Of a DNA stretch of 37,481 nucleotides, positions 1 through 37,481 are shown one piece after another (positions within the stretch are counted from its first letter, which is position 1; each line of letters opens with the position of its first letter). Source of the DNA: a virus; IMG/VR virus record IMGVR_UViG_3300037963_001699, positions 1-37,481 of that record; one strand, 5' to 3'. A program made the translations under genes and the position numbers. The notes beneath the pieces are model-generated. The model was not told where the DNA came from and did no database searches. It was given only the letters and a program-made list of their open reading frames with translations.

Positions 1-3000
1 GTTTTACAGTTTTACCATCTTTTTATAATCAAATTGGTGAAGCAACTGGTGTTGATGTTCCATTAATAGACTATAGTCAAGCTCCTGGTATAATGGATGA
101 AGGTTTTGGAAGAGCATTATTTCAAAACACTGTAATTATAGGTACAATGGCAGGATTTGGTCATGCAACTAGAAAATTAAAAGGTATAGATGATAGTCAT
201 ACTTGGGCATTAAAATTATTAGAACAATCTAAAAAAGATACACAAAAAGTATTATCTTCTCAACAAAATGTAAAAACTAAATTACAAGATGCTGGCATAG
301 AAATAAATCCAGAAATGTTAAAGCTTATAAGTAACAAAACTCAAGAAGTTTTTGCTAGTGAGTTTGAAGTAAAAAACTTTGCTAAAAAACAAAAAGTTGT
401 AAATGAATTAATTGAAAAAATTGAAAGAAATGAAAAATTAACAGAAAAAGAAATAACACAGTTATCTGAACTTGCATTACCTATTAAGTTAGCTGAAGCT
501 GGGTTATGGGAAGAGTTAAATTCTAACCCTAAAGCGCTTAGAAAAATTATACAAGAAGTAGAAGGTCGTACTATAACTGATGCAGAACTTGGAATTTACA
601 AAAAAACATTACAAGCACAGCTAAACAATACATACAGTGTTTTTAATCAAGTAAATGAATTTATAACTGGTGTTAATCCTAGTAAATCTGCGCCTGGTTT
701 AAGAGCAGGAAAAGAAACACCAATACCTGCTGAAACATTAATTAAAGAAGGACTTTTAATTCCTGGTGTAAATAAAAGAAATATTAAAACTAAAATAGTT
801 ACTACAGCAGAAGAAAAACAAAAATTTTTAAATCAAGGATATGAAGAACAAGTTTCTACTCAAGCTATTTCTACGCAACCAGGTGCTATTGCAACGCAAC
901 AAGTTGTATCTGGAGTTTCTAAAGTTTTACAAAAACAAGGTTTAACAATAGATTATTCTAAGAATATAAATAAGGCAAAAAATTTAGTTACTGAATTACA
1001 GAATGAAACATTTAAAGCTGCTGGTCAAACTAAAGGTAGTAAAAATTCTGTTTTAATTAATAGTTTAAAAAAGAATATGAAAAGTGTTGACAAAATATCT
1101 GGCGATACAGAAGCTGTTATCGAATATGCTTTACATAAATTTAAAGATACAACTAATCCAAACTATAATAACGATAATATTAAATTTAGAAAATATTCTA
1201 AAACTGTATCTAAATTTGTAAATTGGTTACATAAAAATAAAAAGAAAACTTTAAAAGAAACTGAATATAATGATTTATATGAATATTTAATTGGAGAATT
1301 ACAGTTATCAAAAAAAGGAAAAATAAAACAAGCTACACCAGATGATTTGTCTGCTTTTGCTACATTTTTTCAATATATAGATAAAAAATTTATGCCACGT
1401 GGCGCAGGTAGAGAAATAAGGGATGAAATAAGTTTTGCTGATATTAATGAATATATAACTGAACGTGTTATACAAGTTGATACTAAAGTATTAAAAAATG
1501 TAAATAAAAACATTGAAATTTTAAATAAAGAATTGTCTAAAGTTTTATCTGGAACTAATCTTGATAAAGCTAATGCATTGTCAACATTAATTAAATATGG
1601 AATAAGAGACCAAGAAATAGCTAGACTTACTAAAGATAATATTGGTTTAAGTAAAAAAGAAGGATATTATATTGATTTTGGTGTAGGTAAAAATGTACCT
1701 AAAATATTTAAAGACAAAACTTTTGCAAATGTAATTCCTATACCAGAAAATGTAGCTAAATTTTTATTAAAAATAAAAACATCTAGCGATACATCTCCAA
1801 TATTTGGAAAAGGTTTAAAATTTAAAAATAAATCACTTTATTCACATATAGCATCTTCTATTTTTGGGAAAAGACCTGATGGTGCTAAATATGAATGGAA
1901 TAATAATAGAACTTTATTAAGGTCTAAAGGTGTTATTGAAAAAGCTGACAAAGGTCAAATGAATGGCTATTTACGTCATGATAAAACTAGAATAGAAAAA
2001 ATTTATGAAAAACTAAGTATTGATGAACAACTACAAATATATAAAAATTTACAAAAAGAATTAGGAATATCAGATGCTCCAGCAAAGTTTCAGCTTGAAG
2101 CAATTGGTAAACCTGCATCTGCTAAAGAGTTAGCTCCATGGCTTGATGCTCAAATAAAAAATAATCCTGGTTTAAAGCTTAGAAAATTAAAAGATGCTGA
2201 TTTTGTAGGTAGATTTTATGAAGGTGTTATTGATGTTACTATGGGTAAAGCAAATAAGTTTACATTCTTCCATGAAAATGCACATAGATTAAAAGCAATG
2301 ATAGATGCTAGTGGAAATAAAACTTTAAAAAATGTATGGAATCAGTCAGAAAAATTATTTAAAAAAGATGCTAAGGGAAGAAACATGGAAGAGTTTCTTG
2401 CTGATGAAATAGCTAAATATGGGTTAAGAAGACAGCAGGGTGGCAATATAAAACAAAAAATGGGCAGTTGGTTAAATAGATTATGGTCTAATATAAAATC
2501 AGTATTTTTTGGAAAATCTTCTTTAAATAAAAATGATGTAAGAAATATACTTGGTGAAAAAGTATTTAAAGGTTTCGCTTTTAATACAAGCGCAAAAGCT
2601 GGTAGTATTGCAAGATTTAAATATGAAACAACTGCAGAATTTTCTAAAGGATTAAAAAAACAATTTAATGATTCTTTGGCAGATAAATTAAAGCCTAATG
2701 AGAAAAAAGCTTTAGAAGAATATATTGCTACAACTTCAGGTATTGAAAATCCAGAATTATTTAAACTTGGAAGCTCTGGTGTTAGTGAAGCAGATTTAAT
2801 TTTGTTTCAACAAAGAATGAGAGATATACCATTTTTAGAAATTAAAAGTACAGCTTCATTACAAGAGAAAGCTAAATTAATTAAAAATATTGAATTAAAT
2901 GGTAACAAAGTATTTACTCCTACTCAAAGAGAAAATATTATGAAACTTTTGAACTTTGAAGGTAAAAGTATGTGGGGAGCTTCTGTTGAAAAATTAAAAG

Positions 3001-5843
3001 CTTATTCTGAAATTGTAAATACAACTCGTATGCCAGGACAAGAAAGAGTCTCAAGTATCGCTGAGTCAGCGACATCAGGAGAGCTTTCAAAGATTATGTC
3101 TGAAATGGATGGTCTAATAGGTGATATATCTAAAAAAACATTACCTGTCGGAGCTGTTATGAGAAAAATTGGTTTAAAAGATATTGCATCTAAATTAGAA
3201 AACCATATTTCTGTAGAATTAAATCACGTTGGACAATTCATATTATTTGAAGGTGTTGGTGAAAGACTTTTAGGTAAAGGAAGTTTCAGGAAAGCTAAAG
3301 AACATCTTTATTTAATGGATGCTGAAAGATATGTAGAAAGAAAAAATTTAGGTCTGTTAAGTAAGTCTGAACAAAAATTTATAGACAAAGCATTTAAGAG
3401 TGATTGGGTTATATCAAAGGATGGCAATCTTGTAAAAAATGAAAAATACAATGGCGCAAAATTTAAAAATGCTATAAATACTTCAACAAAAGAAGGTCAA
3501 GTAGTAGAAGGCTGGGTTAATTATACAAAATATGTTTTTGAAAATTTTAAACAAGCTTTAAAACAAAATTTAGGTGAAGCGGAATATTTAAATTGGAAAC
3601 AAGAAAATCATATAAACTGGATTAGAGATAATATATATGTATCAAGGCTAGTTACAGATAAGTTTAAACAAACATTTCAAATAGACAGCAGAGCCTATGA
3701 TAAACTTATAGAAAAGCAGACTGCTCCATTAGCTGAAAAATTAGCTAAGAAAAAATTTAAAACAGATAAACCTTCAGAAGAGCAAATTGGTTCTGTATGG
3801 GAAGATGCTGAAATGTATGTAAGAAGAGATATTGTAGATATGCTACAATTTAACAAAGGTAAACATAGCACAAAGTTTTTACAGAAAAGACATCAAAAGC
3901 TTCCTGAGTTTATTGAAATTGATGGCAAAAGAATACAAGTTTATGAAACAGCATATGAAGGTACTCTTAAAAAATATGCTTTAGGAATGTCTAAATTTAT
4001 GGCAAACACAGAGATATTTCCAGACTTTGTACAAGTTAAAGGTTTAAACTTTCAGGGCCAAAGAGCGGCTATTGATAAATTAATTACTGCTAATAACAAA
4101 TGGGGTAATTGGGCTTTAGATAGAGTAAATAGTCAATTAGGTTATTTAAGAGCGCCTGGAGATTATCATACTAAAGCTTCAACAGTGATGTCTGGCGCTG
4201 CGCAAATCTTAGCTAAGACAGCTTTATCTTTTCCGACTTCAGGTCTTAAAAATTTAATTCTTGGGCAAACAGCTACACTTTCAGCATTTAGAATTAGAGA
4301 TTACTTTGCTGGTTTAGCTAAAGTTATGTCAAAAGAATTTAGAGATGAAGTTAAAGGAACAGGTGCAACAGAGATTGGTTTAAGACATATACAAGACATG
4401 AAATTTAAAACAGCAGATAAAGTTTTAAATAAGATATTTTGGTTTGGTGGTATGAAACCTACTGAAAATGCTAACAGATATATGTCAATAGCTGCTAGTA
4501 AAGTTCAACAAGATAGACTTGTAAGAATAATATCTAATAAAAATAATTCTGCTAAAAAAATACAAAGAGCTGAAAATAGATTAAAAGATTTTTATTCATT
4601 ATCTAGTAATGAAATAAGTTTACTTAAAAAGTATGGTTTGAGTGGTGTAAGTGATATGACATTTAAATCTTCTTATGCAAAAGCTAAAGAAGGTAGAACT
4701 ATGCAAAACATTTATAATAAAATGAATAGTATGGCTCACATAAAAACTCAAGGTGCTTCTTTATCTTTCTTTATGCCAGAATGGGCAGATGGTAAATTTT
4801 TGAGACCATTAACACTATTTAAAAGAATGGCTTATGCAGCTACAACTAATTCTATTAATAATTTTAAATTAGCTTATAAAAATAATGATATGGTAAAAAT
4901 GGGTATGCTTATGGTAGGCCCATATATTACAGGAACATCTTTAATAGCTATCTATGACCACTTGTTTGACCAAAAGCCACCTACAGAAAACTCTGCAGCA
5001 TTTTCTCATATGAAGTATGTTTATATGAGAGGTGAGTTTTTAGGTATTCTTTCTGATTTCTTAAAAATTTATGAAGGAGAATCTGCGCAACAAACATTAT
5101 ACCCAGCATTATATAATTATTTACAAGTGTCTGGAATGACTTTATTTAAATTATCAAAAGGTCAAATGAACTGGAGTCAAGCTGGTACAGAAATGTTAGA
5201 TGCTACTTTTGGAGGCTATCGTGGCTATATGAAATTAATTGATGCTAGAGATAATAAATATTTTGTTAGCAGAAAAAGAGGTGATAAACTCTGGAATGCT
5301 TTTAAAGAAGAAGTTTTCCCAAATGATGATACTGATGGATTTGTAGGTGATGTAAGACTAACTCGTAGAAGTCCATATTATAAAGATTTCAAAAAAGTTT
5401 TTGAAAAAGGTACTGCAGAAGAATTAGCAAAACAATATATCATTACATTATACGCAGTAGCTTCTGACCTTTATACAACAGGGCTTACAACTGAAGGTAC
5501 AGCTATAAAATATAGAACTCCTACAGAAGCTCTCAAAGAAGCTAGAAAACAATTAGATGCTGCTTTAACTAGATTCAATCCAAACAAAGGTAGTCTTATA
5601 AAAGCTTTAAAAACTAAAGACAAAAATGTAAAAGCTAAAAAATTAAGATACTTTTTAGAATGGAATAAATGGTTAAGCAAAGACCCTTCTAAAGCTCAAG
5701 AGTATAAGAAACTATTTAATTCACTTGAAGGAGCTTACAGGTATAAAATAAGGAAGCTGGAAGAACAATTAAGTAATCCAGAACTATTGAAAGACCCTGA
5801 AGTAAGAGAATCTGTATTAAAGTCTCTACGAGGTTTTAAATAA
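1..5843 (+). CDS. Giant polyvalent virion protein, 5' end missing
   Basis: The frame is open from nucleotide 3, so the gene starts before the window; the first internal ATG is at 93 and residues are numbered from it (1,916 aa remain). I see two embedded catalytic signatures. Residues about 490-645 look like a tyrosine recombinase core: R505 (GIRDQEIARL), K533 (GVGKN), R606, H629 and Y638, with R606-H629 and R606-Y638 spacings of 23 and 32 as in XerD; the usual box II His is Asn603. Residues 727-731 are HENAH, an HExxH zincin motif, with E766/E767 in EEFLADEIAKY as likely third ligand. The rest is helical, Lys-rich and unassigned, with a hydrophobic stretch near residues 1608-1630. Phage polyvalent proteins of this kind are typically packaged and injected with DNA, so an ejected effector is my inference. 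It ends the late operon and overlaps the convergent leftward gene by 18 nt. Confidence 0.8.
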   Translation, partial: FTVLPSFYNQIGEATGVDVPLIDYSQAPGIMDEGFGRALFQNTVIIGTMAGFGHATRKLKGIDDSHTWALKLLEQSKKDTQKVLSSQQNVKTKLQDAGIEINPEMLKLISNKTQEVFASEFEVKNFAKKQKVVNELIEKIERNEKLTEKEITQLSELALPIKLAEAGLWEELNSNPKALRKIIQEVEGRTITDAELGIYKKTLQAQLNNTYSVFNQVNEFITGVNPSKSAPGLRAGKETPIPAETLIKEGLLIPGVNKRNIKTKIVTTAEEKQKFLNQGYEEQVSTQAISTQPGAIATQQVVSGVSKVLQKQGLTIDYSKNINKAKNLVTELQNETFKAAGQTKGSKNSVLINSLKKNMKSVDKISGDTEAVIEYALHKFKDTTNPNYNNDNIKFRKYSKTVSKFVNWLHKNKKKTLKETEYNDLYEYLIGELQLSKKGKIKQATPDDLSAFATFFQYIDKKFMPRGAGREIRDEISFADINEYITERVIQVDTKVLKNVNKNIEILNKELSKVLSGTNLDKANALSTLIKYGIRDQEIARLTKDNIGLSKKEGYYIDFGVGKNVPKIFKDKTFANVIPIPENVAKFLLKIKTSSDTSPIFGKGLKFKNKSLYSHIASSIFGKRPDGAKYEWNNNRTLLRSKGVIEKADKGQMNGYLRHDKTRIEKIYEKLSIDEQLQIYKNLQKELGISDAPAKFQLEAIGKPASAKELAPWLDAQIKNNPGLKLRKLKDADFVGRFYEGVIDVTMGKANKFTFFHENAHRLKAMIDASGNKTLKNVWNQSEKLFKKDAKGRNMEEFLADEIAKYGLRRQQGGNIKQKMGSWLNRLWSNIKSVFFGKSSLNKNDVRNILGEKVFKGFAFNTSAKAGSIARFKYETTAEFSKGLKKQFNDSLADKLKPNEKKALEEYIATTSGIENPELFKLGSSGVSEADLILFQQRMRDIPFLEIKSTASLQEKAKLIKNIELNGNKVFTPTQRENIMKLLNFEGKSMWGASVEKLKAYSEIVNTTRMPGQERVSSIAESATSGELSKIMSEMDGLIGDISKKTLPVGAVMRKIGLKDIASKLENHISVELNHVGQFILFEGVGERLLGKGSFRKAKEHLYLMDAERYVERKNLGLLSKSEQKFIDKAFKSDWVISKDGNLVKNEKYNGAKFKNAINTSTKEGQVVEGWVNYTKYVFENFKQALKQNLGEAEYLNWKQENHINWIRDNIYVSRLVTDKFKQTFQIDSRAYDKLIEKQTAPLAEKLAKKKFKTDKPSEEQIGSVWEDAEMYVRRDIVDMLQFNKGKHSTKFLQKRHQKLPEFIEIDGKRIQVYETAYEGTLKKYALGMSKFMANTEIFPDFVQVKGLNFQGQRAAIDKLITANNKWGNWALDRVNSQLGYLRAPGDYHTKASTVMSGAAQILAKTALSFPTSGLKNLILGQTATLSAFRIRDYFAGLAKVMSKEFRDEVKGTGATEIGLRHIQDMKFKTADKVLNKIFWFGGMKPTENANRYMSIAASKVQQDRLVRIISNKNNSAKKIQRAENRLKDFYSLSSNEISLLKKYGLSGVSDMTFKSSYAKAKEGRTMQNIYNKMNSMAHIKTQGASLSFFMPEWADGKFLRPLTLFKRMAYAATTNSINNFKLAYKNNDMVKMGMLMVGPYITGTSLIAIYDHLFDQKPPTENSAAFSHMKYVYMRGEFLGILSDFLKIYEGESAQQTLYPALYNYLQVSGMTLFKLSKGQMNWSQAGTEMLDATFGGYRGYMKLIDARDNKYFVSRKRGDKLWNAFKEEVFPNDDTDGFVGDVRLTRRSPYYKDFKKVFEKGTAEELAKQYIITLYAVASDLYTTGLTTEGTAIKYRTPTEALKEARKQLDAALTRFNPNKGSLIKALKTKDKNVKAKKLRYFLEWNKWLSKDPSKAQEYKKLFNSLEGAYRYKIRKLEEQLSNPELLKDPEVRESVLKSLRGFK

Positions 5844-6293
5844 TTCTTTTCTTGGTATCAATGCCATTTGGCTTTGATTAAAATCTCCACCCATAACAAG
5901 TTTTAGTTTGCCCTGTTTTTTTAAATCAATAATTAACTGCTTCAAATAATCAACACTAAAAATATATCCGCCTACAATTTTATTATTGTCTGATAATAAA
6001 TGTATCCAAACATTAGAACCAGTTGTAGATATACCGCTAGGTCTTCCTTTGTATCTTATCTCTACTGCTAGATTGCCAGTAGTTTTCCATATATCTCTTT
6101 CTGTTTTGACCTCAATCATAGTGTTGCCATTCTGTAAGTCTTCTACAAACTTTTCACCCATCTGGCCAAACTCTAAATCAAGGTCAAACTTTTTCATATC
6201 CTCATACTTCAATGGTATCTCCTCTCCATTATCTTTTATTAATCTAAAACCTCCAAATTTATCATATAAATTAGCTAACTTTATCAAGACCAT
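5826..6293 (-). CDS. Putative PD-(D/E)xK-fold endonuclease
   Basis: This 155-aa protein contains GQMGEKFVEDL followed by IEVKTERD and then TGNLAVEIRYKGRPSGISTTGSN. That order (Glu helix, ExK strand, then a TGN..E / SGI..T segment) fits small PD-(D/E)xK nucleases, including Holliday-junction resolvase and phage restriction-like folds. The exact substrate cannot be told. It is the last gene of the leftward operon, directly after the RuvC-like resolvase, whose 3' end it overlaps by 23 nt. The start ATG has a weak upstream AGG. Its 3' end overlaps the tail of the convergent giant gene by 18 nt. The fold call rests on motifs only. Confidence 0.65.
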   Translation of the reverse strand: MVLIKLANLYDKFGGFRLIKDNGEEIPLKYEDMKKFDLDLEFGQMGEKFVEDLQNGNTMIEVKTERDIWKTTGNLAVEIRYKGRPSGISTTGSNVWIHLLSDNNKIVGGYIFSVDYLKQLIIDLKKQGKLKLVMGGDFNQSQMALIPRKELFKTS

Positions 6294-6765
6294 AACCTGC
6301 TATCATTATTGCATCAGCAGTTGCTAATGTTGGAGTACCCTTCCAATGATAAGCTGTAAAATTATTTTTGTTAATGTAAGATTTAGCTAATTGTTTTATA
6401 TGATTTTTTCTTTCTTGTTTCTTCATAGCTTTCGGAACATCAAAATGTTTCATCCATGTAGTAGGAACTACATATTCTGGCTCTATTTCATTTGAAGCTA
6501 TGATACCTTGCCACTGCCCATAGTTTTTCCCAAACGTAAATATCGAAGATTTACCATCGGTTGGTCTAGCCCAGACTTTTTCGATGAACAACGACACGTT
6601 CTTAGGAGACGTACTATGTAGCATGTGTTTGAGGATTTCCGACATGCGGAGTATGTTGTCTGGGCATTTTTCAGACCAAATTAAATTTTTGTGTATCATA
6701 CATATTCCCCCAGATTTTCCTGGGTCTATCCCTATAATCATATCAGAATGGTAAGTCTTTTCCAT
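6271..6765 (-). CDS. RuvC-like Holliday junction resolvase
   Basis: The 164-aa protein begins its first strand at residue 9 with MIIGIDPGKSGG, the RuvC/RNase H-like signature (D14). It has LFIEKVWA (E62) and ATADAIMIA (D151), giving the acidic catalytic set of the family. It would cut four-way junctions made by recombination or replication before packaging. I chose the ATG at 6765 because AAGGAG lies four bases upstream; a longer frame to 6822 has no such site. It overlaps the helicase gene by 23 nt and the PD-(D/E)xK gene by 23 nt, so these three are probably translated in series. Confidence 0.85.
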   Translation of the reverse strand: MEKTYHSDMIIGIDPGKSGGICMIHKNLIWSEKCPDNILRMSEILKHMLHSTSPKNVSLFIEKVWARPTDGKSSIFTFGKNYGQWQGIIASNEIEPEYVVPTTWMKHFDVPKAMKKQERKNHIKQLAKSYINKNNFTAYHWKGTPTLATADAIMIAGYGLDKVS

Positions 6766-8086
6766 AAATCTCCTTTGCATGTGGTATTGACCAGTTATCG
6801 TATATTGTACATATATCTCCATTGTAGTGAAGATTTATTTCAGCTGACTCTCCATATCTAACTTTACTTGCAATCAGTTTGATTTCATTTTTAGAATGCA
6901 TAGCAGGGTCTACTTTGTAAGAGTAGAATACAAAAAATACATTTTCTGCTATCTGCTCTATGGCTCCAGACTCTGCTAAATCTGAAAGTTGTGGCCTCTT
7001 TGTTTCTCTGCTTCTTGCCTCAAGAGAACGATTCAACTGAGAAGCTAAAATTACTGCGCAGTTTGTCTCTTTTGCAAGCCATTTATAATCATTACAAAGA
7101 GCTTCAAGTTGTAATCTTCTTTCTGTATTTTTTGTGTTAGGTGAAACAAGCTGTATGTAATCATCTATAATCACATCTGGCTTAAATTTTTTAACTTCTG
7201 ATGCTGTTTTACTTAAATTTCTTATGCTATCAAACATAATAAACTTATCTTCTGTGTATTTTTCTTGCACTATTTTAGATGCATTTTTTAAGTCATCAAT
7301 AAAAGCTATATTAGTTTTATCAATAATACCTCTACGAACATCTCTGTATTTAAGGTTTGGATTCTCTATACATAAAAGCTTTTTAATCACCTCGCTGTTT
7401 GGTAGCTCTCTGTTAAAAACAGCTACTTTGTATCCACCTTTGATAAGACTAGAAAGTATATTTACAAGAAATGTTGTTTTACCATGACCTGGTCTACCAC
7501 CTACGATTGTTATCTCACCTCTGGTGAGACCACCAGCAAGACCATCAATCTCTCTATATCCAGTCTTTATCATTTTAGTATTACCTGTTTTCATAGTGCT
7601 AATTGTTTCACGCATAGTTTTATCTATTGAGAATGTCTCTCCTGGCCTAACTCTTATAAGTTCACCCATAAGATTATATGCTTGATTAATTAAACCATAA
7701 ACATCTTGCCCTTTATCAAGAGAATTGAATTTTATGCTTTCTGTTTCTTTAACAATTTTTCTTAAAAGATATTTTTCATACACGATTCTAGCATATGATG
7801 GTAACATAGCGCCAGTACCAGTATCTGTTGTAATTTCAAGTATGTATCCTAATGTTAAACCATGATTCATATCTTCGTTTGTTATACTTGCTGATAGTAC
7901 AGCAATATCAATATGTTTATCAGATTTCACCATCTTAGTAATTTTCTTCCATAAAGTTTGTGCTTTACTTTGGTAAAAAACTTTTGGTTCTACTATAAAC
8001 TCTGATACCTCTGTATACATTTTTGGTGAGGTAATAAGTCCCCCTAGAAGCACATTTTCAGTTGCTTCATCTTTTATGTCGTTCAT
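6743..8086 (-). CDS. dnaB: DnaB-family replicative DNA helicase
   Basis: This 447-aa protein is close to the usual DnaB length. Residues 1-110 form the helical N-terminal DnaB domain (EATENVLLGGLI). The RecA-like ATPase domain follows, with Walker A GGRPGHGKTT at 196-205, Walker B VIIDDY at 305-310 and the SQLNR motif after 349. The C-terminal AESGAIEQIAENVFF and SKVRYGES segments are also typical. It should be the hexameric 5'-3' helicase at the phage fork. No primase or polymerase gene accompanies it in the window, so it likely recruits host DnaG and Pol III (inference). The start has AGGAG five bases upstream. Confidence 0.93.
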   Translation of the reverse strand: MNDIKDEATENVLLGGLITSPKMYTEVSEFIVEPKVFYQSKAQTLWKKITKMVKSDKHIDIAVLSASITNEDMNHGLTLGYILEITTDTGTGAMLPSYARIVYEKYLLRKIVKETESIKFNSLDKGQDVYGLINQAYNLMGELIRVRPGETFSIDKTMRETISTMKTGNTKMIKTGYREIDGLAGGLTRGEITIVGGRPGHGKTTFLVNILSSLIKGGYKVAVFNRELPNSEVIKKLLCIENPNLKYRDVRRGIIDKTNIAFIDDLKNASKIVQEKYTEDKFIMFDSIRNLSKTASEVKKFKPDVIIDDYIQLVSPNTKNTERRLQLEALCNDYKWLAKETNCAVILASQLNRSLEARSRETKRPQLSDLAESGAIEQIAENVFFVFYSYKVDPAMHSKNEIKLIASKVRYGESAEINLHYNGDICTIYDNWSIPHAKEIYGKDLPF

Positions 8087-8105
8087 CGTTACTCCTGTTC
8101 TTTTT

Positions 8106-8279
8106 TTATTCTTCTACTATTGTACTATTATATTCATCTACAATTCTATCTGAAGATATTTCTGCTATCTTATAAATAACTCCTACGTTGGTAGATATTT
8201 CATCAAGAGGTCTACCCTTTAAGTATATACCCCAGTTATTTTCGTTTAGAATTTTTTCTAGGACTTTTTTGTCTATCAT
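8106..8279 (-). CDS. Small protein, 57 aa, function unknown
   Basis: The frame starts at an ATG with a GGGGG ribosome site six bases upstream and ends 19 nt before the helicase start. The protein is acidic with a short motif NNWGIYLKGRPLDEISTNVGVIYKIAEI. The segment LDEISTNVGVIYKIAEI could be a short helix-turn-helix, but the match is weak. Its 5' end overlaps the 3' end of the upstream gene by 44 nt in another frame. It lies in the replication block and may be a helicase-associated factor; that is only position-based. Confidence 0.6.
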   Translation of the reverse strand: MIDKKVLEKILNENNWGIYLKGRPLDEISTNVGVIYKIAEISSDRIVDEYNSTIVEE

Positions 8280-8463
8280 CAGTTACCCCCTTTCCTAAAA
8301 GGTATTTTTCAAATTTTTTAGAATCTTTTTTGTAATCTAAATAGTGTATAAATATATTACTTAGATTTTCGCTTGTTATCTGTAGATGATTTAGACTCTG
8401 TATTATCCTGTCTATCACTTGAGCTACTTCCTTTATCGTTGGCTTTTTCTTCCTCATGCTCAT
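8236..8463 (-). CDS. Small basic protein, 75 aa, unknown
   Basis: The ATG has a near-perfect AGGAGG ribosome site six bases upstream, which lies inside the coding sequence of the preceding gene. The protein starts MSMRKKK, then has a helical stretch KEVAQVIDRIIQSLNHLQ, and ends in a Lys/Arg-rich tail. No family is recognised. It overlaps its upstream neighbour by 107 nt and its downstream neighbour by 44 nt, each in a different frame, which is unusual even for this compact genome. The strong ribosome site is the main support. Confidence 0.55.
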   Translation of the reverse strand: MSMRKKKPTIKEVAQVIDRIIQSLNHLQITSENLSNIFIHYLDYKKDSKKFEKYLLGKGVTDDRQKSPRKNSKRK

Positions 8464-8563
8464 CTTTTACCTCCTCTAGTATTTGATTCAAAATATCTTT
8501 TAACTTTCTTACGTCTTCTTTCAGTTTGATAATATTGTTTTCCATATCTATGGCTCTTCCCAT
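8357..8563 (-). CDS. Small coiled-coil protein with low-complexity tail, 68 aa
   Basis: AAGGAG sits six bases before the ATG, whose first base is the last base of the HNH gene stop (TAATG). Residues 8-35 form a heptad-like Leu/Ile helix (NNIIKLKEDVRKLKDILNQI), and the rest is a Glu/Ser/Asp/Lys-rich disordered tail. The disordered tail coincides with the out-of-frame start of the next gene, suggesting that the tail is what tolerates the overlap. Function unknown. Confidence 0.6.
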   Translation of the reverse strand: MGRAIDMENNIIKLKEDVRKLKDILNQILEEVKDEHEEEKANDKGSSSSDRQDNTESKSSTDNKRKSK

Positions 8564-9018
8564 TATTTTCTCCTTTTACTTTTTTGGTATGAGTACCAGT
8601 TTTGTTGTTTAGCTGTTTTAATTCTGTGACAATTTGCGCATAATATGACACACTTTTCAATCTCTTTTTCAATGGCTTCGATGGAGTAACCATGTGTAGC
8701 CATATTCGATACACTGTTTCTTTTCGTTTTCGGGTCAACATGGTCAAATTCGAGAACGATAGGATTGCTTTCACCGCAAGCAATACAAGGATTACTAAGC
8801 TTAAACTCATATATCAATTGTCTTCCATATTTTTTAAGTCGAGCTGTATTGTTTCTGGTCCTTCTTTTGTAGCTTGCCTTATTCGCTTTATAATGCGCTC
8901 TAGAATATTCTCTTGTGCATACTTTACACTTACCAGATTTAATTTTTTTTGTTTTGCTCCTCCAACTGAAAGAGCTGATACATTTTGTTTTTTTACAGGC
9001 ACTACACTTCTTTTTCAT
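8563..9018 (-). CDS. HNH endonuclease with N-terminal zinc finger
   Basis: The 151-aa protein has an N-terminal zinc-binding pair CSAC (5-8) and CKVC (31-34), a basic middle, and an HNH core: CIAC (78-81), FDHVD (D92, H93) and CANCH (127-131). This is the Cys4-type HNH module that makes divalent-metal-dependent breaks. It may be a free-standing homing-type nuclease or a processing enzyme for recombination. It overlaps the upstream gene by 17 nt and the downstream one by one base, so it is part of the operon rather than an isolated insert. The ribosome site is weak (AGAAG). Confidence 0.85.
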   Translation of the reverse strand: MKKKCSACKKTKCISSFSWRSKTKKIKSGKCKVCTREYSRAHYKANKASYKRRTRNNTARLKKYGRQLIYEFKLSNPCIACGESNPIVLEFDHVDPKTKRNSVSNMATHGYSIEAIEKEIEKCVILCANCHRIKTAKQQNWYSYQKSKRRK

Positions 9019-9316
9019 TATCTTCTACCATTCCCCAAAGCAGGAAGCAGTATACAATAATATCTGTAATTCTACCTCTTACATCTTCCCTTTGTGAGCG
9101 GTGTCCATCAGCATAAGCACAAAGCCCATCAAGGTGTTTAATCATATAAGTAAGTAAAGCTTTTTCTCTTGTTGTTCCTGTAAATGATGCTACTCTTTCA
9201 AAATTTGCAAAAGCATTATCTAAATCTCTTGCATACTCATCTTGTCCAGCATCTCTAGTAAATTTGACTAACTCAATTATTTCATCAATAAGTTTTGCCA
9301 TTTCTTTTCTAGACAC
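9002..9316 (-). CDS. Conserved phage protein, possible MazG/DUF1599-like helical fold
   Basis: I place the start at GTG 9316, which has AGGAG five bases upstream and overlaps the previous stop; an in-frame ATG at 9346 has no ribosome site. This gives 104 aa. The protein is all helical, with the pattern NFERVASFTG..., MIKHLDGL and REDVRGRITDIIVYCFLL. The KHLD...GR..D...Y.LL layout occurs in a widespread phage family that resembles all-alpha nucleotide pyrophosphohydrolases. The catalytic ExxED helix is not clear, so the enzymatic role is unproven. Confidence 0.6.
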   Translation of the reverse strand: MSRKEMAKLIDEIIELVKFTRDAGQDEYARDLDNAFANFERVASFTGTTREKALLTYMIKHLDGLCAYADGHRSQREDVRGRITDIIVYCFLLWGMVEDNEKEV

Positions 9317-9455
9317 GTTTTCTCCTGTCTCTATACTCATAAGCATTTAATTGATATTCATTACCAACCATCCTTGATAGTGGCCATCCATTTGGTAATT
9401 TATCTAACTCATTTCGTATCTTTTGAACTCTTTGCCAAGTTTTATTTTTCGACAT
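9309..9455 (-). CDS. Small basic protein, 48 aa, unknown
   Basis: The ATG at 9455 has GAGGAG seven bases upstream; a longer frame reaching 9545 crosses a structured non-coding gap and lacks a site. The protein is basic and aromatic (TWQRVQKIRNELDKLPNGWP) with a YRDRRKRV tail. Its stop overlaps the GTG start of the next gene, indicating coupled translation. No family recognised. Confidence 0.55.
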   Translation of the reverse strand: MSKNKTWQRVQKIRNELDKLPNGWPLSRMVGNEYQLNAYEYRDRRKRV

Positions 9456-9483
9456 CTTTATTCTCCTCTTATCCTTATAAATT

Positions 9484-9575
9484 TGCGGAAGACCTTGAAA
9501 GGTGGGAAAGAAAATAGTGAGTAGGGACTCTACAAAACCACCCATGCAACCTCACGATATACATTATCTTCCGCA
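9484..9575 (-). other. Nested inverted repeats in a 124-nt gap (possible RNA element)
   Basis: The gap between the HTH gene stop (9580) and the next start (9455) is closed by perfect 9-bp arms, TGCGGAAGA at 9484-9492 and TCTTCCGCA at 9567-9575. Inside lie GGTGG (9501-9505) with CCACC (9538-9542), and GAGT (9519-9522) with ACTC (9527-9530). The stems nest, so a leftward transcript could fold into one long branched hairpin ending about 30 nt before the next ribosome site. It is not followed by a T-run, so it is not a simple terminator. Confidence 0.45.
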
Positions 9576-9579
9576 TATA

Positions 9580-9735
9580 TTATCTGTTTATATGTCTGTA
9601 TACACTTGCTTGTGATACACCTACTATTCTACTTATTCTTTTTGCTTTTAGGCCCATACTATACAAAGTGTTTATAAAAAACTTTCTAGGTGAACCTACA
9701 CGAACATACTTTTTCTTAAAATGGGATTTCTTCAT
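9580..9735 (-). CDS. Small helix-turn-helix DNA-binding protein, 51 aa
   Basis: The C-terminal half, GLKAKRISRIVGVSQASVYRHI (written here as two helices around VGVSQ), is a resolvase/sigma-like helix-turn-helix; the N-terminus is very basic (MKKSHFKKKY). The ATG at 9735 has GGGAGG 11 bases upstream. Its first 20 nt overlap the end of the SSB gene, covering the codons of the SSB acidic tip. It is followed by a structured gap. A transcriptional regulator or origin-binding factor are both possible. Confidence 0.65.
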   Translation of the reverse strand: MKKSHFKKKYVRVGSPRKFFINTLYSMGLKAKRISRIVGVSQASVYRHINR

Positions 9736-10342
9736 CTTTAGTTGTGCCTCCCTCCCATGTTTTGATATATTTAACTTCAAAAGGTGTTCGTTCTTGCCCT
9801 TCTTTTGTTTTATATGGTTTACCAGCATCTATTATAGCAATTGCGGGCTTTCCATTTATATCATCAGCTTTTAGCTGAGGAAGAACTTGAACCTCTACAT
9901 CTTGACCGTTCATCTGTACAACTTTTCTTGGTATATCTTTACCTAGTGTCTCACAGAAACGTAGGTATCTATCGTTACCTTTTGAATTAGATACAAAGTC
10001 ATCGCCTTCTTTTGGCTCTAAAAACCTAAAAACACCATTAGCCTTATAACTTCTACCTACATAATCTTTTCCGCTGTATTCGGTATCGTTATTACCTTTA
10101 TATGTTTGTTCAGCAGTTTTAGCATCAATTACAAAATTGTAGTTATAAACTATAGCTTTGAAATTTTTACCATCTCTACTCCAGCCAACTTCTCTACAAG
10201 ATGACTCTTGTAGGTGTCCATAAAATTCACCACGAACATTTGGTGCTGATTTAGGTTTATCTGTTTTTTTATCTTCTCCTGGAACGAAGAAGCTTTCTGT
10301 ATCGTTTAACATTTCGTCAAACATTTTAGCAGTCTCACTCAT
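9716..10342 (-). CDS. Single-stranded DNA-binding protein (SSB-like)
   Basis: The 208-aa protein ends in DEEIPF, matching the acidic protein-docking tip (DDDIPF) of bacterial SSB. The middle is beta-rich (CREVGWSRDGKNFKAIVYNYNFVIDA, in two pieces, then KANGVFRFLEP) as expected for an OB-like fold. It lies directly after the annealase gene, sharing TAATG, with AAGGAG upstream. The role would be coating ssDNA at forks and during recombination. It is not closely similar to canonical SSB, so it may belong to a phage-specific family such as DUF669-type proteins. Confidence 0.7.
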   Translation of the reverse strand: MSETAKMFDEMLNDTESFFVPGEDKKTDKPKSAPNVRGEFYGHLQESSCREVGWSRDGKNFKAIVYNYNFVIDAKTAEQTYKGNNDTEYSGKDYVGRSYKANGVFRFLEPKEGDDFVSNSKGNDRYLRFCETLGKDIPRKVVQMNGQDVEVQVLPQLKADDINGKPAIAIIDAGKPYKTKEGQERTPFEVKYIKTWEGGTTKDEEIPF

Positions 10343-10896
10343 TACTTATCTCCTTTTAGTTTATTTTTTAAAAAATTAAGACTTTTTTCATAGTTTGATT
10401 CATTAACCTTGCCAGACTTAATATTGTTTACGATAGTATCATACTCAGTATCACTGACAAGTTTTTTCTTTTTCAAATCATTTGCTAGTTTTGTTATTTC
10501 TTTTTCTTGTTTATCAGTTATATTGTTTGGTAAATCCTCACCAGCAAATAAAACTAAACCAAGTCCATGTAATGCAATAGCTTTAGCTAAACATCTTTGT
10601 ATTGATGTGTTGATTTGAAATGTATTCGGATTATCAATAGGTTGATTCCTATTGTCTAATACTGGATGTATCTGTGTTCTTACTATATCTTCAATAGTTA
10701 CACTAACTTTCACATAATATCCAGTTGTTGTTTGCATGTAAGGCATACCATCATACTCATGCACTTCCCATGTTGCAGTAGGAAACTCTTTTAACATTTC
10801 TCTTACAGCATGCGCCCATGACAAGTAATCAAATTTACCTTTCTTTTCAGCTAGTTTGGATACGTCAATATCCTTTAGTTTGTGAAATACACTCAT
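10342..10896 (-). CDS. Single-strand annealing protein, Sak3/DUF1071-type
   Basis: The 184-aa protein has the DUF1071 pattern: KFDYLSWAHAVREM near residue 21, an aromatic beta region with YYVKVSVTIED, then INTSIQRCLAKAIALHGLGL and FAGEDLP. This family is a phage annealase group that anneals complementary ssDNA, often paired with a nuclease and SSB, as here. It follows the Cas4-like nuclease and precedes the SSB. The C-terminal 60 residues are Lys-rich helices. AAGGAG lies five bases before the ATG. Confidence 0.8.
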   Translation of the reverse strand: MSVFHKLKDIDVSKLAEKKGKFDYLSWAHAVREMLKEFPTATWEVHEYDGMPYMQTTTGYYVKVSVTIEDIVRTQIHPVLDNRNQPIDNPNTFQINTSIQRCLAKAIALHGLGLVLFAGEDLPNNITDKQEKEITKLANDLKKKKLVSDTEYDTIVNNIKSGKVNESNYEKSLNFLKNKLKGDK

Positions 10897-10913
10897 TTCG
10901 TCTCCTTTTCTTT

Positions 10914-11723
10914 TTAGAATGGTGGATTACAAAAATCAAGAAACTTGCAGTATTTGCAATTCCAGTGTTCTACTGGGCTAAATCTCTCTCTAAACATTGG
11001 TAATCCACGTTTATGTTCATCATTTACGTTTGTCCAAAAGCTATGAGCTACCTTCAAATATTGCATAGGTACCTCTAAAGCTTTCATTCTTGAATTGTCT
11101 TTATTGTAGTAATAAAGCCACATACTATCAAGTCTTCCAAATTCTTTTTTAACCGCCAGACCATACGTTCCAAGCTGTGTAGCTTGATGGTCAGTAAGTT
11201 TAGGCTCTGGTTGCATTTTATTTCTATTACGACCAAACTTTAAAGTCCAAGAATAACTTGCCATTGTTTTAAAATCAATTAGATGTACACTACCATCATC
11301 TTTGTTTACAGCGACAAGGTCATAAAAACCACGAACATTAAACTCTGGTAATTGAATTTCTTTTTCAATATGATATTCAAAACTTTCTTTTTGTAAATTA
11401 TATATTTCTTTTTCTTTACTATCTTTAGTATTACTATCTGTAGTATTACTATATATAGTAGTATCGGAAAGAGCATTTTGTAAATCATCATGCATAATTG
11501 TACCTAATCTCATAATCCTACAAGAGCGACTATTAGGTAGGTTTGTAGGTTCTGGTCTTTCAACAGATTCATAGTATAATTTTCTAGAACAAGTCATTGC
11601 TCCAGAAGCATGATAAAAATGTTCTTTACCTACATATCTTTCTTCTGAATTTTCTTTATTTTTCTTGTCAATGTAGTTGCCATAAATAGCTTCCATATCA
11701 ACAGGACATTTTGCCTTTTTCAA
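10914..11723 (-). CDS. Cas4/RecB-like PD-(D/E)xK exonuclease with Fe-S cysteines
   Basis: The 269-aa protein carries the full RecB-type motif series: LGTIMHDDLQ (H78), GFYDLVA (D135), LIDFKT (D150, K152) and DHQATQLGTYGLAV (Q180, Q183). Four cysteines, C45 in MTCSRKLYY and C256, C259, C265 in CKYCKFLDFC, match the 4Fe-4S arrangement of Cas4 and AddB. It probably resects DNA ends for the annealase next to it. It is not a CRISPR component; no array is present. The start is TTG with AGGAG six bases upstream. A Thr/Asn/Asp/Ser low-complexity insert (about 86-107) sits between the first two motifs. Confidence 0.88.
   Translation of the reverse strand: MKKAKCPVDMEAIYGNYIDKKNKENSEERYVGKEHFYHASGAMTCSRKLYYESVERPEPTNLPNSRSCRIMRLGTIMHDDLQNALSDTTIYSNTTDSNTKDSKEKEIYNLQKESFEYHIEKEIQLPEFNVRGFYDLVAVNKDDGSVHLIDFKTMASYSWTLKFGRNRNKMQPEPKLTDHQATQLGTYGLAVKKEFGRLDSMWLYYYNKDNSRMKALEVPMQYLKVAHSFWTNVNDEHKRGLPMFRERFSPVEHWNCKYCKFLDFCNPPF
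11426..11455. repeat. 15-nt tandem repeat inside the Cas4-like gene
   Basis: TAGTATTACTAT occurs at 11426-11437 and 11441-11452, a 15-nt period that keeps the frame. It encodes the repeated TDSNT-like residues of the low-complexity insert, so the insert probably grew by slippage. Confidence 0.7.
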
Positions 11724-11732
11724 TGTATTCTC

Positions 11733-11906
11733 CTAATCTCTGGTTATATAACTTGTAATAAGTTCACTTAATGCTTTGTTCATTGACACACCATTTATTG
11801 CACATGTGCCTTTAAATTTTTTCCATAAATCAGAATCCATATTTGTTACGATTACGTTCTTCTTTTTTACTTCGGTATTATCATTGTTTCTCAATGTTTC
11901 ATTCAT
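11733..11906 (-). CDS. Ribbon-helix-helix regulator, 57 aa
   Basis: After a polar N-terminus the sequence KKNVIVTNMDSDLWKKFK forms a strand plus helix, followed by INGVSMNKALSELITSYI as the second helix: the ribbon-helix-helix pattern of Arc/CopG/ParG-type repressors. Such proteins bind DNA as dimers of dimers on short inverted or direct repeats. A 12-bp inverted repeat lies 24 nt upstream of its start and could be its own operator (inference). AAGGAG lies 11 bases before the ATG. Its stop is 10 nt before the TTG of the nuclease gene, so both should be co-expressed. Confidence 0.75.
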   Translation of the reverse strand: MNETLRNNDNTEVKKKNVIVTNMDSDLWKKFKGTCAINGVSMNKALSELITSYITRD

Positions 11907-11929
11907 GTTTTTCTTTGCTCCTTTTACAT

Positions 11930-11962
11930 TATGTAGGGCAACATTTAATATTGCCCCACATA
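11930..11962 (-). promoter_or_regulatory. 12-bp stem-loop in leader of the ribbon-helix-helix gene
   Basis: Arms 11930-11941 (TATGTAGGGCAA) and 11951-11962 (TTGCCCCACATA) flank a 9-nt loop. The single mismatch on the plus strand (A:C) becomes a G:U pair in a leftward RNA, favouring function in the leftward transcript. No T-run follows. It could be an RNA processing or stability hairpin, or a repressor operator. Confidence 0.6.
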
Positions 11963-12003
11963 TACTTGTATATTTTATTTATGCTTAATGCAATAAACAA
12001 CAT

Positions 12004-12081
12004 TTATTTTTCACTAAATGTGTTTAGTAACATTTCTATGAAAGCGATAAATACTATTATCAGTAAAATTGTTTCTATCAT
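12004..12081 (-). CDS. Micro-membrane protein, 25 aa
   Basis: The ATG overlaps the stop of the 66-aa gene (ATGA) and has GGAGG four bases upstream. Almost the whole peptide, METILL-type start then IIVFIAFIEMLL, is one hydrophobic helix with a short polar tail (NTFSEK). It could be a membrane-active or superinfection peptide, but no family is known to me. A 97-nt gap follows. Confidence 0.5.
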   Translation of the reverse strand: MIETILLIIVFIAFIEMLLNTFSEK

Positions 12082-12278
12082 TTTACCTCCACTTTCTTTT
12101 TTGGTATCTCATGTTGTCCAAACACATTTAGAAATGTATCTAAAATATGCTCATCTGTGTAAGATTCCCAACCTGTATGTCCAAGTAGCATTATTTCATA
12201 AAGTTCCTTATATGATGCTGATTCAGCTTCTCTTTGTGCTAGCATGTGTTTCATTTGTGCATAATCTGGTTCTTTCAT
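12078..12278 (-). CDS. Small protein, 66 aa, unknown
   Basis: GGAGG lies seven bases before the ATG. The protein is a mixed-charge helical sequence (DYAQMKHMLAQREAE, then EHILDTFLNVFG) with a KKKVEVK tail. The tail codons also form the ribosome site of the micro-membrane gene that follows. No motif or family recognised. Confidence 0.6.
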   Translation of the reverse strand: MKEPDYAQMKHMLAQREAESASYKELYEIMLLGHTGWESYTDEHILDTFLNVFGQHEIPKKKVEVK

Positions 12279-12325
12279 TATTCTTCCTCCAATCTGATAA
12301 TTTCATTGTCATTTAATTTATCCAT
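12278..12325 (-). CDS. Possible 15-aa leader peptide
   Basis: A 15-codon frame has GGAGG three bases upstream, overlaps the previous stop by eight bases and shares TAATG with the next gene. It may serve only to pass ribosomes along the operon. Support is limited to these signals. Confidence 0.3.
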   Translation of the reverse strand: MDKLNDNEIIRLEEE

Positions 12326-12416
12326 CTATCCTCCAATCATCTTTTGTAAGATAATAATATGCAATTGTAGATATGAATCCTATTGCTATGATAATTAAAA
12401 TAGTTAATATACTCAT
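12318..12416 (-). CDS. Micro-membrane protein, 32 aa
   Basis: The sequence begins MSILTILIIIAIGFISTIAY, a single transmembrane helix, followed by a polar cytoplasmic-type tail YYLTKDDWRIDG. The ATG shares TAATG with the upstream stop. It is the second very small single-helix protein in the operon. Function unknown. Confidence 0.55.
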   Translation of the reverse strand: MSILTILIIIAIGFISTIAYYYLTKDDWRIDG

Positions 12417-12619
12417 TATACTTCTCTCCATTCTTTAGTTTGTGAAATCCAAATTCGTTTTATTTCTTTTTTGGGTTTCTTTTTTTCTTGTTGTTTTTTG
12501 TTATCCATGTACTCTTGTGCTTTTATCAAAGCCCACTCGATTTCTGATATGTGAAAACATTCATTGCAAGTGTCTGAATCTTTATCACATTCAGCTTTAT
12601 GTTTCTCAATCCAATCCAT
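12416..12619 (-). CDS. Small Lys-rich protein, 67 aa, unknown
   Basis: The N-terminus has a Cys/His cluster, CDKDSDTCNECFH (residues 11-23), which could bind a metal. A helix (EIEWALIKAQEYMDNK) and a Lys-rich tail follow. GAGG lies eight bases before the ATG, and both ends use TAATG junctions with neighbours. No family recognised. Confidence 0.6.
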   Translation of the reverse strand: MDWIEKHKAECDKDSDTCNECFHISEIEWALIKAQEYMDNKKQQEKKKPKKEIKRIWISQTKEWREV

Positions 12620-12885
12620 TAGTCTAACCTCGCCTCTCCACTTAAAACCATAATATCGCCTACAAGAAGCATACCAAATTCTTCTGTAGCATCTTCATTT
12701 ACGGGTTTACCTTTTAACATTCCTTCTTCATCTACTATTATTTGTTTTTTCCCGTCTTTTGACGGGATTATTTCTATGTATCCACCTACAAATTCTTGAC
12801 ATTTTTCTAATGTAGGTTTCTCATCTTTTTTATCAAGATATAAAGTTAAGTGTTCTGCGTTTTCGCTTGATAATAACATTCCCAT
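12619..12885 (-). CDS. DUF3846-like protein, 88 aa
   Basis: The middle, EKCQEFVGGYIEII...KQIIVDEEGMLKGKPVNEDAT...GDIMVLSG, follows the DUF3846 pattern (a VGGYIE strand, then an IVDEEG...KP.N segment and a GDI.V strand). The family occurs in many phages and mobile elements without a known biochemical role. AAGGAG lies six bases upstream, inside the end of the preceding gene. Confidence 0.7.
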   Translation of the reverse strand: MGMLLSSENAEHLTLYLDKKDEKPTLEKCQEFVGGYIEIIPSKDGKKQIIVDEEGMLKGKPVNEDATEEFGMLLVGDIMVLSGEARLD

Positions 12886-12910
12886 TTATTTCTCCTTTTG
12901 TTTTTCTTTT
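12883..12910. repeat. 28-bp gene-junction repeat, copy 1
   Basis: An exact 28-bp match with 13072-13099. On the leftward strand it encodes the tail KEKQKEK, the stop, an internal AAGGAG ribosome site and the ATG of the next gene, so it is a complete stop/start junction. Confidence 0.85.
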
Positions 12911-13074
12911 ATTATATGGTAAAATCTTTCACCATTATGTATTCTATTATATATTTCATCAAAGTCATTCTCATTTGTGGGATAATCACTCCAACTAAAG
13001 AATTGAAATAAATCATATTGTATAGTATCATTTTCACAATTTTCTGCTTCTTCCCATAAATCTATTTCATTCAT
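12886..13074 (-). CDS. Small acidic protein, 62 aa, unknown
   Basis: The protein is rich in Asp, Glu, Asn and aromatic residues (DLFQFFSWSDYPTNENDFDE) and ends in KEKQKEK. Its start and end both lie on copies of the 28-bp junction repeat, so it may have been inserted or duplicated as a unit. AAGGAG lies six bases before the ATG. Acidic surface proteins of this size in phage early regions can be DNA mimics, but I see nothing specific. Confidence 0.6.
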   Translation of the reverse strand: MNEIDLWEEAENCENDTIQYDLFQFFSWSDYPTNENDFDEIYNRIHNGERFYHIIKEKQKEK

Positions 13075-13099
13075 TTATTTCTCCTTTTGTTTTTCTTTT
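13072..13099. repeat. 28-bp gene-junction repeat, copy 2
   Basis: Exact second copy of the 12883-12910 sequence, 189 bp away (63 codons), again spanning tail codons, stop, ribosome site and start codon. Confidence 0.85.
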
Positions 13100-13200
13100 T
13101 GTTTTGTTTTTACTTTTGATAAATCAATATTTTTATGATAGCCAAATAGTTTGTTTACATATTCAACCATCAAAAACTCTTCTTTTTTTCTTTTACTCAT
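13075..13200 (-). CDS. Small basic protein, 41 aa, unknown
   Basis: The ATG overlaps the upstream stop (ATGA) with GGAGGAG just before it. The sequence is strongly basic, MSKRKKEEF at the start and KVKTKQKEKQKEK at the end, with a short aromatic helix between (VEYVNKLFGYHKNI). The end lies on the 28-bp junction repeat. It may bind nucleic acid by charge; no family recognised. Confidence 0.55.
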   Translation of the reverse strand: MSKRKKEEFLMVEYVNKLFGYHKNIDLSKVKTKQKEKQKEK

Positions 13201-13508
13201 TTCTCCTCCTTGTCCCATTTTTCACATCTTGTTAATTGTTTGTTATATATTCTTTCATAGATAATTTCTGATAATCTTCTTCTATGTGTCCCATCTAAAG
13301 AAGCATACCAATCACCAAAGTTTTTTTGCATCATTTTAAATTTACCAATTGCATAATCTCCATAATCAGTTTCTTTGGTTCTGTTATGCATTTGTTCTAT
13401 ATATTCATCTCCCATCACATTAAATGCCCATCTACGAGTCTCGTACAATGTTTTTGCAATGATAGACGTAATCATATCTTTTTGTATTTCTTTTTCATAT
13501 TCATTCAT
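13197..13508 (-). CDS. Helical protein, 103 aa, unknown
   Basis: AAGGGG lies eight bases before the ATG, within the end of the upstream gene. The protein is predicted helical and charged (EKEIQKDMITSIIAKTLYET, then FKMMQKNFGDWYASLDGTH) without Cys pairs or nucleotide-binding motifs. It overlaps the next gene by four bases. Function unknown. Confidence 0.65.
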   Translation of the reverse strand: MNEYEKEIQKDMITSIIAKTLYETRRWAFNVMGDEYIEQMHNRTKETDYGDYAIGKFKMMQKNFGDWYASLDGTHRRRLSEIIYERIYNKQLTRCEKWDKEEK

Positions 13509-13509
13509 A

Positions 13510-13689
13510 TTATTTGCCCCTTTCTACAATATCATATGTATCATATCCAACTATAACTTTAAATCCTTGTTGCTTTTTTCTTTCAAATAATTCACACACT
13601 TCATCATCATCATTAAAACCATTTGCAAATCTATGATTTATTCTATTTATTAATTGTCTATTAGTTAAGTGTTTAAATCTTCTTTTCAT
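13510..13689 (-). CDS. Small protein, 59 aa, unknown
   Basis: It starts MKRRFKHLTNRQLINRINHR, a basic helix, then has FNDDDEVCELFERKKQQGFKV and a short beta tail. An AAGGA site is seven bases before the ATG. It ends one base before the next ATG. No family recognised. Confidence 0.55.
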   Translation of the reverse strand: MKRRFKHLTNRQLINRINHRFANGFNDDDEVCELFERKKQQGFKVIVGYDTYDIVERGK

Positions 13690-13700
13690 TTTATTCCTTT

Positions 13701-14000
13701 CTAAAAATTAACTACTATGAATGATTCTTCATTAATTGGTATTACTATTGTTTCGTTTTCTATGTCTTCAATTGATTCGTACTCTTTCCCATACTCATCT
13801 TGAAATATTTGCAGGCTTTCGTATTCTGTATATTCACAACACAGCCCAATCACATCAAGTTCTATCTCTTTGTCCATATCTGATTCTAAATCTTCCAAAT
13901 AATCAAACAATGCTTGAAGCCCTTCATAAGAGAAATGATTATCTCTGTTGTATCTTTGGAATGCTCTTTCAAAATCATTAAAATTAATTGTTATTTTCAT
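13701..14000 (-). CDS. Conserved phage protein, 99 aa
   Basis: The sequence FSYEGLQALFDYLEDLE...IELDVIGLCCEYTEYESL matches a very common phage and plasmid hypothetical family with the signature ALFDYLE and ELDVI.LCCEY. It is acidic throughout (EYESIEDIENET). No function is established; its position among early accessory genes and its acidity fit an anti-host factor, which is speculation. GAGG lies seven bases before the ATG. Confidence 0.75.
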   Translation of the reverse strand: MKITINFNDFERAFQRYNRDNHFSYEGLQALFDYLEDLESDMDKEIELDVIGLCCEYTEYESLQIFQDEYGKEYESIEDIENETIVIPINEESFIVVNF

Positions 14001-14002
14001 TC

Positions 14003-14275
14003 TTACACCTCACTTTCACAAATACATTCATCTGTTTCTTCTTCACAATCATCACAACATTCATATTCTTCTTCAACTACTTCTATTGTATCTCCTGTCC
14101 ATGCCCATTCCCACATATATTCATTCCAACAATCAATATCCCCACAAATATATGTGCCACTTGCATATGCTTGTTGTATTTCTGTTGTATCAGGAGTTTC
14201 TCCACAATATGCACAAGCAAATTCATCTAAATCCATTCCCTCATGTCCTTCAACTACTTTTCTTTTCTTTAACAT
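14003..14275 (-). CDS. Acidic zinc-finger protein, 90 aa
   Basis: I start at the ATG at 14275, with AAGGA eight bases upstream. A zinc ribbon is formed by CAYC and CGDIDC (C-x2-C then C-x4-C), followed by a Trp-rich segment (WNEYMWEWAW) and a second Cys cluster ECCDDCEEETDECICE at the C-terminus. It resembles the 52-aa zinc-finger gene at 15402-15560 on the opposite strand. Metal binding is likely; the partner is unknown. Confidence 0.65.
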   Translation of the reverse strand: MLKKRKVVEGHEGMDLDEFACAYCGETPDTTEIQQAYASGTYICGDIDCWNEYMWEWAWTGDTIEVVEEEYECCDDCEEETDECICESEV

Positions 14276-14336
14276 TTTTTTTCCTTTTTTATTGCGGTTT
14301 GTCTCATCAGTAATACAAATAACCACTTTGTACTAT

Positions 14337-14362
14337 ATACCCACAATTTATATTGTAGGTAT
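14337..14362 (-). promoter_or_regulatory. 11-bp stem-loop in a 94-nt gap
   Basis: Arms 14337-14347 and 14352-14362 close a TTAT loop. The one plus-strand mismatch (C:A) is a G:U pair in leftward RNA. There is no T-run after it. It sits between the 76-aa gene and the zinc-finger gene. Confidence 0.5.
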
Positions 14363-14369
14363 TTCGACA

Positions 14370-14600
14370 TTATTTTTCTTGGAATATTGATTCGTTTCTT
14401 ATTGCACTAAATATCCATTTAGGTGGTACACAAGCCATTACATTTTTTTCATCTATTTTGTTATGTCTTTCTAAAGCCACCATTGCGGTAGCTACACCAC
14501 ATAAAAAGTCTATTTCACTTTTATTAGCACCTTTGCGTATTCTTTCCTTTAAGGTATCTTCTGCTTCATTTATGATACATTCTCTTAACTTTTTATTCAT
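14370..14600 (-). CDS. Small helical protein, 76 aa, unknown
   Basis: The ATG at 14600 has AAGGGAAG upstream. The protein has a charged helix (CIINEAEDTLKERIRKGANK), a small hydrophobic segment (CGVATAMVAL) and a VPPKWIFSAIRN tail. No recognised family or catalytic motif. It begins one base after the stop of the 54-aa gene. Confidence 0.6.
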   Translation of the reverse strand: MNKKLRECIINEAEDTLKERIRKGANKSEIDFLCGVATAMVALERHNKIDEKNVMACVPPKWIFSAIRNESIFQEK

Positions 14601-14601
14601 A

Positions 14602-14766
14602 TTACTTCCCTTTCCTTTTATCATCTGAAATACTTTGTTGTAATGCTTTTAGAAATAACTCTTCAATTCTAATTGGGGCTACTATTTCGGGGCTGATATA
14701 TACTTCACCTTTTTCTTTAGCATGCTTTAGGTTTTTAATCTCTTGTTCTTTTATTTTCTTATTCAT
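14602..14766 (-). CDS. Small protein, 54 aa, unknown
   Basis: The frame starts just after the terminator of the upstream gene and lacks an obvious ribosome site, so expression may depend on read-through. It has a Lys/Glu helix (KIKEQEIKNLKHAKEKG) then VYISPEIVAPIRIEELFLKAL. The GEVYISPE...PI..EEL layout may be a small domain, but I cannot name it. Confidence 0.45.
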   Translation of the reverse strand: MNKKIKEQEIKNLKHAKEKGEVYISPEIVAPIRIEELFLKALQQSISDDKRKGK

Positions 14767-14774
14767 ATTAATAT

Positions 14775-14808
14775 AAAAAAAACCCGTACAAATTAATGTA
14801 CGGGCTTT
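14775..14808 (-). terminator. Intrinsic terminator after the first leftward gene
   Basis: On the leftward strand CCCGTAC and GTACGGG (14783-14789 with 14798-14804, extended by A:T and one G:U pair) form the stem, followed by eight Ts. It would stop or attenuate transcription after the 137-aa gene, before the rest of the operon. Confidence 0.88.
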
Positions 14809-14821
14809 AGTCCTTTCTTAT

Positions 14822-15235
14822 TTAGTTATTTGTTGCTTCTTCTGCTTCTTCTGCTTCTTCTGCTTCTTGATATTGTGATTGCTCAAATTCTTCTTCTTCA
14901 GGTAATTTATCAAGCATTTCAGTTACTGAGCTTCTTAATTCATCAAGTTTATACTCAGCGTCTTGAGCATAATCATATGCGTTTCTTGCTTCGTCTTTAG
15001 CATAGTCCGCACTACCTTGTGCGTCTTGTACTTGGCTTGTTGCATCAAGTATATCATTTTTGATTTGCTCTAAGTCTCTTCTTGTAATAGTGTCATATGC
15101 TTTTTCTTTGTCTAAATCAGTTACTACTTTTACAAGGTTGTGTCTTTCAACATTTAATAAATCACATAATTCATCAATTAATTTACTATCATTTATTAGA
15201 CCTTGAACGCATTCTCTTACAATTTTATTTTCCAT
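14822..15235 (-). CDS. Acidic coiled-coil protein, 137 aa, first leftward gene
   Basis: This is the promoter-proximal gene of the leftward operon and has its own terminator, so it may be the most abundant early product. After an N-terminal helical domain (residues 1-40) comes a long coiled coil (about 50-110, DATSQVQDAQGSADYAKDEA and following) and an acidic tail of EAEEAEEAEEA repeats. AAGGA lies nine bases before the ATG. Ala/Asp-rich coiled coil plus acidic tail suggests a scaffold or inhibitor, but no family is recognised. Confidence 0.65.
   Translation of the reverse strand: MENKIVRECVQGLINDSKLIDELCDLLNVERHNLVKVVTDLDKEKAYDTITRRDLEQIKNDILDATSQVQDAQGSADYAKDEARNAYDYAQDAEYKLDELRSSVTEMLDKLPEEEEFEQSQYQEAEEAEEAEEATNN
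14835..14868. repeat. 9-bp tandem repeat (3.8 units)
   Basis: GCTTCTTCT repeats at 14835, 14844, 14853 and partly 14862. It encodes the Glu-Ala-Glu acidic tail of the 137-aa protein; unit changes stay in frame. Confidence 0.85.
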
Positions 15236-15401
15236 GATTTTTTTTCCTTATTTTTTTATCTGTCAAGTTAATATTGCGTTGTTGCAATAATAAAATATAG
15301 ATAAATATTGACTAATAAACAACATAAATTTATTTATGTAAATATATAAAAATGTATTATATTATATTATTGATTAATAAAAAATAATAAAGGAGTTAAA
15401 A
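15236..15401. promoter_or_regulatory. Divergent AT-rich control region
   Basis: This 166-nt gap separates the leftward operon from the rightward genes and must hold divergent promoters. Seen: TATTGC/GCAATA arms at 15272-15277 and 15284-15289; a CATAAAT-tt-ATTTATG inverted repeat at 15323-15338; TTGACT at 15308-15313 with a weak TATTTA 17 bases on (rightward); and TGTAAA at 15337-15342, the reverse of TTTACA, as a weak leftward -35. The inverted repeats could bind an early regulator such as the ribbon-helix-helix or HTH protein. The extreme AT content would also suit a replication origin. Exact promoters are uncertain. Confidence 0.5.
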
Positions 15402-15560
15402 ATGTTTGAAGATGAATTTGGTAATTATTTATGTCACTATTGCGAAGAACCCGCAGAAATTGAAATAACAGGCATTAGTGACATGTATTTATGTTGTGAT
15501 GCAGAATGTGCGAAATCATGTTTATATGATAATCTTGGTGAACAATCAATAGAATATTAA
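15402..15560 (+). CDS. Small zinc-finger protein, 52 aa
   Basis: AGGAG lies six bases before the ATG. Cysteines in CHYC (11-14) and LCCDAEC (31-36) give C-x2-C plus C-x4-C, with C40 nearby: a treble-clef or ribbon-like zinc site. It resembles the 90-aa zinc-finger protein of the opposite operon in spacing and in CxYC.E.P / Y.C wording. It is the first rightward gene after the control region, so likely early. Confidence 0.7.
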   Translation: MFEDEFGNYLCHYCEEPAEIEITGISDMYLCCDAECAKSCLYDNLGEQSIEY

Positions 15561-15604
15561 TTGAAAACTTATAAAACAAGTCAAAGAAAAAAAAGGAGTA
15601 TATA

Positions 15605-15910
15605 ATGTTAGGGACACATAAAACAACAACAACAAGAACAAGTAACGGAGTATTAATTGTTACTTATCAAAATACCGCAGTTGTAGAAGTGCATAATAAT
15701 CAGCACGTAATATTAAATAATGGTGGTTGGTATACACCTACAACAAAAAGAAGAATGAATCAAGCAAGCGACCAATACAGATTAAATTTCCATGTATATC
15801 AAAAGAATGGTGAATGGTTTGTTAAGACACCAACACAGACCGCACAATATACTAATGGAATAATAATCAATTTAAAAGATGGCACGACTTCTGCGGGAGT
15901 TAATCAATAG
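15605..15910 (+). CDS. Conserved phage protein, 101 aa
   Basis: AAGGAG lies six bases before the ATG. The sequence GVLIVTYQNTAVVEV, then VILNNGGWYTPTTKRRMNQAS, FHVYQKNGEWFV and a final GIIINL strand, follows a widespread phage hypothetical family with signature LN.GGW.T.TTK.RMNQ. It is beta-rich and soluble, with no known biochemistry. A strong terminator follows 33 nt after its stop, making this and the zinc-finger gene a two-gene unit separate from the late operon. Confidence 0.75.
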   Translation: MLGTHKTTTTRTSNGVLIVTYQNTAVVEVHNNQHVILNNGGWYTPTTKRRMNQASDQYRLNFHVYQKNGEWFVKTPTQTAQYTNGIIINLKDGTTSAGVNQ

Positions 15911-15943
15911 CACACTAGCCCACACAAAAACCCGCAAATAAGA

Positions 15944-15977
15944 AAGCCCCGCAATAATGGCGGGGCTTCTCTTTTTT
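15944..15977 (+). terminator. Strong intrinsic terminator
   Basis: AAGCCCCGC (15944-15952) and GCGGGGCTT (15960-15968) pair perfectly over a 7-nt loop, followed by CTCTTTTTT. It ends the short rightward unit and insulates the late operon leader. Confidence 0.93.
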
Positions 15978-15985
15978 CGTAAATG

Positions 15986-16016
15986 TTCATAAAAATTAGT
16001 AAATATTATAATATTT
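15986..16016 (+). promoter_or_regulatory. Candidate promoter with palindrome before the late operon
   Basis: A perfect TATAAT lies at 16007-16012, with TTCATA (15986-15991) 15 bases before it as a weak -35. The -10 sits inside a perfect 16-bp palindrome (16001-16016), which a dimeric regulator could occupy. Placed right after the terminator, it would start a leader of about 430 nt running through the G-rich element and RNA structures into terS. The short spacer lowers confidence. Confidence 0.4.
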
Positions 16017-16042
16017 TATGGAATTTTCAACCTAATCGGCAA

Positions 16043-16078
16043 GGGTATGGGGACAATGCATGGGGGGGTACGTTGCAT
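16043..16078 (+). other. G-rich element with possible G-quadruplex
   Basis: GGG (16043), GGGG (16049) and a run of seven Gs (16062-16068) occur within 26 nt of AT-rich DNA; the last run can supply two tracts, so four are available. ATGCA (16056-16060) and TGCAT (16074-16078) would place the seven Gs in a hairpin loop. It could be a packaging, pausing or structural signal. Confidence 0.4.
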
Positions 16079-16173
16079 AAAAAACACTCACACACATTCT
16101 AATACTATTTTTCAAAGTTTACTATTTTTTTCTACTATATACTATTTGTTTATAGTTCCTTTGGTGAGATTTT

Positions 16174-16383
16174 GGATAGAGACCATCTATTCCCCTACAC
16201 AGAAGTGCAGGAGGATAGTCTCATTGTTCAAGTTCCTTCGGAGCCGACTTACTTGATAGGACAATCGTTTCTGTTACTGGCTCAATTGTCTTCGACTTGC
16301 CTTTGGCTATGTAACTCATTCCCCTTCTAGTAGCCAATTTGTAGTTGCTGTATCCTAGAAGTGTTTAACCAACCAATACAGCA
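16174..16383 (+). ncRNA. Candidate structured RNA: consecutive stem-loops with kissing loops
   Basis: Six hairpins follow one another: 16174-16192 (7 bp); 16194-16211 (CCTACAC/GTGCAGG, AGAA loop, one mismatch); 16228-16256 (TCAAGT/ACTTGA); 16258-16292 (AGGACAAT/ATTGTCTT); 16303-16337 (TTGGCTA/TAGCCAA); 16346-16383 (TGCTGTAT/ATACAGCA). Loops 5 and 6 carry perfectly complementary CTTCTAG (16324-16330) and CTAGAAG (16355-16361); loops 4 and 5 carry GTTAC (16273-16277) and GTAAC (16311-16315). G:U pairs in stems 1 and 4 favour the plus strand, though stem 2 would be better on minus. GC is about 41% by hand count, above flanking genes. No convincing coding frame lies here. The rest of the 15978-16445 gap holds the promoter candidate, G-rich element and an AT-rich stretch. 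Confidence 0.6.
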
Positions 16384-16414
16384 TAGTAATGTTAAAAAAA
16401 ATAAATTAGTAATG
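16384..16414 (+). repeat. TAGTAATG direct repeat before terS
   Basis: TAGTAATG occurs at 16384-16391 and 16407-16414, 23 bp apart, about two helical turns. It could bind a protein such as the small terminase, or be chance in AT-rich DNA. Confidence 0.25.
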
Positions 16415-16445
16415 CAATAAATATTTATTGAATGTATATTATTTT

Positions 16446-17201
16446 ATGGAAATCAAAACTATAAAAAGCATAGAACACAGATTATATGATAATTATAATG
16501 AGTTTAAAGCTTTTGAGGGTGATTTACCAGTAAGACAGGATTGGCGCAAGGCCAATGTCAATGATTGGACATATACAGATGACAAGCATATTGTTCAAAT
16601 CTTAAAAGTTTTTTACATAACTAACCCATCTAACGATAAAAAAAAGAAATGTGTACGTACAGTGTGCGGAAGTTTTGTTTGTAATCAGAAAAATCGCAAA
16701 ATGTTAGGCGAAAATGGTGTTGCGCAAAACATTTACACGTTTTCTGGTAGTTATGACACGATAAAAGAAGTTCGTTCTAAGAAAACTTCGTCTAAAAAGC
16801 TGTTATTTGCAAAATATGTAGCTTCTGGCATGCAAATGGAAGATGCTTATAAGATTGTATATCCAAATGCAAACAAAGAGCGATATATTCGTAATGCGGC
16901 TAACAAATTATTACAACAAAAAAAGGTAATGGAAATGGTAAAAGAAGAAATTGCACTAATTTTAAAAGAAGAAGGTGTAACTCCTGAGTATATTATTCAA
17001 AAATACAAAGATATTGCTGATGTTTCAGAAAGAGACCAAGATAGGCTTAGAAGTCTAGATGCTTTAGCTAAAATGTCAGGATTATTTGAAACAGAAAAGA
17101 AAAAAGAAGAATTAACTGTATGGGCTGGATTTACACCTGAACAACTGGAGGCTGTTAAAAATGGACAAACAAAGTTACTTGCACATAAAGAAAAAGAGTG
17201 A
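16446..17201 (+). CDS. terS: Terminase small subunit (TerS)-like DNA-binding protein
   Basis: I start at ATG 16446 (251 aa); a TTG at 16428 would add six residues, and neither has a clear ribosome site. Residues about 116-165, KKLLFAKYVASGMQMEDAYK and the following YPNANKERYIRNAANKLLQQ, form the helical DNA-recognition region typical of small terminases. A beta-rich N-terminal domain of about 105 residues (VRTVCGSFVCNQ) precedes it, and a C-terminal helical region may form the oligomer. TerS binds the packaging site and loads TerL, located 2 kb downstream. It opens the late operon. Confidence 0.65.
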   Translation: MEIKTIKSIEHRLYDNYNEFKAFEGDLPVRQDWRKANVNDWTYTDDKHIVQILKVFYITNPSNDKKKKCVRTVCGSFVCNQKNRKMLGENGVAQNIYTFSGSYDTIKEVRSKKTSSKKLLFAKYVASGMQMEDAYKIVYPNANKERYIRNAANKLLQQKKVMEMVKEEIALILKEEGVTPEYIIQKYKDIADVSERDQDRLRSLDALAKMSGLFETEKKKEELTVWAGFTPEQLEAVKNGQTKLLAHKEKE

Positions 17202-17400
17202 TATAAAAGCTCAAGATGATTTGTGTAAAGTATGCGAATCAAATCTGTATCATGATGAAAATGTAAGCAAAAGAATAGGCATTATTGAAAAAAATGGCGA
17301 TATTGACTCATGGAAATGCCCTCACTGCAAATCAGAGTTTGATTTAGATGATAATATTTTGTATATTTATGGAAGCGAAACAGAAGGCGGAAATGCTTAA
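17161..17400 (+). CDS. Small zinc-ribbon protein, 79 aa
   Basis: The ATG has GGAGG nine bases upstream inside terS, which it overlaps by 41 nt. CKVC (22-25) and CPHC (53-56) make a four-cysteine zinc ribbon around WKCPHCKSEFDLDD. Such ribbons bind nucleic acid or protein. Its tight linkage to terS suggests a packaging or late-regulation role, but this is positional inference. Confidence 0.65.
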   Translation: MDKQSYLHIKKKSDIKAQDDLCKVCESNLYHDENVSKRIGIIEKNGDIDSWKCPHCKSEFDLDDNILYIYGSETEGGNA

Positions 17401-17413
17401 AAAAGGTTGAATC

Positions 17414-17764
17414 ATGGATAAAATGTACAAAAATGTTCCAGTTCGGGATGCAAGAGATAGAAATAATCTTAATTTTAAAAAAGGTGGTAAAACACCAGCT
17501 TGGCAAAGAAGCGAAGGCAAAGACCCAGAGGGTGGTTTAAATAAAAAAGGTGTAGCATCTTATAGAGCAGCTAATCCTGGTAGCAAACTACAAACAGCTG
17601 TAACTACTAAACCTTCAAAATTAAAAAAAGGTAGTAAAGATGCTAAAAGACGTAAATCATTTTGTTCTAGAATGAAAGGTATGAAAAAGAAACTTACAAG
17701 TGCAAAAACAGCTAATGACCCTAATAGTAGAATAAATAAAGCATTACGTAAATGGAATTGTTAA
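17414..17764 (+). CDS. Basic DUF6321-like protein, 116 aa
   Basis: The sequence KGGKTPAWQRSEGKDPEGG, LNKKGVASYRAANPGSKL, FCSRMKGMKKKLTS and NDPNSRINKALRKWNC matches the DUF6321 layout seen in marine and other phages. It is very basic, so it probably contacts DNA; a role in packaging or in the virion is inferred. The KKGGKT motif recurs in the two Lys/Gly-rich late proteins at 26.7-28.4 kb. The ribosome site is weak. Confidence 0.75.
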   Translation: MDKMYKNVPVRDARDRNNLNFKKGGKTPAWQRSEGKDPEGGLNKKGVASYRAANPGSKLQTAVTTKPSKLKKGSKDAKRRKSFCSRMKGMKKKLTSAKTANDPNSRINKALRKWNC

Positions 17765-17765
17765 T

Positions 17766-18014
17766 ATGATAGATAAAAAAATATCAATAGGCTCACTTAT
17801 AACAATAGGAACTATTATTGTTAGTGCTGGTATTGCATATGGTGTAAGTTCAAATAAAATTGAAAATGTAGAAGAAAAAACTCAAAACAATGTAAAAAGT
17901 ATAAAGAAAAATACTGAAGATATTACAAATTTAAAAATTGGTGTAGCTAAAATAGAAACCCAATTAGATAATAGATTTGATAGATTGGAAGAAATACTTA
18001 TGGATTTAGAATAA
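17766..18014 (+). CDS. Membrane-anchored coiled-coil protein, holin or spanin candidate
   Basis: Residues 7-28 (ISIGSLITIGTIIVSAGIAY) are one transmembrane helix; residues 30-80 form a coiled coil (IENVEEKTQNNVKSI... IETQLDNRFDRLEEIL). Size and layout fit small phage lysis membrane proteins or i-spanin-like anchors. It lies two genes upstream of the M15 endolysin, supporting a lysis role. A 20-bp duplication covers its last codons. Confidence 0.55.
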   Translation: MIDKKISIGSLITIGTIIVSAGIAYGVSSNKIENVEEKTQNNVKSIKKNTEDITNLKIGVAKIETQLDNRFDRLEEILMDLE

Positions 18015-18040
18015 TGAAAGTGGATTTAGAATAATGAAAG
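18001..18040. repeat. Exact 20-bp tandem duplication at a gene junction
   Basis: Positions 18001-18020 and 18021-18040 are identical. Each copy holds the last codons DLE, the TAA stop and an ATGAAAG start, so the junction has been duplicated and the downstream start displaced by 20 nt from an original TAATG overlap. Confidence 0.95.
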
Positions 18041-18207
18041 TAAAAGGAATAGATTTATCTGGTTTAACTAAAAACCAAAAAAATGCGATGAAACGTCATT
18101 CTGTTCATCATACTGGCAATCATTTAAAAACTATGGTAAATGCAATGAAAAAGGGTGCAACATTTAAACAGTCACATAAAAAAGCTATGAAAGACGTTGG
18201 TAAATGA
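18034..18207 (+). CDS. Small basic protein, 57 aa, unknown
   Basis: The second ATGAAAG of the 20-bp duplication opens the only long frame; the first copy ends after six codons. The protein is His/Lys-rich (KNQKNAMKRHSVHHTGNHLK), strongly basic and probably helical. It ends with an ATGA overlap to the next gene. No family named. Confidence 0.6.
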   Translation: MKVKGIDLSGLTKNQKNAMKRHSVHHTGNHLKTMVNAMKKGATFKQSHKKAMKDVGK

Positions 18208-18407
18208 TAACCATAAATAATATAATTTTGAATACAGTAGCTAAAAAATTAATAGAAAAATTCAAATTAGACAAAATTAAAGATTATGTGTTTGATGATA
18301 ATGAATTAGATAAACAAATGAAAGATGTTAAAGCTAGGCTTGAGTCTTTAGAAAAAATGGCTCATCCACCTAAAAATTTTAAATGTAACTATGATAAGGA
18401 AAAATAA
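18204..18407 (+). CDS. Small helical protein, 67 aa, unknown
   Basis: A hydrophobic N-terminal helix (IILNTVAKKLIEKFKL) is followed by a coiled-coil segment (ELDKQMKDVKARLESLEKM) and the tail AHPPKNFKCN. The ELD..M..V..RL..LE...HPP pattern recurs in marine phage proteins of unknown role. It sits between two small genes and the endolysin, with single-base stop/start overlaps. Confidence 0.6.
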   Translation: MITINNIILNTVAKKLIEKFKLDKIKDYVFDDNELDKQMKDVKARLESLEKMAHPPKNFKCNYDKEK

Positions 18408-18805
18408 TGCCAAGATTTGGAAGTAGGTCAAGAAAAAACCTTGCAACATGTCATGAAGACTTGCAAGACTTATTTAATGAAGTAATCAAGCATGTTGATT
18501 GCAGTGTAATAGAAGGACATAGAAGTGGTGAAAGACAAAATAAATTATTTGAAGATGGTAAAACAAAACTTAAATTCCCCTATGGTCGTCATAATGCTAA
18601 TCCAAGTAGGGCTGTTGACGTGGTGCCTTATCCTATTGACTGGGATGATAGAGAGCGGTTTCATTTATTCGCTGGTTTTGTGCTTGGCATTGCTCAGTCT
18701 ATGGAGATAAATATTCGTTGGGGCGGTGATTGGAATAAAAACTTTGAAGTAGATGATAATAATTTTGATGATTTTCCTCATTTTGAGCTTATGAAAGATT
18801 TTTAA
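18407..18805 (+). CDS. M15-family peptidase endolysin
   Basis: The 132-aa protein shows EGHRSGERQNKLFEDG, GRHNANPSRAVDVVPYP, IRWGGDWN and FPHFEL. These give the VanY/L-alanyl-D-glutamate peptidase zinc site: H62, D71 and H125, with D122 nearby as catalytic acid. It would cut cell-wall peptides at lysis. There is no signal peptide, so it needs a holin; the two single-helix proteins at 17766 and 30465 are candidates. It starts one base before the previous stop ends (TAATG). Confidence 0.9.
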   Translation: MPRFGSRSRKNLATCHEDLQDLFNEVIKHVDCSVIEGHRSGERQNKLFEDGKTKLKFPYGRHNANPSRAVDVVPYPIDWDDRERFHLFAGFVLGIAQSMEINIRWGGDWNKNFEVDDNNFDDFPHFELMKDF

Positions 18806-18809
18806 TATA

Positions 18810-19289
18810 ATGACATCTACTGAACAATTAAAAAATATTGCATCATATGTTATTGACAAAGATAAAATAGATAATATTGAAAAATTAGCAACAGATGTTG
18901 AAAAATTTTTTTTAAAAGATTTCTCTACAAGATTTCCTGATGTAAAACTAACAGATACAGATAAAGATGCTTTAACACATTTTTATGGACAAACATTGTC
19001 ACAGCAGCAAGAAGGAACATTTCCTACAATACTTGCAGGATTATTTAATGAACTTAGAGGCGCACGAAGAGGTTATACAGCAAAAAGTATTATGGCTGAC
19101 TTAATAAATAATATGAGTGCTGTATTACCAGATTTTGGAGAACAACAACAAGAAAAATATGGTAATGTTCTTTCTAACTTAATTCAAAATCCAGATGCTA
19201 AAGTTTCAAATGAGTTATTGCAAGAAATTGTAGATTATGGTTTAGATTACACAGTTGACCCTCCTGCAAAACAAACATACGATAATTAA
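18810..19289 (+). CDS. Helical protein upstream of terL, 159 aa, unknown
   Basis: The protein is soluble and helical (EQLKNIASYVIDKDKIDN, then FPTILAGLFNELRGARRGYT and VSNELLQEIVDYGLDYTVD). It has no Cys pairs or nucleotide-binding motifs. Its stop overlaps the terL start by one base (TAATG), a position often held by a packaging accessory protein; that inference is positional. No ribosome site is evident at its start. Confidence 0.65.
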   Translation: MTSTEQLKNIASYVIDKDKIDNIEKLATDVEKFFLKDFSTRFPDVKLTDTDKDALTHFYGQTLSQQQEGTFPTILAGLFNELRGARRGYTAKSIMADLINNMSAVLPDFGEQQQEKYGNVLSNLIQNPDAKVSNELLQEIVDYGLDYTVDPPAKQTYDN

Positions 19290-20845
19290 TGGCAAATTTA
19301 AATCTTAATGGTAATGTAAGTAAGAATGAAGAAACACTTCATTTAGCTTACAATGATTTAATTACATTTGGTAAATTATTTAGTCCTCAAGATTTTTTAG
19401 CATCAGCAACACCACATTTTCATAATCAAGTAGGTGAATTATTTTTAAATTCAAATAAACAGCAATTAGCTTTAGTATTACCTCGTGACCATGCTAAATC
19501 TACTTTAGCAGCTGCTGCTGTAATGCATAAATTTTTATTTGCATCAAAAGATGAGCCACAGTTTATAGCTTGGGTTGGTGAAGCACAAGACCAAGCCATA
19601 GATAATATATCATGGATTCAAAATCATATATACAGCAACCCAGCTATACATTATTATTTTGGCGACCTTGAAGGTGATAAATGGACCAAAACAGAGTTTA
19701 CATTGAAAAATGGTTGTAGAATGATTGGTAAAGGTGCTTCACAAAGATTACGTGGTAAAAAACAAAATTCAACAAGATATACTGGAATTATACTTGATGA
19801 CTTTGAATCAGAGCTAAATACTAAAACACCAGATTCAAGAAGACAAATCAAAGAATGGGTTACTGCTGCAGTATATCCAGCTATTGATTTTGATAAAAAA
19901 GGTTTTTTGTGGTGTAATGGAACTATCGTACATTATGATAGTTTTTTAAATGGCCTTGTAACAAAACATCAAGAATGTTTAAAAACAGGTGAAGAATTTG
20001 CCTGGGAAGTATTTACAAGAAAAGCAATAGAAGATGGGCAACCAATATGGCCTAGTCGTTGGCCAATAAAAAAATTAGAAGAACGTAAACAATTTTACAT
20101 TGATTCTGGTACTCCTGCTAAATTTTATCAAGAGTATATGAATCAAGCTAAATCACCAGAAGACCAAGTATTTAGTGAAGAGGATATTAATAATGCGCAA
20201 TATAAAGGTTTTGCTAGATTTGACCAAGAATATGATTCATGGTATATTAAGCTTGACGATGGTAGAAAAGAGTATATCAATATTTATATCGGTGTCGACC
20301 CTGCTTCTACAGTTGGCAGTAGGAATGACTATAGTGTTATTATGGTTATCGGTGTTACCGATACTTATGATTATTATGTTATTGAATACTGGAGACAAAG
20401 AGTTTTACCAATGGAGTGTGCCGACAAGATTTTTGAAATTACAAAACAGTATAGTCCAATCAGAAGAATCAACATCGAAACAATCGCATACCAAGAAATG
20501 TTAAGAGACTATGTTATGAAACGAAGCAAATCGGAAGGTTTGTTTCTACCTGGCATAGAAAAAGGAATTAAAAACTATAACCAAAAAAAGAAGGATAGGT
20601 TATTTGAAGGCTTGCAACCAATGTTCAAAGCAGGTGCTGTTCATATTAAAAAAGAAATGCATGAATTTATTGGAGAGTTGTTAGATTTTCCAAAAGGTAG
20701 TCATGATGATACAATTGATGCATTTTGGCTTGCAACACAATATGCAAAAGGACAGCCAAAACGTACGAAAAAAAGAAAAAATAAACGAGGTGTATGGGCA
20801 AAGCCCAAAAAAGCATATAATTGGTTGACAGGAGCAAGAAAATAA
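19289..20845 (+). CDS. terL: Terminase large subunit (packaging ATPase-nuclease)
   Basis: The 518-aa protein has both TerL domains. The ATPase carries the Walker A variant PRDHAKST (R66-T72) and Walker B ILDDFE (D170, D171, E173). The RNase H-like nuclease has GVDPAS (D337), the central NIETIAYQ and SHDDTIDA (D473, D474, D477). It drives DNA into the capsid through the portal and cuts the concatemer. The length is normal and the gene is complete, immediately before portal. The C-terminus is basic (KRTKKRKNKRG), probably touching DNA or the portal. Confidence 0.95.
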   Translation: MANLNLNGNVSKNEETLHLAYNDLITFGKLFSPQDFLASATPHFHNQVGELFLNSNKQQLALVLPRDHAKSTLAAAAVMHKFLFASKDEPQFIAWVGEAQDQAIDNISWIQNHIYSNPAIHYYFGDLEGDKWTKTEFTLKNGCRMIGKGASQRLRGKKQNSTRYTGIILDDFESELNTKTPDSRRQIKEWVTAAVYPAIDFDKKGFLWCNGTIVHYDSFLNGLVTKHQECLKTGEEFAWEVFTRKAIEDGQPIWPSRWPIKKLEERKQFYIDSGTPAKFYQEYMNQAKSPEDQVFSEEDINNAQYKGFARFDQEYDSWYIKLDDGRKEYINIYIGVDPASTVGSRNDYSVIMVIGVTDTYDYYVIEYWRQRVLPMECADKIFEITKQYSPIRRINIETIAYQEMLRDYVMKRSKSEGLFLPGIEKGIKNYNQKKKDRLFEGLQPMFKAGAVHIKKEMHEFIGELLDFPKGSHDDTIDAFWLATQYAKGQPKRTKKRKNKRGVWAKPKKAYNWLTGARK

Positions 20846-20861
20846 ACTTATATTATAGACT

Positions 20862-22853
20862 ATGATAAAAGAAGATTTAAGAGTAACAGAAATAAGAGAA
20901 TTGTTTGATAGATGGCGAGATGCTAGAAAAGATTGGGATGTTGCCGCTAGAGAAGATATTGATTTTTATTTAGGCAATCATTTTAATGCATCAGAGCTAG
21001 AAGAGTTAGAATCAAGAAATCAATCTTCTATGCCTATGGATAGGTTGTATGCTGCTATTGAACAATTTAAAGCAATTGTTACATCTAAAAAACCTAAATT
21101 TAGTGCTATTGGTAGAGAAGACTCTGATAATAAATTAGCTAATGTATGGAAAACAATATTAGAATATACATGGGATAAGTCTGATGGTGATGAAGTATTC
21201 AAACAAGTTGTTCATGATTATGCTACTACAGGTTTAGGTTATTTTTATGCATATTTAGATAGAGATGCAGATTTTGGTCGTGGCGAAGTTAAGTTTACAT
21301 ATGTTGACCCATTCAGAGTTTATGTTGACCCAAATTCAAGACATAAATATTTTGATGATGCAGCTGGTATTATTGTTTCTACTATATTAACTAAACAACA
21401 GTTAATTGATTTATATCCACAGTTAAGTCAACCTGTAGAAGAAGGTTCTAATAAATTATTAATTGATGAAATTGAATTATTTAACACAGAGGAGGATTAT
21501 CCTGATGCGACTAATAAAACTACTATGCAAAGTTTTACACCAGATAATACAAAAGATAAAGACTATAATATCGATAAGTATAGATTACTTGAACATTATA
21601 AGAAAGTAAGAGTTCCATATTATAGAGTTTTAGATGCAAGAACTGGTGATGAAAGAATTATGACTCAAGAGCAGTTTCTTGCAATGGCGGAAGATAAAGA
21701 TTTTACTACGGCTATAGAAAACAAAAGTATTGATTTTGTAGAAGTAACACAGCCAAGAGTTAAATTAACATGTACAGTTGGGCAAATTGTATTATATGAA
21801 ATGGTATGTGATACAGATAAATATCCAATTGTTCCTGTTCCAAACATTTGGACTAATACACCATATCCTATGAGTGATGTTAGAAAAAATAAAGCATTCC
21901 AAAGATTTTTAAATAAGACTATATCTCTTATTACTTCACATGCACAAGCTTCAGCTGGACTAAAATTATTAGTTCCTCAAGGAAGTGTTCATGATATTGA
22001 AGAATTAGAAAGAGATTGGGCAAATCCAAATGCTACAATAGAATATGACCCATCATTTGGAGAGCCACACTTCCCATCACCTCAACCATTATCTGGTAGT
22101 ATTTTATCATTACCAAAAATGATTGAAGGTTATATTGATTTAAATATAGGTATATTTGAAATGATGCAAGGTAATACTGATGCAGCACCTCGTACTTATT
22201 CAGCTACTATGATGATGGAAAATGTTGGTCAAAGACGTTCACAATCTAAATTAAGAGATATAGAAGGGTCTATGAAAAGATTAGGTCAAGTCATATATAA
22301 TATGGCTAGACAACATTACAGATTTAAAAAGACATTTAGAATTGTGCAAGCTAATAATGATATTAATGAATTTACAGTAAATTCTAGATTGTATGATGAT
22401 AAAACACAAGAATTAATAAAAATTGAAAACGATATAACTGTTGGACAATTTGATATTCGTATTTTAGGCGGGTCTACACTACCATCTAATAAATATGGAG
22501 AGTTCCAACTTTATATGGAAGCATATCAAGCTGGTCTTATAGATAGAACTGAAGCTCTTAAAAAGACAGAAATATTTGACAAACAAGGAGTATTGCAAAG
22601 AACAAATGAAATTAGTAAATTATCTAATATGTTACAGCAAGCTCAACAACAAATTAAAAAGCTTGGTGGAGACTTACAAACTGCAGAAAGAGAAGCAGTT
22701 TCATCTCGTAAGAGAACAGAAGTCGAAAAATTTAAAAGTCAACTTGCAGAGCAGAAATACGAGAGCAAAGCACAAACAAGGTTGGCTACAAGTCGGTTAC
22801 AAGATGCAGTTAAACTTGAATCTGAGAGATTACAACAAGACGTTGATAGTTAA
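20862..22853 (+). CDS. Portal protein
   Basis: The 663-aa protein has the P22/SU10-like portal pattern: N-terminal DARKDWDVAAREDIDFYLGN, then VTSKKPKFSAIGRED, TTGLGYFYAYLDRDADFG and FTYVDPFRVYVDPNSR. A long C-terminal helix (about 575-660, MLQQAQQQIKKLGGDL) is Gln/Lys/Glu-rich, like the barrel region of long portals. It forms the dodecameric DNA channel at the capsid vertex. It lies between terL and scaffold, the usual order. No clear ribosome site precedes the ATG. Confidence 0.93.
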   Translation: MIKEDLRVTEIRELFDRWRDARKDWDVAAREDIDFYLGNHFNASELEELESRNQSSMPMDRLYAAIEQFKAIVTSKKPKFSAIGREDSDNKLANVWKTILEYTWDKSDGDEVFKQVVHDYATTGLGYFYAYLDRDADFGRGEVKFTYVDPFRVYVDPNSRHKYFDDAAGIIVSTILTKQQLIDLYPQLSQPVEEGSNKLLIDEIELFNTEEDYPDATNKTTMQSFTPDNTKDKDYNIDKYRLLEHYKKVRVPYYRVLDARTGDERIMTQEQFLAMAEDKDFTTAIENKSIDFVEVTQPRVKLTCTVGQIVLYEMVCDTDKYPIVPVPNIWTNTPYPMSDVRKNKAFQRFLNKTISLITSHAQASAGLKLLVPQGSVHDIEELERDWANPNATIEYDPSFGEPHFPSPQPLSGSILSLPKMIEGYIDLNIGIFEMMQGNTDAAPRTYSATMMMENVGQRRSQSKLRDIEGSMKRLGQVIYNMARQHYRFKKTFRIVQANNDINEFTVNSRLYDDKTQELIKIENDITVGQFDIRILGGSTLPSNKYGEFQLYMEAYQAGLIDRTEALKKTEIFDKQGVLQRTNEISKLSNMLQQAQQQIKKLGGDLQTAEREAVSSRKRTEVEKFKSQLAEQKYESKAQTRLATSRLQDAVKLESERLQQDVDS

Positions 22854-22894
22854 ACTCAACTAAAATTCAAGAGATTGCAGGAAGGATACAACTA

Positions 22895-23620
22895 ATGGAT
22901 AACGCATATGAAGAAGGACATCATGAAGGTGAAACCTCTGAAAATGTAGGGCAAGACGAAAATGTCGAAACGCAAGAGAGTTCTGAAAACTGGGAAGAGC
23001 AAGCAAAATATTTTCAAAGTGAAAAGGATAAACTCGCAGCGGAAAACTCTAAACTAAAGCAATATGAAAAAATTGGTCAATTATTGGAATCTCGACCTGA
23101 TATTACTAATGCTGTTGCCAGCATGGTACAAGGCGGAGGTCAACCACAAGCACCTGAAAGAGTTGTTTTAGAAAAAGATGAATTTGACCCATGGGAAGCC
23201 TATAATGACCCACAGTCTAAATCGTACAAGTTCAGACAGCAAGAACTACAAGACAGTATTAATGGAGCTGTTAATCAACAAATGCAAGGTTTACAAAAAA
23301 GCCAAGGTGAAATGCAATTAAAGACCGAACTACAACAAAGAGGCTTAAGCCCACAAGAAGTAGACTCTTTTATGAATTTTGCGGCACAAAACCCTGCTGA
23401 ATATGGTGTTGATGGCGCTATTAAAATGTGGAGAGCAATTGCTAATTCTGAAGCTAGTCAAGAAACAATGAATAACTCACTTGATGAAGTTCGTCAAACA
23501 CAAGGAACACCTGCACAAGGAGGTGTATTACAAGGGCAAGCCCCTCAAACTCCTAAAAATGACGATGAAGAAATGTGGGATAGAGTTTTAAATGCTAGCA
23601 GTCGTGCGAATGTATTGTAA
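22895..23620 (+). CDS. Capsid scaffolding protein
   Basis: The 241-aa protein is acidic and Gln/Glu-rich with a coiled coil (about 35-60, YFQSEKDKLAAENSKLKQYE), a disordered middle and a short helical C-terminus ending EEMWDRVLNASSRANVL. This composition and its place between portal and major capsid genes are diagnostic of scaffolds, which guide procapsid assembly and then leave or are cleaved. No protease motif is seen. AGGAAGG precedes the ATG. Confidence 0.85.
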   Translation: MDNAYEEGHHEGETSENVGQDENVETQESSENWEEQAKYFQSEKDKLAAENSKLKQYEKIGQLLESRPDITNAVASMVQGGGQPQAPERVVLEKDEFDPWEAYNDPQSKSYKFRQQELQDSINGAVNQQMQGLQKSQGEMQLKTELQQRGLSPQEVDSFMNFAAQNPAEYGVDGAIKMWRAIANSEASQETMNNSLDEVRQTQGTPAQGGVLQGQAPQTPKNDDEEMWDRVLNASSRANVL

Positions 23621-23648
23621 ATAATATTAAAATGGTAAAGGAGAAAAA

Positions 23649-25001
23649 ATGCCAACGTTTAATCAAGGGCAAGTAAATTTTGGGACTCCTGGAGGCAATA
23701 CTACAGATAGTGCTAGTTTAAGTACTAGAAGACTGTATGATTTTAGCGATAGAATCGCAGATTTGGCACCAGACGAGTCACCATTTTTTGTATACTTGTC
23801 AAAAGTAGGAAAAGTACCTACAACTGATTCACAGTTTAGGTTTTTAGAAGATAGAACAAAAGTTCACATGACAGACCGTAGCTTTTTAATTAAAGGTGGT
23901 CAAACATTAGCTGCTGCAGGTAGTAACACAACTTTATTAGTTGATACTTCAGGTGGTGCTAGTGTAGACTTTTTAATTAAAGGTATGGTTGTACAGTTTG
24001 CACAAAATGTAAATAAAGGTGGTGGTGCAGATACAGAAGCTATTACACAAGCAATGGGTAGAATTGAATCTGTTTCTCATGGCTCATCTGATACATCAAT
24101 TGTTGTAAAAACAGTTGAAGCTTCTAGCGGAAGCACAACAACATTAGATGATAATGGTGAAGCTGTTATTATTGGTACATCATATGAGCAAGGTTCTGGC
24201 GCACCAGACGTATTTTCACAAAAGTTAGATGATGGATTTGGTTATACTCAAATCTTTAAAACAGCTTGTGAAATGTCTAACACAGCTAGAGCTACTGTAT
24301 ACAGAGGGTATGCTGATGAATGGGATAGAATATGGAATCTTAAATTAAGAGAACATAAAATTGACATTGAAAGAGCAATGCTTTTTGGTATGAAAGGTAG
24401 CAGAAGTGGTATTCAATATACTGATGGTATAGTTGGTCACATTATTAAAAATGGTGGAACTCCAGAAGATGGTGCTATTGGTGATTATGCTGAATCTACA
24501 CCATATTTAGCTACATATGCTGCATCTGAATTAACATTCGATGGTTTATTAACAGCATTTCAAACAATGTATGACCCAGCTAGAGGTGGTTCTGATAAAA
24601 AACTTTGTTTAGTATCAAGACCAGTTATGGCACACTTCAATAAGTTAAATGGTGGATTTGTTTCTTCCTCTTTAACTGATGGAGATACAAGATATAACTT
24701 CCCATCTAGCAAAGGTTCATTTGGACATACAGTGTTATCAGTTGATACTGTTTTTGGTTCAGCATCTATGGTAGCAGAGCCATTATTTAGAAATAATGCT
24801 TCTGGTCATATGGCTTTTGTTGATTTAGACCAAGTAGCTTATAGACCACTTGTTGGTAATGGTTTAAATAGAGATACATCAATCACAACTAACGTGCAAC
24901 AAGCAGATGAAGATTTACGTAAAGATATGATTCTAACAGAAGCAGGTCTTGAAGTAACTCTACCAGAAACTCATGCACTTATTAACTTGGAGGGTGTGTA
25001 A
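23649..25001 (+). CDS. Major capsid protein, SU10/DUF5309-type
   Basis: The 450-aa protein has STRRLYDFSDRIADLAPDES followed by PFFVYLSKVGKVPTTDSQFR, the N-arm/E-loop wording of SU10-type HK97-fold capsids. Later TDGIVGHIIKNGGTP and FGHTVLSVDTVFGSASMV match the A-domain region. A Gly/Ser/Thr-rich insertion (about 75-180) may form a surface domain. AAGGAG six bases before the ATG suggests strong translation, expected for the most abundant virion protein. Confidence 0.93.
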   Translation: MPTFNQGQVNFGTPGGNTTDSASLSTRRLYDFSDRIADLAPDESPFFVYLSKVGKVPTTDSQFRFLEDRTKVHMTDRSFLIKGGQTLAAAGSNTTLLVDTSGGASVDFLIKGMVVQFAQNVNKGGGADTEAITQAMGRIESVSHGSSDTSIVVKTVEASSGSTTTLDDNGEAVIIGTSYEQGSGAPDVFSQKLDDGFGYTQIFKTACEMSNTARATVYRGYADEWDRIWNLKLREHKIDIERAMLFGMKGSRSGIQYTDGIVGHIIKNGGTPEDGAIGDYAESTPYLATYAASELTFDGLLTAFQTMYDPARGGSDKKLCLVSRPVMAHFNKLNGGFVSSSLTDGDTRYNFPSSKGSFGHTVLSVDTVFGSASMVAEPLFRNNASGHMAFVDLDQVAYRPLVGNGLNRDTSITTNVQQADEDLRKDMILTEAGLEVTLPETHALINLEGV

Positions 25002-25002
25002 A

Positions 25003-25455
25003 ATGAGAAGTGATTATTTAAATGAAAACAGTAACTTTACAGGTTCTCACAAATTAAAAGTAAAAGAACTTTTAGCAGCATCTTCATTAGAAGATTCTGA
25101 TTCTGGTTCTATTTTTCTTTTAAATTCAGCTACAGAGTTTGCAACAACTCTACCAGCAGTTGCTGATGCAGGTGCAGGTTGGTACTGTAAATTTGTAGTT
25201 AAAGCTGCTCCATCGAGCGCATCATATACTATTGTAGAAAAAGCAGCATCTGATACTGATGTTATTATATGTAATGGTATTAATGAGCTTGAAGTAGATA
25301 CAAGTGATGATGGAGTTTTTAGCGCTGGATGTACAACAATTACTTTTGTAGATGGTGTTGCCATCAAAGGTGATTTTATTGACGTTTGGTGTGATGGCTC
25401 TAACTATTATGTTTCAGGACAAACTAAAGCTGATGGTGGAATAACCGCTACATAA
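25003..25455 (+). CDS. Capsid-associated decoration or fibre protein, 150 aa
   Basis: The start is ATG 25003 with GGAGG in the end of the capsid gene. The sequence is beta-rich, with LNSATEFATTLPAVADAGAG, then WYCKFVVKAAPSS, VDGVAIKGDFIDVWCDG and YYVSGQTKADGGITAT. This LP....G....F....A..S pattern recurs in small virion proteins encoded after capsid genes in marine phages. A head decoration or short fibre is most likely; a tail role cannot be excluded. Confidence 0.7.
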   Translation: MRSDYLNENSNFTGSHKLKVKELLAASSLEDSDSGSIFLLNSATEFATTLPAVADAGAGWYCKFVVKAAPSSASYTIVEKAASDTDVIICNGINELEVDTSDDGVFSAGCTTITFVDGVAIKGDFIDVWCDGSNYYVSGQTKADGGITAT

Positions 25456-25474
25456 ACCAAATAAATAAGGTTAA

Positions 25475-25520
25475 ATAGTTTTGTAGAACTATGGGGTAAA
25501 TCGTATAAAGGGTTTACCCC
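25475..25520 (+). promoter_or_regulatory. Two abutting hairpins in a 137-nt structural-gene gap
   Basis: ATAGTT/AACTAT (25475-25480, 25487-25492) is immediately followed by GGGGTAAA/TTTACCCC (25493-25500, 25513-25520), so the stems could stack coaxially. A small GCAC/GTGC hairpin lies further on, before the GGAGG of the next gene. No T-run follows, so RNA processing, stability or partial attenuation is more likely than termination. Confidence 0.5.
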
Positions 25521-25592
25521 GAATCTACTTAAAAATTTTAACAATTAACAAGCCCATTCACGCACAGCCAGTGCTTAGGGTAGGAGGTAAAC

Positions 25593-25865
25593 ATGGCAAA
25601 AACTTTGTACAAATATTCAGTCGTTGAAGCACAAAATGCTTCATTAGGACAAGCAGGGTTAATATTAATAGATGATACAAATGAACATACAGGTCCATTT
25701 GTTGCTATACAAGCATTAGAAGATTCTGTAGTTGATGTATCTGAATGCGACATGTCTTTTATTGAAGATGTTGTTGATTTTACAATACCAGCAGGAATGA
25801 CTATTTATGGTAATTTTGCATCTATCGAATTAGATAGTGGCAAAGTATTAGCATATCATGGGTAA
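25593..25865 (+). CDS. Small virion-associated protein, 90 aa
   Basis: GGAGG lies five bases before the ATG. The sequence FVAIQALEDSVVDVSECDMS and FTIPAGMTIYGNFASIELDSGKVLAYHG is a compact beta domain. The IPAGMTIYG.F..IEL..GK..AY wording is common in small proteins near phage capsid genes and probably marks a head or neck component. Function not established. Confidence 0.65.
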   Translation: MAKTLYKYSVVEAQNASLGQAGLILIDDTNEHTGPFVAIQALEDSVVDVSECDMSFIEDVVDFTIPAGMTIYGNFASIELDSGKVLAYHG

Positions 25866-25873
25866 TGTAAATT

Positions 25874-26668
25874 ATGGCATTAGGATTATCTAGTAATATA
25901 AATAAAATAAGTGAGGGTTATCCTCAATACAGAACAAAAACATCTTGTACTTTTACAGCATCAGATAGTGATAAAATTGAAGTTGCTAATCATGCTGATT
26001 TACAAGTCAATAGTTCAGATTTTTCTGTTTCTGGATGGGTAAAAGCCACAGTCGATGCTTCAAGCACTGATACTGAAAGTGGATATGCTATTATGCAAGC
26101 AGGATTATTTGGAACATCTGGTAATGGTAATGGTAGAGGTTTTTATGTATTTTATTATGATGGTGGTGGTGACCATGAGAAATTTCAATTTTTTACAAAT
26201 AATTCAAGTTCAAACTCAACTAATATAACAGGTGATGATGTATCACATAATCAATGGTATCATGTTGTAGCTACATATGACACTAGTTCAACAACTGGAA
26301 GATTATATGTTAATGGTTCTGAAGTATCTGCTGGAGCTAACACAAGTATGGCTGCCCCAGAACAATATACAGGCACTATTTCTATTGGAGGTTCTAGCAC
26401 AAATTTTATTAATGCTAAACAATCTGAAATTGTTTTTTGGAAAGGAGTTGTATTATCTCCTGCACAAATTACCGCATTATATAATAATGGTAGACCTAGA
26501 CATGGACTTGCTTGCGAAAGAAGTTCTGTAAAAGGTTGGTGGAAACTAAATTCAGATGATGATACAGGTTCTGGAAATGTAATTGACTCTAGTGGTAATG
26601 GTAGAAATGGAACATCATCAGGATTAGCTAGTAGCGATTTTGATACAACAGATGTGCCAGGAGGTTAA
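25874..26668 (+). CDS. LamG/concanavalin-like virion protein, 264 aa
   Basis: Residues about 28-205 form a LamG-like jelly roll: VSGWVKATVD, GFYVFYYDGGGDHEKFQFF, NQWYHVVATYD, GRLYVNGSEV and then ISIGGS. The C-terminus has a second laminin-type ending, KGWWKLNSDDDTGSGNVIDS. Such domains bind glycans; on a virion it may help reversible attachment to the cell surface or to particles. It sits just after the decoration genes, away from the tail fibre, so it may decorate the head. Confidence 0.8.
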   Translation: MALGLSSNINKISEGYPQYRTKTSCTFTASDSDKIEVANHADLQVNSSDFSVSGWVKATVDASSTDTESGYAIMQAGLFGTSGNGNGRGFYVFYYDGGGDHEKFQFFTNNSSSNSTNITGDDVSHNQWYHVVATYDTSSTTGRLYVNGSEVSAGANTSMAAPEQYTGTISIGGSSTNFINAKQSEIVFWKGVVLSPAQITALYNNGRPRHGLACERSSVKGWWKLNSDDDTGSGNVIDSSGNGRNGTSSGLASSDFDTTDVPGG

Positions 26669-26670
26669 TA

Positions 26671-27333
26671 ATGTCTAAAAAAAGTACAGTAAATAAAGCA
26701 GGTAATTATACTAAACCTACTATGAGAAAAAATCTGTTTAATAGAATTAAATCTGGCAGTAAAGGTGGACCTGCAGGTGTATGGTCAGCTAGAAAAGCTC
26801 AAATGTTAGCAAAGCAATATAAAGCAAAAGGTGGTGGTTATAAAAAAGATGGTGGTAAAGTTATAGAATATAAAATTGGCGGTAAAACTAAATCACAAAA
26901 ATCTTTAGACCAATGGACAGCAGAAGAATGGGATAATGTTTCTGGTAAAAAAGGAGATAGATATTTACCTAAAAAAGTTAGAGAAAATATGAGTCCTGGT
27001 CAAAAAGCTGCTGAAAATAAAAAGAAGAGACAAGCTACTTCAAAAGGTAAAGTAAAAGCTAAATATTCTGATAGTTTAAAAAAAATTATGAAAAATAAAA
27101 ATGTTTATTATAAAGGTGGCAAAATGAATGGTCCATCTCATGAAAAAGGTGGCATAGATATTGAAGTTGAAGGTGGAGAAATAGTTATAAATAAAACTGT
27201 TAATAATGCTGCTGGGAAACATGAAAAAAATTTATTAAATTTAAACAAGAACCCTGATGATTATGTTATAGTTAAAAAAGATTCTATTAGCTATGATTGG
27301 CCATCACAAGACGCAAGAAAGCGAGGAAAATAA
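26671..27333 (+). CDS. Lys/Gly-rich DUF5872-like protein, 220 aa
   Basis: GGAGG lies six bases before the ATG. The N-terminal part has GGPAGVWSARKAQMLAKQYK. DUF5872-like wording follows: KSQKSLDQWTAEEWDNVSGKKG and RYLPKK. The second half has KGGIDIEVEGGEIVINKTV. The protein is strongly basic with repeated GGK motifs (GGGYKKDGGK, YKIGGKT, YYKGGKM). A virion-internal, DNA-contacting role is plausible but unproven. Confidence 0.75.
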   Translation: MSKKSTVNKAGNYTKPTMRKNLFNRIKSGSKGGPAGVWSARKAQMLAKQYKAKGGGYKKDGGKVIEYKIGGKTKSQKSLDQWTAEEWDNVSGKKGDRYLPKKVRENMSPGQKAAENKKKRQATSKGKVKAKYSDSLKKIMKNKNVYYKGGKMNGPSHEKGGIDIEVEGGEIVINKTVNNAAGKHEKNLLNLNKNPDDYVIVKKDSISYDWPSQDARKRGK

Positions 27334-27334
27334 C

Positions 27335-28396
27335 ATGCCAAAAGGAAAAGGCACTTATGGAAGTCAAGTTGGGAGGCCCTCTAAAAAACAATCAAATAAA
27401 TATATGGGCGGTGGAATGACAGACCAATTTACTCCAATACCAGTTAATGATGCTATGAATAGAAATACTAATATGAGTATGGATGAATACATGGGCGGTG
27501 GAAAAACACAAATTAACCCTATGGGATATAGAGAGGGTGGAGAAGTTGAAATGCCAATGTATAAAGAAGGTGGTAAAACACAAAATTTAACTGAAGAAGA
27601 TATACAGTTTATGAAAGATGCTATAGCAAATAAAAAAAATATTTTATCATCACAAGGTCTTAAAGTAGCTAAAAAAGCTATGAAAGAAATCAATAAAAAG
27701 TCTTCAGATAAAAAAGTAGCTAAACCTAAAGCTAAAGCTAAACCTAAATATGGTAAAGCTGCAAAGTCTCAACAAGAAAAAGATATTAAAAGATATACAG
27801 CTGGAAAAGGTAAAGCAACTGTTAAAAGTAAAGGCGCTCAGTATTCAACTAAAGGAACTTCTGAAGTAGTAAAAGAAGGTAAAAAATATAAAAGAAAACT
27901 TAAAATGAAACATGGTGGCAAAACACATAAAGCTGTAAATGCTGCTAAAAATCCTGGATTAGCTAAATTACCTGAAGATGTTAGAAATAAAATGGGATAT
28001 ATGCAGAGAGGCGGTAAAGCTGAAAAAGATGATGAAGCAACTGCAAAGTCTATGAGAAAAACATCTATATATATGGCTGGACCTAAAGAAAAAGGACCTG
28101 CAGGTGGTGTTGTTAAAGGTGTAAGAAGAAATAAAAGAACCATAGGCAAGAAAAAAAGAGAGACTATGAAAAGCAAAGCCGCTAAAATGAACTTAAAAGA
28201 GATTAAAGAATCTAGAAGTAAAAGAGTTCGTACTGTTAAAAAATATGAAACAGGTCAAGGGCCAACATATAAAGGTGGTAAAGGTTTTAAACCTAGAAAA
28301 CGTAAAAAATATGCTATGGGTGGCCGAGCAGCAGGTAATAGAGTTATGACTGAAAATGCAATGGGTCAAATTGAAGGAAAGGTATATAAAAAATAA
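27335..28396 (+). CDS. Lys/Gly-rich repeat protein, 353 aa
   Basis: The start is ATG 27335 with GAGG eight bases upstream; a 14-residue longer frame lacks a site. The protein is extremely basic and carries at least seven spaced short motifs of aromatic or Met plus GG: YMGGGM, YMGGGKTQ, YREGGEV, YKEGGKTQ, MKHGGKTH, MQRGGKAE, YAMGGRA. The remainder is Lys/Ala-rich like histone tails. It probably condenses or contacts packaged DNA, or works at the portal. No known domain is recognised. Confidence 0.7.
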   Translation: MPKGKGTYGSQVGRPSKKQSNKYMGGGMTDQFTPIPVNDAMNRNTNMSMDEYMGGGKTQINPMGYREGGEVEMPMYKEGGKTQNLTEEDIQFMKDAIANKKNILSSQGLKVAKKAMKEINKKSSDKKVAKPKAKAKPKYGKAAKSQQEKDIKRYTAGKGKATVKSKGAQYSTKGTSEVVKEGKKYKRKLKMKHGGKTHKAVNAAKNPGLAKLPEDVRNKMGYMQRGGKAEKDDEATAKSMRKTSIYMAGPKEKGPAGGVVKGVRRNKRTIGKKKRETMKSKAAKMNLKEIKESRSKRVRTVKKYETGQGPTYKGGKGFKPRKRKKYAMGGRAAGNRVMTENAMGQIEGKVYKK

Positions 28397-28590
28397 TGGC
28401 TATATTTATATATTGTGAAGACTGTAATAAAACAGTAAAACCAAATACTTGTAAACATAAAAAACGTTTTAATAATAGCTCTGATAGTATAAGTAAATAT
28501 ATTAACATGAGAAAAACTTGGAGTGGACAAACTCAAGTAGAGTTTAATCAAACTACCATAGAACAAGATATAGCAGCAAGGAATAGATAG
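28396..28590 (+). CDS. Small Cys-containing protein, 64 aa
   Basis: The ATG shares TAATG with the previous stop. CEDC (7-10) and C19 with H21 could bind zinc. The rest is polar (SKYINMRKTWSGQTQVEFNQ). It sits among structural genes with no known function. The stop overlaps the GTG start of the next gene (TAGTG). Confidence 0.6.
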   Translation: MAIFIYCEDCNKTVKPNTCKHKKRFNNSSDSISKYINMRKTWSGQTQVEFNQTTIEQDIAARNR

Positions 28591-29222
28591 TGGCAAATTT
28601 TGATGCACAGATACAAGATTTAGTAGGTTCTGCAATGCAAGACCAAAATGCTATGGATACATTTATGTCTGATGGATTAAAACAATTGTATAGTATACTT
28701 CCACCAAGTAAATTAGTAGAATGTATTACTCATACAGAATTAAGTAATTCTCCATCTACATTAGATATAGATACTGCTACAATAGGTCCTATTATATCTG
28801 TAACAAGAAAAGATAAACATGGCATTAATCAAATATGTAGACAAGTATCAGCTGATATGGCATCAAGAATTACAGATGTTAACGATTTATTTCATTCTAC
28901 TGAAACTGACCCAGTTTATTTTATTAAAAATGCAGTCTTAAATGTTTTTCCAGAACCAACTGCTACTCAAACAGCTGAAGTTTTATATTTACCTTTAACT
29001 AGTATAGATGCTTCTGCAACAGATAGTATTGATAATTTATCTAATAATCTTACTTATATTGTAGTATTATATGCTTCTATTAAATCAGCTGAACGATTAA
29101 TGGCTGAAGAAGAAGATATTGAATTATACAGTCCTATTATTACATCATTAAAACAAGATTATGCCCAAGCTTTACAAACTTTAGGTGTAGAAAGACGAAG
29201 GGTAAATACTAATGAAAGTTAA
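28590..29222 (+). CDS. Neck/head-completion protein, 210 aa (putative)
   Basis: GTG start within TAGTG. The sequence is helical with QDLVGSAMQDQNAMDTFMSDGL and ends in LTYIVVLYASIKSAERLMAEEED. The central part has YFIKNAVLNVFPEP. Layout and place between capsid and tail genes resemble head-completion adaptors of short-tailed phages, which plug the portal. The assignment is by position and composition; no catalytic motif exists. Confidence 0.6.
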   Translation: MANFDAQIQDLVGSAMQDQNAMDTFMSDGLKQLYSILPPSKLVECITHTELSNSPSTLDIDTATIGPIISVTRKDKHGINQICRQVSADMASRITDVNDLFHSTETDPVYFIKNAVLNVFPEPTATQTAEVLYLPLTSIDASATDSIDNLSNNLTYIVVLYASIKSAERLMAEEEDIELYSPIITSLKQDYAQALQTLGVERRRVNTNES

Positions 29223-29517
29223 AGATATTATACAGCAAATTGAATATACTATGGGTAGACAACCTGAAAAATATATGTTACAACTTATAAATGATGCTTT
29301 AATGGATGCATCAAGTAAAATCCAACATCATAAATCAGAAAAAATACAAAATTTAAATTCAAAACAAAGATGGTATAAATTAGATGATTCTGTTATAGAT
29401 GTTACTAGGGTCGAAATTTTAGATAATAACAATAGATATGTGATGGTACCAAAATTAGCGGACCCACATAAATTATTAAAAGATGATACAGATGAAACAT
29501 CTGATTCATTAACATAG
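29212..29517 (+). CDS. Neck-region protein, 101 aa (putative)
   Basis: It overlaps its neighbour by 11 nt. It begins with helices (MKVKDIIQQIEYTMGRQPEK) and ends in a beta segment (YKLDDSVIDVTRVEILDNNNR). The helix plus VIDVTRVEILD layout occurs in small head-tail connector proteins. No definite family is recognised. Confidence 0.6.
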   Translation: MKVKDIIQQIEYTMGRQPEKYMLQLINDALMDASSKIQHHKSEKIQNLNSKQRWYKLDDSVIDVTRVEILDNNNRYVMVPKLADPHKLLKDDTDETSDSLT

Positions 29518-29525
29518 GAGAAAAC

Positions 29526-29990
29526 ATGGCAAGTACAGTAACAGCCTCAACAATGACAGTAACTATAACTGAGTCAATAACACTAAATGGCAAAAATCAA
29601 GGTGGTACACAAACTTTTAATATTTCAAGTATTTCTGATATATTTCAAAGGATAGTTAGTTGTACAGCAAGTCAAACTACTACAATAGCAAGTTTTAATG
29701 CAGATGTACATGGTGCTGCTGGTGCTATTGATATTGAAAATAGCAAATATATAAGAATTACAAATTTAGATGACAGTAATTCTATAGAACTAGCTATAGT
29801 AGGAGCAGCAACACTTTATCAGGTAAAATTAGCTGCAGGTGAAAGCCATATACTTGGAAGTGCTGATGATTTAATGTTAGCAGAAGCAGACACAAGTCCA
29901 AGTTTTGGAACAATGGCTGATTTAGGAAGCATACAGGTTAATCCTGGTGGTAATGCTGTTGATGTTCAAATATTTATCGCATCAACATAG
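29526..29990 (+). CDS. Beta-rich virion protein, 154 aa
   Basis: AGGAG lies five bases before the ATG. The sequence is Thr/Ser/Ala/Ile-rich with strands (TVTITESITLNGKNQGG, IRITNLDDSNSIELAIV, VNPGGNAVDVQIFIAST). This YIRI.NLD..N...L.I wording is typical of small virion or tail proteins in marine phages. Exact location in the virion unknown. Confidence 0.65.
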   Translation: MASTVTASTMTVTITESITLNGKNQGGTQTFNISSISDIFQRIVSCTASQTTTIASFNADVHGAAGAIDIENSKYIRITNLDDSNSIELAIVGAATLYQVKLAAGESHILGSADDLMLAEADTSPSFGTMADLGSIQVNPGGNAVDVQIFIAST

Positions 29991-29998
29991 GAGATTAA

Positions 29999-30463
29999 AT
30001 GGCTACAGATAAAAGAAGTTTTCCAAATAGTTATTTTGCATGGTATAATGACGATGATAGATTAGCAATTGTATGCCAGAGTTCTGGTGGTTCATATTGC
30101 TCATTAAGTGGATATGATAATAAATCAGATTGTGAAACAGCTGGAGGAACATGGGTTGTTTCTGGACAAGTAACTACTGATAAATATGATACATATACAG
30201 GAAGTAGTGTAACAGGTGGACTACGAATACATACTCATTCTAAATATGGGACCGTTTCACAAATAACTGATGATTTAAAATCAGATAGTGGGCTTGATAC
30301 TTCATTACATCCTTCTATAATTGATTATATAAAATCAAGATTATTAGAAGATGCAGGTGATTTACAAAGAGCATCTTATTACAAAGTAAAATATGAAAAA
30401 ATTATCAAACAATATCCACATAGAAAAAGTGGTATTCGTGCTTTAGCAGTTCCAAGGTTATAA
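29999..30463 (+). CDS. Virion or neck protein with Cys mini-module, 154 aa
   Basis: AGGAG precedes the ATG. Residues 26-52 carry C26, C34, C45 and W52 in CSLSGYDNKSDCETAGGTW, a compact disulfide-like module found inserted in diverse proteins. The rest has IHTHSKYGTVSQITDDL and a helical tail ending KIIKQYPHRKSGIRALAVPRL that looks like an adaptor C-terminus. A neck or tail-adaptor role is inferred from position. Confidence 0.6.
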   Translation: MATDKRSFPNSYFAWYNDDDRLAIVCQSSGGSYCSLSGYDNKSDCETAGGTWVVSGQVTTDKYDTYTGSSVTGGLRIHTHSKYGTVSQITDDLKSDSGLDTSLHPSIIDYIKSRLLEDAGDLQRASYYKVKYEKIIKQYPHRKSGIRALAVPRL

Positions 30464-30464
30464 A

Positions 30465-30764
30465 ATGGATGTAATAGAAGTATTAGAACAGTTTGGTGTA
30501 CCAGTAGCTATGACAATAGCTTTTGGATATTTTATTTGGAAACAAAATAATTGGATACAAGAAGATTTAAAAAAAGATTTAGATGAAGCTAATGATAGAT
30601 TTGAAGGTATTGTAATAAAACTTATTGACTCTCAAAAGCAAATGCAATTAGAGCAAAAAGATATTAAAGCTAGCTATAGAGCTATTGTTGAAATACTTGC
30701 TGCACTAAGCGGTAATGGGCTTAAAGAGAGATTTTTAAAAAACAGAGAACATGAAAGACATTAA
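30465..30764 (+). CDS. Holin-like membrane protein with coiled coil, 99 aa
   Basis: Residues 9-26 (FGVPVAMTIAFGYFIWKQ) form one transmembrane helix, followed by a charged coiled coil. Short N-terminus, single helix and long charged tail resemble BhlA/UviB-type holins. It lies 11 kb from the endolysin but in the same late operon. With the 17766 gene there are two candidates for the pore-forming role; either could be the holin. Confidence 0.55.
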   Translation: MDVIEVLEQFGVPVAMTIAFGYFIWKQNNWIQEDLKKDLDEANDRFEGIVIKLIDSQKQMQLEQKDIKASYRAIVEILAALSGNGLKERFLKNREHERH

Positions 30765-30781
30765 TAACAAGGAGCAATAAA

Positions 30782-30958
30782 ATGGTTGATTTAATTATAG
30801 CACACTTAAAAAGTCGTAAAGACGAAATAATTGAGGCATTAAATAAAAAAGTTAACATACCTTTAATATCAGAAGCAAAAGAAGAACAAATATTTTCTTC
30901 TTTGTTTGATGGTTTTATGGAAGTATTAGAAGGTGTTTTAAATAAAAAAGGTAAATAA
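30782..30958 (+). CDS. Small helical protein, 58 aa
   Basis: AAGGAG lies seven bases before the ATG. The sequence VDLIIAHLKSRKDEIIEALN then EEQIFSSLFDGFMEVLEGV makes two amphipathic helices. No transmembrane segment or known family. It sits between the holin candidate and a large tail protein and may be a structural or chaperone factor. Confidence 0.6.
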   Translation: MVDLIIAHLKSRKDEIIEALNKKVNIPLISEAKEEQIFSSLFDGFMEVLEGVLNKKGK

Positions 30959-30960
30959 TT

Positions 30961-33900
30961 TTGCCTAAACAAGTATTACAAATCAAATCTTTTGAAGGTG
31001 GAATTAATAAACGTAATGACCCTAGGGATATTAAAGACAATCAACAATCAGAAGCAAAAAATGTTGATGTCTCTAATCTTGGCAAAATTGTTATGCCAGG
31101 TGAAGGTAAATCTACATTAAATGTTGTCAATTCTTTAGGAGAGTTTGTTAGTCCAACAAATGATATTTCAAGTCAACAGTTATTTGAAAATAATGTGCCA
31201 ATATCTGATGGGTATGGCATTTTTTCTTTTGTACATGATTTTAATAATGAAGATACACCTCAAGAAATAAACACAGAATTTATATGTATTAATGATGGTG
31301 CGGATATAAAAGCATGGCCAGACAACTCTTACCCTAACATTTTTAGTTCTACATTTAAAAAAATAATTTCTCTTGGAACTGTACATAGTACGTCATCTTT
31401 ATCTCAAAGTTCAGATATTGAAGATGATAAAAGAGTAAAACCTATTTTTTATAAAGCAGATAATGGGCTGCGTGTATGCGATGCTAATTTTAGTGAAGAA
31501 GTTGTTGAAAAAGCTATGGTTGGGGGAATAAATTTAACAAAAACTCAAACTAATTTAACAACAGATACAGGATTATTTAACTCTTCAGATGTTGGTAATT
31601 ATATTAAAATTGATAGTGAAGTTGTTAGAATAACTGCTTTTAGTGGTACTACTGGTTCAGGTGGTAATGATGTTTTAACTATTGAAAGAGCTAGGTTTGG
31701 AACTGTAGCTGAAGCTCATGATGCTGATAGTGGCAACAAAAATATAATAAAAATTAATGTTCCTAAAATATTTACTCATATTAATAGACCTATGCTTAGA
31801 AAAGCAGAAGGTAGTGCTAATGTAAATATAAATAGATGGCTTGAAGATATACAAGTTCCAGAAGCACCTAAATATGGAGCATTGACAGTTTTTAGAAATA
31901 ATATAATTGGTCAAAATAGTTCTGCTTTAAGTTCAGATACTGAATATCCATCTGAGCCTGAAAAAGTAAATGTTGGAATTTCTTTGAATACAATTGAAGA
32001 AAACTCTAAATTAACATTACATTTAGATGATGCTGTAACATCTGAATCAACAGGTCTTGAAACTGTGTTAATTTTACAATTAGCTGACAGTATAAACCCA
32101 GAAAATGAGATTGATGTAAAATTACCACAATATAATTTTGCTATAGGCAAATTTATAGTAATAAGTGATGCAACAGGAAATGGAGTTAATTTAAATGGTA
32201 TACATGAAATAGTTGGTTTTGGTTCTGAAGTAGGTCAAATAAAAATTGTTGCTGATGTAGATGCTGTTGGTTATACTTGTACAGGTCAAGAAAAAGTTAT
32301 ATTAGAAGATGAGTTTATGGATGATAACCTTAAACAAAAATATGTTTTAGGTATGTCTTTTTTATATGATGGTGGAGGAACAGAGTTACAAGAATCAAAT
32401 ATTACTATGGGACTAGCTAATGATTCAGATAGTTTATTAGGTATAGATAGTACATTACCTTCTACTTCTACATGGAAAACAGCACCAGATGGTTTTGGAA
32501 CCTCAGGTGGTACAGTATCAGATTTAACTACTGATGGTACAAATTCTTGGCAATATAAAGGTAATGGAAATATTCGTGGAGTTGGTCATGATACATGGTT
32601 ATTTTATGACCATGCATCTGATGTAGTTGAAGCTAGTACAACATATTATGTAAGTGGAGCTATTAAATTTACAAAATGTAATAATGTAAATGTAAAATTT
32701 TATGTTGGCATAGGCCCAGGTGCAACTGACCCTACTGCAAGTGGATTTACTGGTATAACTGTTAATGAACCAGAAAATAATACTACTAATGATGCTGGCT
32801 CTGCCGCTGCAACTGGTATTGTAGAATTTTTTGGTGAAGTTACTACAGGAAGTTCTGTTGATGCTGATGTACCAATAGCAATACAATGTAATAATGCTGC
32901 AGGTGGTAATGGTGAACAAATAAATTTATTACGTGTTGATGTAGCTAAAAAAAATCTTCAATTAATGTCTAATTCAAATGCAATTGATTTAAGAGGTGTT
33001 CAAGATGTTGCTAAAACTTATTTAACATTTTTATGTAATAATTCAAGAAGTTCTTCAGCTCAAAATAATAGCTGGAATGAACGTATTGAAGGTTTTAGAA
33101 TTTATATGAAAAAAGTAGATATTATAGGTGGTGGCCTTGCAGATGAATTTAGTTTACTATATGATGTTGATATAAAAGAAGGTACATATATAATGTATGG
33201 AAAAGATTCAGATGAAGAACAATTAAGACTAAGTGATATGTCTACTCATAATTGGGATGCAACTGCTACAGATGATAGAAATGCAATAGTTACAAGTAAT
33301 TTAAGAGGAGATTCTATAAAAATACCTCCTGCACTAACGTATGAAGCTTTAAATGGATACAAATCAGATACAACATTAGCAGCAATGTATAAAACTTCTA
33401 CTGTTGTGCAAAGAAAAGTATATATTGGTAATATAAAAATTGGCAATAAAAAATTTCCTGATAGAATGATAAAAACATCTGCTGATAAGTTTGATATTTT
33501 TCCTGATGATGCTACAAGTTTTATAGATGTAGCTACTTCTGATGGCGAAAATATAATAAAATTAGAATCATATAATCAATATCTATTACAATTTAAAGAA
33601 AAAACAACTTATTTAATTAAAGTATCTAGTGAAGGAGAAGATTTAATTGAAACTTGGAGCGGAACAGGAATATCTCATCCTGCTCAAGCAGTAAAAACTC
33701 CTGGAGGAATATTTTGGGTAAATAACACTGGATTATTTTTATATGATGGAAAACAATTAAACGATATTACAACAAAAAGTTTTGGTATAGAAAATTGGAG
33801 TGTAAGCGAAAATAGAGATAAACCTATTATATTAGGATATGATTTTGTATCTAATAAAGTATTGATTATAACTAATAATGTTACAGATACATCAAATGGT

Positions 33901-34014
33901 GGATATATATATGATATAACTAATAATTCATTGACGAAATGTCAAAATTTATTTAGTTGGTATCCAGCATTCAATGAAAACGATGAAATAAAATTACAAC
34001 AGGAGCCAGCATAA
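30961..34014 (+). CDS. Large tail/neck structural protein, 1,017 aa
   Basis: I accept the TTG start because the family-like N-terminus IKSFEGGINKRNDPRDIKDN lies only eight residues in, with AAGG upstream. That wording, then AKNVDVSNLGKIVMPGEG, marks large tail-hub or DNA-stabilisation proteins of short-tailed phages. Residues about 860-1,000 (LIETWSGTGISHPAQAVKTP, FWVNNTGLFLYDG) look like propeller blades. A central Ser/Thr/Gly-rich beta region (about 480-660) may be a carbohydrate-binding or fibre-like insertion. It probably forms the tail nozzle or hub. Confidence 0.7.
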   Translation: MPKQVLQIKSFEGGINKRNDPRDIKDNQQSEAKNVDVSNLGKIVMPGEGKSTLNVVNSLGEFVSPTNDISSQQLFENNVPISDGYGIFSFVHDFNNEDTPQEINTEFICINDGADIKAWPDNSYPNIFSSTFKKIISLGTVHSTSSLSQSSDIEDDKRVKPIFYKADNGLRVCDANFSEEVVEKAMVGGINLTKTQTNLTTDTGLFNSSDVGNYIKIDSEVVRITAFSGTTGSGGNDVLTIERARFGTVAEAHDADSGNKNIIKINVPKIFTHINRPMLRKAEGSANVNINRWLEDIQVPEAPKYGALTVFRNNIIGQNSSALSSDTEYPSEPEKVNVGISLNTIEENSKLTLHLDDAVTSESTGLETVLILQLADSINPENEIDVKLPQYNFAIGKFIVISDATGNGVNLNGIHEIVGFGSEVGQIKIVADVDAVGYTCTGQEKVILEDEFMDDNLKQKYVLGMSFLYDGGGTELQESNITMGLANDSDSLLGIDSTLPSTSTWKTAPDGFGTSGGTVSDLTTDGTNSWQYKGNGNIRGVGHDTWLFYDHASDVVEASTTYYVSGAIKFTKCNNVNVKFYVGIGPGATDPTASGFTGITVNEPENNTTNDAGSAAATGIVEFFGEVTTGSSVDADVPIAIQCNNAAGGNGEQINLLRVDVAKKNLQLMSNSNAIDLRGVQDVAKTYLTFLCNNSRSSSAQNNSWNERIEGFRIYMKKVDIIGGGLADEFSLLYDVDIKEGTYIMYGKDSDEEQLRLSDMSTHNWDATATDDRNAIVTSNLRGDSIKIPPALTYEALNGYKSDTTLAAMYKTSTVVQRKVYIGNIKIGNKKFPDRMIKTSADKFDIFPDDATSFIDVATSDGENIIKLESYNQYLLQFKEKTTYLIKVSSEGEDLIETWSGTGISHPAQAVKTPGGIFWVNNTGLFLYDGKQLNDITTKSFGIENWSVSENRDKPIILGYDFVSNKVLIITNNVTDTSNGGYIYDITNNSLTKCQNLFSWYPAFNENDEIKLQQEPA

Positions 34015-34926
34015 ATGCCTGAAACAAATAAACCATTTACTAGTTTAAGACTTAATTCAAAAATAAGTAATAAAAAAGAAATACCTGCAACTGGAAGTCA
34101 AGGTGCTAGATTTTTGCCGCCTAGAACTTTTGCTGTATTACAAACAGGTCCATCTACTGAAGTTTTTTATCCTGTTACTTCATCTGCTATTTTTAGAAGC
34201 AACATGGTAAATACTTCTAATGGTTCTTTAATTATGTTAAATCAATTTGATTCTATGATGAATAATGGTTCTATTACAGTATGGGATGATGAAGCTCATA
34301 ATTTATTTCAACACACAAAAACTGCTAATGAATTTGATTTAAAAACAAAAGATTTTGATTTTGGTGATGCAAGTAGAAGAAAAAAAATATATAAAGTATA
34401 CGTTACTTTTAAAACAAAATTTATGCGTTCTGGTGTAATTATGAAGTATGCTACTAATGGTTCTTCAAATTTTTCAGGAACATTTGACAATGATGATACA
34501 TATTATAATGCTGACAGAGGTTTTTATGGTAACTCAACAGAAGAATGGGTTACAGTTGGACTAAAACCTTCTGCATCACTAAGTGATGTTAATTCTTTAG
34601 CTTTACAATTTACATATGGAGATTCAGGTAATATAGGCAAATTAGCTGCTGACAGCAGTGCTGGTTCTAATACAATAACATTAGCAGGAACTTCTAGTAT
34701 AGTTGATGATTATTATGTTGGTATGCCTATATATTTTTATTTTGGGCCAGGAAATGGACAAGTCCATAGAGTATCTGCTTATAACAAAACTACAAAAGTT
34801 GTAACTCTTACTGAAAATTTATCAATAGATGTAACAACAGAAACGCATTATGATGTGGGATATATACCAGCAAGTTTTGCTATTAATGATATATCTATAG
34901 TATATAGAAATAAAATTATAAAATAA
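34015..34926 (+). CDS. Tail structural protein, 303 aa
   Basis: Beta-rich with Asn/Ser/Thr throughout. The segment DFGDASRRKKIYKVYVTFKT followed by VNSLALQFTYGDSG and FAINDISIVYRNKIIK resembles the C-terminal part of tail-hub proteins and may have separated from the preceding gene. It sits immediately between the large tail protein and the fibre, with stop/start contact at both ends. Likely tail tip or fibre-attachment protein. Confidence 0.65.
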   Translation: MPETNKPFTSLRLNSKISNKKEIPATGSQGARFLPPRTFAVLQTGPSTEVFYPVTSSAIFRSNMVNTSNGSLIMLNQFDSMMNNGSITVWDDEAHNLFQHTKTANEFDLKTKDFDFGDASRRKKIYKVYVTFKTKFMRSGVIMKYATNGSSNFSGTFDNDDTYYNADRGFYGNSTEEWVTVGLKPSASLSDVNSLALQFTYGDSGNIGKLAADSSAGSNTITLAGTSSIVDDYYVGMPIYFYFGPGNGQVHRVSAYNKTTKVVTLTENLSIDVTTETHYDVGYIPASFAINDISIVYRNKIIK

Positions 34927-37133
34927 TGGCTATTAGAGAAGCAAGAGGGATAACAATATCAAGAGGAACACCTCAAAAAAATGAAGGGCAAAATGGTGAT
35001 ATAACTATTCGTTCTTTTAGAGATGGACTTAGGATGTTTGTTAAAGAATCTAATTCATGGCATAGTATTGATTTAGACGTAAATTTAAAACAACTAGTTT
35101 TAAATGTTCAGAATTTAGAAAAAAAAATAAAAGAACTTTCAACTAAAAGAAATAATTTTCCTGTAGCAGATAAACTATTGTTAAAACAAACAGGAGGTGC
35201 GGCAGCTGTACAAATAAAAAATGATGCTGGTAAAATAGCATTTAGAAATTCAGCAGACAGTGCTGATATTACTCTTAAAAATCCTAAATTATCAGCTGTT
35301 GGAGATGGTTCAGATTCTAATCCTGTTATTAACACAGAAGTTTCAAATCTTGTAACATTGGGATTTAATGATGCTTCTGCTGATTTTTTTCTTAGACTAG
35401 TAGGAACAGGTAGTTCATTTGATAATGCAATACAATTTTTTACTGGGGCTGCTGGAAAATGGGTGTTAGGATATAATGATAGTTCTAATACTGTATTTAG
35501 AATAAATGCAGGAGTTAATTTAGATGCTGATGTATTACAATTAACTAGTGCTGGTAATTTAACAGTAGATGGTACAGTAACTGCTAATAGTGTAACCTTA
35601 ACAGGCGCTCCAACAAAAACAGATATTGATGCATTAGATATAACAGAAGTAGGAGCATTAGATAGTGGTAGCATAACAAGTGGATTTGGTGCAATAGATA
35701 ATGGTAGTAGTAATATAACCACAACAGGAACTTTAGATATATCAGGTGGAACATTAACTACTTCAGCTGCTCAAAAGAAAACAATTATAGAAGGTGCAGG
35801 TTCTAATGTAGATTTTGGCCCATATGATGTAAGGTCAAGAACACTACAATCAGATGTAGCAACAGGAACAGCTCCTCTTACAATTGCATCTACAACAGTA
35901 GTTGCAAATTTAAATGCAGATAAATTAGATGGCGCTGATTTAGTAGATGAAGATGATATGTCTTCTGATAGTGCTACTAAAGTTCCTACACAACAATCAG
36001 TTAAAGCATATGTAGACGCAAATTCAGGTGGTTTAAGTACAGAGCAAGTACAAGATATTGTGGGTGCTATGTTTACATCTAATACTGAGACAAGAGTATC
36101 TGCTACTTATGAAGATAGTGATGGCACTATTGATTTAGTAGTAGACGATATGACTGCTGATACAAACACTAATCAATTAACTACTTTTGATATTAGTGAT
36201 GGCGCCACAACGCAAACAATAGCACATGGTAACACTTTAACATTTGCTGCGGGAGAAGGTATAGATGTAGCAGTAAGTGCTACAGATACAGTAACATACT
36301 CTGCTGAAGACTCTTCTACAAGTAATAAGGGAGTAGTAGAATTAGCAACAACAGCTGAAGTGACATCAGGGTCAGATTCAAGTAGAGCTGTAACACCTTC
36401 AGGATTAGCAGGTTCTACATTACCAACTGCAGGTCACGTTGTAACAGGTGCTTCATTAACATCTGCTGCTAGTGACGATAAATTAATAAGTGCTACACAG
36501 AATCTAAATGTTAGTGCAGGTTCTTTAGGAACTCAAGAATATAGAATGATAAAAACAAATTTAACTGAACAAAATGCAGGTGGTTGGGATAAAATTTATC
36601 TTATTGACCAACAAGTTGACGGTACAAGTAAGTTTAATGTAACTAATGGTGGAGCTGCTACATTTGGAAGTACAGTTACATCAAGTGCAGGTACATGCGC
36701 TGGTTCTAGTTTTAGACACATTATTGGAGGAGGATTTAACTACAGTTATGCAGCAGGAACATTAGTTTATTTACCTTTAACTGGATATGTAGTAGAAATT
36801 ACTCCTTCATCAGGTAGAAATGAACATATTAGTTTTGTTGCACCTTATGATGGTTATCTTAATCAAGTAATATTTAGAAGTGAAGAAGCCTGTGGTTCTA
36901 CTGTTGTAGGTTTTCATAAATCATCAACAGGAACAGAAGTGCCAAATGTAACAGCAAGTGTAACAGTAACAGTAGATATGGATACTGATGATACACCATA
37001 CAAGTTTGCATTTTCTAGTAGCAATACATTTAGTGCAGGAGATATTCTTGCAATATCATTTGACCCAACTAATGATGCAAATGATACTAATTTTACAGTA
37101 GAACTTATAATGGATAGCACACAAGGATTATAA
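34926..37133 (+). CDS. Tail fibre, 735 aa
   Basis: The N-terminus (ITISRGTPQKNEGQNGDITI) is a virion-attachment domain, followed by a short coiled coil (residues about 45-70). The long shaft is Thr/Ser/Asp/Gly-rich with fibre wording: TSAGNLTVDGTVTANSVTL, KVPTQQSVKAYVDANSG (from V353) and SSTSNKGVVELATTAEV. The C-terminal 170 residues (IGGGFNYSYAAGTLVYLPLTG) form a distinct domain that probably binds the host receptor. No intramolecular chaperone motif is recognised. Confidence 0.85.
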   Translation: MAIREARGITISRGTPQKNEGQNGDITIRSFRDGLRMFVKESNSWHSIDLDVNLKQLVLNVQNLEKKIKELSTKRNNFPVADKLLLKQTGGAAAVQIKNDAGKIAFRNSADSADITLKNPKLSAVGDGSDSNPVINTEVSNLVTLGFNDASADFFLRLVGTGSSFDNAIQFFTGAAGKWVLGYNDSSNTVFRINAGVNLDADVLQLTSAGNLTVDGTVTANSVTLTGAPTKTDIDALDITEVGALDSGSITSGFGAIDNGSSNITTTGTLDISGGTLTTSAAQKKTIIEGAGSNVDFGPYDVRSRTLQSDVATGTAPLTIASTTVVANLNADKLDGADLVDEDDMSSDSATKVPTQQSVKAYVDANSGGLSTEQVQDIVGAMFTSNTETRVSATYEDSDGTIDLVVDDMTADTNTNQLTTFDISDGATTQTIAHGNTLTFAAGEGIDVAVSATDTVTYSAEDSSTSNKGVVELATTAEVTSGSDSSRAVTPSGLAGSTLPTAGHVVTGASLTSAASDDKLISATQNLNVSAGSLGTQEYRMIKTNLTEQNAGGWDKIYLIDQQVDGTSKFNVTNGGAATFGSTVTSSAGTCAGSSFRHIIGGGFNYSYAAGTLVYLPLTGYVVEITPSSGRNEHISFVAPYDGYLNQVIFRSEEACGSTVVGFHKSSTGTEVPNVTASVTVTVDMDTDDTPYKFAFSSSNTFSAGDILAISFDPTNDANDTNFTVELIMDSTQGL

Positions 37134-37144
37134 AACATTTGGAA

Positions 37145-37169
37145 TATTCATAAATATTTATTATGAATA
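37145..37169 (+). promoter_or_regulatory. 9-bp stem-loop after the tail fibre gene
   Basis: TATTCATAA (37145-37153) and TTATGAATA (37161-37169) pair perfectly over a 7-nt loop in the 83-nt gap before the last gene. No T-run follows, so RNA processing or stability is more likely than termination. Confidence 0.45.
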
Positions 37170-37216
37170 GTAAATAATATTTAATAAATTAAATATAAAA
37201 TTGTAAGGAGAATGAC

Positions 37217-37481
37217 ATGGCTAGACAAGCCTTTGACTTAAGTAGATTAATATCGGAAGCTTCTGGCAATGTATCAAAAGGTCGAGCAAGAAAAAGATTT
37301 TTCGATAAAAAAGCAGACGATGCTACATTTTACGTAGCAAATTTAGCTGATAAAATAAAAAAAGATGCGCAAAGTAAAAAAAGGCGAGGGTTTTTTAGAA
37401 ATTTGACATCAGGAGGAGGAAGAGCGCTTACTTCTGTTATAGCTAATGCATTGCTTCCAGGCAGTGGATTTGCAGTTAATG
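37217..37481 (+). CDS. Start of a basic, Ala/Gly-rich protein cut by the window edge
   Basis: AAGGAG lies six bases before the ATG. The 88 visible codons start MARQAFDLSRLISEASGN, then a basic helix (GRARKRFFDKKADD) and LADKIKKDAQSKKRRGFF, and end in a small-residue hydrophobic stretch (GGGRALTSVIANALLPGSG). Such N-termini are seen on small late virion proteins of marine phages. The incomplete last codon joins in frame with the left end of the window, so it might be the N-terminus of the giant polyvalent protein, or an unrelated gene. Confidence 0.75.
   Translation, partial: MARQAFDLSRLISEASGNVSKGRARKRFFDKKADDATFYVANLADKIKKDAQSKKRRGFFRNLTSGGGRALTSVIANALLPGSGFAVN

What the first reader, a model, noticed from the sequence alone, without database searches (positions are those of the whole stretch)
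9484..9575. Nested inverted repeats fill the only large gap in the recombination block
Perfect 9-bp arms 74 nt apart enclose two further stems, in the gap between HTH and 48-aa genes. It has no terminator tail. A leftward leader of this kind could control translation of the downstream genes or bind the adjacent HTH protein; alternatively it may be an origin-like DNA structure close to SSB and helicase genes.
Basis: partly seen in the sequence, partly recalled or inferred. Interest (0 to 1): 0.5.

Follow-up and report, generated by a model that had tools for sequence, protein, structure and literature searches.

The report
New phage RNA behind stop codons
Just after the stop codon of a small gene, this uncultured phage carries a three-armed folded RNA that related phages keep by matched mutations and that matches no family in the RNA catalogue we could search; what it does is still a guess.

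Summary
The perfect 9-bp arms are real, but such arms are no commoner in the window than in shuffles (36 versus 46.9, sd 10.9). The proof is comparative. A 93-nt minus-strand element (9575 to 9483) recurs in uncultured phages as a three-way junction: closing helix P1, hairpin P2 with a GNRA tetraloop (31 of 31 tabulated members), and P3 with a pyrimidine-rich internal loop capped by P4. On a structure-blind alignment of 15 members, 52 cells show two-sided changes (0 of 500 shuffles) in 14 of 28 pairs (2 of 500). The coding-strand RNA is the more stable in 30 of 31. No Rfam 15 family reaches its threshold. Members start -4 to +11 nt from a stop codon, behind four different genes; 27 of 36 records have exactly one, 9 none. 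Best mechanism, inferred: a cis-acting intercistronic element that affects translation or processing, perhaps through an anti-Shine-Dalgarno-like tract (cognate pairing p = 0.09 over 15 members; 0.002 in a post hoc subset of 9). Binding the HTH protein and a DNA origin are not supported. Expression and function are untested.

The parts
9483..9575 (-). whole structured RNA element (covariance-model match)
   Evidence: cmsearch R1 68.4 bits, E 1.7e-15 (the window is one of the 15 training rows); covariation
9566..9575 (-). P1 5' strand UGCGGAAGAU; begins 4 nt after the HTH stop codon
   Evidence: fold; spacing
9484..9493 (-). P1 3' strand GUCUUCCGCA
   Evidence: fold
9544..9564 (-). P2 hairpin with one bulge, closed by C-G over the tetraloop
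   Evidence: fold; helix 2 has changes on both sides in 6 of 7 pairs
9552..9555 (-). GUGA (GNRA) tetraloop of P2
   Evidence: GUGA 21, GCGA 9, GCAA 1 among 31 members; 4 of the 31 were fetched by a pattern that holds the loop
9538..9543 (-). P3 5' strand GGGUGG
   Evidence: pairs with 9500-9505; helix 3
9500..9505 (-). P3 3' strand CCACCU
9517..9533 (-). P4 hairpin GUAGAGU-CCCU-ACUCAC
   Evidence: fold; helix 4 (the window's P4 sits in another register in the model alignment A7)
9506..9516 (-). pyrimidine-rich 3' strand of the P3/P4 internal loop, UAUUUUCUUUC; anti-Shine-Dalgarno-like
   Evidence: pairs with the window's own upstream-of-start stretch at least as well as with any of 14 others; tract pattern (post hoc)
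9463..9467 (-). Shine-Dalgarno AGGAG of the 48-aa gene, possible partner of the tract
   Evidence: sequence; predicted pairing only
9580..9735 (-). 51-aa HTH protein gene; its stop codon ends 4 nt upstream of P1
   Evidence: the listed frame is open for 82 aa, to an ATG at 9828
9716..10342 (-).
9309..9455 (-). 48-aa gene downstream of the element
   Evidence: a similar peptide lies further downstream in L001, by eye

Best explanation
The element is a new class of structured RNA in the leftward replication/recombination transcript of an uncultured phage lineage: a three-way junction of P1, P2 (GNRA-capped) and P3/P4, with a pyrimidine-rich internal loop. Shown by comparison: the fold, its conservation by compensatory change, the RNA strand, a GNRA loop in the tabulated members, and a position at a stop codon. 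Inferred: it works in cis at the RNA level. The element begins 2-4 nt after the stop codon in 27 of 31 members, so a terminating ribosome would cover P1's 5' strand, and P1 would close when the ribosome leaves. Closing P1 brings the end of the upstream gene next to the start region of the next gene and holds the anti-Shine-Dalgarno-like tract close to it. The likeliest outcome is control of translation (coupling or Shine-Dalgarno sequestration) or of processing and stability at that junction of the polycistronic mRNA.
For: Covariation on a structure-blind MAFFT alignment of 15 members: 85.6% of cells paired (0 of 500 shuffles as high), 52 cells with changes on both sides (0 of 500), in 14 pairs (2 of 500), slid controls 42-56% paired. 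On model-fitted alignments: 17 members 91.3%, 15 pairs, 60 cells; 25 members 91.0%, 23 of 28 pairs, 136 cells, 0 of 500 on every measure. Model R1, trained on 15 rows, was given 18 loci fetched by their HTH protein: 7 new members at E 4e-6 to 2e-10, one more that looks the same as a training row (L057), 5 weak (E 0.008), 5 none; later L213 at E 4e-8. Model R2, not trained on the short form, found it in two records at E 8e-6 and 2e-5. G-U cells exceed A-C cells, 32 to 12 on A3 and 32 to 3 on A7. Sense strand more stable in 30 of 31, mean 6.4 kcal/mol. Element start -4 to +11 nt from a stop codon in 31 of 31, behind four different upstream genes. Tracts pair with their upstream-of-start stretch better than shuffled tracts, -5.90 versus -4.00 (sd 0.38), 0 of 500; cognate beats swapped partners at p = 0.002 in the 9 members whose next gene is within 30 nt.
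Against: Over all 15 members cognate pairing is not significant (p = 0.09; p = 0.07 in an earlier set of 16). The subset of 9 was chosen after the first test, is not corrected for kinship and holds about three lineages; in L267, L027 and L008, 14, 13 and 12 of 14 swapped partners are better. Any tract like the 16S 3' end would beat its shuffles. Further pair types are no more than in shuffles (218 of 500), and the two outermost P1 pairs often do not form (11 and 7 of 25). Downstream genes differ, unlike a regulator of one product. In L008, L011, L026, L027, L029 and L037, 72-99 nt lie between the element and the next gene; in the L072-L079 group no Shine-Dalgarno gene follows directly. One copy per record suits a stand-alone RNA as well. 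No expression data. Compact phage genomes may place an element near a stop codon without functional reason.
Confidence: 0.5

Rival explanations
1. A trans-acting small RNA processed out of the operon transcript: the paired ends and compact fold make a stable RNA whose exposed pyrimidine tract binds Shine-Dalgarno regions of other mRNAs or a host protein.
For: One copy per record in 27 of 36; neither neighbour is fixed; conserved loop sequence.
Against: No terminator-like site and no excess of promoter-like sites in 9200-9900 (2 found, 3.1 expected); members hug the preceding stop codon on the coding strand of the gene before them.
Confidence: 0.22
2. A replication-origin element, either as a DNA hairpin or, better, as a structured transcript that primes replication.
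Against: Strand-specific G-U pairs, GNRA loops and greater stability of one strand argue against a plain DNA hairpin. I did not look for iterons or an unwinding element.
Confidence: 0.1
3. A recoding element: in one subgroup ribosomes pass from the HTH stop codon over the RNA into an open frame that starts at its 3' edge (bypassing or long-range reinitiation).
For: In 7 members of the L072-L079/L213 subgroup a frame (KKLTPEERLRRY...) is coding, with 102 of 141 pairwise base differences at third positions (pairs are not independent); it abuts P1, has no start codon at a common place and no Shine-Dalgarno site that I could see.
Against: Each open frame holds some ATG, GTG or TTG (reading); the HTH-to-frame offset, worked out by hand from coordinates, is not constant modulo 3; the window and its nearest relatives have an ordinary Shine-Dalgarno gene instead; a joined peptide had no match in phage records.
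Confidence: 0.06
4. A binding site for the adjacent HTH protein (autoregulation).
For: In 25 of the 31 tabulated members the element directly follows the HTH gene.
Against: Six of 31 lie behind three other genes; some HTH genes are followed by other hairpins instead (L063, L064, L069, L071; by eye).
Confidence: 0.05
5. Chance inverted repeat without function.
For: Arms alone are not above chance in the window; single-sequence z-score only -1.6.
Against: Covariation and untrained hits.
Confidence: 0.01

Closest known systems
L17 downstream element (RF01708; Weinberg et al. 2010, PMC2864571, passages seen)
   Same: A structured RNA directly downstream of a gene, with GNRA loops and G-U pairs that fix the strand; its target gene is uncertain.
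   Different: Downstream of bacterial ribosomal protein L17 genes, not in phages; the Rfam library, which lists it, gave no match to the element.
manA, wcaG and PhotoRC-II motifs (same paper, passages seen)
   Same: Structured RNAs found largely in marine metagenomes and in cyanophages.
   Different: Those are tied to metabolic, exopolysaccharide or photosynthesis genes; no cmscan match, and the genes next to this element are HTH, HNH and small unknown genes.
T4 gene 60 bypass region (recalled; only search listing and abstract starts seen)
   Same: A stop codon followed at once by structured RNA, then a coding continuation, as in the L072-L079 subgroup.
   Different: No such continuation next to the element in the window; no evidence of a hop.
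Pseudoknotted Shine-Dalgarno-sequestering riboswitches such as preQ1 or SAM-II (recalled)
   Same: A compact fold whose loop could pair with the ribosome-binding site.
   Different: No ligand known, downstream genes not of one pathway, pairing only suggestive.

Membership tests
Any Rfam 15 family | Score at or above a family's gathering threshold | tested here: not met
   Window: 0 matches; 9400-9720: 0 up to E 5; 11 related loci whole: 0; three other members' stretches at E<=5: 3, 4 and 1 hits, all far below their gathering scores
Evolutionarily conserved structured RNA | Compensatory change above shuffled and slid controls on an alignment not fitted to the structure | tested here: met
   four of five measures exceed the shuffles, further pair types do not
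Evolutionarily conserved structured RNA | Transcribed | not testable with these tools
   No transcriptome at hand
Intrinsic terminator | GC-rich stem followed by a U run | tested here: not met
   0 found in 9200-9900; some relatives (L003, L024, L016) do have a short U run after P1, by eye
tRNA or tmRNA | ARAGORN model match | tested here: not met
   0 genes in the window
Shine-Dalgarno-sequestering leader | The tract pairs its own downstream site better than non-cognate sites | tested here: inconclusive
   p = 0.07 (16), 0.09 (15), 0.002 in a post hoc subset of 9
Shine-Dalgarno-sequestering leader | Translation of the downstream gene responds | not testable with these tools
   Needs a reporter assay
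DNA hairpin origin | No strand preference in pairing | tested here: not met
   Sense strand more stable in 30 of 31; G-U above A-C
HTH operator or partner RNA | Always linked to the HTH gene | tested here: not met
   Other upstream genes in L064/L067, L251/L252/L277 and L267

The most novel reading that the evidence does not exclude
The three-way-junction RNA is a ribosome-bridging element: lying flush behind a stop codon, it folds as the ribosome terminates and hands the ribosome to the next reading frame, by Shine-Dalgarno-gated reinitiation in the window's group and by bypassing or non-canonical reinitiation in the L072-L079 group, where a conserved coding frame starts at the RNA's 3' edge without a consistent start codon.
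Probability: 0.1. Interest if true: 0.85.

Novelty: new variant of a known kind. Interest (0 to 1): 0.55.

Why it matters
It adds a structured RNA class, with covariation support and a searchable model, to uncultured phages. It recurs behind stop codons of different genes and occurs once in the records where it is found, which is unusual for a leader. If it couples termination to initiation, it would be a compact phage device for setting protein ratios in an operon; if it is a small RNA, it would be a new phage regulator. Either is testable with a reporter and RNA-seq.

Tried and rejected
Arms as evidence by themselves: rejected, since 9-bp arms are no commoner than in shuffles and the single-sequence fold is weak.

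tRNA, Rfam family, terminator: rejected.

Cultured relatives to name a host: blastn of the region and tblastn of the 208-aa and HTH proteins found nothing in 50,697 phage records; the terminase has 766 matching records, all under 60% identity, the listed best about 25%. The one genome-contig hit (L216, Algibacter, 33% over residues 36-116) has no element at E<=1, but the tool warns that such an empty answer shows nothing. Host unknown.

Tighter scans gave 39 and 31 stretches; I gave the model 47 of these 70, leaving out 23 from contigs already known. It returned 18 matches; the five with E below 1e-7 were kept (L272 has the same sequence as L267), the other 13, from 33.9 bits down, were set aside because the pattern itself forces P1 and the tetraloop. 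Of those I looked only at L248 and L232 (nearly alike, another core) and L183 (beside what looks like a tRNA end).

Three reverse-strand hits (L013, L009, L005, E 0.5-1) overlap true members and were dropped. L076/L214 and L215 (P1 and a short P3, no P2, by eye and fold) were not found by the models and are not counted. L010/L070 has another hairpin after its HTH gene and gave no hit.

The 105 nt after HTH stops are more structured than background (mean z -2.59 in 30 versus -0.76 in 175 windows), but 10 of 30 were not below -2, partly because three elements are longer than the stretch used.

The tract pattern (31 of 31 against a shuffled mean of 14.9, maximum 23) was written after seeing the sequences and matches anywhere in the 3' part, so it is weak evidence.

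In one search the frame was sought in 10 loci of that subgroup and found in 7 by its first bases; L079, L214 and L215 were not counted because the search motif missed them.

Full report
Observation. The window carries, on the plus strand, perfect 9-bp arms at 9484-9492 and 9567-9575 with 74 nt between them. They fill the gap between two minus-strand genes: an HTH protein whose stop codon ends at 9580 and a 48-aa protein starting at 9455. Read as minus-strand RNA the gap folds at -28.1 kcal/mol with nested stems; the plus strand folds less well (-21.8). By itself this is weak: z -1.60, and perfect 9-bp arms at such spacing number 36 in the window against 46.9 (sd 10.9) in 20 shuffles. The case therefore rests on relatives.

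Relatives. The 208-aa protein upstream of the HTH gene found 11 loci in IMG/VR, 10 of which carry the element and one (L010) another hairpin; a profile of it found 30 loci, several on the same contigs. The element follows the HTH stop within a few bases. Of eight members folded alone, seven show P1, P2, P3 and P4 or close to it; the free fold of L008 departs. In remoter relatives (L031-L034, L038-L041) other inverted repeats occupy the place, by eye.

Covariation. On a MAFFT alignment made without structure (A3, 15 rows), 85.6% of cells pair (0 of 500 shuffles), 52 cells change on both sides (0 of 500) in 14 of 28 pairs (2 of 500), and no shuffle reaches the covariation score; only the number of further pair types is ordinary (218 of 500). 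Sliding the partner by 1-3 columns drops pairing to 42-56%. On model-fitted alignments, which lean towards the structure, the figures are 91.3%, 15 pairs, 60 cells (17 rows) and 91.0%, 23 pairs, 136 cells (25 rows). In the 25 rows the two outermost P1 pairs fail in 11 and 7. In the window P1 itself differs from most members by compensated changes (table).

Strand. Non-Watson-Crick cells are G-U rather than A-C (32 versus 12 on A3, 32 versus 3 on A7). The sense strand is the more stable in 30 of 31 members (30 distinct sequences), by 6.4 kcal/mol on average. P2's loop is GUGA in 21, GCGA in 9 and GCAA in 1 of 31, all GNRA; 27 of the 31 were not fetched by a pattern holding that loop. The element therefore acts, if it acts, as RNA of the gene-coding strand.

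Independent finds. Model R1, trained on the 15 rows of A3, was run on 44 sources that included 18 loci fetched by their HTH protein. Among these it found 7 new members, L072-L075 and L077-L079, at E 4e-6 to 2e-10; L057, which looks the same as training row L037; and a short form in L064-L068 at E 0.008; five gave nothing. L213 came later at 4e-8. With model R2, not trained on the short form, two such records scored 8e-6 and 2e-5. Pattern scans then gave L251, L252, L277 and L267/L272; those E-values are biased because the pattern imposes P1 and the loop.

Context. In the 31 members tabulated (L004, L006, L007, L057, L065, L066, L068, L272 and same-contig duplicates left out), the element starts -4 to +11 nt from the end of a stop codon, 2-4 nt in 27. 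The upstream gene is the HTH gene in 25, a 99-aa gene in L064/L067, a 197-aa gene in L251/L252/L277 and an HNH-like gene in L267 (named by eye). The following gene differs: the 48-aa protein in the window, a CWHC-type small protein, short membrane-like proteins, others. Whole-record searches found exactly one copy in 27 of 36 records and none in 9.

Mechanism. I think a cis role most likely (about one in two). The geometry puts P1's 5' strand under a ribosome terminating on the upstream gene, so folding would follow termination. The internal-loop tract resembles an anti-Shine-Dalgarno (recalled knowledge of the 16S 3' end). Tracts pair with their own upstream-of-start stretch better than shuffled tracts do (-5.90 versus -4.00, sd 0.38, 0 of 500). 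Cognate partners beat swapped ones at p = 0.09 over 15 members, and at p = 0.002 in the 9 whose next gene is within 30 nt (an earlier hand-typed version over 16 gave 0.07). The subset was chosen afterwards and holds about three lineages, so I treat it as a lead. The window's own tract has no better partner among the 14 others. Sequestration, coupling of termination to reinitiation, and protection or processing at the junction are all open; none is shown. Variable downstream genes and the single copy leave a trans-acting RNA as the main rival.

A stranger subgroup. In L072-L079 and L213 a frame reading KKLTPEERLRRY... begins at the 3' edge of P1. In the 7 sequences compared, 89 pairwise codon differences are synonymous and 39 not, and 102 of 141 base differences fall at third positions, so it is coding. 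No start codon sits at a common place and I see no Shine-Dalgarno site, though each open frame holds some possible start. This could be reinitiation, bypassing, or plain initiation that I cannot see. It is the basis of the novel case, not of the main claim.

Known or new. No Rfam 15 family matches at threshold in the window or in 11 relatives, and sensitive scans of four stretches gave nothing or hits far below threshold. The 208-aa and HTH proteins have no match in 50,697 phage records. Five paper searches listed nothing that by title or abstract start describes this element; I saw only passages of PMC2864571, which gives the nearest precedents. Most subscription journals are outside that library, so absence from print is not shown. 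The phage is a tailed phage by its portal, terminase and major head genes, with no close cultured relative.

Noticed in passing
L072:1208-1312, L073:4224-4322, L074:4217-4321, L077:4227-4325 and L075, L078, L213: A coding frame (KKLTPEERLRRY...) begins at the 3' edge of the RNA without a common start codon or visible Shine-Dalgarno site, while the HTH frame ends AAA-TAA just before the RNA.
   Followed up: partly
L008, L011, L026, L027, L029, L037, just 3' of the element: A further conserved stretch (hairpin, then CUCGUCGAAAAGAG and a GC hairpin, then GACUC) lies before the next gene; possibly a pseudoknot, possibly a short leader peptide. Seen by eye.
   Followed up: no
L267:3238-3345 and L038 after the HTH gene: A different stretch in both: a long closing helix around a hairpin with the same loop GGUGAGCA, by eye. 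In L267 no Rfam hit reached its threshold; L038 was not scanned.
   Followed up: no
L063, L064, L067, L069, L071 after the HTH stop: Where the three-way junction is missing, HTH genes are followed by GC-rich hairpins whose 3' strand is CU-rich, by eye (z-scores).
   Followed up: partly
L214/L076 and L215 after the HTH stop: A reduced form with P1 and a short P3 carrying UUUUU...UUCCUUUC but no P2; L214 has another large hairpin before it.
   Followed up: partly
window 8563-9018 (-): HNH endonuclease gene inside the replication block (phrog_2255, E 5.6e-34).
   Followed up: no

Follow-up and report, generated by a model that had tools for sequence, protein, structure and literature searches.

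A new family of phage-borne RNAs with hairpins apparently locked by a pseudoknot and a chain of kissing loops

The window, an IMG/VR virus record analysed over its whole length of 37,481 bp, carries at positions 16154–16383 of its plus strand a sequence that, judging from comparisons among relatives, encodes a structured non-coding RNA belonging to a new phage-borne family. On the same evidence, an H-type pseudoknot and two kissing loops joined in a chain appear to lock together three neighbouring hairpins (hairpins 4, 5 and 6). We regard it as virtually certain that the RNA is real and functional: many distantly related phages retain it, with matched changes on the two sides of its loop-loop contacts, and it must therefore serve some purpose. 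The RNA is not tied to terminase. The family is uncatalogued and has very strong evolutionary support. Its carriers, phages that are uncultured and probably marine, have proteins that often differ beyond recognition, and the same loop-loop contacts are kept even where, in some of them, hardly a base is still the same.

The window contains genes for a P22-type portal, an SU10-type capsid and TerL, with the early genes on the minus strand and the late genes on the plus strand. The RNA element sits between a strong bidirectional intrinsic terminator (15944–15968, plus strand), which separates the RNA and the late genes from the preceding gene, and the terminase small subunit gene terS (phrog_51; 16446–17201, plus strand), which starts about 61 nt 3′ of the RNA core. 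It heads 21 kb of co-directional late genes. There is no terminator between the RNA core and terS in the window, and only weak terminator-like sites, none of them strong, occur inside the late operon. The GC content of the element is 0.42 compared with about 0.3 in its surroundings, in agreement with the local rise described in an earlier note on this DNA. The same note saw no convincing gene here, and a reading frame is indeed open across the region in only 4 of 63 relatives, so the element is non-coding. Directly 5′ of the terminator lies a gene with a Kyano_Gp96/phrog_554 domain (15605–15910), homologues of which are found at the same place in several relatives. Immediately 5′ of terS, at 16400–16448, is TGTATATTATTTTATGG, which is kept across the clade; it may resemble a promoter or serve as an AT-rich element for the start of translation.

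The earlier note had described six hairpins extending over 16174–16383. The structured RNA itself stands, with a start about 20 nt further upstream, at a direct repeat beginning at 16154. Copy A of this repeat (AGTTCCTTTGG, 16154–16164; all coordinates of the RNA refer to the plus strand) lies near the presumed 5′ end and is followed by the block D1 (GGATAGAG, 16174–16181). Hairpin 1 (P1) takes a different form from the TAGA/TCTA pairing proposed at 16178–16190: GAGAC (16179–16183) pairs with GTCTC (16218–16222), and inside it CTAT (16187–16190) pairs with ATAG (16215–16218), giving strands at 16179–16190 and 16215–16222. A conserved CCCC (16192–16195) directly follows the 5′ strand. Copy B of the repeat (AGTTCCTTCGG, 16231–16241) has a C where copy A has a T. 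Hairpin 1, flanked by the two copies of this exact and co-varying repeat, stands apart from hairpins 4–6. Of the other stems in the note, 4, 5 and 6 were upheld by the swap tests described below, while stems 2 and 3 were not individually supported.

Stem 4 is predicted to form between AGGACAAT (16258–16265), which contains the block D2, and ATTGTCTT (16285–16292). Its loop holds two elements: GTTAC (16273–16277), which would kiss GTAAC (16311–16315) in loop 5 to give kissing loop A, and GGC (16279–16281), which would pair with GCC (16299–16301) in the linker before stem 5 to give the pseudoknot PK3, a contact that the first reading had missed. Stem 5 consists of TTGGCT (16303–16308) and AGCCAA (16332–16337) and encloses the near-invariant motif CCCCTTNNAGT (16321–16331). 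Within this motif lies CTTCTAG (16324–16330), the 5′ partner of kissing loop B; its 3′ partner, CTAGAAG (16355–16361), is in loop 6, which is closed by TGCTGTAT (16346–16353) and ATACAGCA (16376–16383) as stem 6. Loop 6 also carries the conserved unpaired motif TNNARCCAAMC (16364–16374). Both loop-loop complementarities had been pointed out beforehand; they are where they were said to be, and they covary.

In one clade (L097, L105, L112, L113 and L117), the loop of a seventh hairpin downstream is complementary to this conserved motif of loop 6, and some matched changes are seen on the two sides (AACCAAATC with GATTTGGTT in L112; AACCAACA with TGTTGGTT in L117). This putative third kiss is less firmly shown, because swaps within a small clade do not always separate own from foreign partners.

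To assess the structure as a whole, we used an alignment of 43 sequences (A1) and counted over the five helices of the pseudoknotted structure, which comprise 27 pairs. The proposed structure paired 88.0% of cells, compared to 66.0 ± 0.8% after shuffling, and the covariation score was 0.553 compared to 0.166, with none of 500 shuffles as high. When the partners were slid along the alignment, at most 45% of cells were paired. Since a helix search within each family can flatter itself, we added a swap test, in which the best helix of each family was compared with helices whose partners had been exchanged among 22 non-redundant families. The Z values were 8.6 for kissing loop A, 5.8 for PK3, 8.9 for stem 5, 10.2 for stem 6 and 7.1 for kissing loop B, and for each of these all 10,000 permutations fell short of the value observed. 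Stem 4 gave a Z of 6.3, with no more than 1 of 10,000 permutations as good, and P1 a Z of 5.9, with 1 of 10,000. An alternative stem, P2, was not significant (Z 0.9) and was rejected.

The changes underlying these values are extensive. Kissing loop A is represented by 19 distinct helices among the 22 families and PK3 by 18; for kissing loop A, GTTAC/GTAAC in the window becomes GTAAC/GTTAC in L031, ATAGC/GCTAT in L032, GCAC/GTGC in L035, TCTGGA/TCCAGA in L113 and TTCGGA/TCCGAA in L117. Homologues with compensatory changes, which the earlier note had asked for, are thus decisively present. The covariation signal would be identical for kissing within one molecule and between two.

Folding energy alone was uninformative. 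The minimum free energy of the element is −50.3 kcal/mol (z −0.91), and 38 of 200 shuffled sequences were as good, a result that the note would have counted against the RNA. An unremarkable energy can arise because the energy model ignores pseudoknots on which an RNA may rely. Taken at face value, it would suit an explanation with no functional RNA at all, in which a pac site, an origin or a protein-binding array is conserved as DNA and its inverted repeats merely resemble hairpins; the exact direct repeats could then be DNA sites, and nowhere but in the repeats' own DNA is their full complement found. However, contacts that covary between unpaired loops, both the kissing loops and the pseudoknot, make sense only in single-stranded RNA (or single-stranded DNA), and we consider conserved DNA a most improbable explanation.

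In the direct repeat, copy B follows copy A by about 77 nt, and the two match over about 10–17 nt in 22 of 22 families with a sequence specific to each family (Z 12.4). The C in copy B where copy A has U is found in most of these families. In most genomes tested, A and B are the sole two full copies on that strand; the L108 genome has one additional exact match on the opposite strand, and the L111 genome, queried with the repeat of L107, has no exact match. A complementary partner was sought within the RNA and elsewhere in the phage genomes, and none was found at a consistent place. The similarity between D1 and D2, the latter at 16259 after copy B, constitutes a shorter second repeat and is also significant (Z 4.9). 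We dropped a boxA-like reading of A and B, which by eye fits only a few families. In some early-type phages (L148/L149, L166/L167 and L158/L159), TTATAAAT occurs about twice as often as in mononucleotide shuffles.

Direct repeats that co-vary with no visible partner present a specific and testable puzzle. It is conceivable, although we think it rather unlikely, that they mark a new class of phage RNA machine in which the two copies allow two segments of one RNA to compete for a common nucleic-acid partner or to succeed each other on it. This partner might be a host RNA, the DNA template or a second copy of the RNA, and the chained kissing loops would provide a rigid scaffold holding the invariant binding motifs. 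We know of no described counterpart of such a mechanism.

The family was traced from relatives of TerS in IMG/VR, which have a strikingly conserved segment 5′ of terS. A motif pattern retrieved 57 contigs, and with two looser patterns the total rose to 110 loci, which have 64 distinct cores and lie almost without exception on IMG/VR phage contigs. The first pattern had no match in 84,980 cellular species genomes, and the wider pattern had one, in a phage-like contig binned in a MAG. Cultured phages gave no match to the RNA at the DNA level, and the cultured relatives of the carrier phages gave remote protein matches only. Of 28 records searched with model R1, 27 have one confident copy each, and no convincing second copy was found in full contigs. 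A weak second match in the contig of L078 (L145, G009:35762–35891, minus strand; E 0.004) is not convincing.

The covariance-model search proposed in the earlier note gave no Rfam 15 match in the window, and none that was plausible at E values up to 10 in 15900–16500; 12 divergent loci likewise gave no match. No family reached the gathering threshold, among them ROOL, GOLLD, pRNA, EAR, IMES and HEARO where these are modelled, so the RNA is uncatalogued. Together with the strong covariation, this sustains the claim of a novel structured RNA with two kissing loops. Our search for an earlier description covered the open-access literature, with subscription papers outside it, and found none. The novelty concerns the sequence family: phage RNAs with kissing loops are already known, and the function may prove to be a known one.

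The genes that follow the RNA differ between clades. In the window's clade, the RNA ends a constant 54–64 nt before terS, and the same gap is found in a second terS-linked group (L078, L096 and L116), the TerL of which is about 32% identical to that of the window's clade. In contrast to these two groups, more than half of the divergent families have the RNA upstream of an early or replication operon rather than of a terminase gene (L088, L093, L095, L097–L099, L101, L105, L107–L109, L111–L113, L115 and L117). Here the next genes encode XRE/Cro-like, Sak- or Erf-type annealing, ParB-like or sigma-like proteins, the packaging genes are kilobases from the RNA, and its neighbours are recombination and regulatory genes.

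This independence from terminase argues against two of the roles suggested in the earlier note, a packaging RNA and a TerS-specific switch. A role analogous to that of phi29 pRNA would accord with the kissing loops, which recall the loop-loop contacts of pRNA rings, and with the packaging genes adjacent to the RNA in the window. However, the linkage to a packaging ATPase or terminase that characterises pRNA, although found in the window and in two phage groups in which the RNA adjoins terS, is absent from most divergent families. Moreover, the window phage, unlike phi29, has an ordinary TerS/TerL terminase, no Rfam model including that of pRNA matches, and L037, a terS relative, lacks the RNA over its whole contig when searched with model R1. 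We therefore judge a packaging RNA to be very unlikely.

A gene-specific leader, acting as a riboswitch or feedback leader on the first gene downstream at the level of translation or termination, would accord with the position of the RNA about 61 nt from terS, at a spacing that stays constant in the terS-linked clades, and the D1/D2 repeat hints at competing pairings. Against this, the gene that comes next is not always the same (it may be terS, XRE/Cro-like, Sak-like or another), from which it follows that the role is not gene-specific; there is also no terminator and no evident pairing with the start region of terS, and the alternative pairing P2 was not significant. Such a leader is improbable. 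Of the late-operon leader switch put forward earlier, the part specific to terS is thus weakened, while a late-operon leader may exist in the window's own clade, where the gap to terS is constant and contains no terminator.

The earlier note also drew attention to ATTCCCC, which does occur at both 16189 and 16318, and suggested that ATTCCCCT pairs with the upstream G-tracts. This pairing was not borne out: the G-tract persists in L037, whose whole contig lacks the RNA, and divergent clades have no G-tract in the upstream sequence shown, yet keep both CCCC motifs. The G-tract (GGGGGGG) is itself conserved in the terS-linked clade, where it lies upstream of the RNA at 16040–16125 together with the block CACACACATTCTAATACTATTTTTCAAAGTTT. 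The region, which recurs partly in L037, is possibly a late promoter, an origin or a packaging signal.

Two broader explanations of the RNA fit the evidence about equally well, and each is a tentative proposal to which we give somewhat less than an even chance. In the first, which is our choice of the two, the RNA is an element at the head of an operon that acts in cis on transcription independently of the genes that follow. It would be co-transcribed with the downstream operon, forming the 5′ end portion of a long phage transcript (from the late operon here, and in other clades from an operon for early functions or replication), and would fold co-transcriptionally. Its invariant unpaired CCCCUU..AGU and ARCCAAMC motifs would then bind the transcription machinery, and elongation would continue through the operon whatever genes follow, as with HK022 put and EAR. 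These antitermination RNAs lie 5′ of co-directional genes of any identity and have hairpins with conserved unpaired bases; that of EAR contains a pseudoknot.

The family RNA resembles them in lying 5′ of a co-directional operon, usually close upstream, with gene identity irrelevant; by a crude gene caller, 51 of 56 loci have the next gene downstream in the orientation of the RNA, and the RNA stands at the head of long blocks of co-directional genes. As the independent placements number perhaps four, such constancy of orientation is weak evidence. The constant gap of 54–64 nt in two terS-linked groups, with TerLs that are so divergent and no terminator before terS, points in the same direction. 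Unlike put and EAR, the family RNA is larger and has a kissing-loop chain and a covarying direct repeat, and it matches none of the models in Rfam, which may or may not include one for put. Against an element of this type, the late operon of the window has no strong terminators to override, and the model leaves the covarying direct repeat without a role. Genes upstream of the RNA are also co-directional in several early-type genomes, so that ‘head of operon’ is not strict. Promoter-like boxes in this AT-rich DNA, both before the RNA and between it and the next gene, were no better than in shuffled sequence; for this reason we also dropped the RNA as a proven separate transcription unit.

In the second explanation, which we place level with the first, the RNA acts in trans as a compact particle, of RNA alone or of RNA and protein, that is released from the neighbouring mRNA or made independently of it. 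Its partner would be some factor of the host or the phage, or it would assemble with itself by way of the loop-loop contacts, in the manner of ROOL and GOLLD. Action in trans is consistent with the single confident copy in each genome, set in differing gene neighbourhoods, with the invariant unpaired motifs, which are of the kind seen in binding sites, and with the variable and long gap to the next gene in early-type clades. The constant spacing to terS, the usual position close upstream of a co-oriented gene and the lack of a terminator of its own on the 3′ side of the window core speak against it.

The kissing-loop architecture has precedents in ROOL and GOLLD, phage RNAs that oligomerise through kissing loops (PMC12286853). 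Like these, the family RNA is phage-encoded and has pseudoknots as well as kissing loops (PMC12286853). The resemblance does not extend to size or setting: ROOL is about 660 nt and GOLLD often more than 800 nt, both typically near tRNA islands, whereas members of the present family are about 230–330 nt (about 230 nt in the window), no tRNA was found on scanning the window and neither model matches. With a compact member of ∼230 nt, probing and structure determination become far easier. To our knowledge, few phage RNAs of such complexity have been described, and ROOL and GOLLD are without an assigned function.

Some 70–180 nt 3′ of the core in the clade with the seventh hairpin (L097, L105, L112, L113 and L117), a conserved AAACAGAAT and a short palindrome (TGTTCGAACA in L113 and L117) precede an XRE/Cro-like gene and are possibly an operator.
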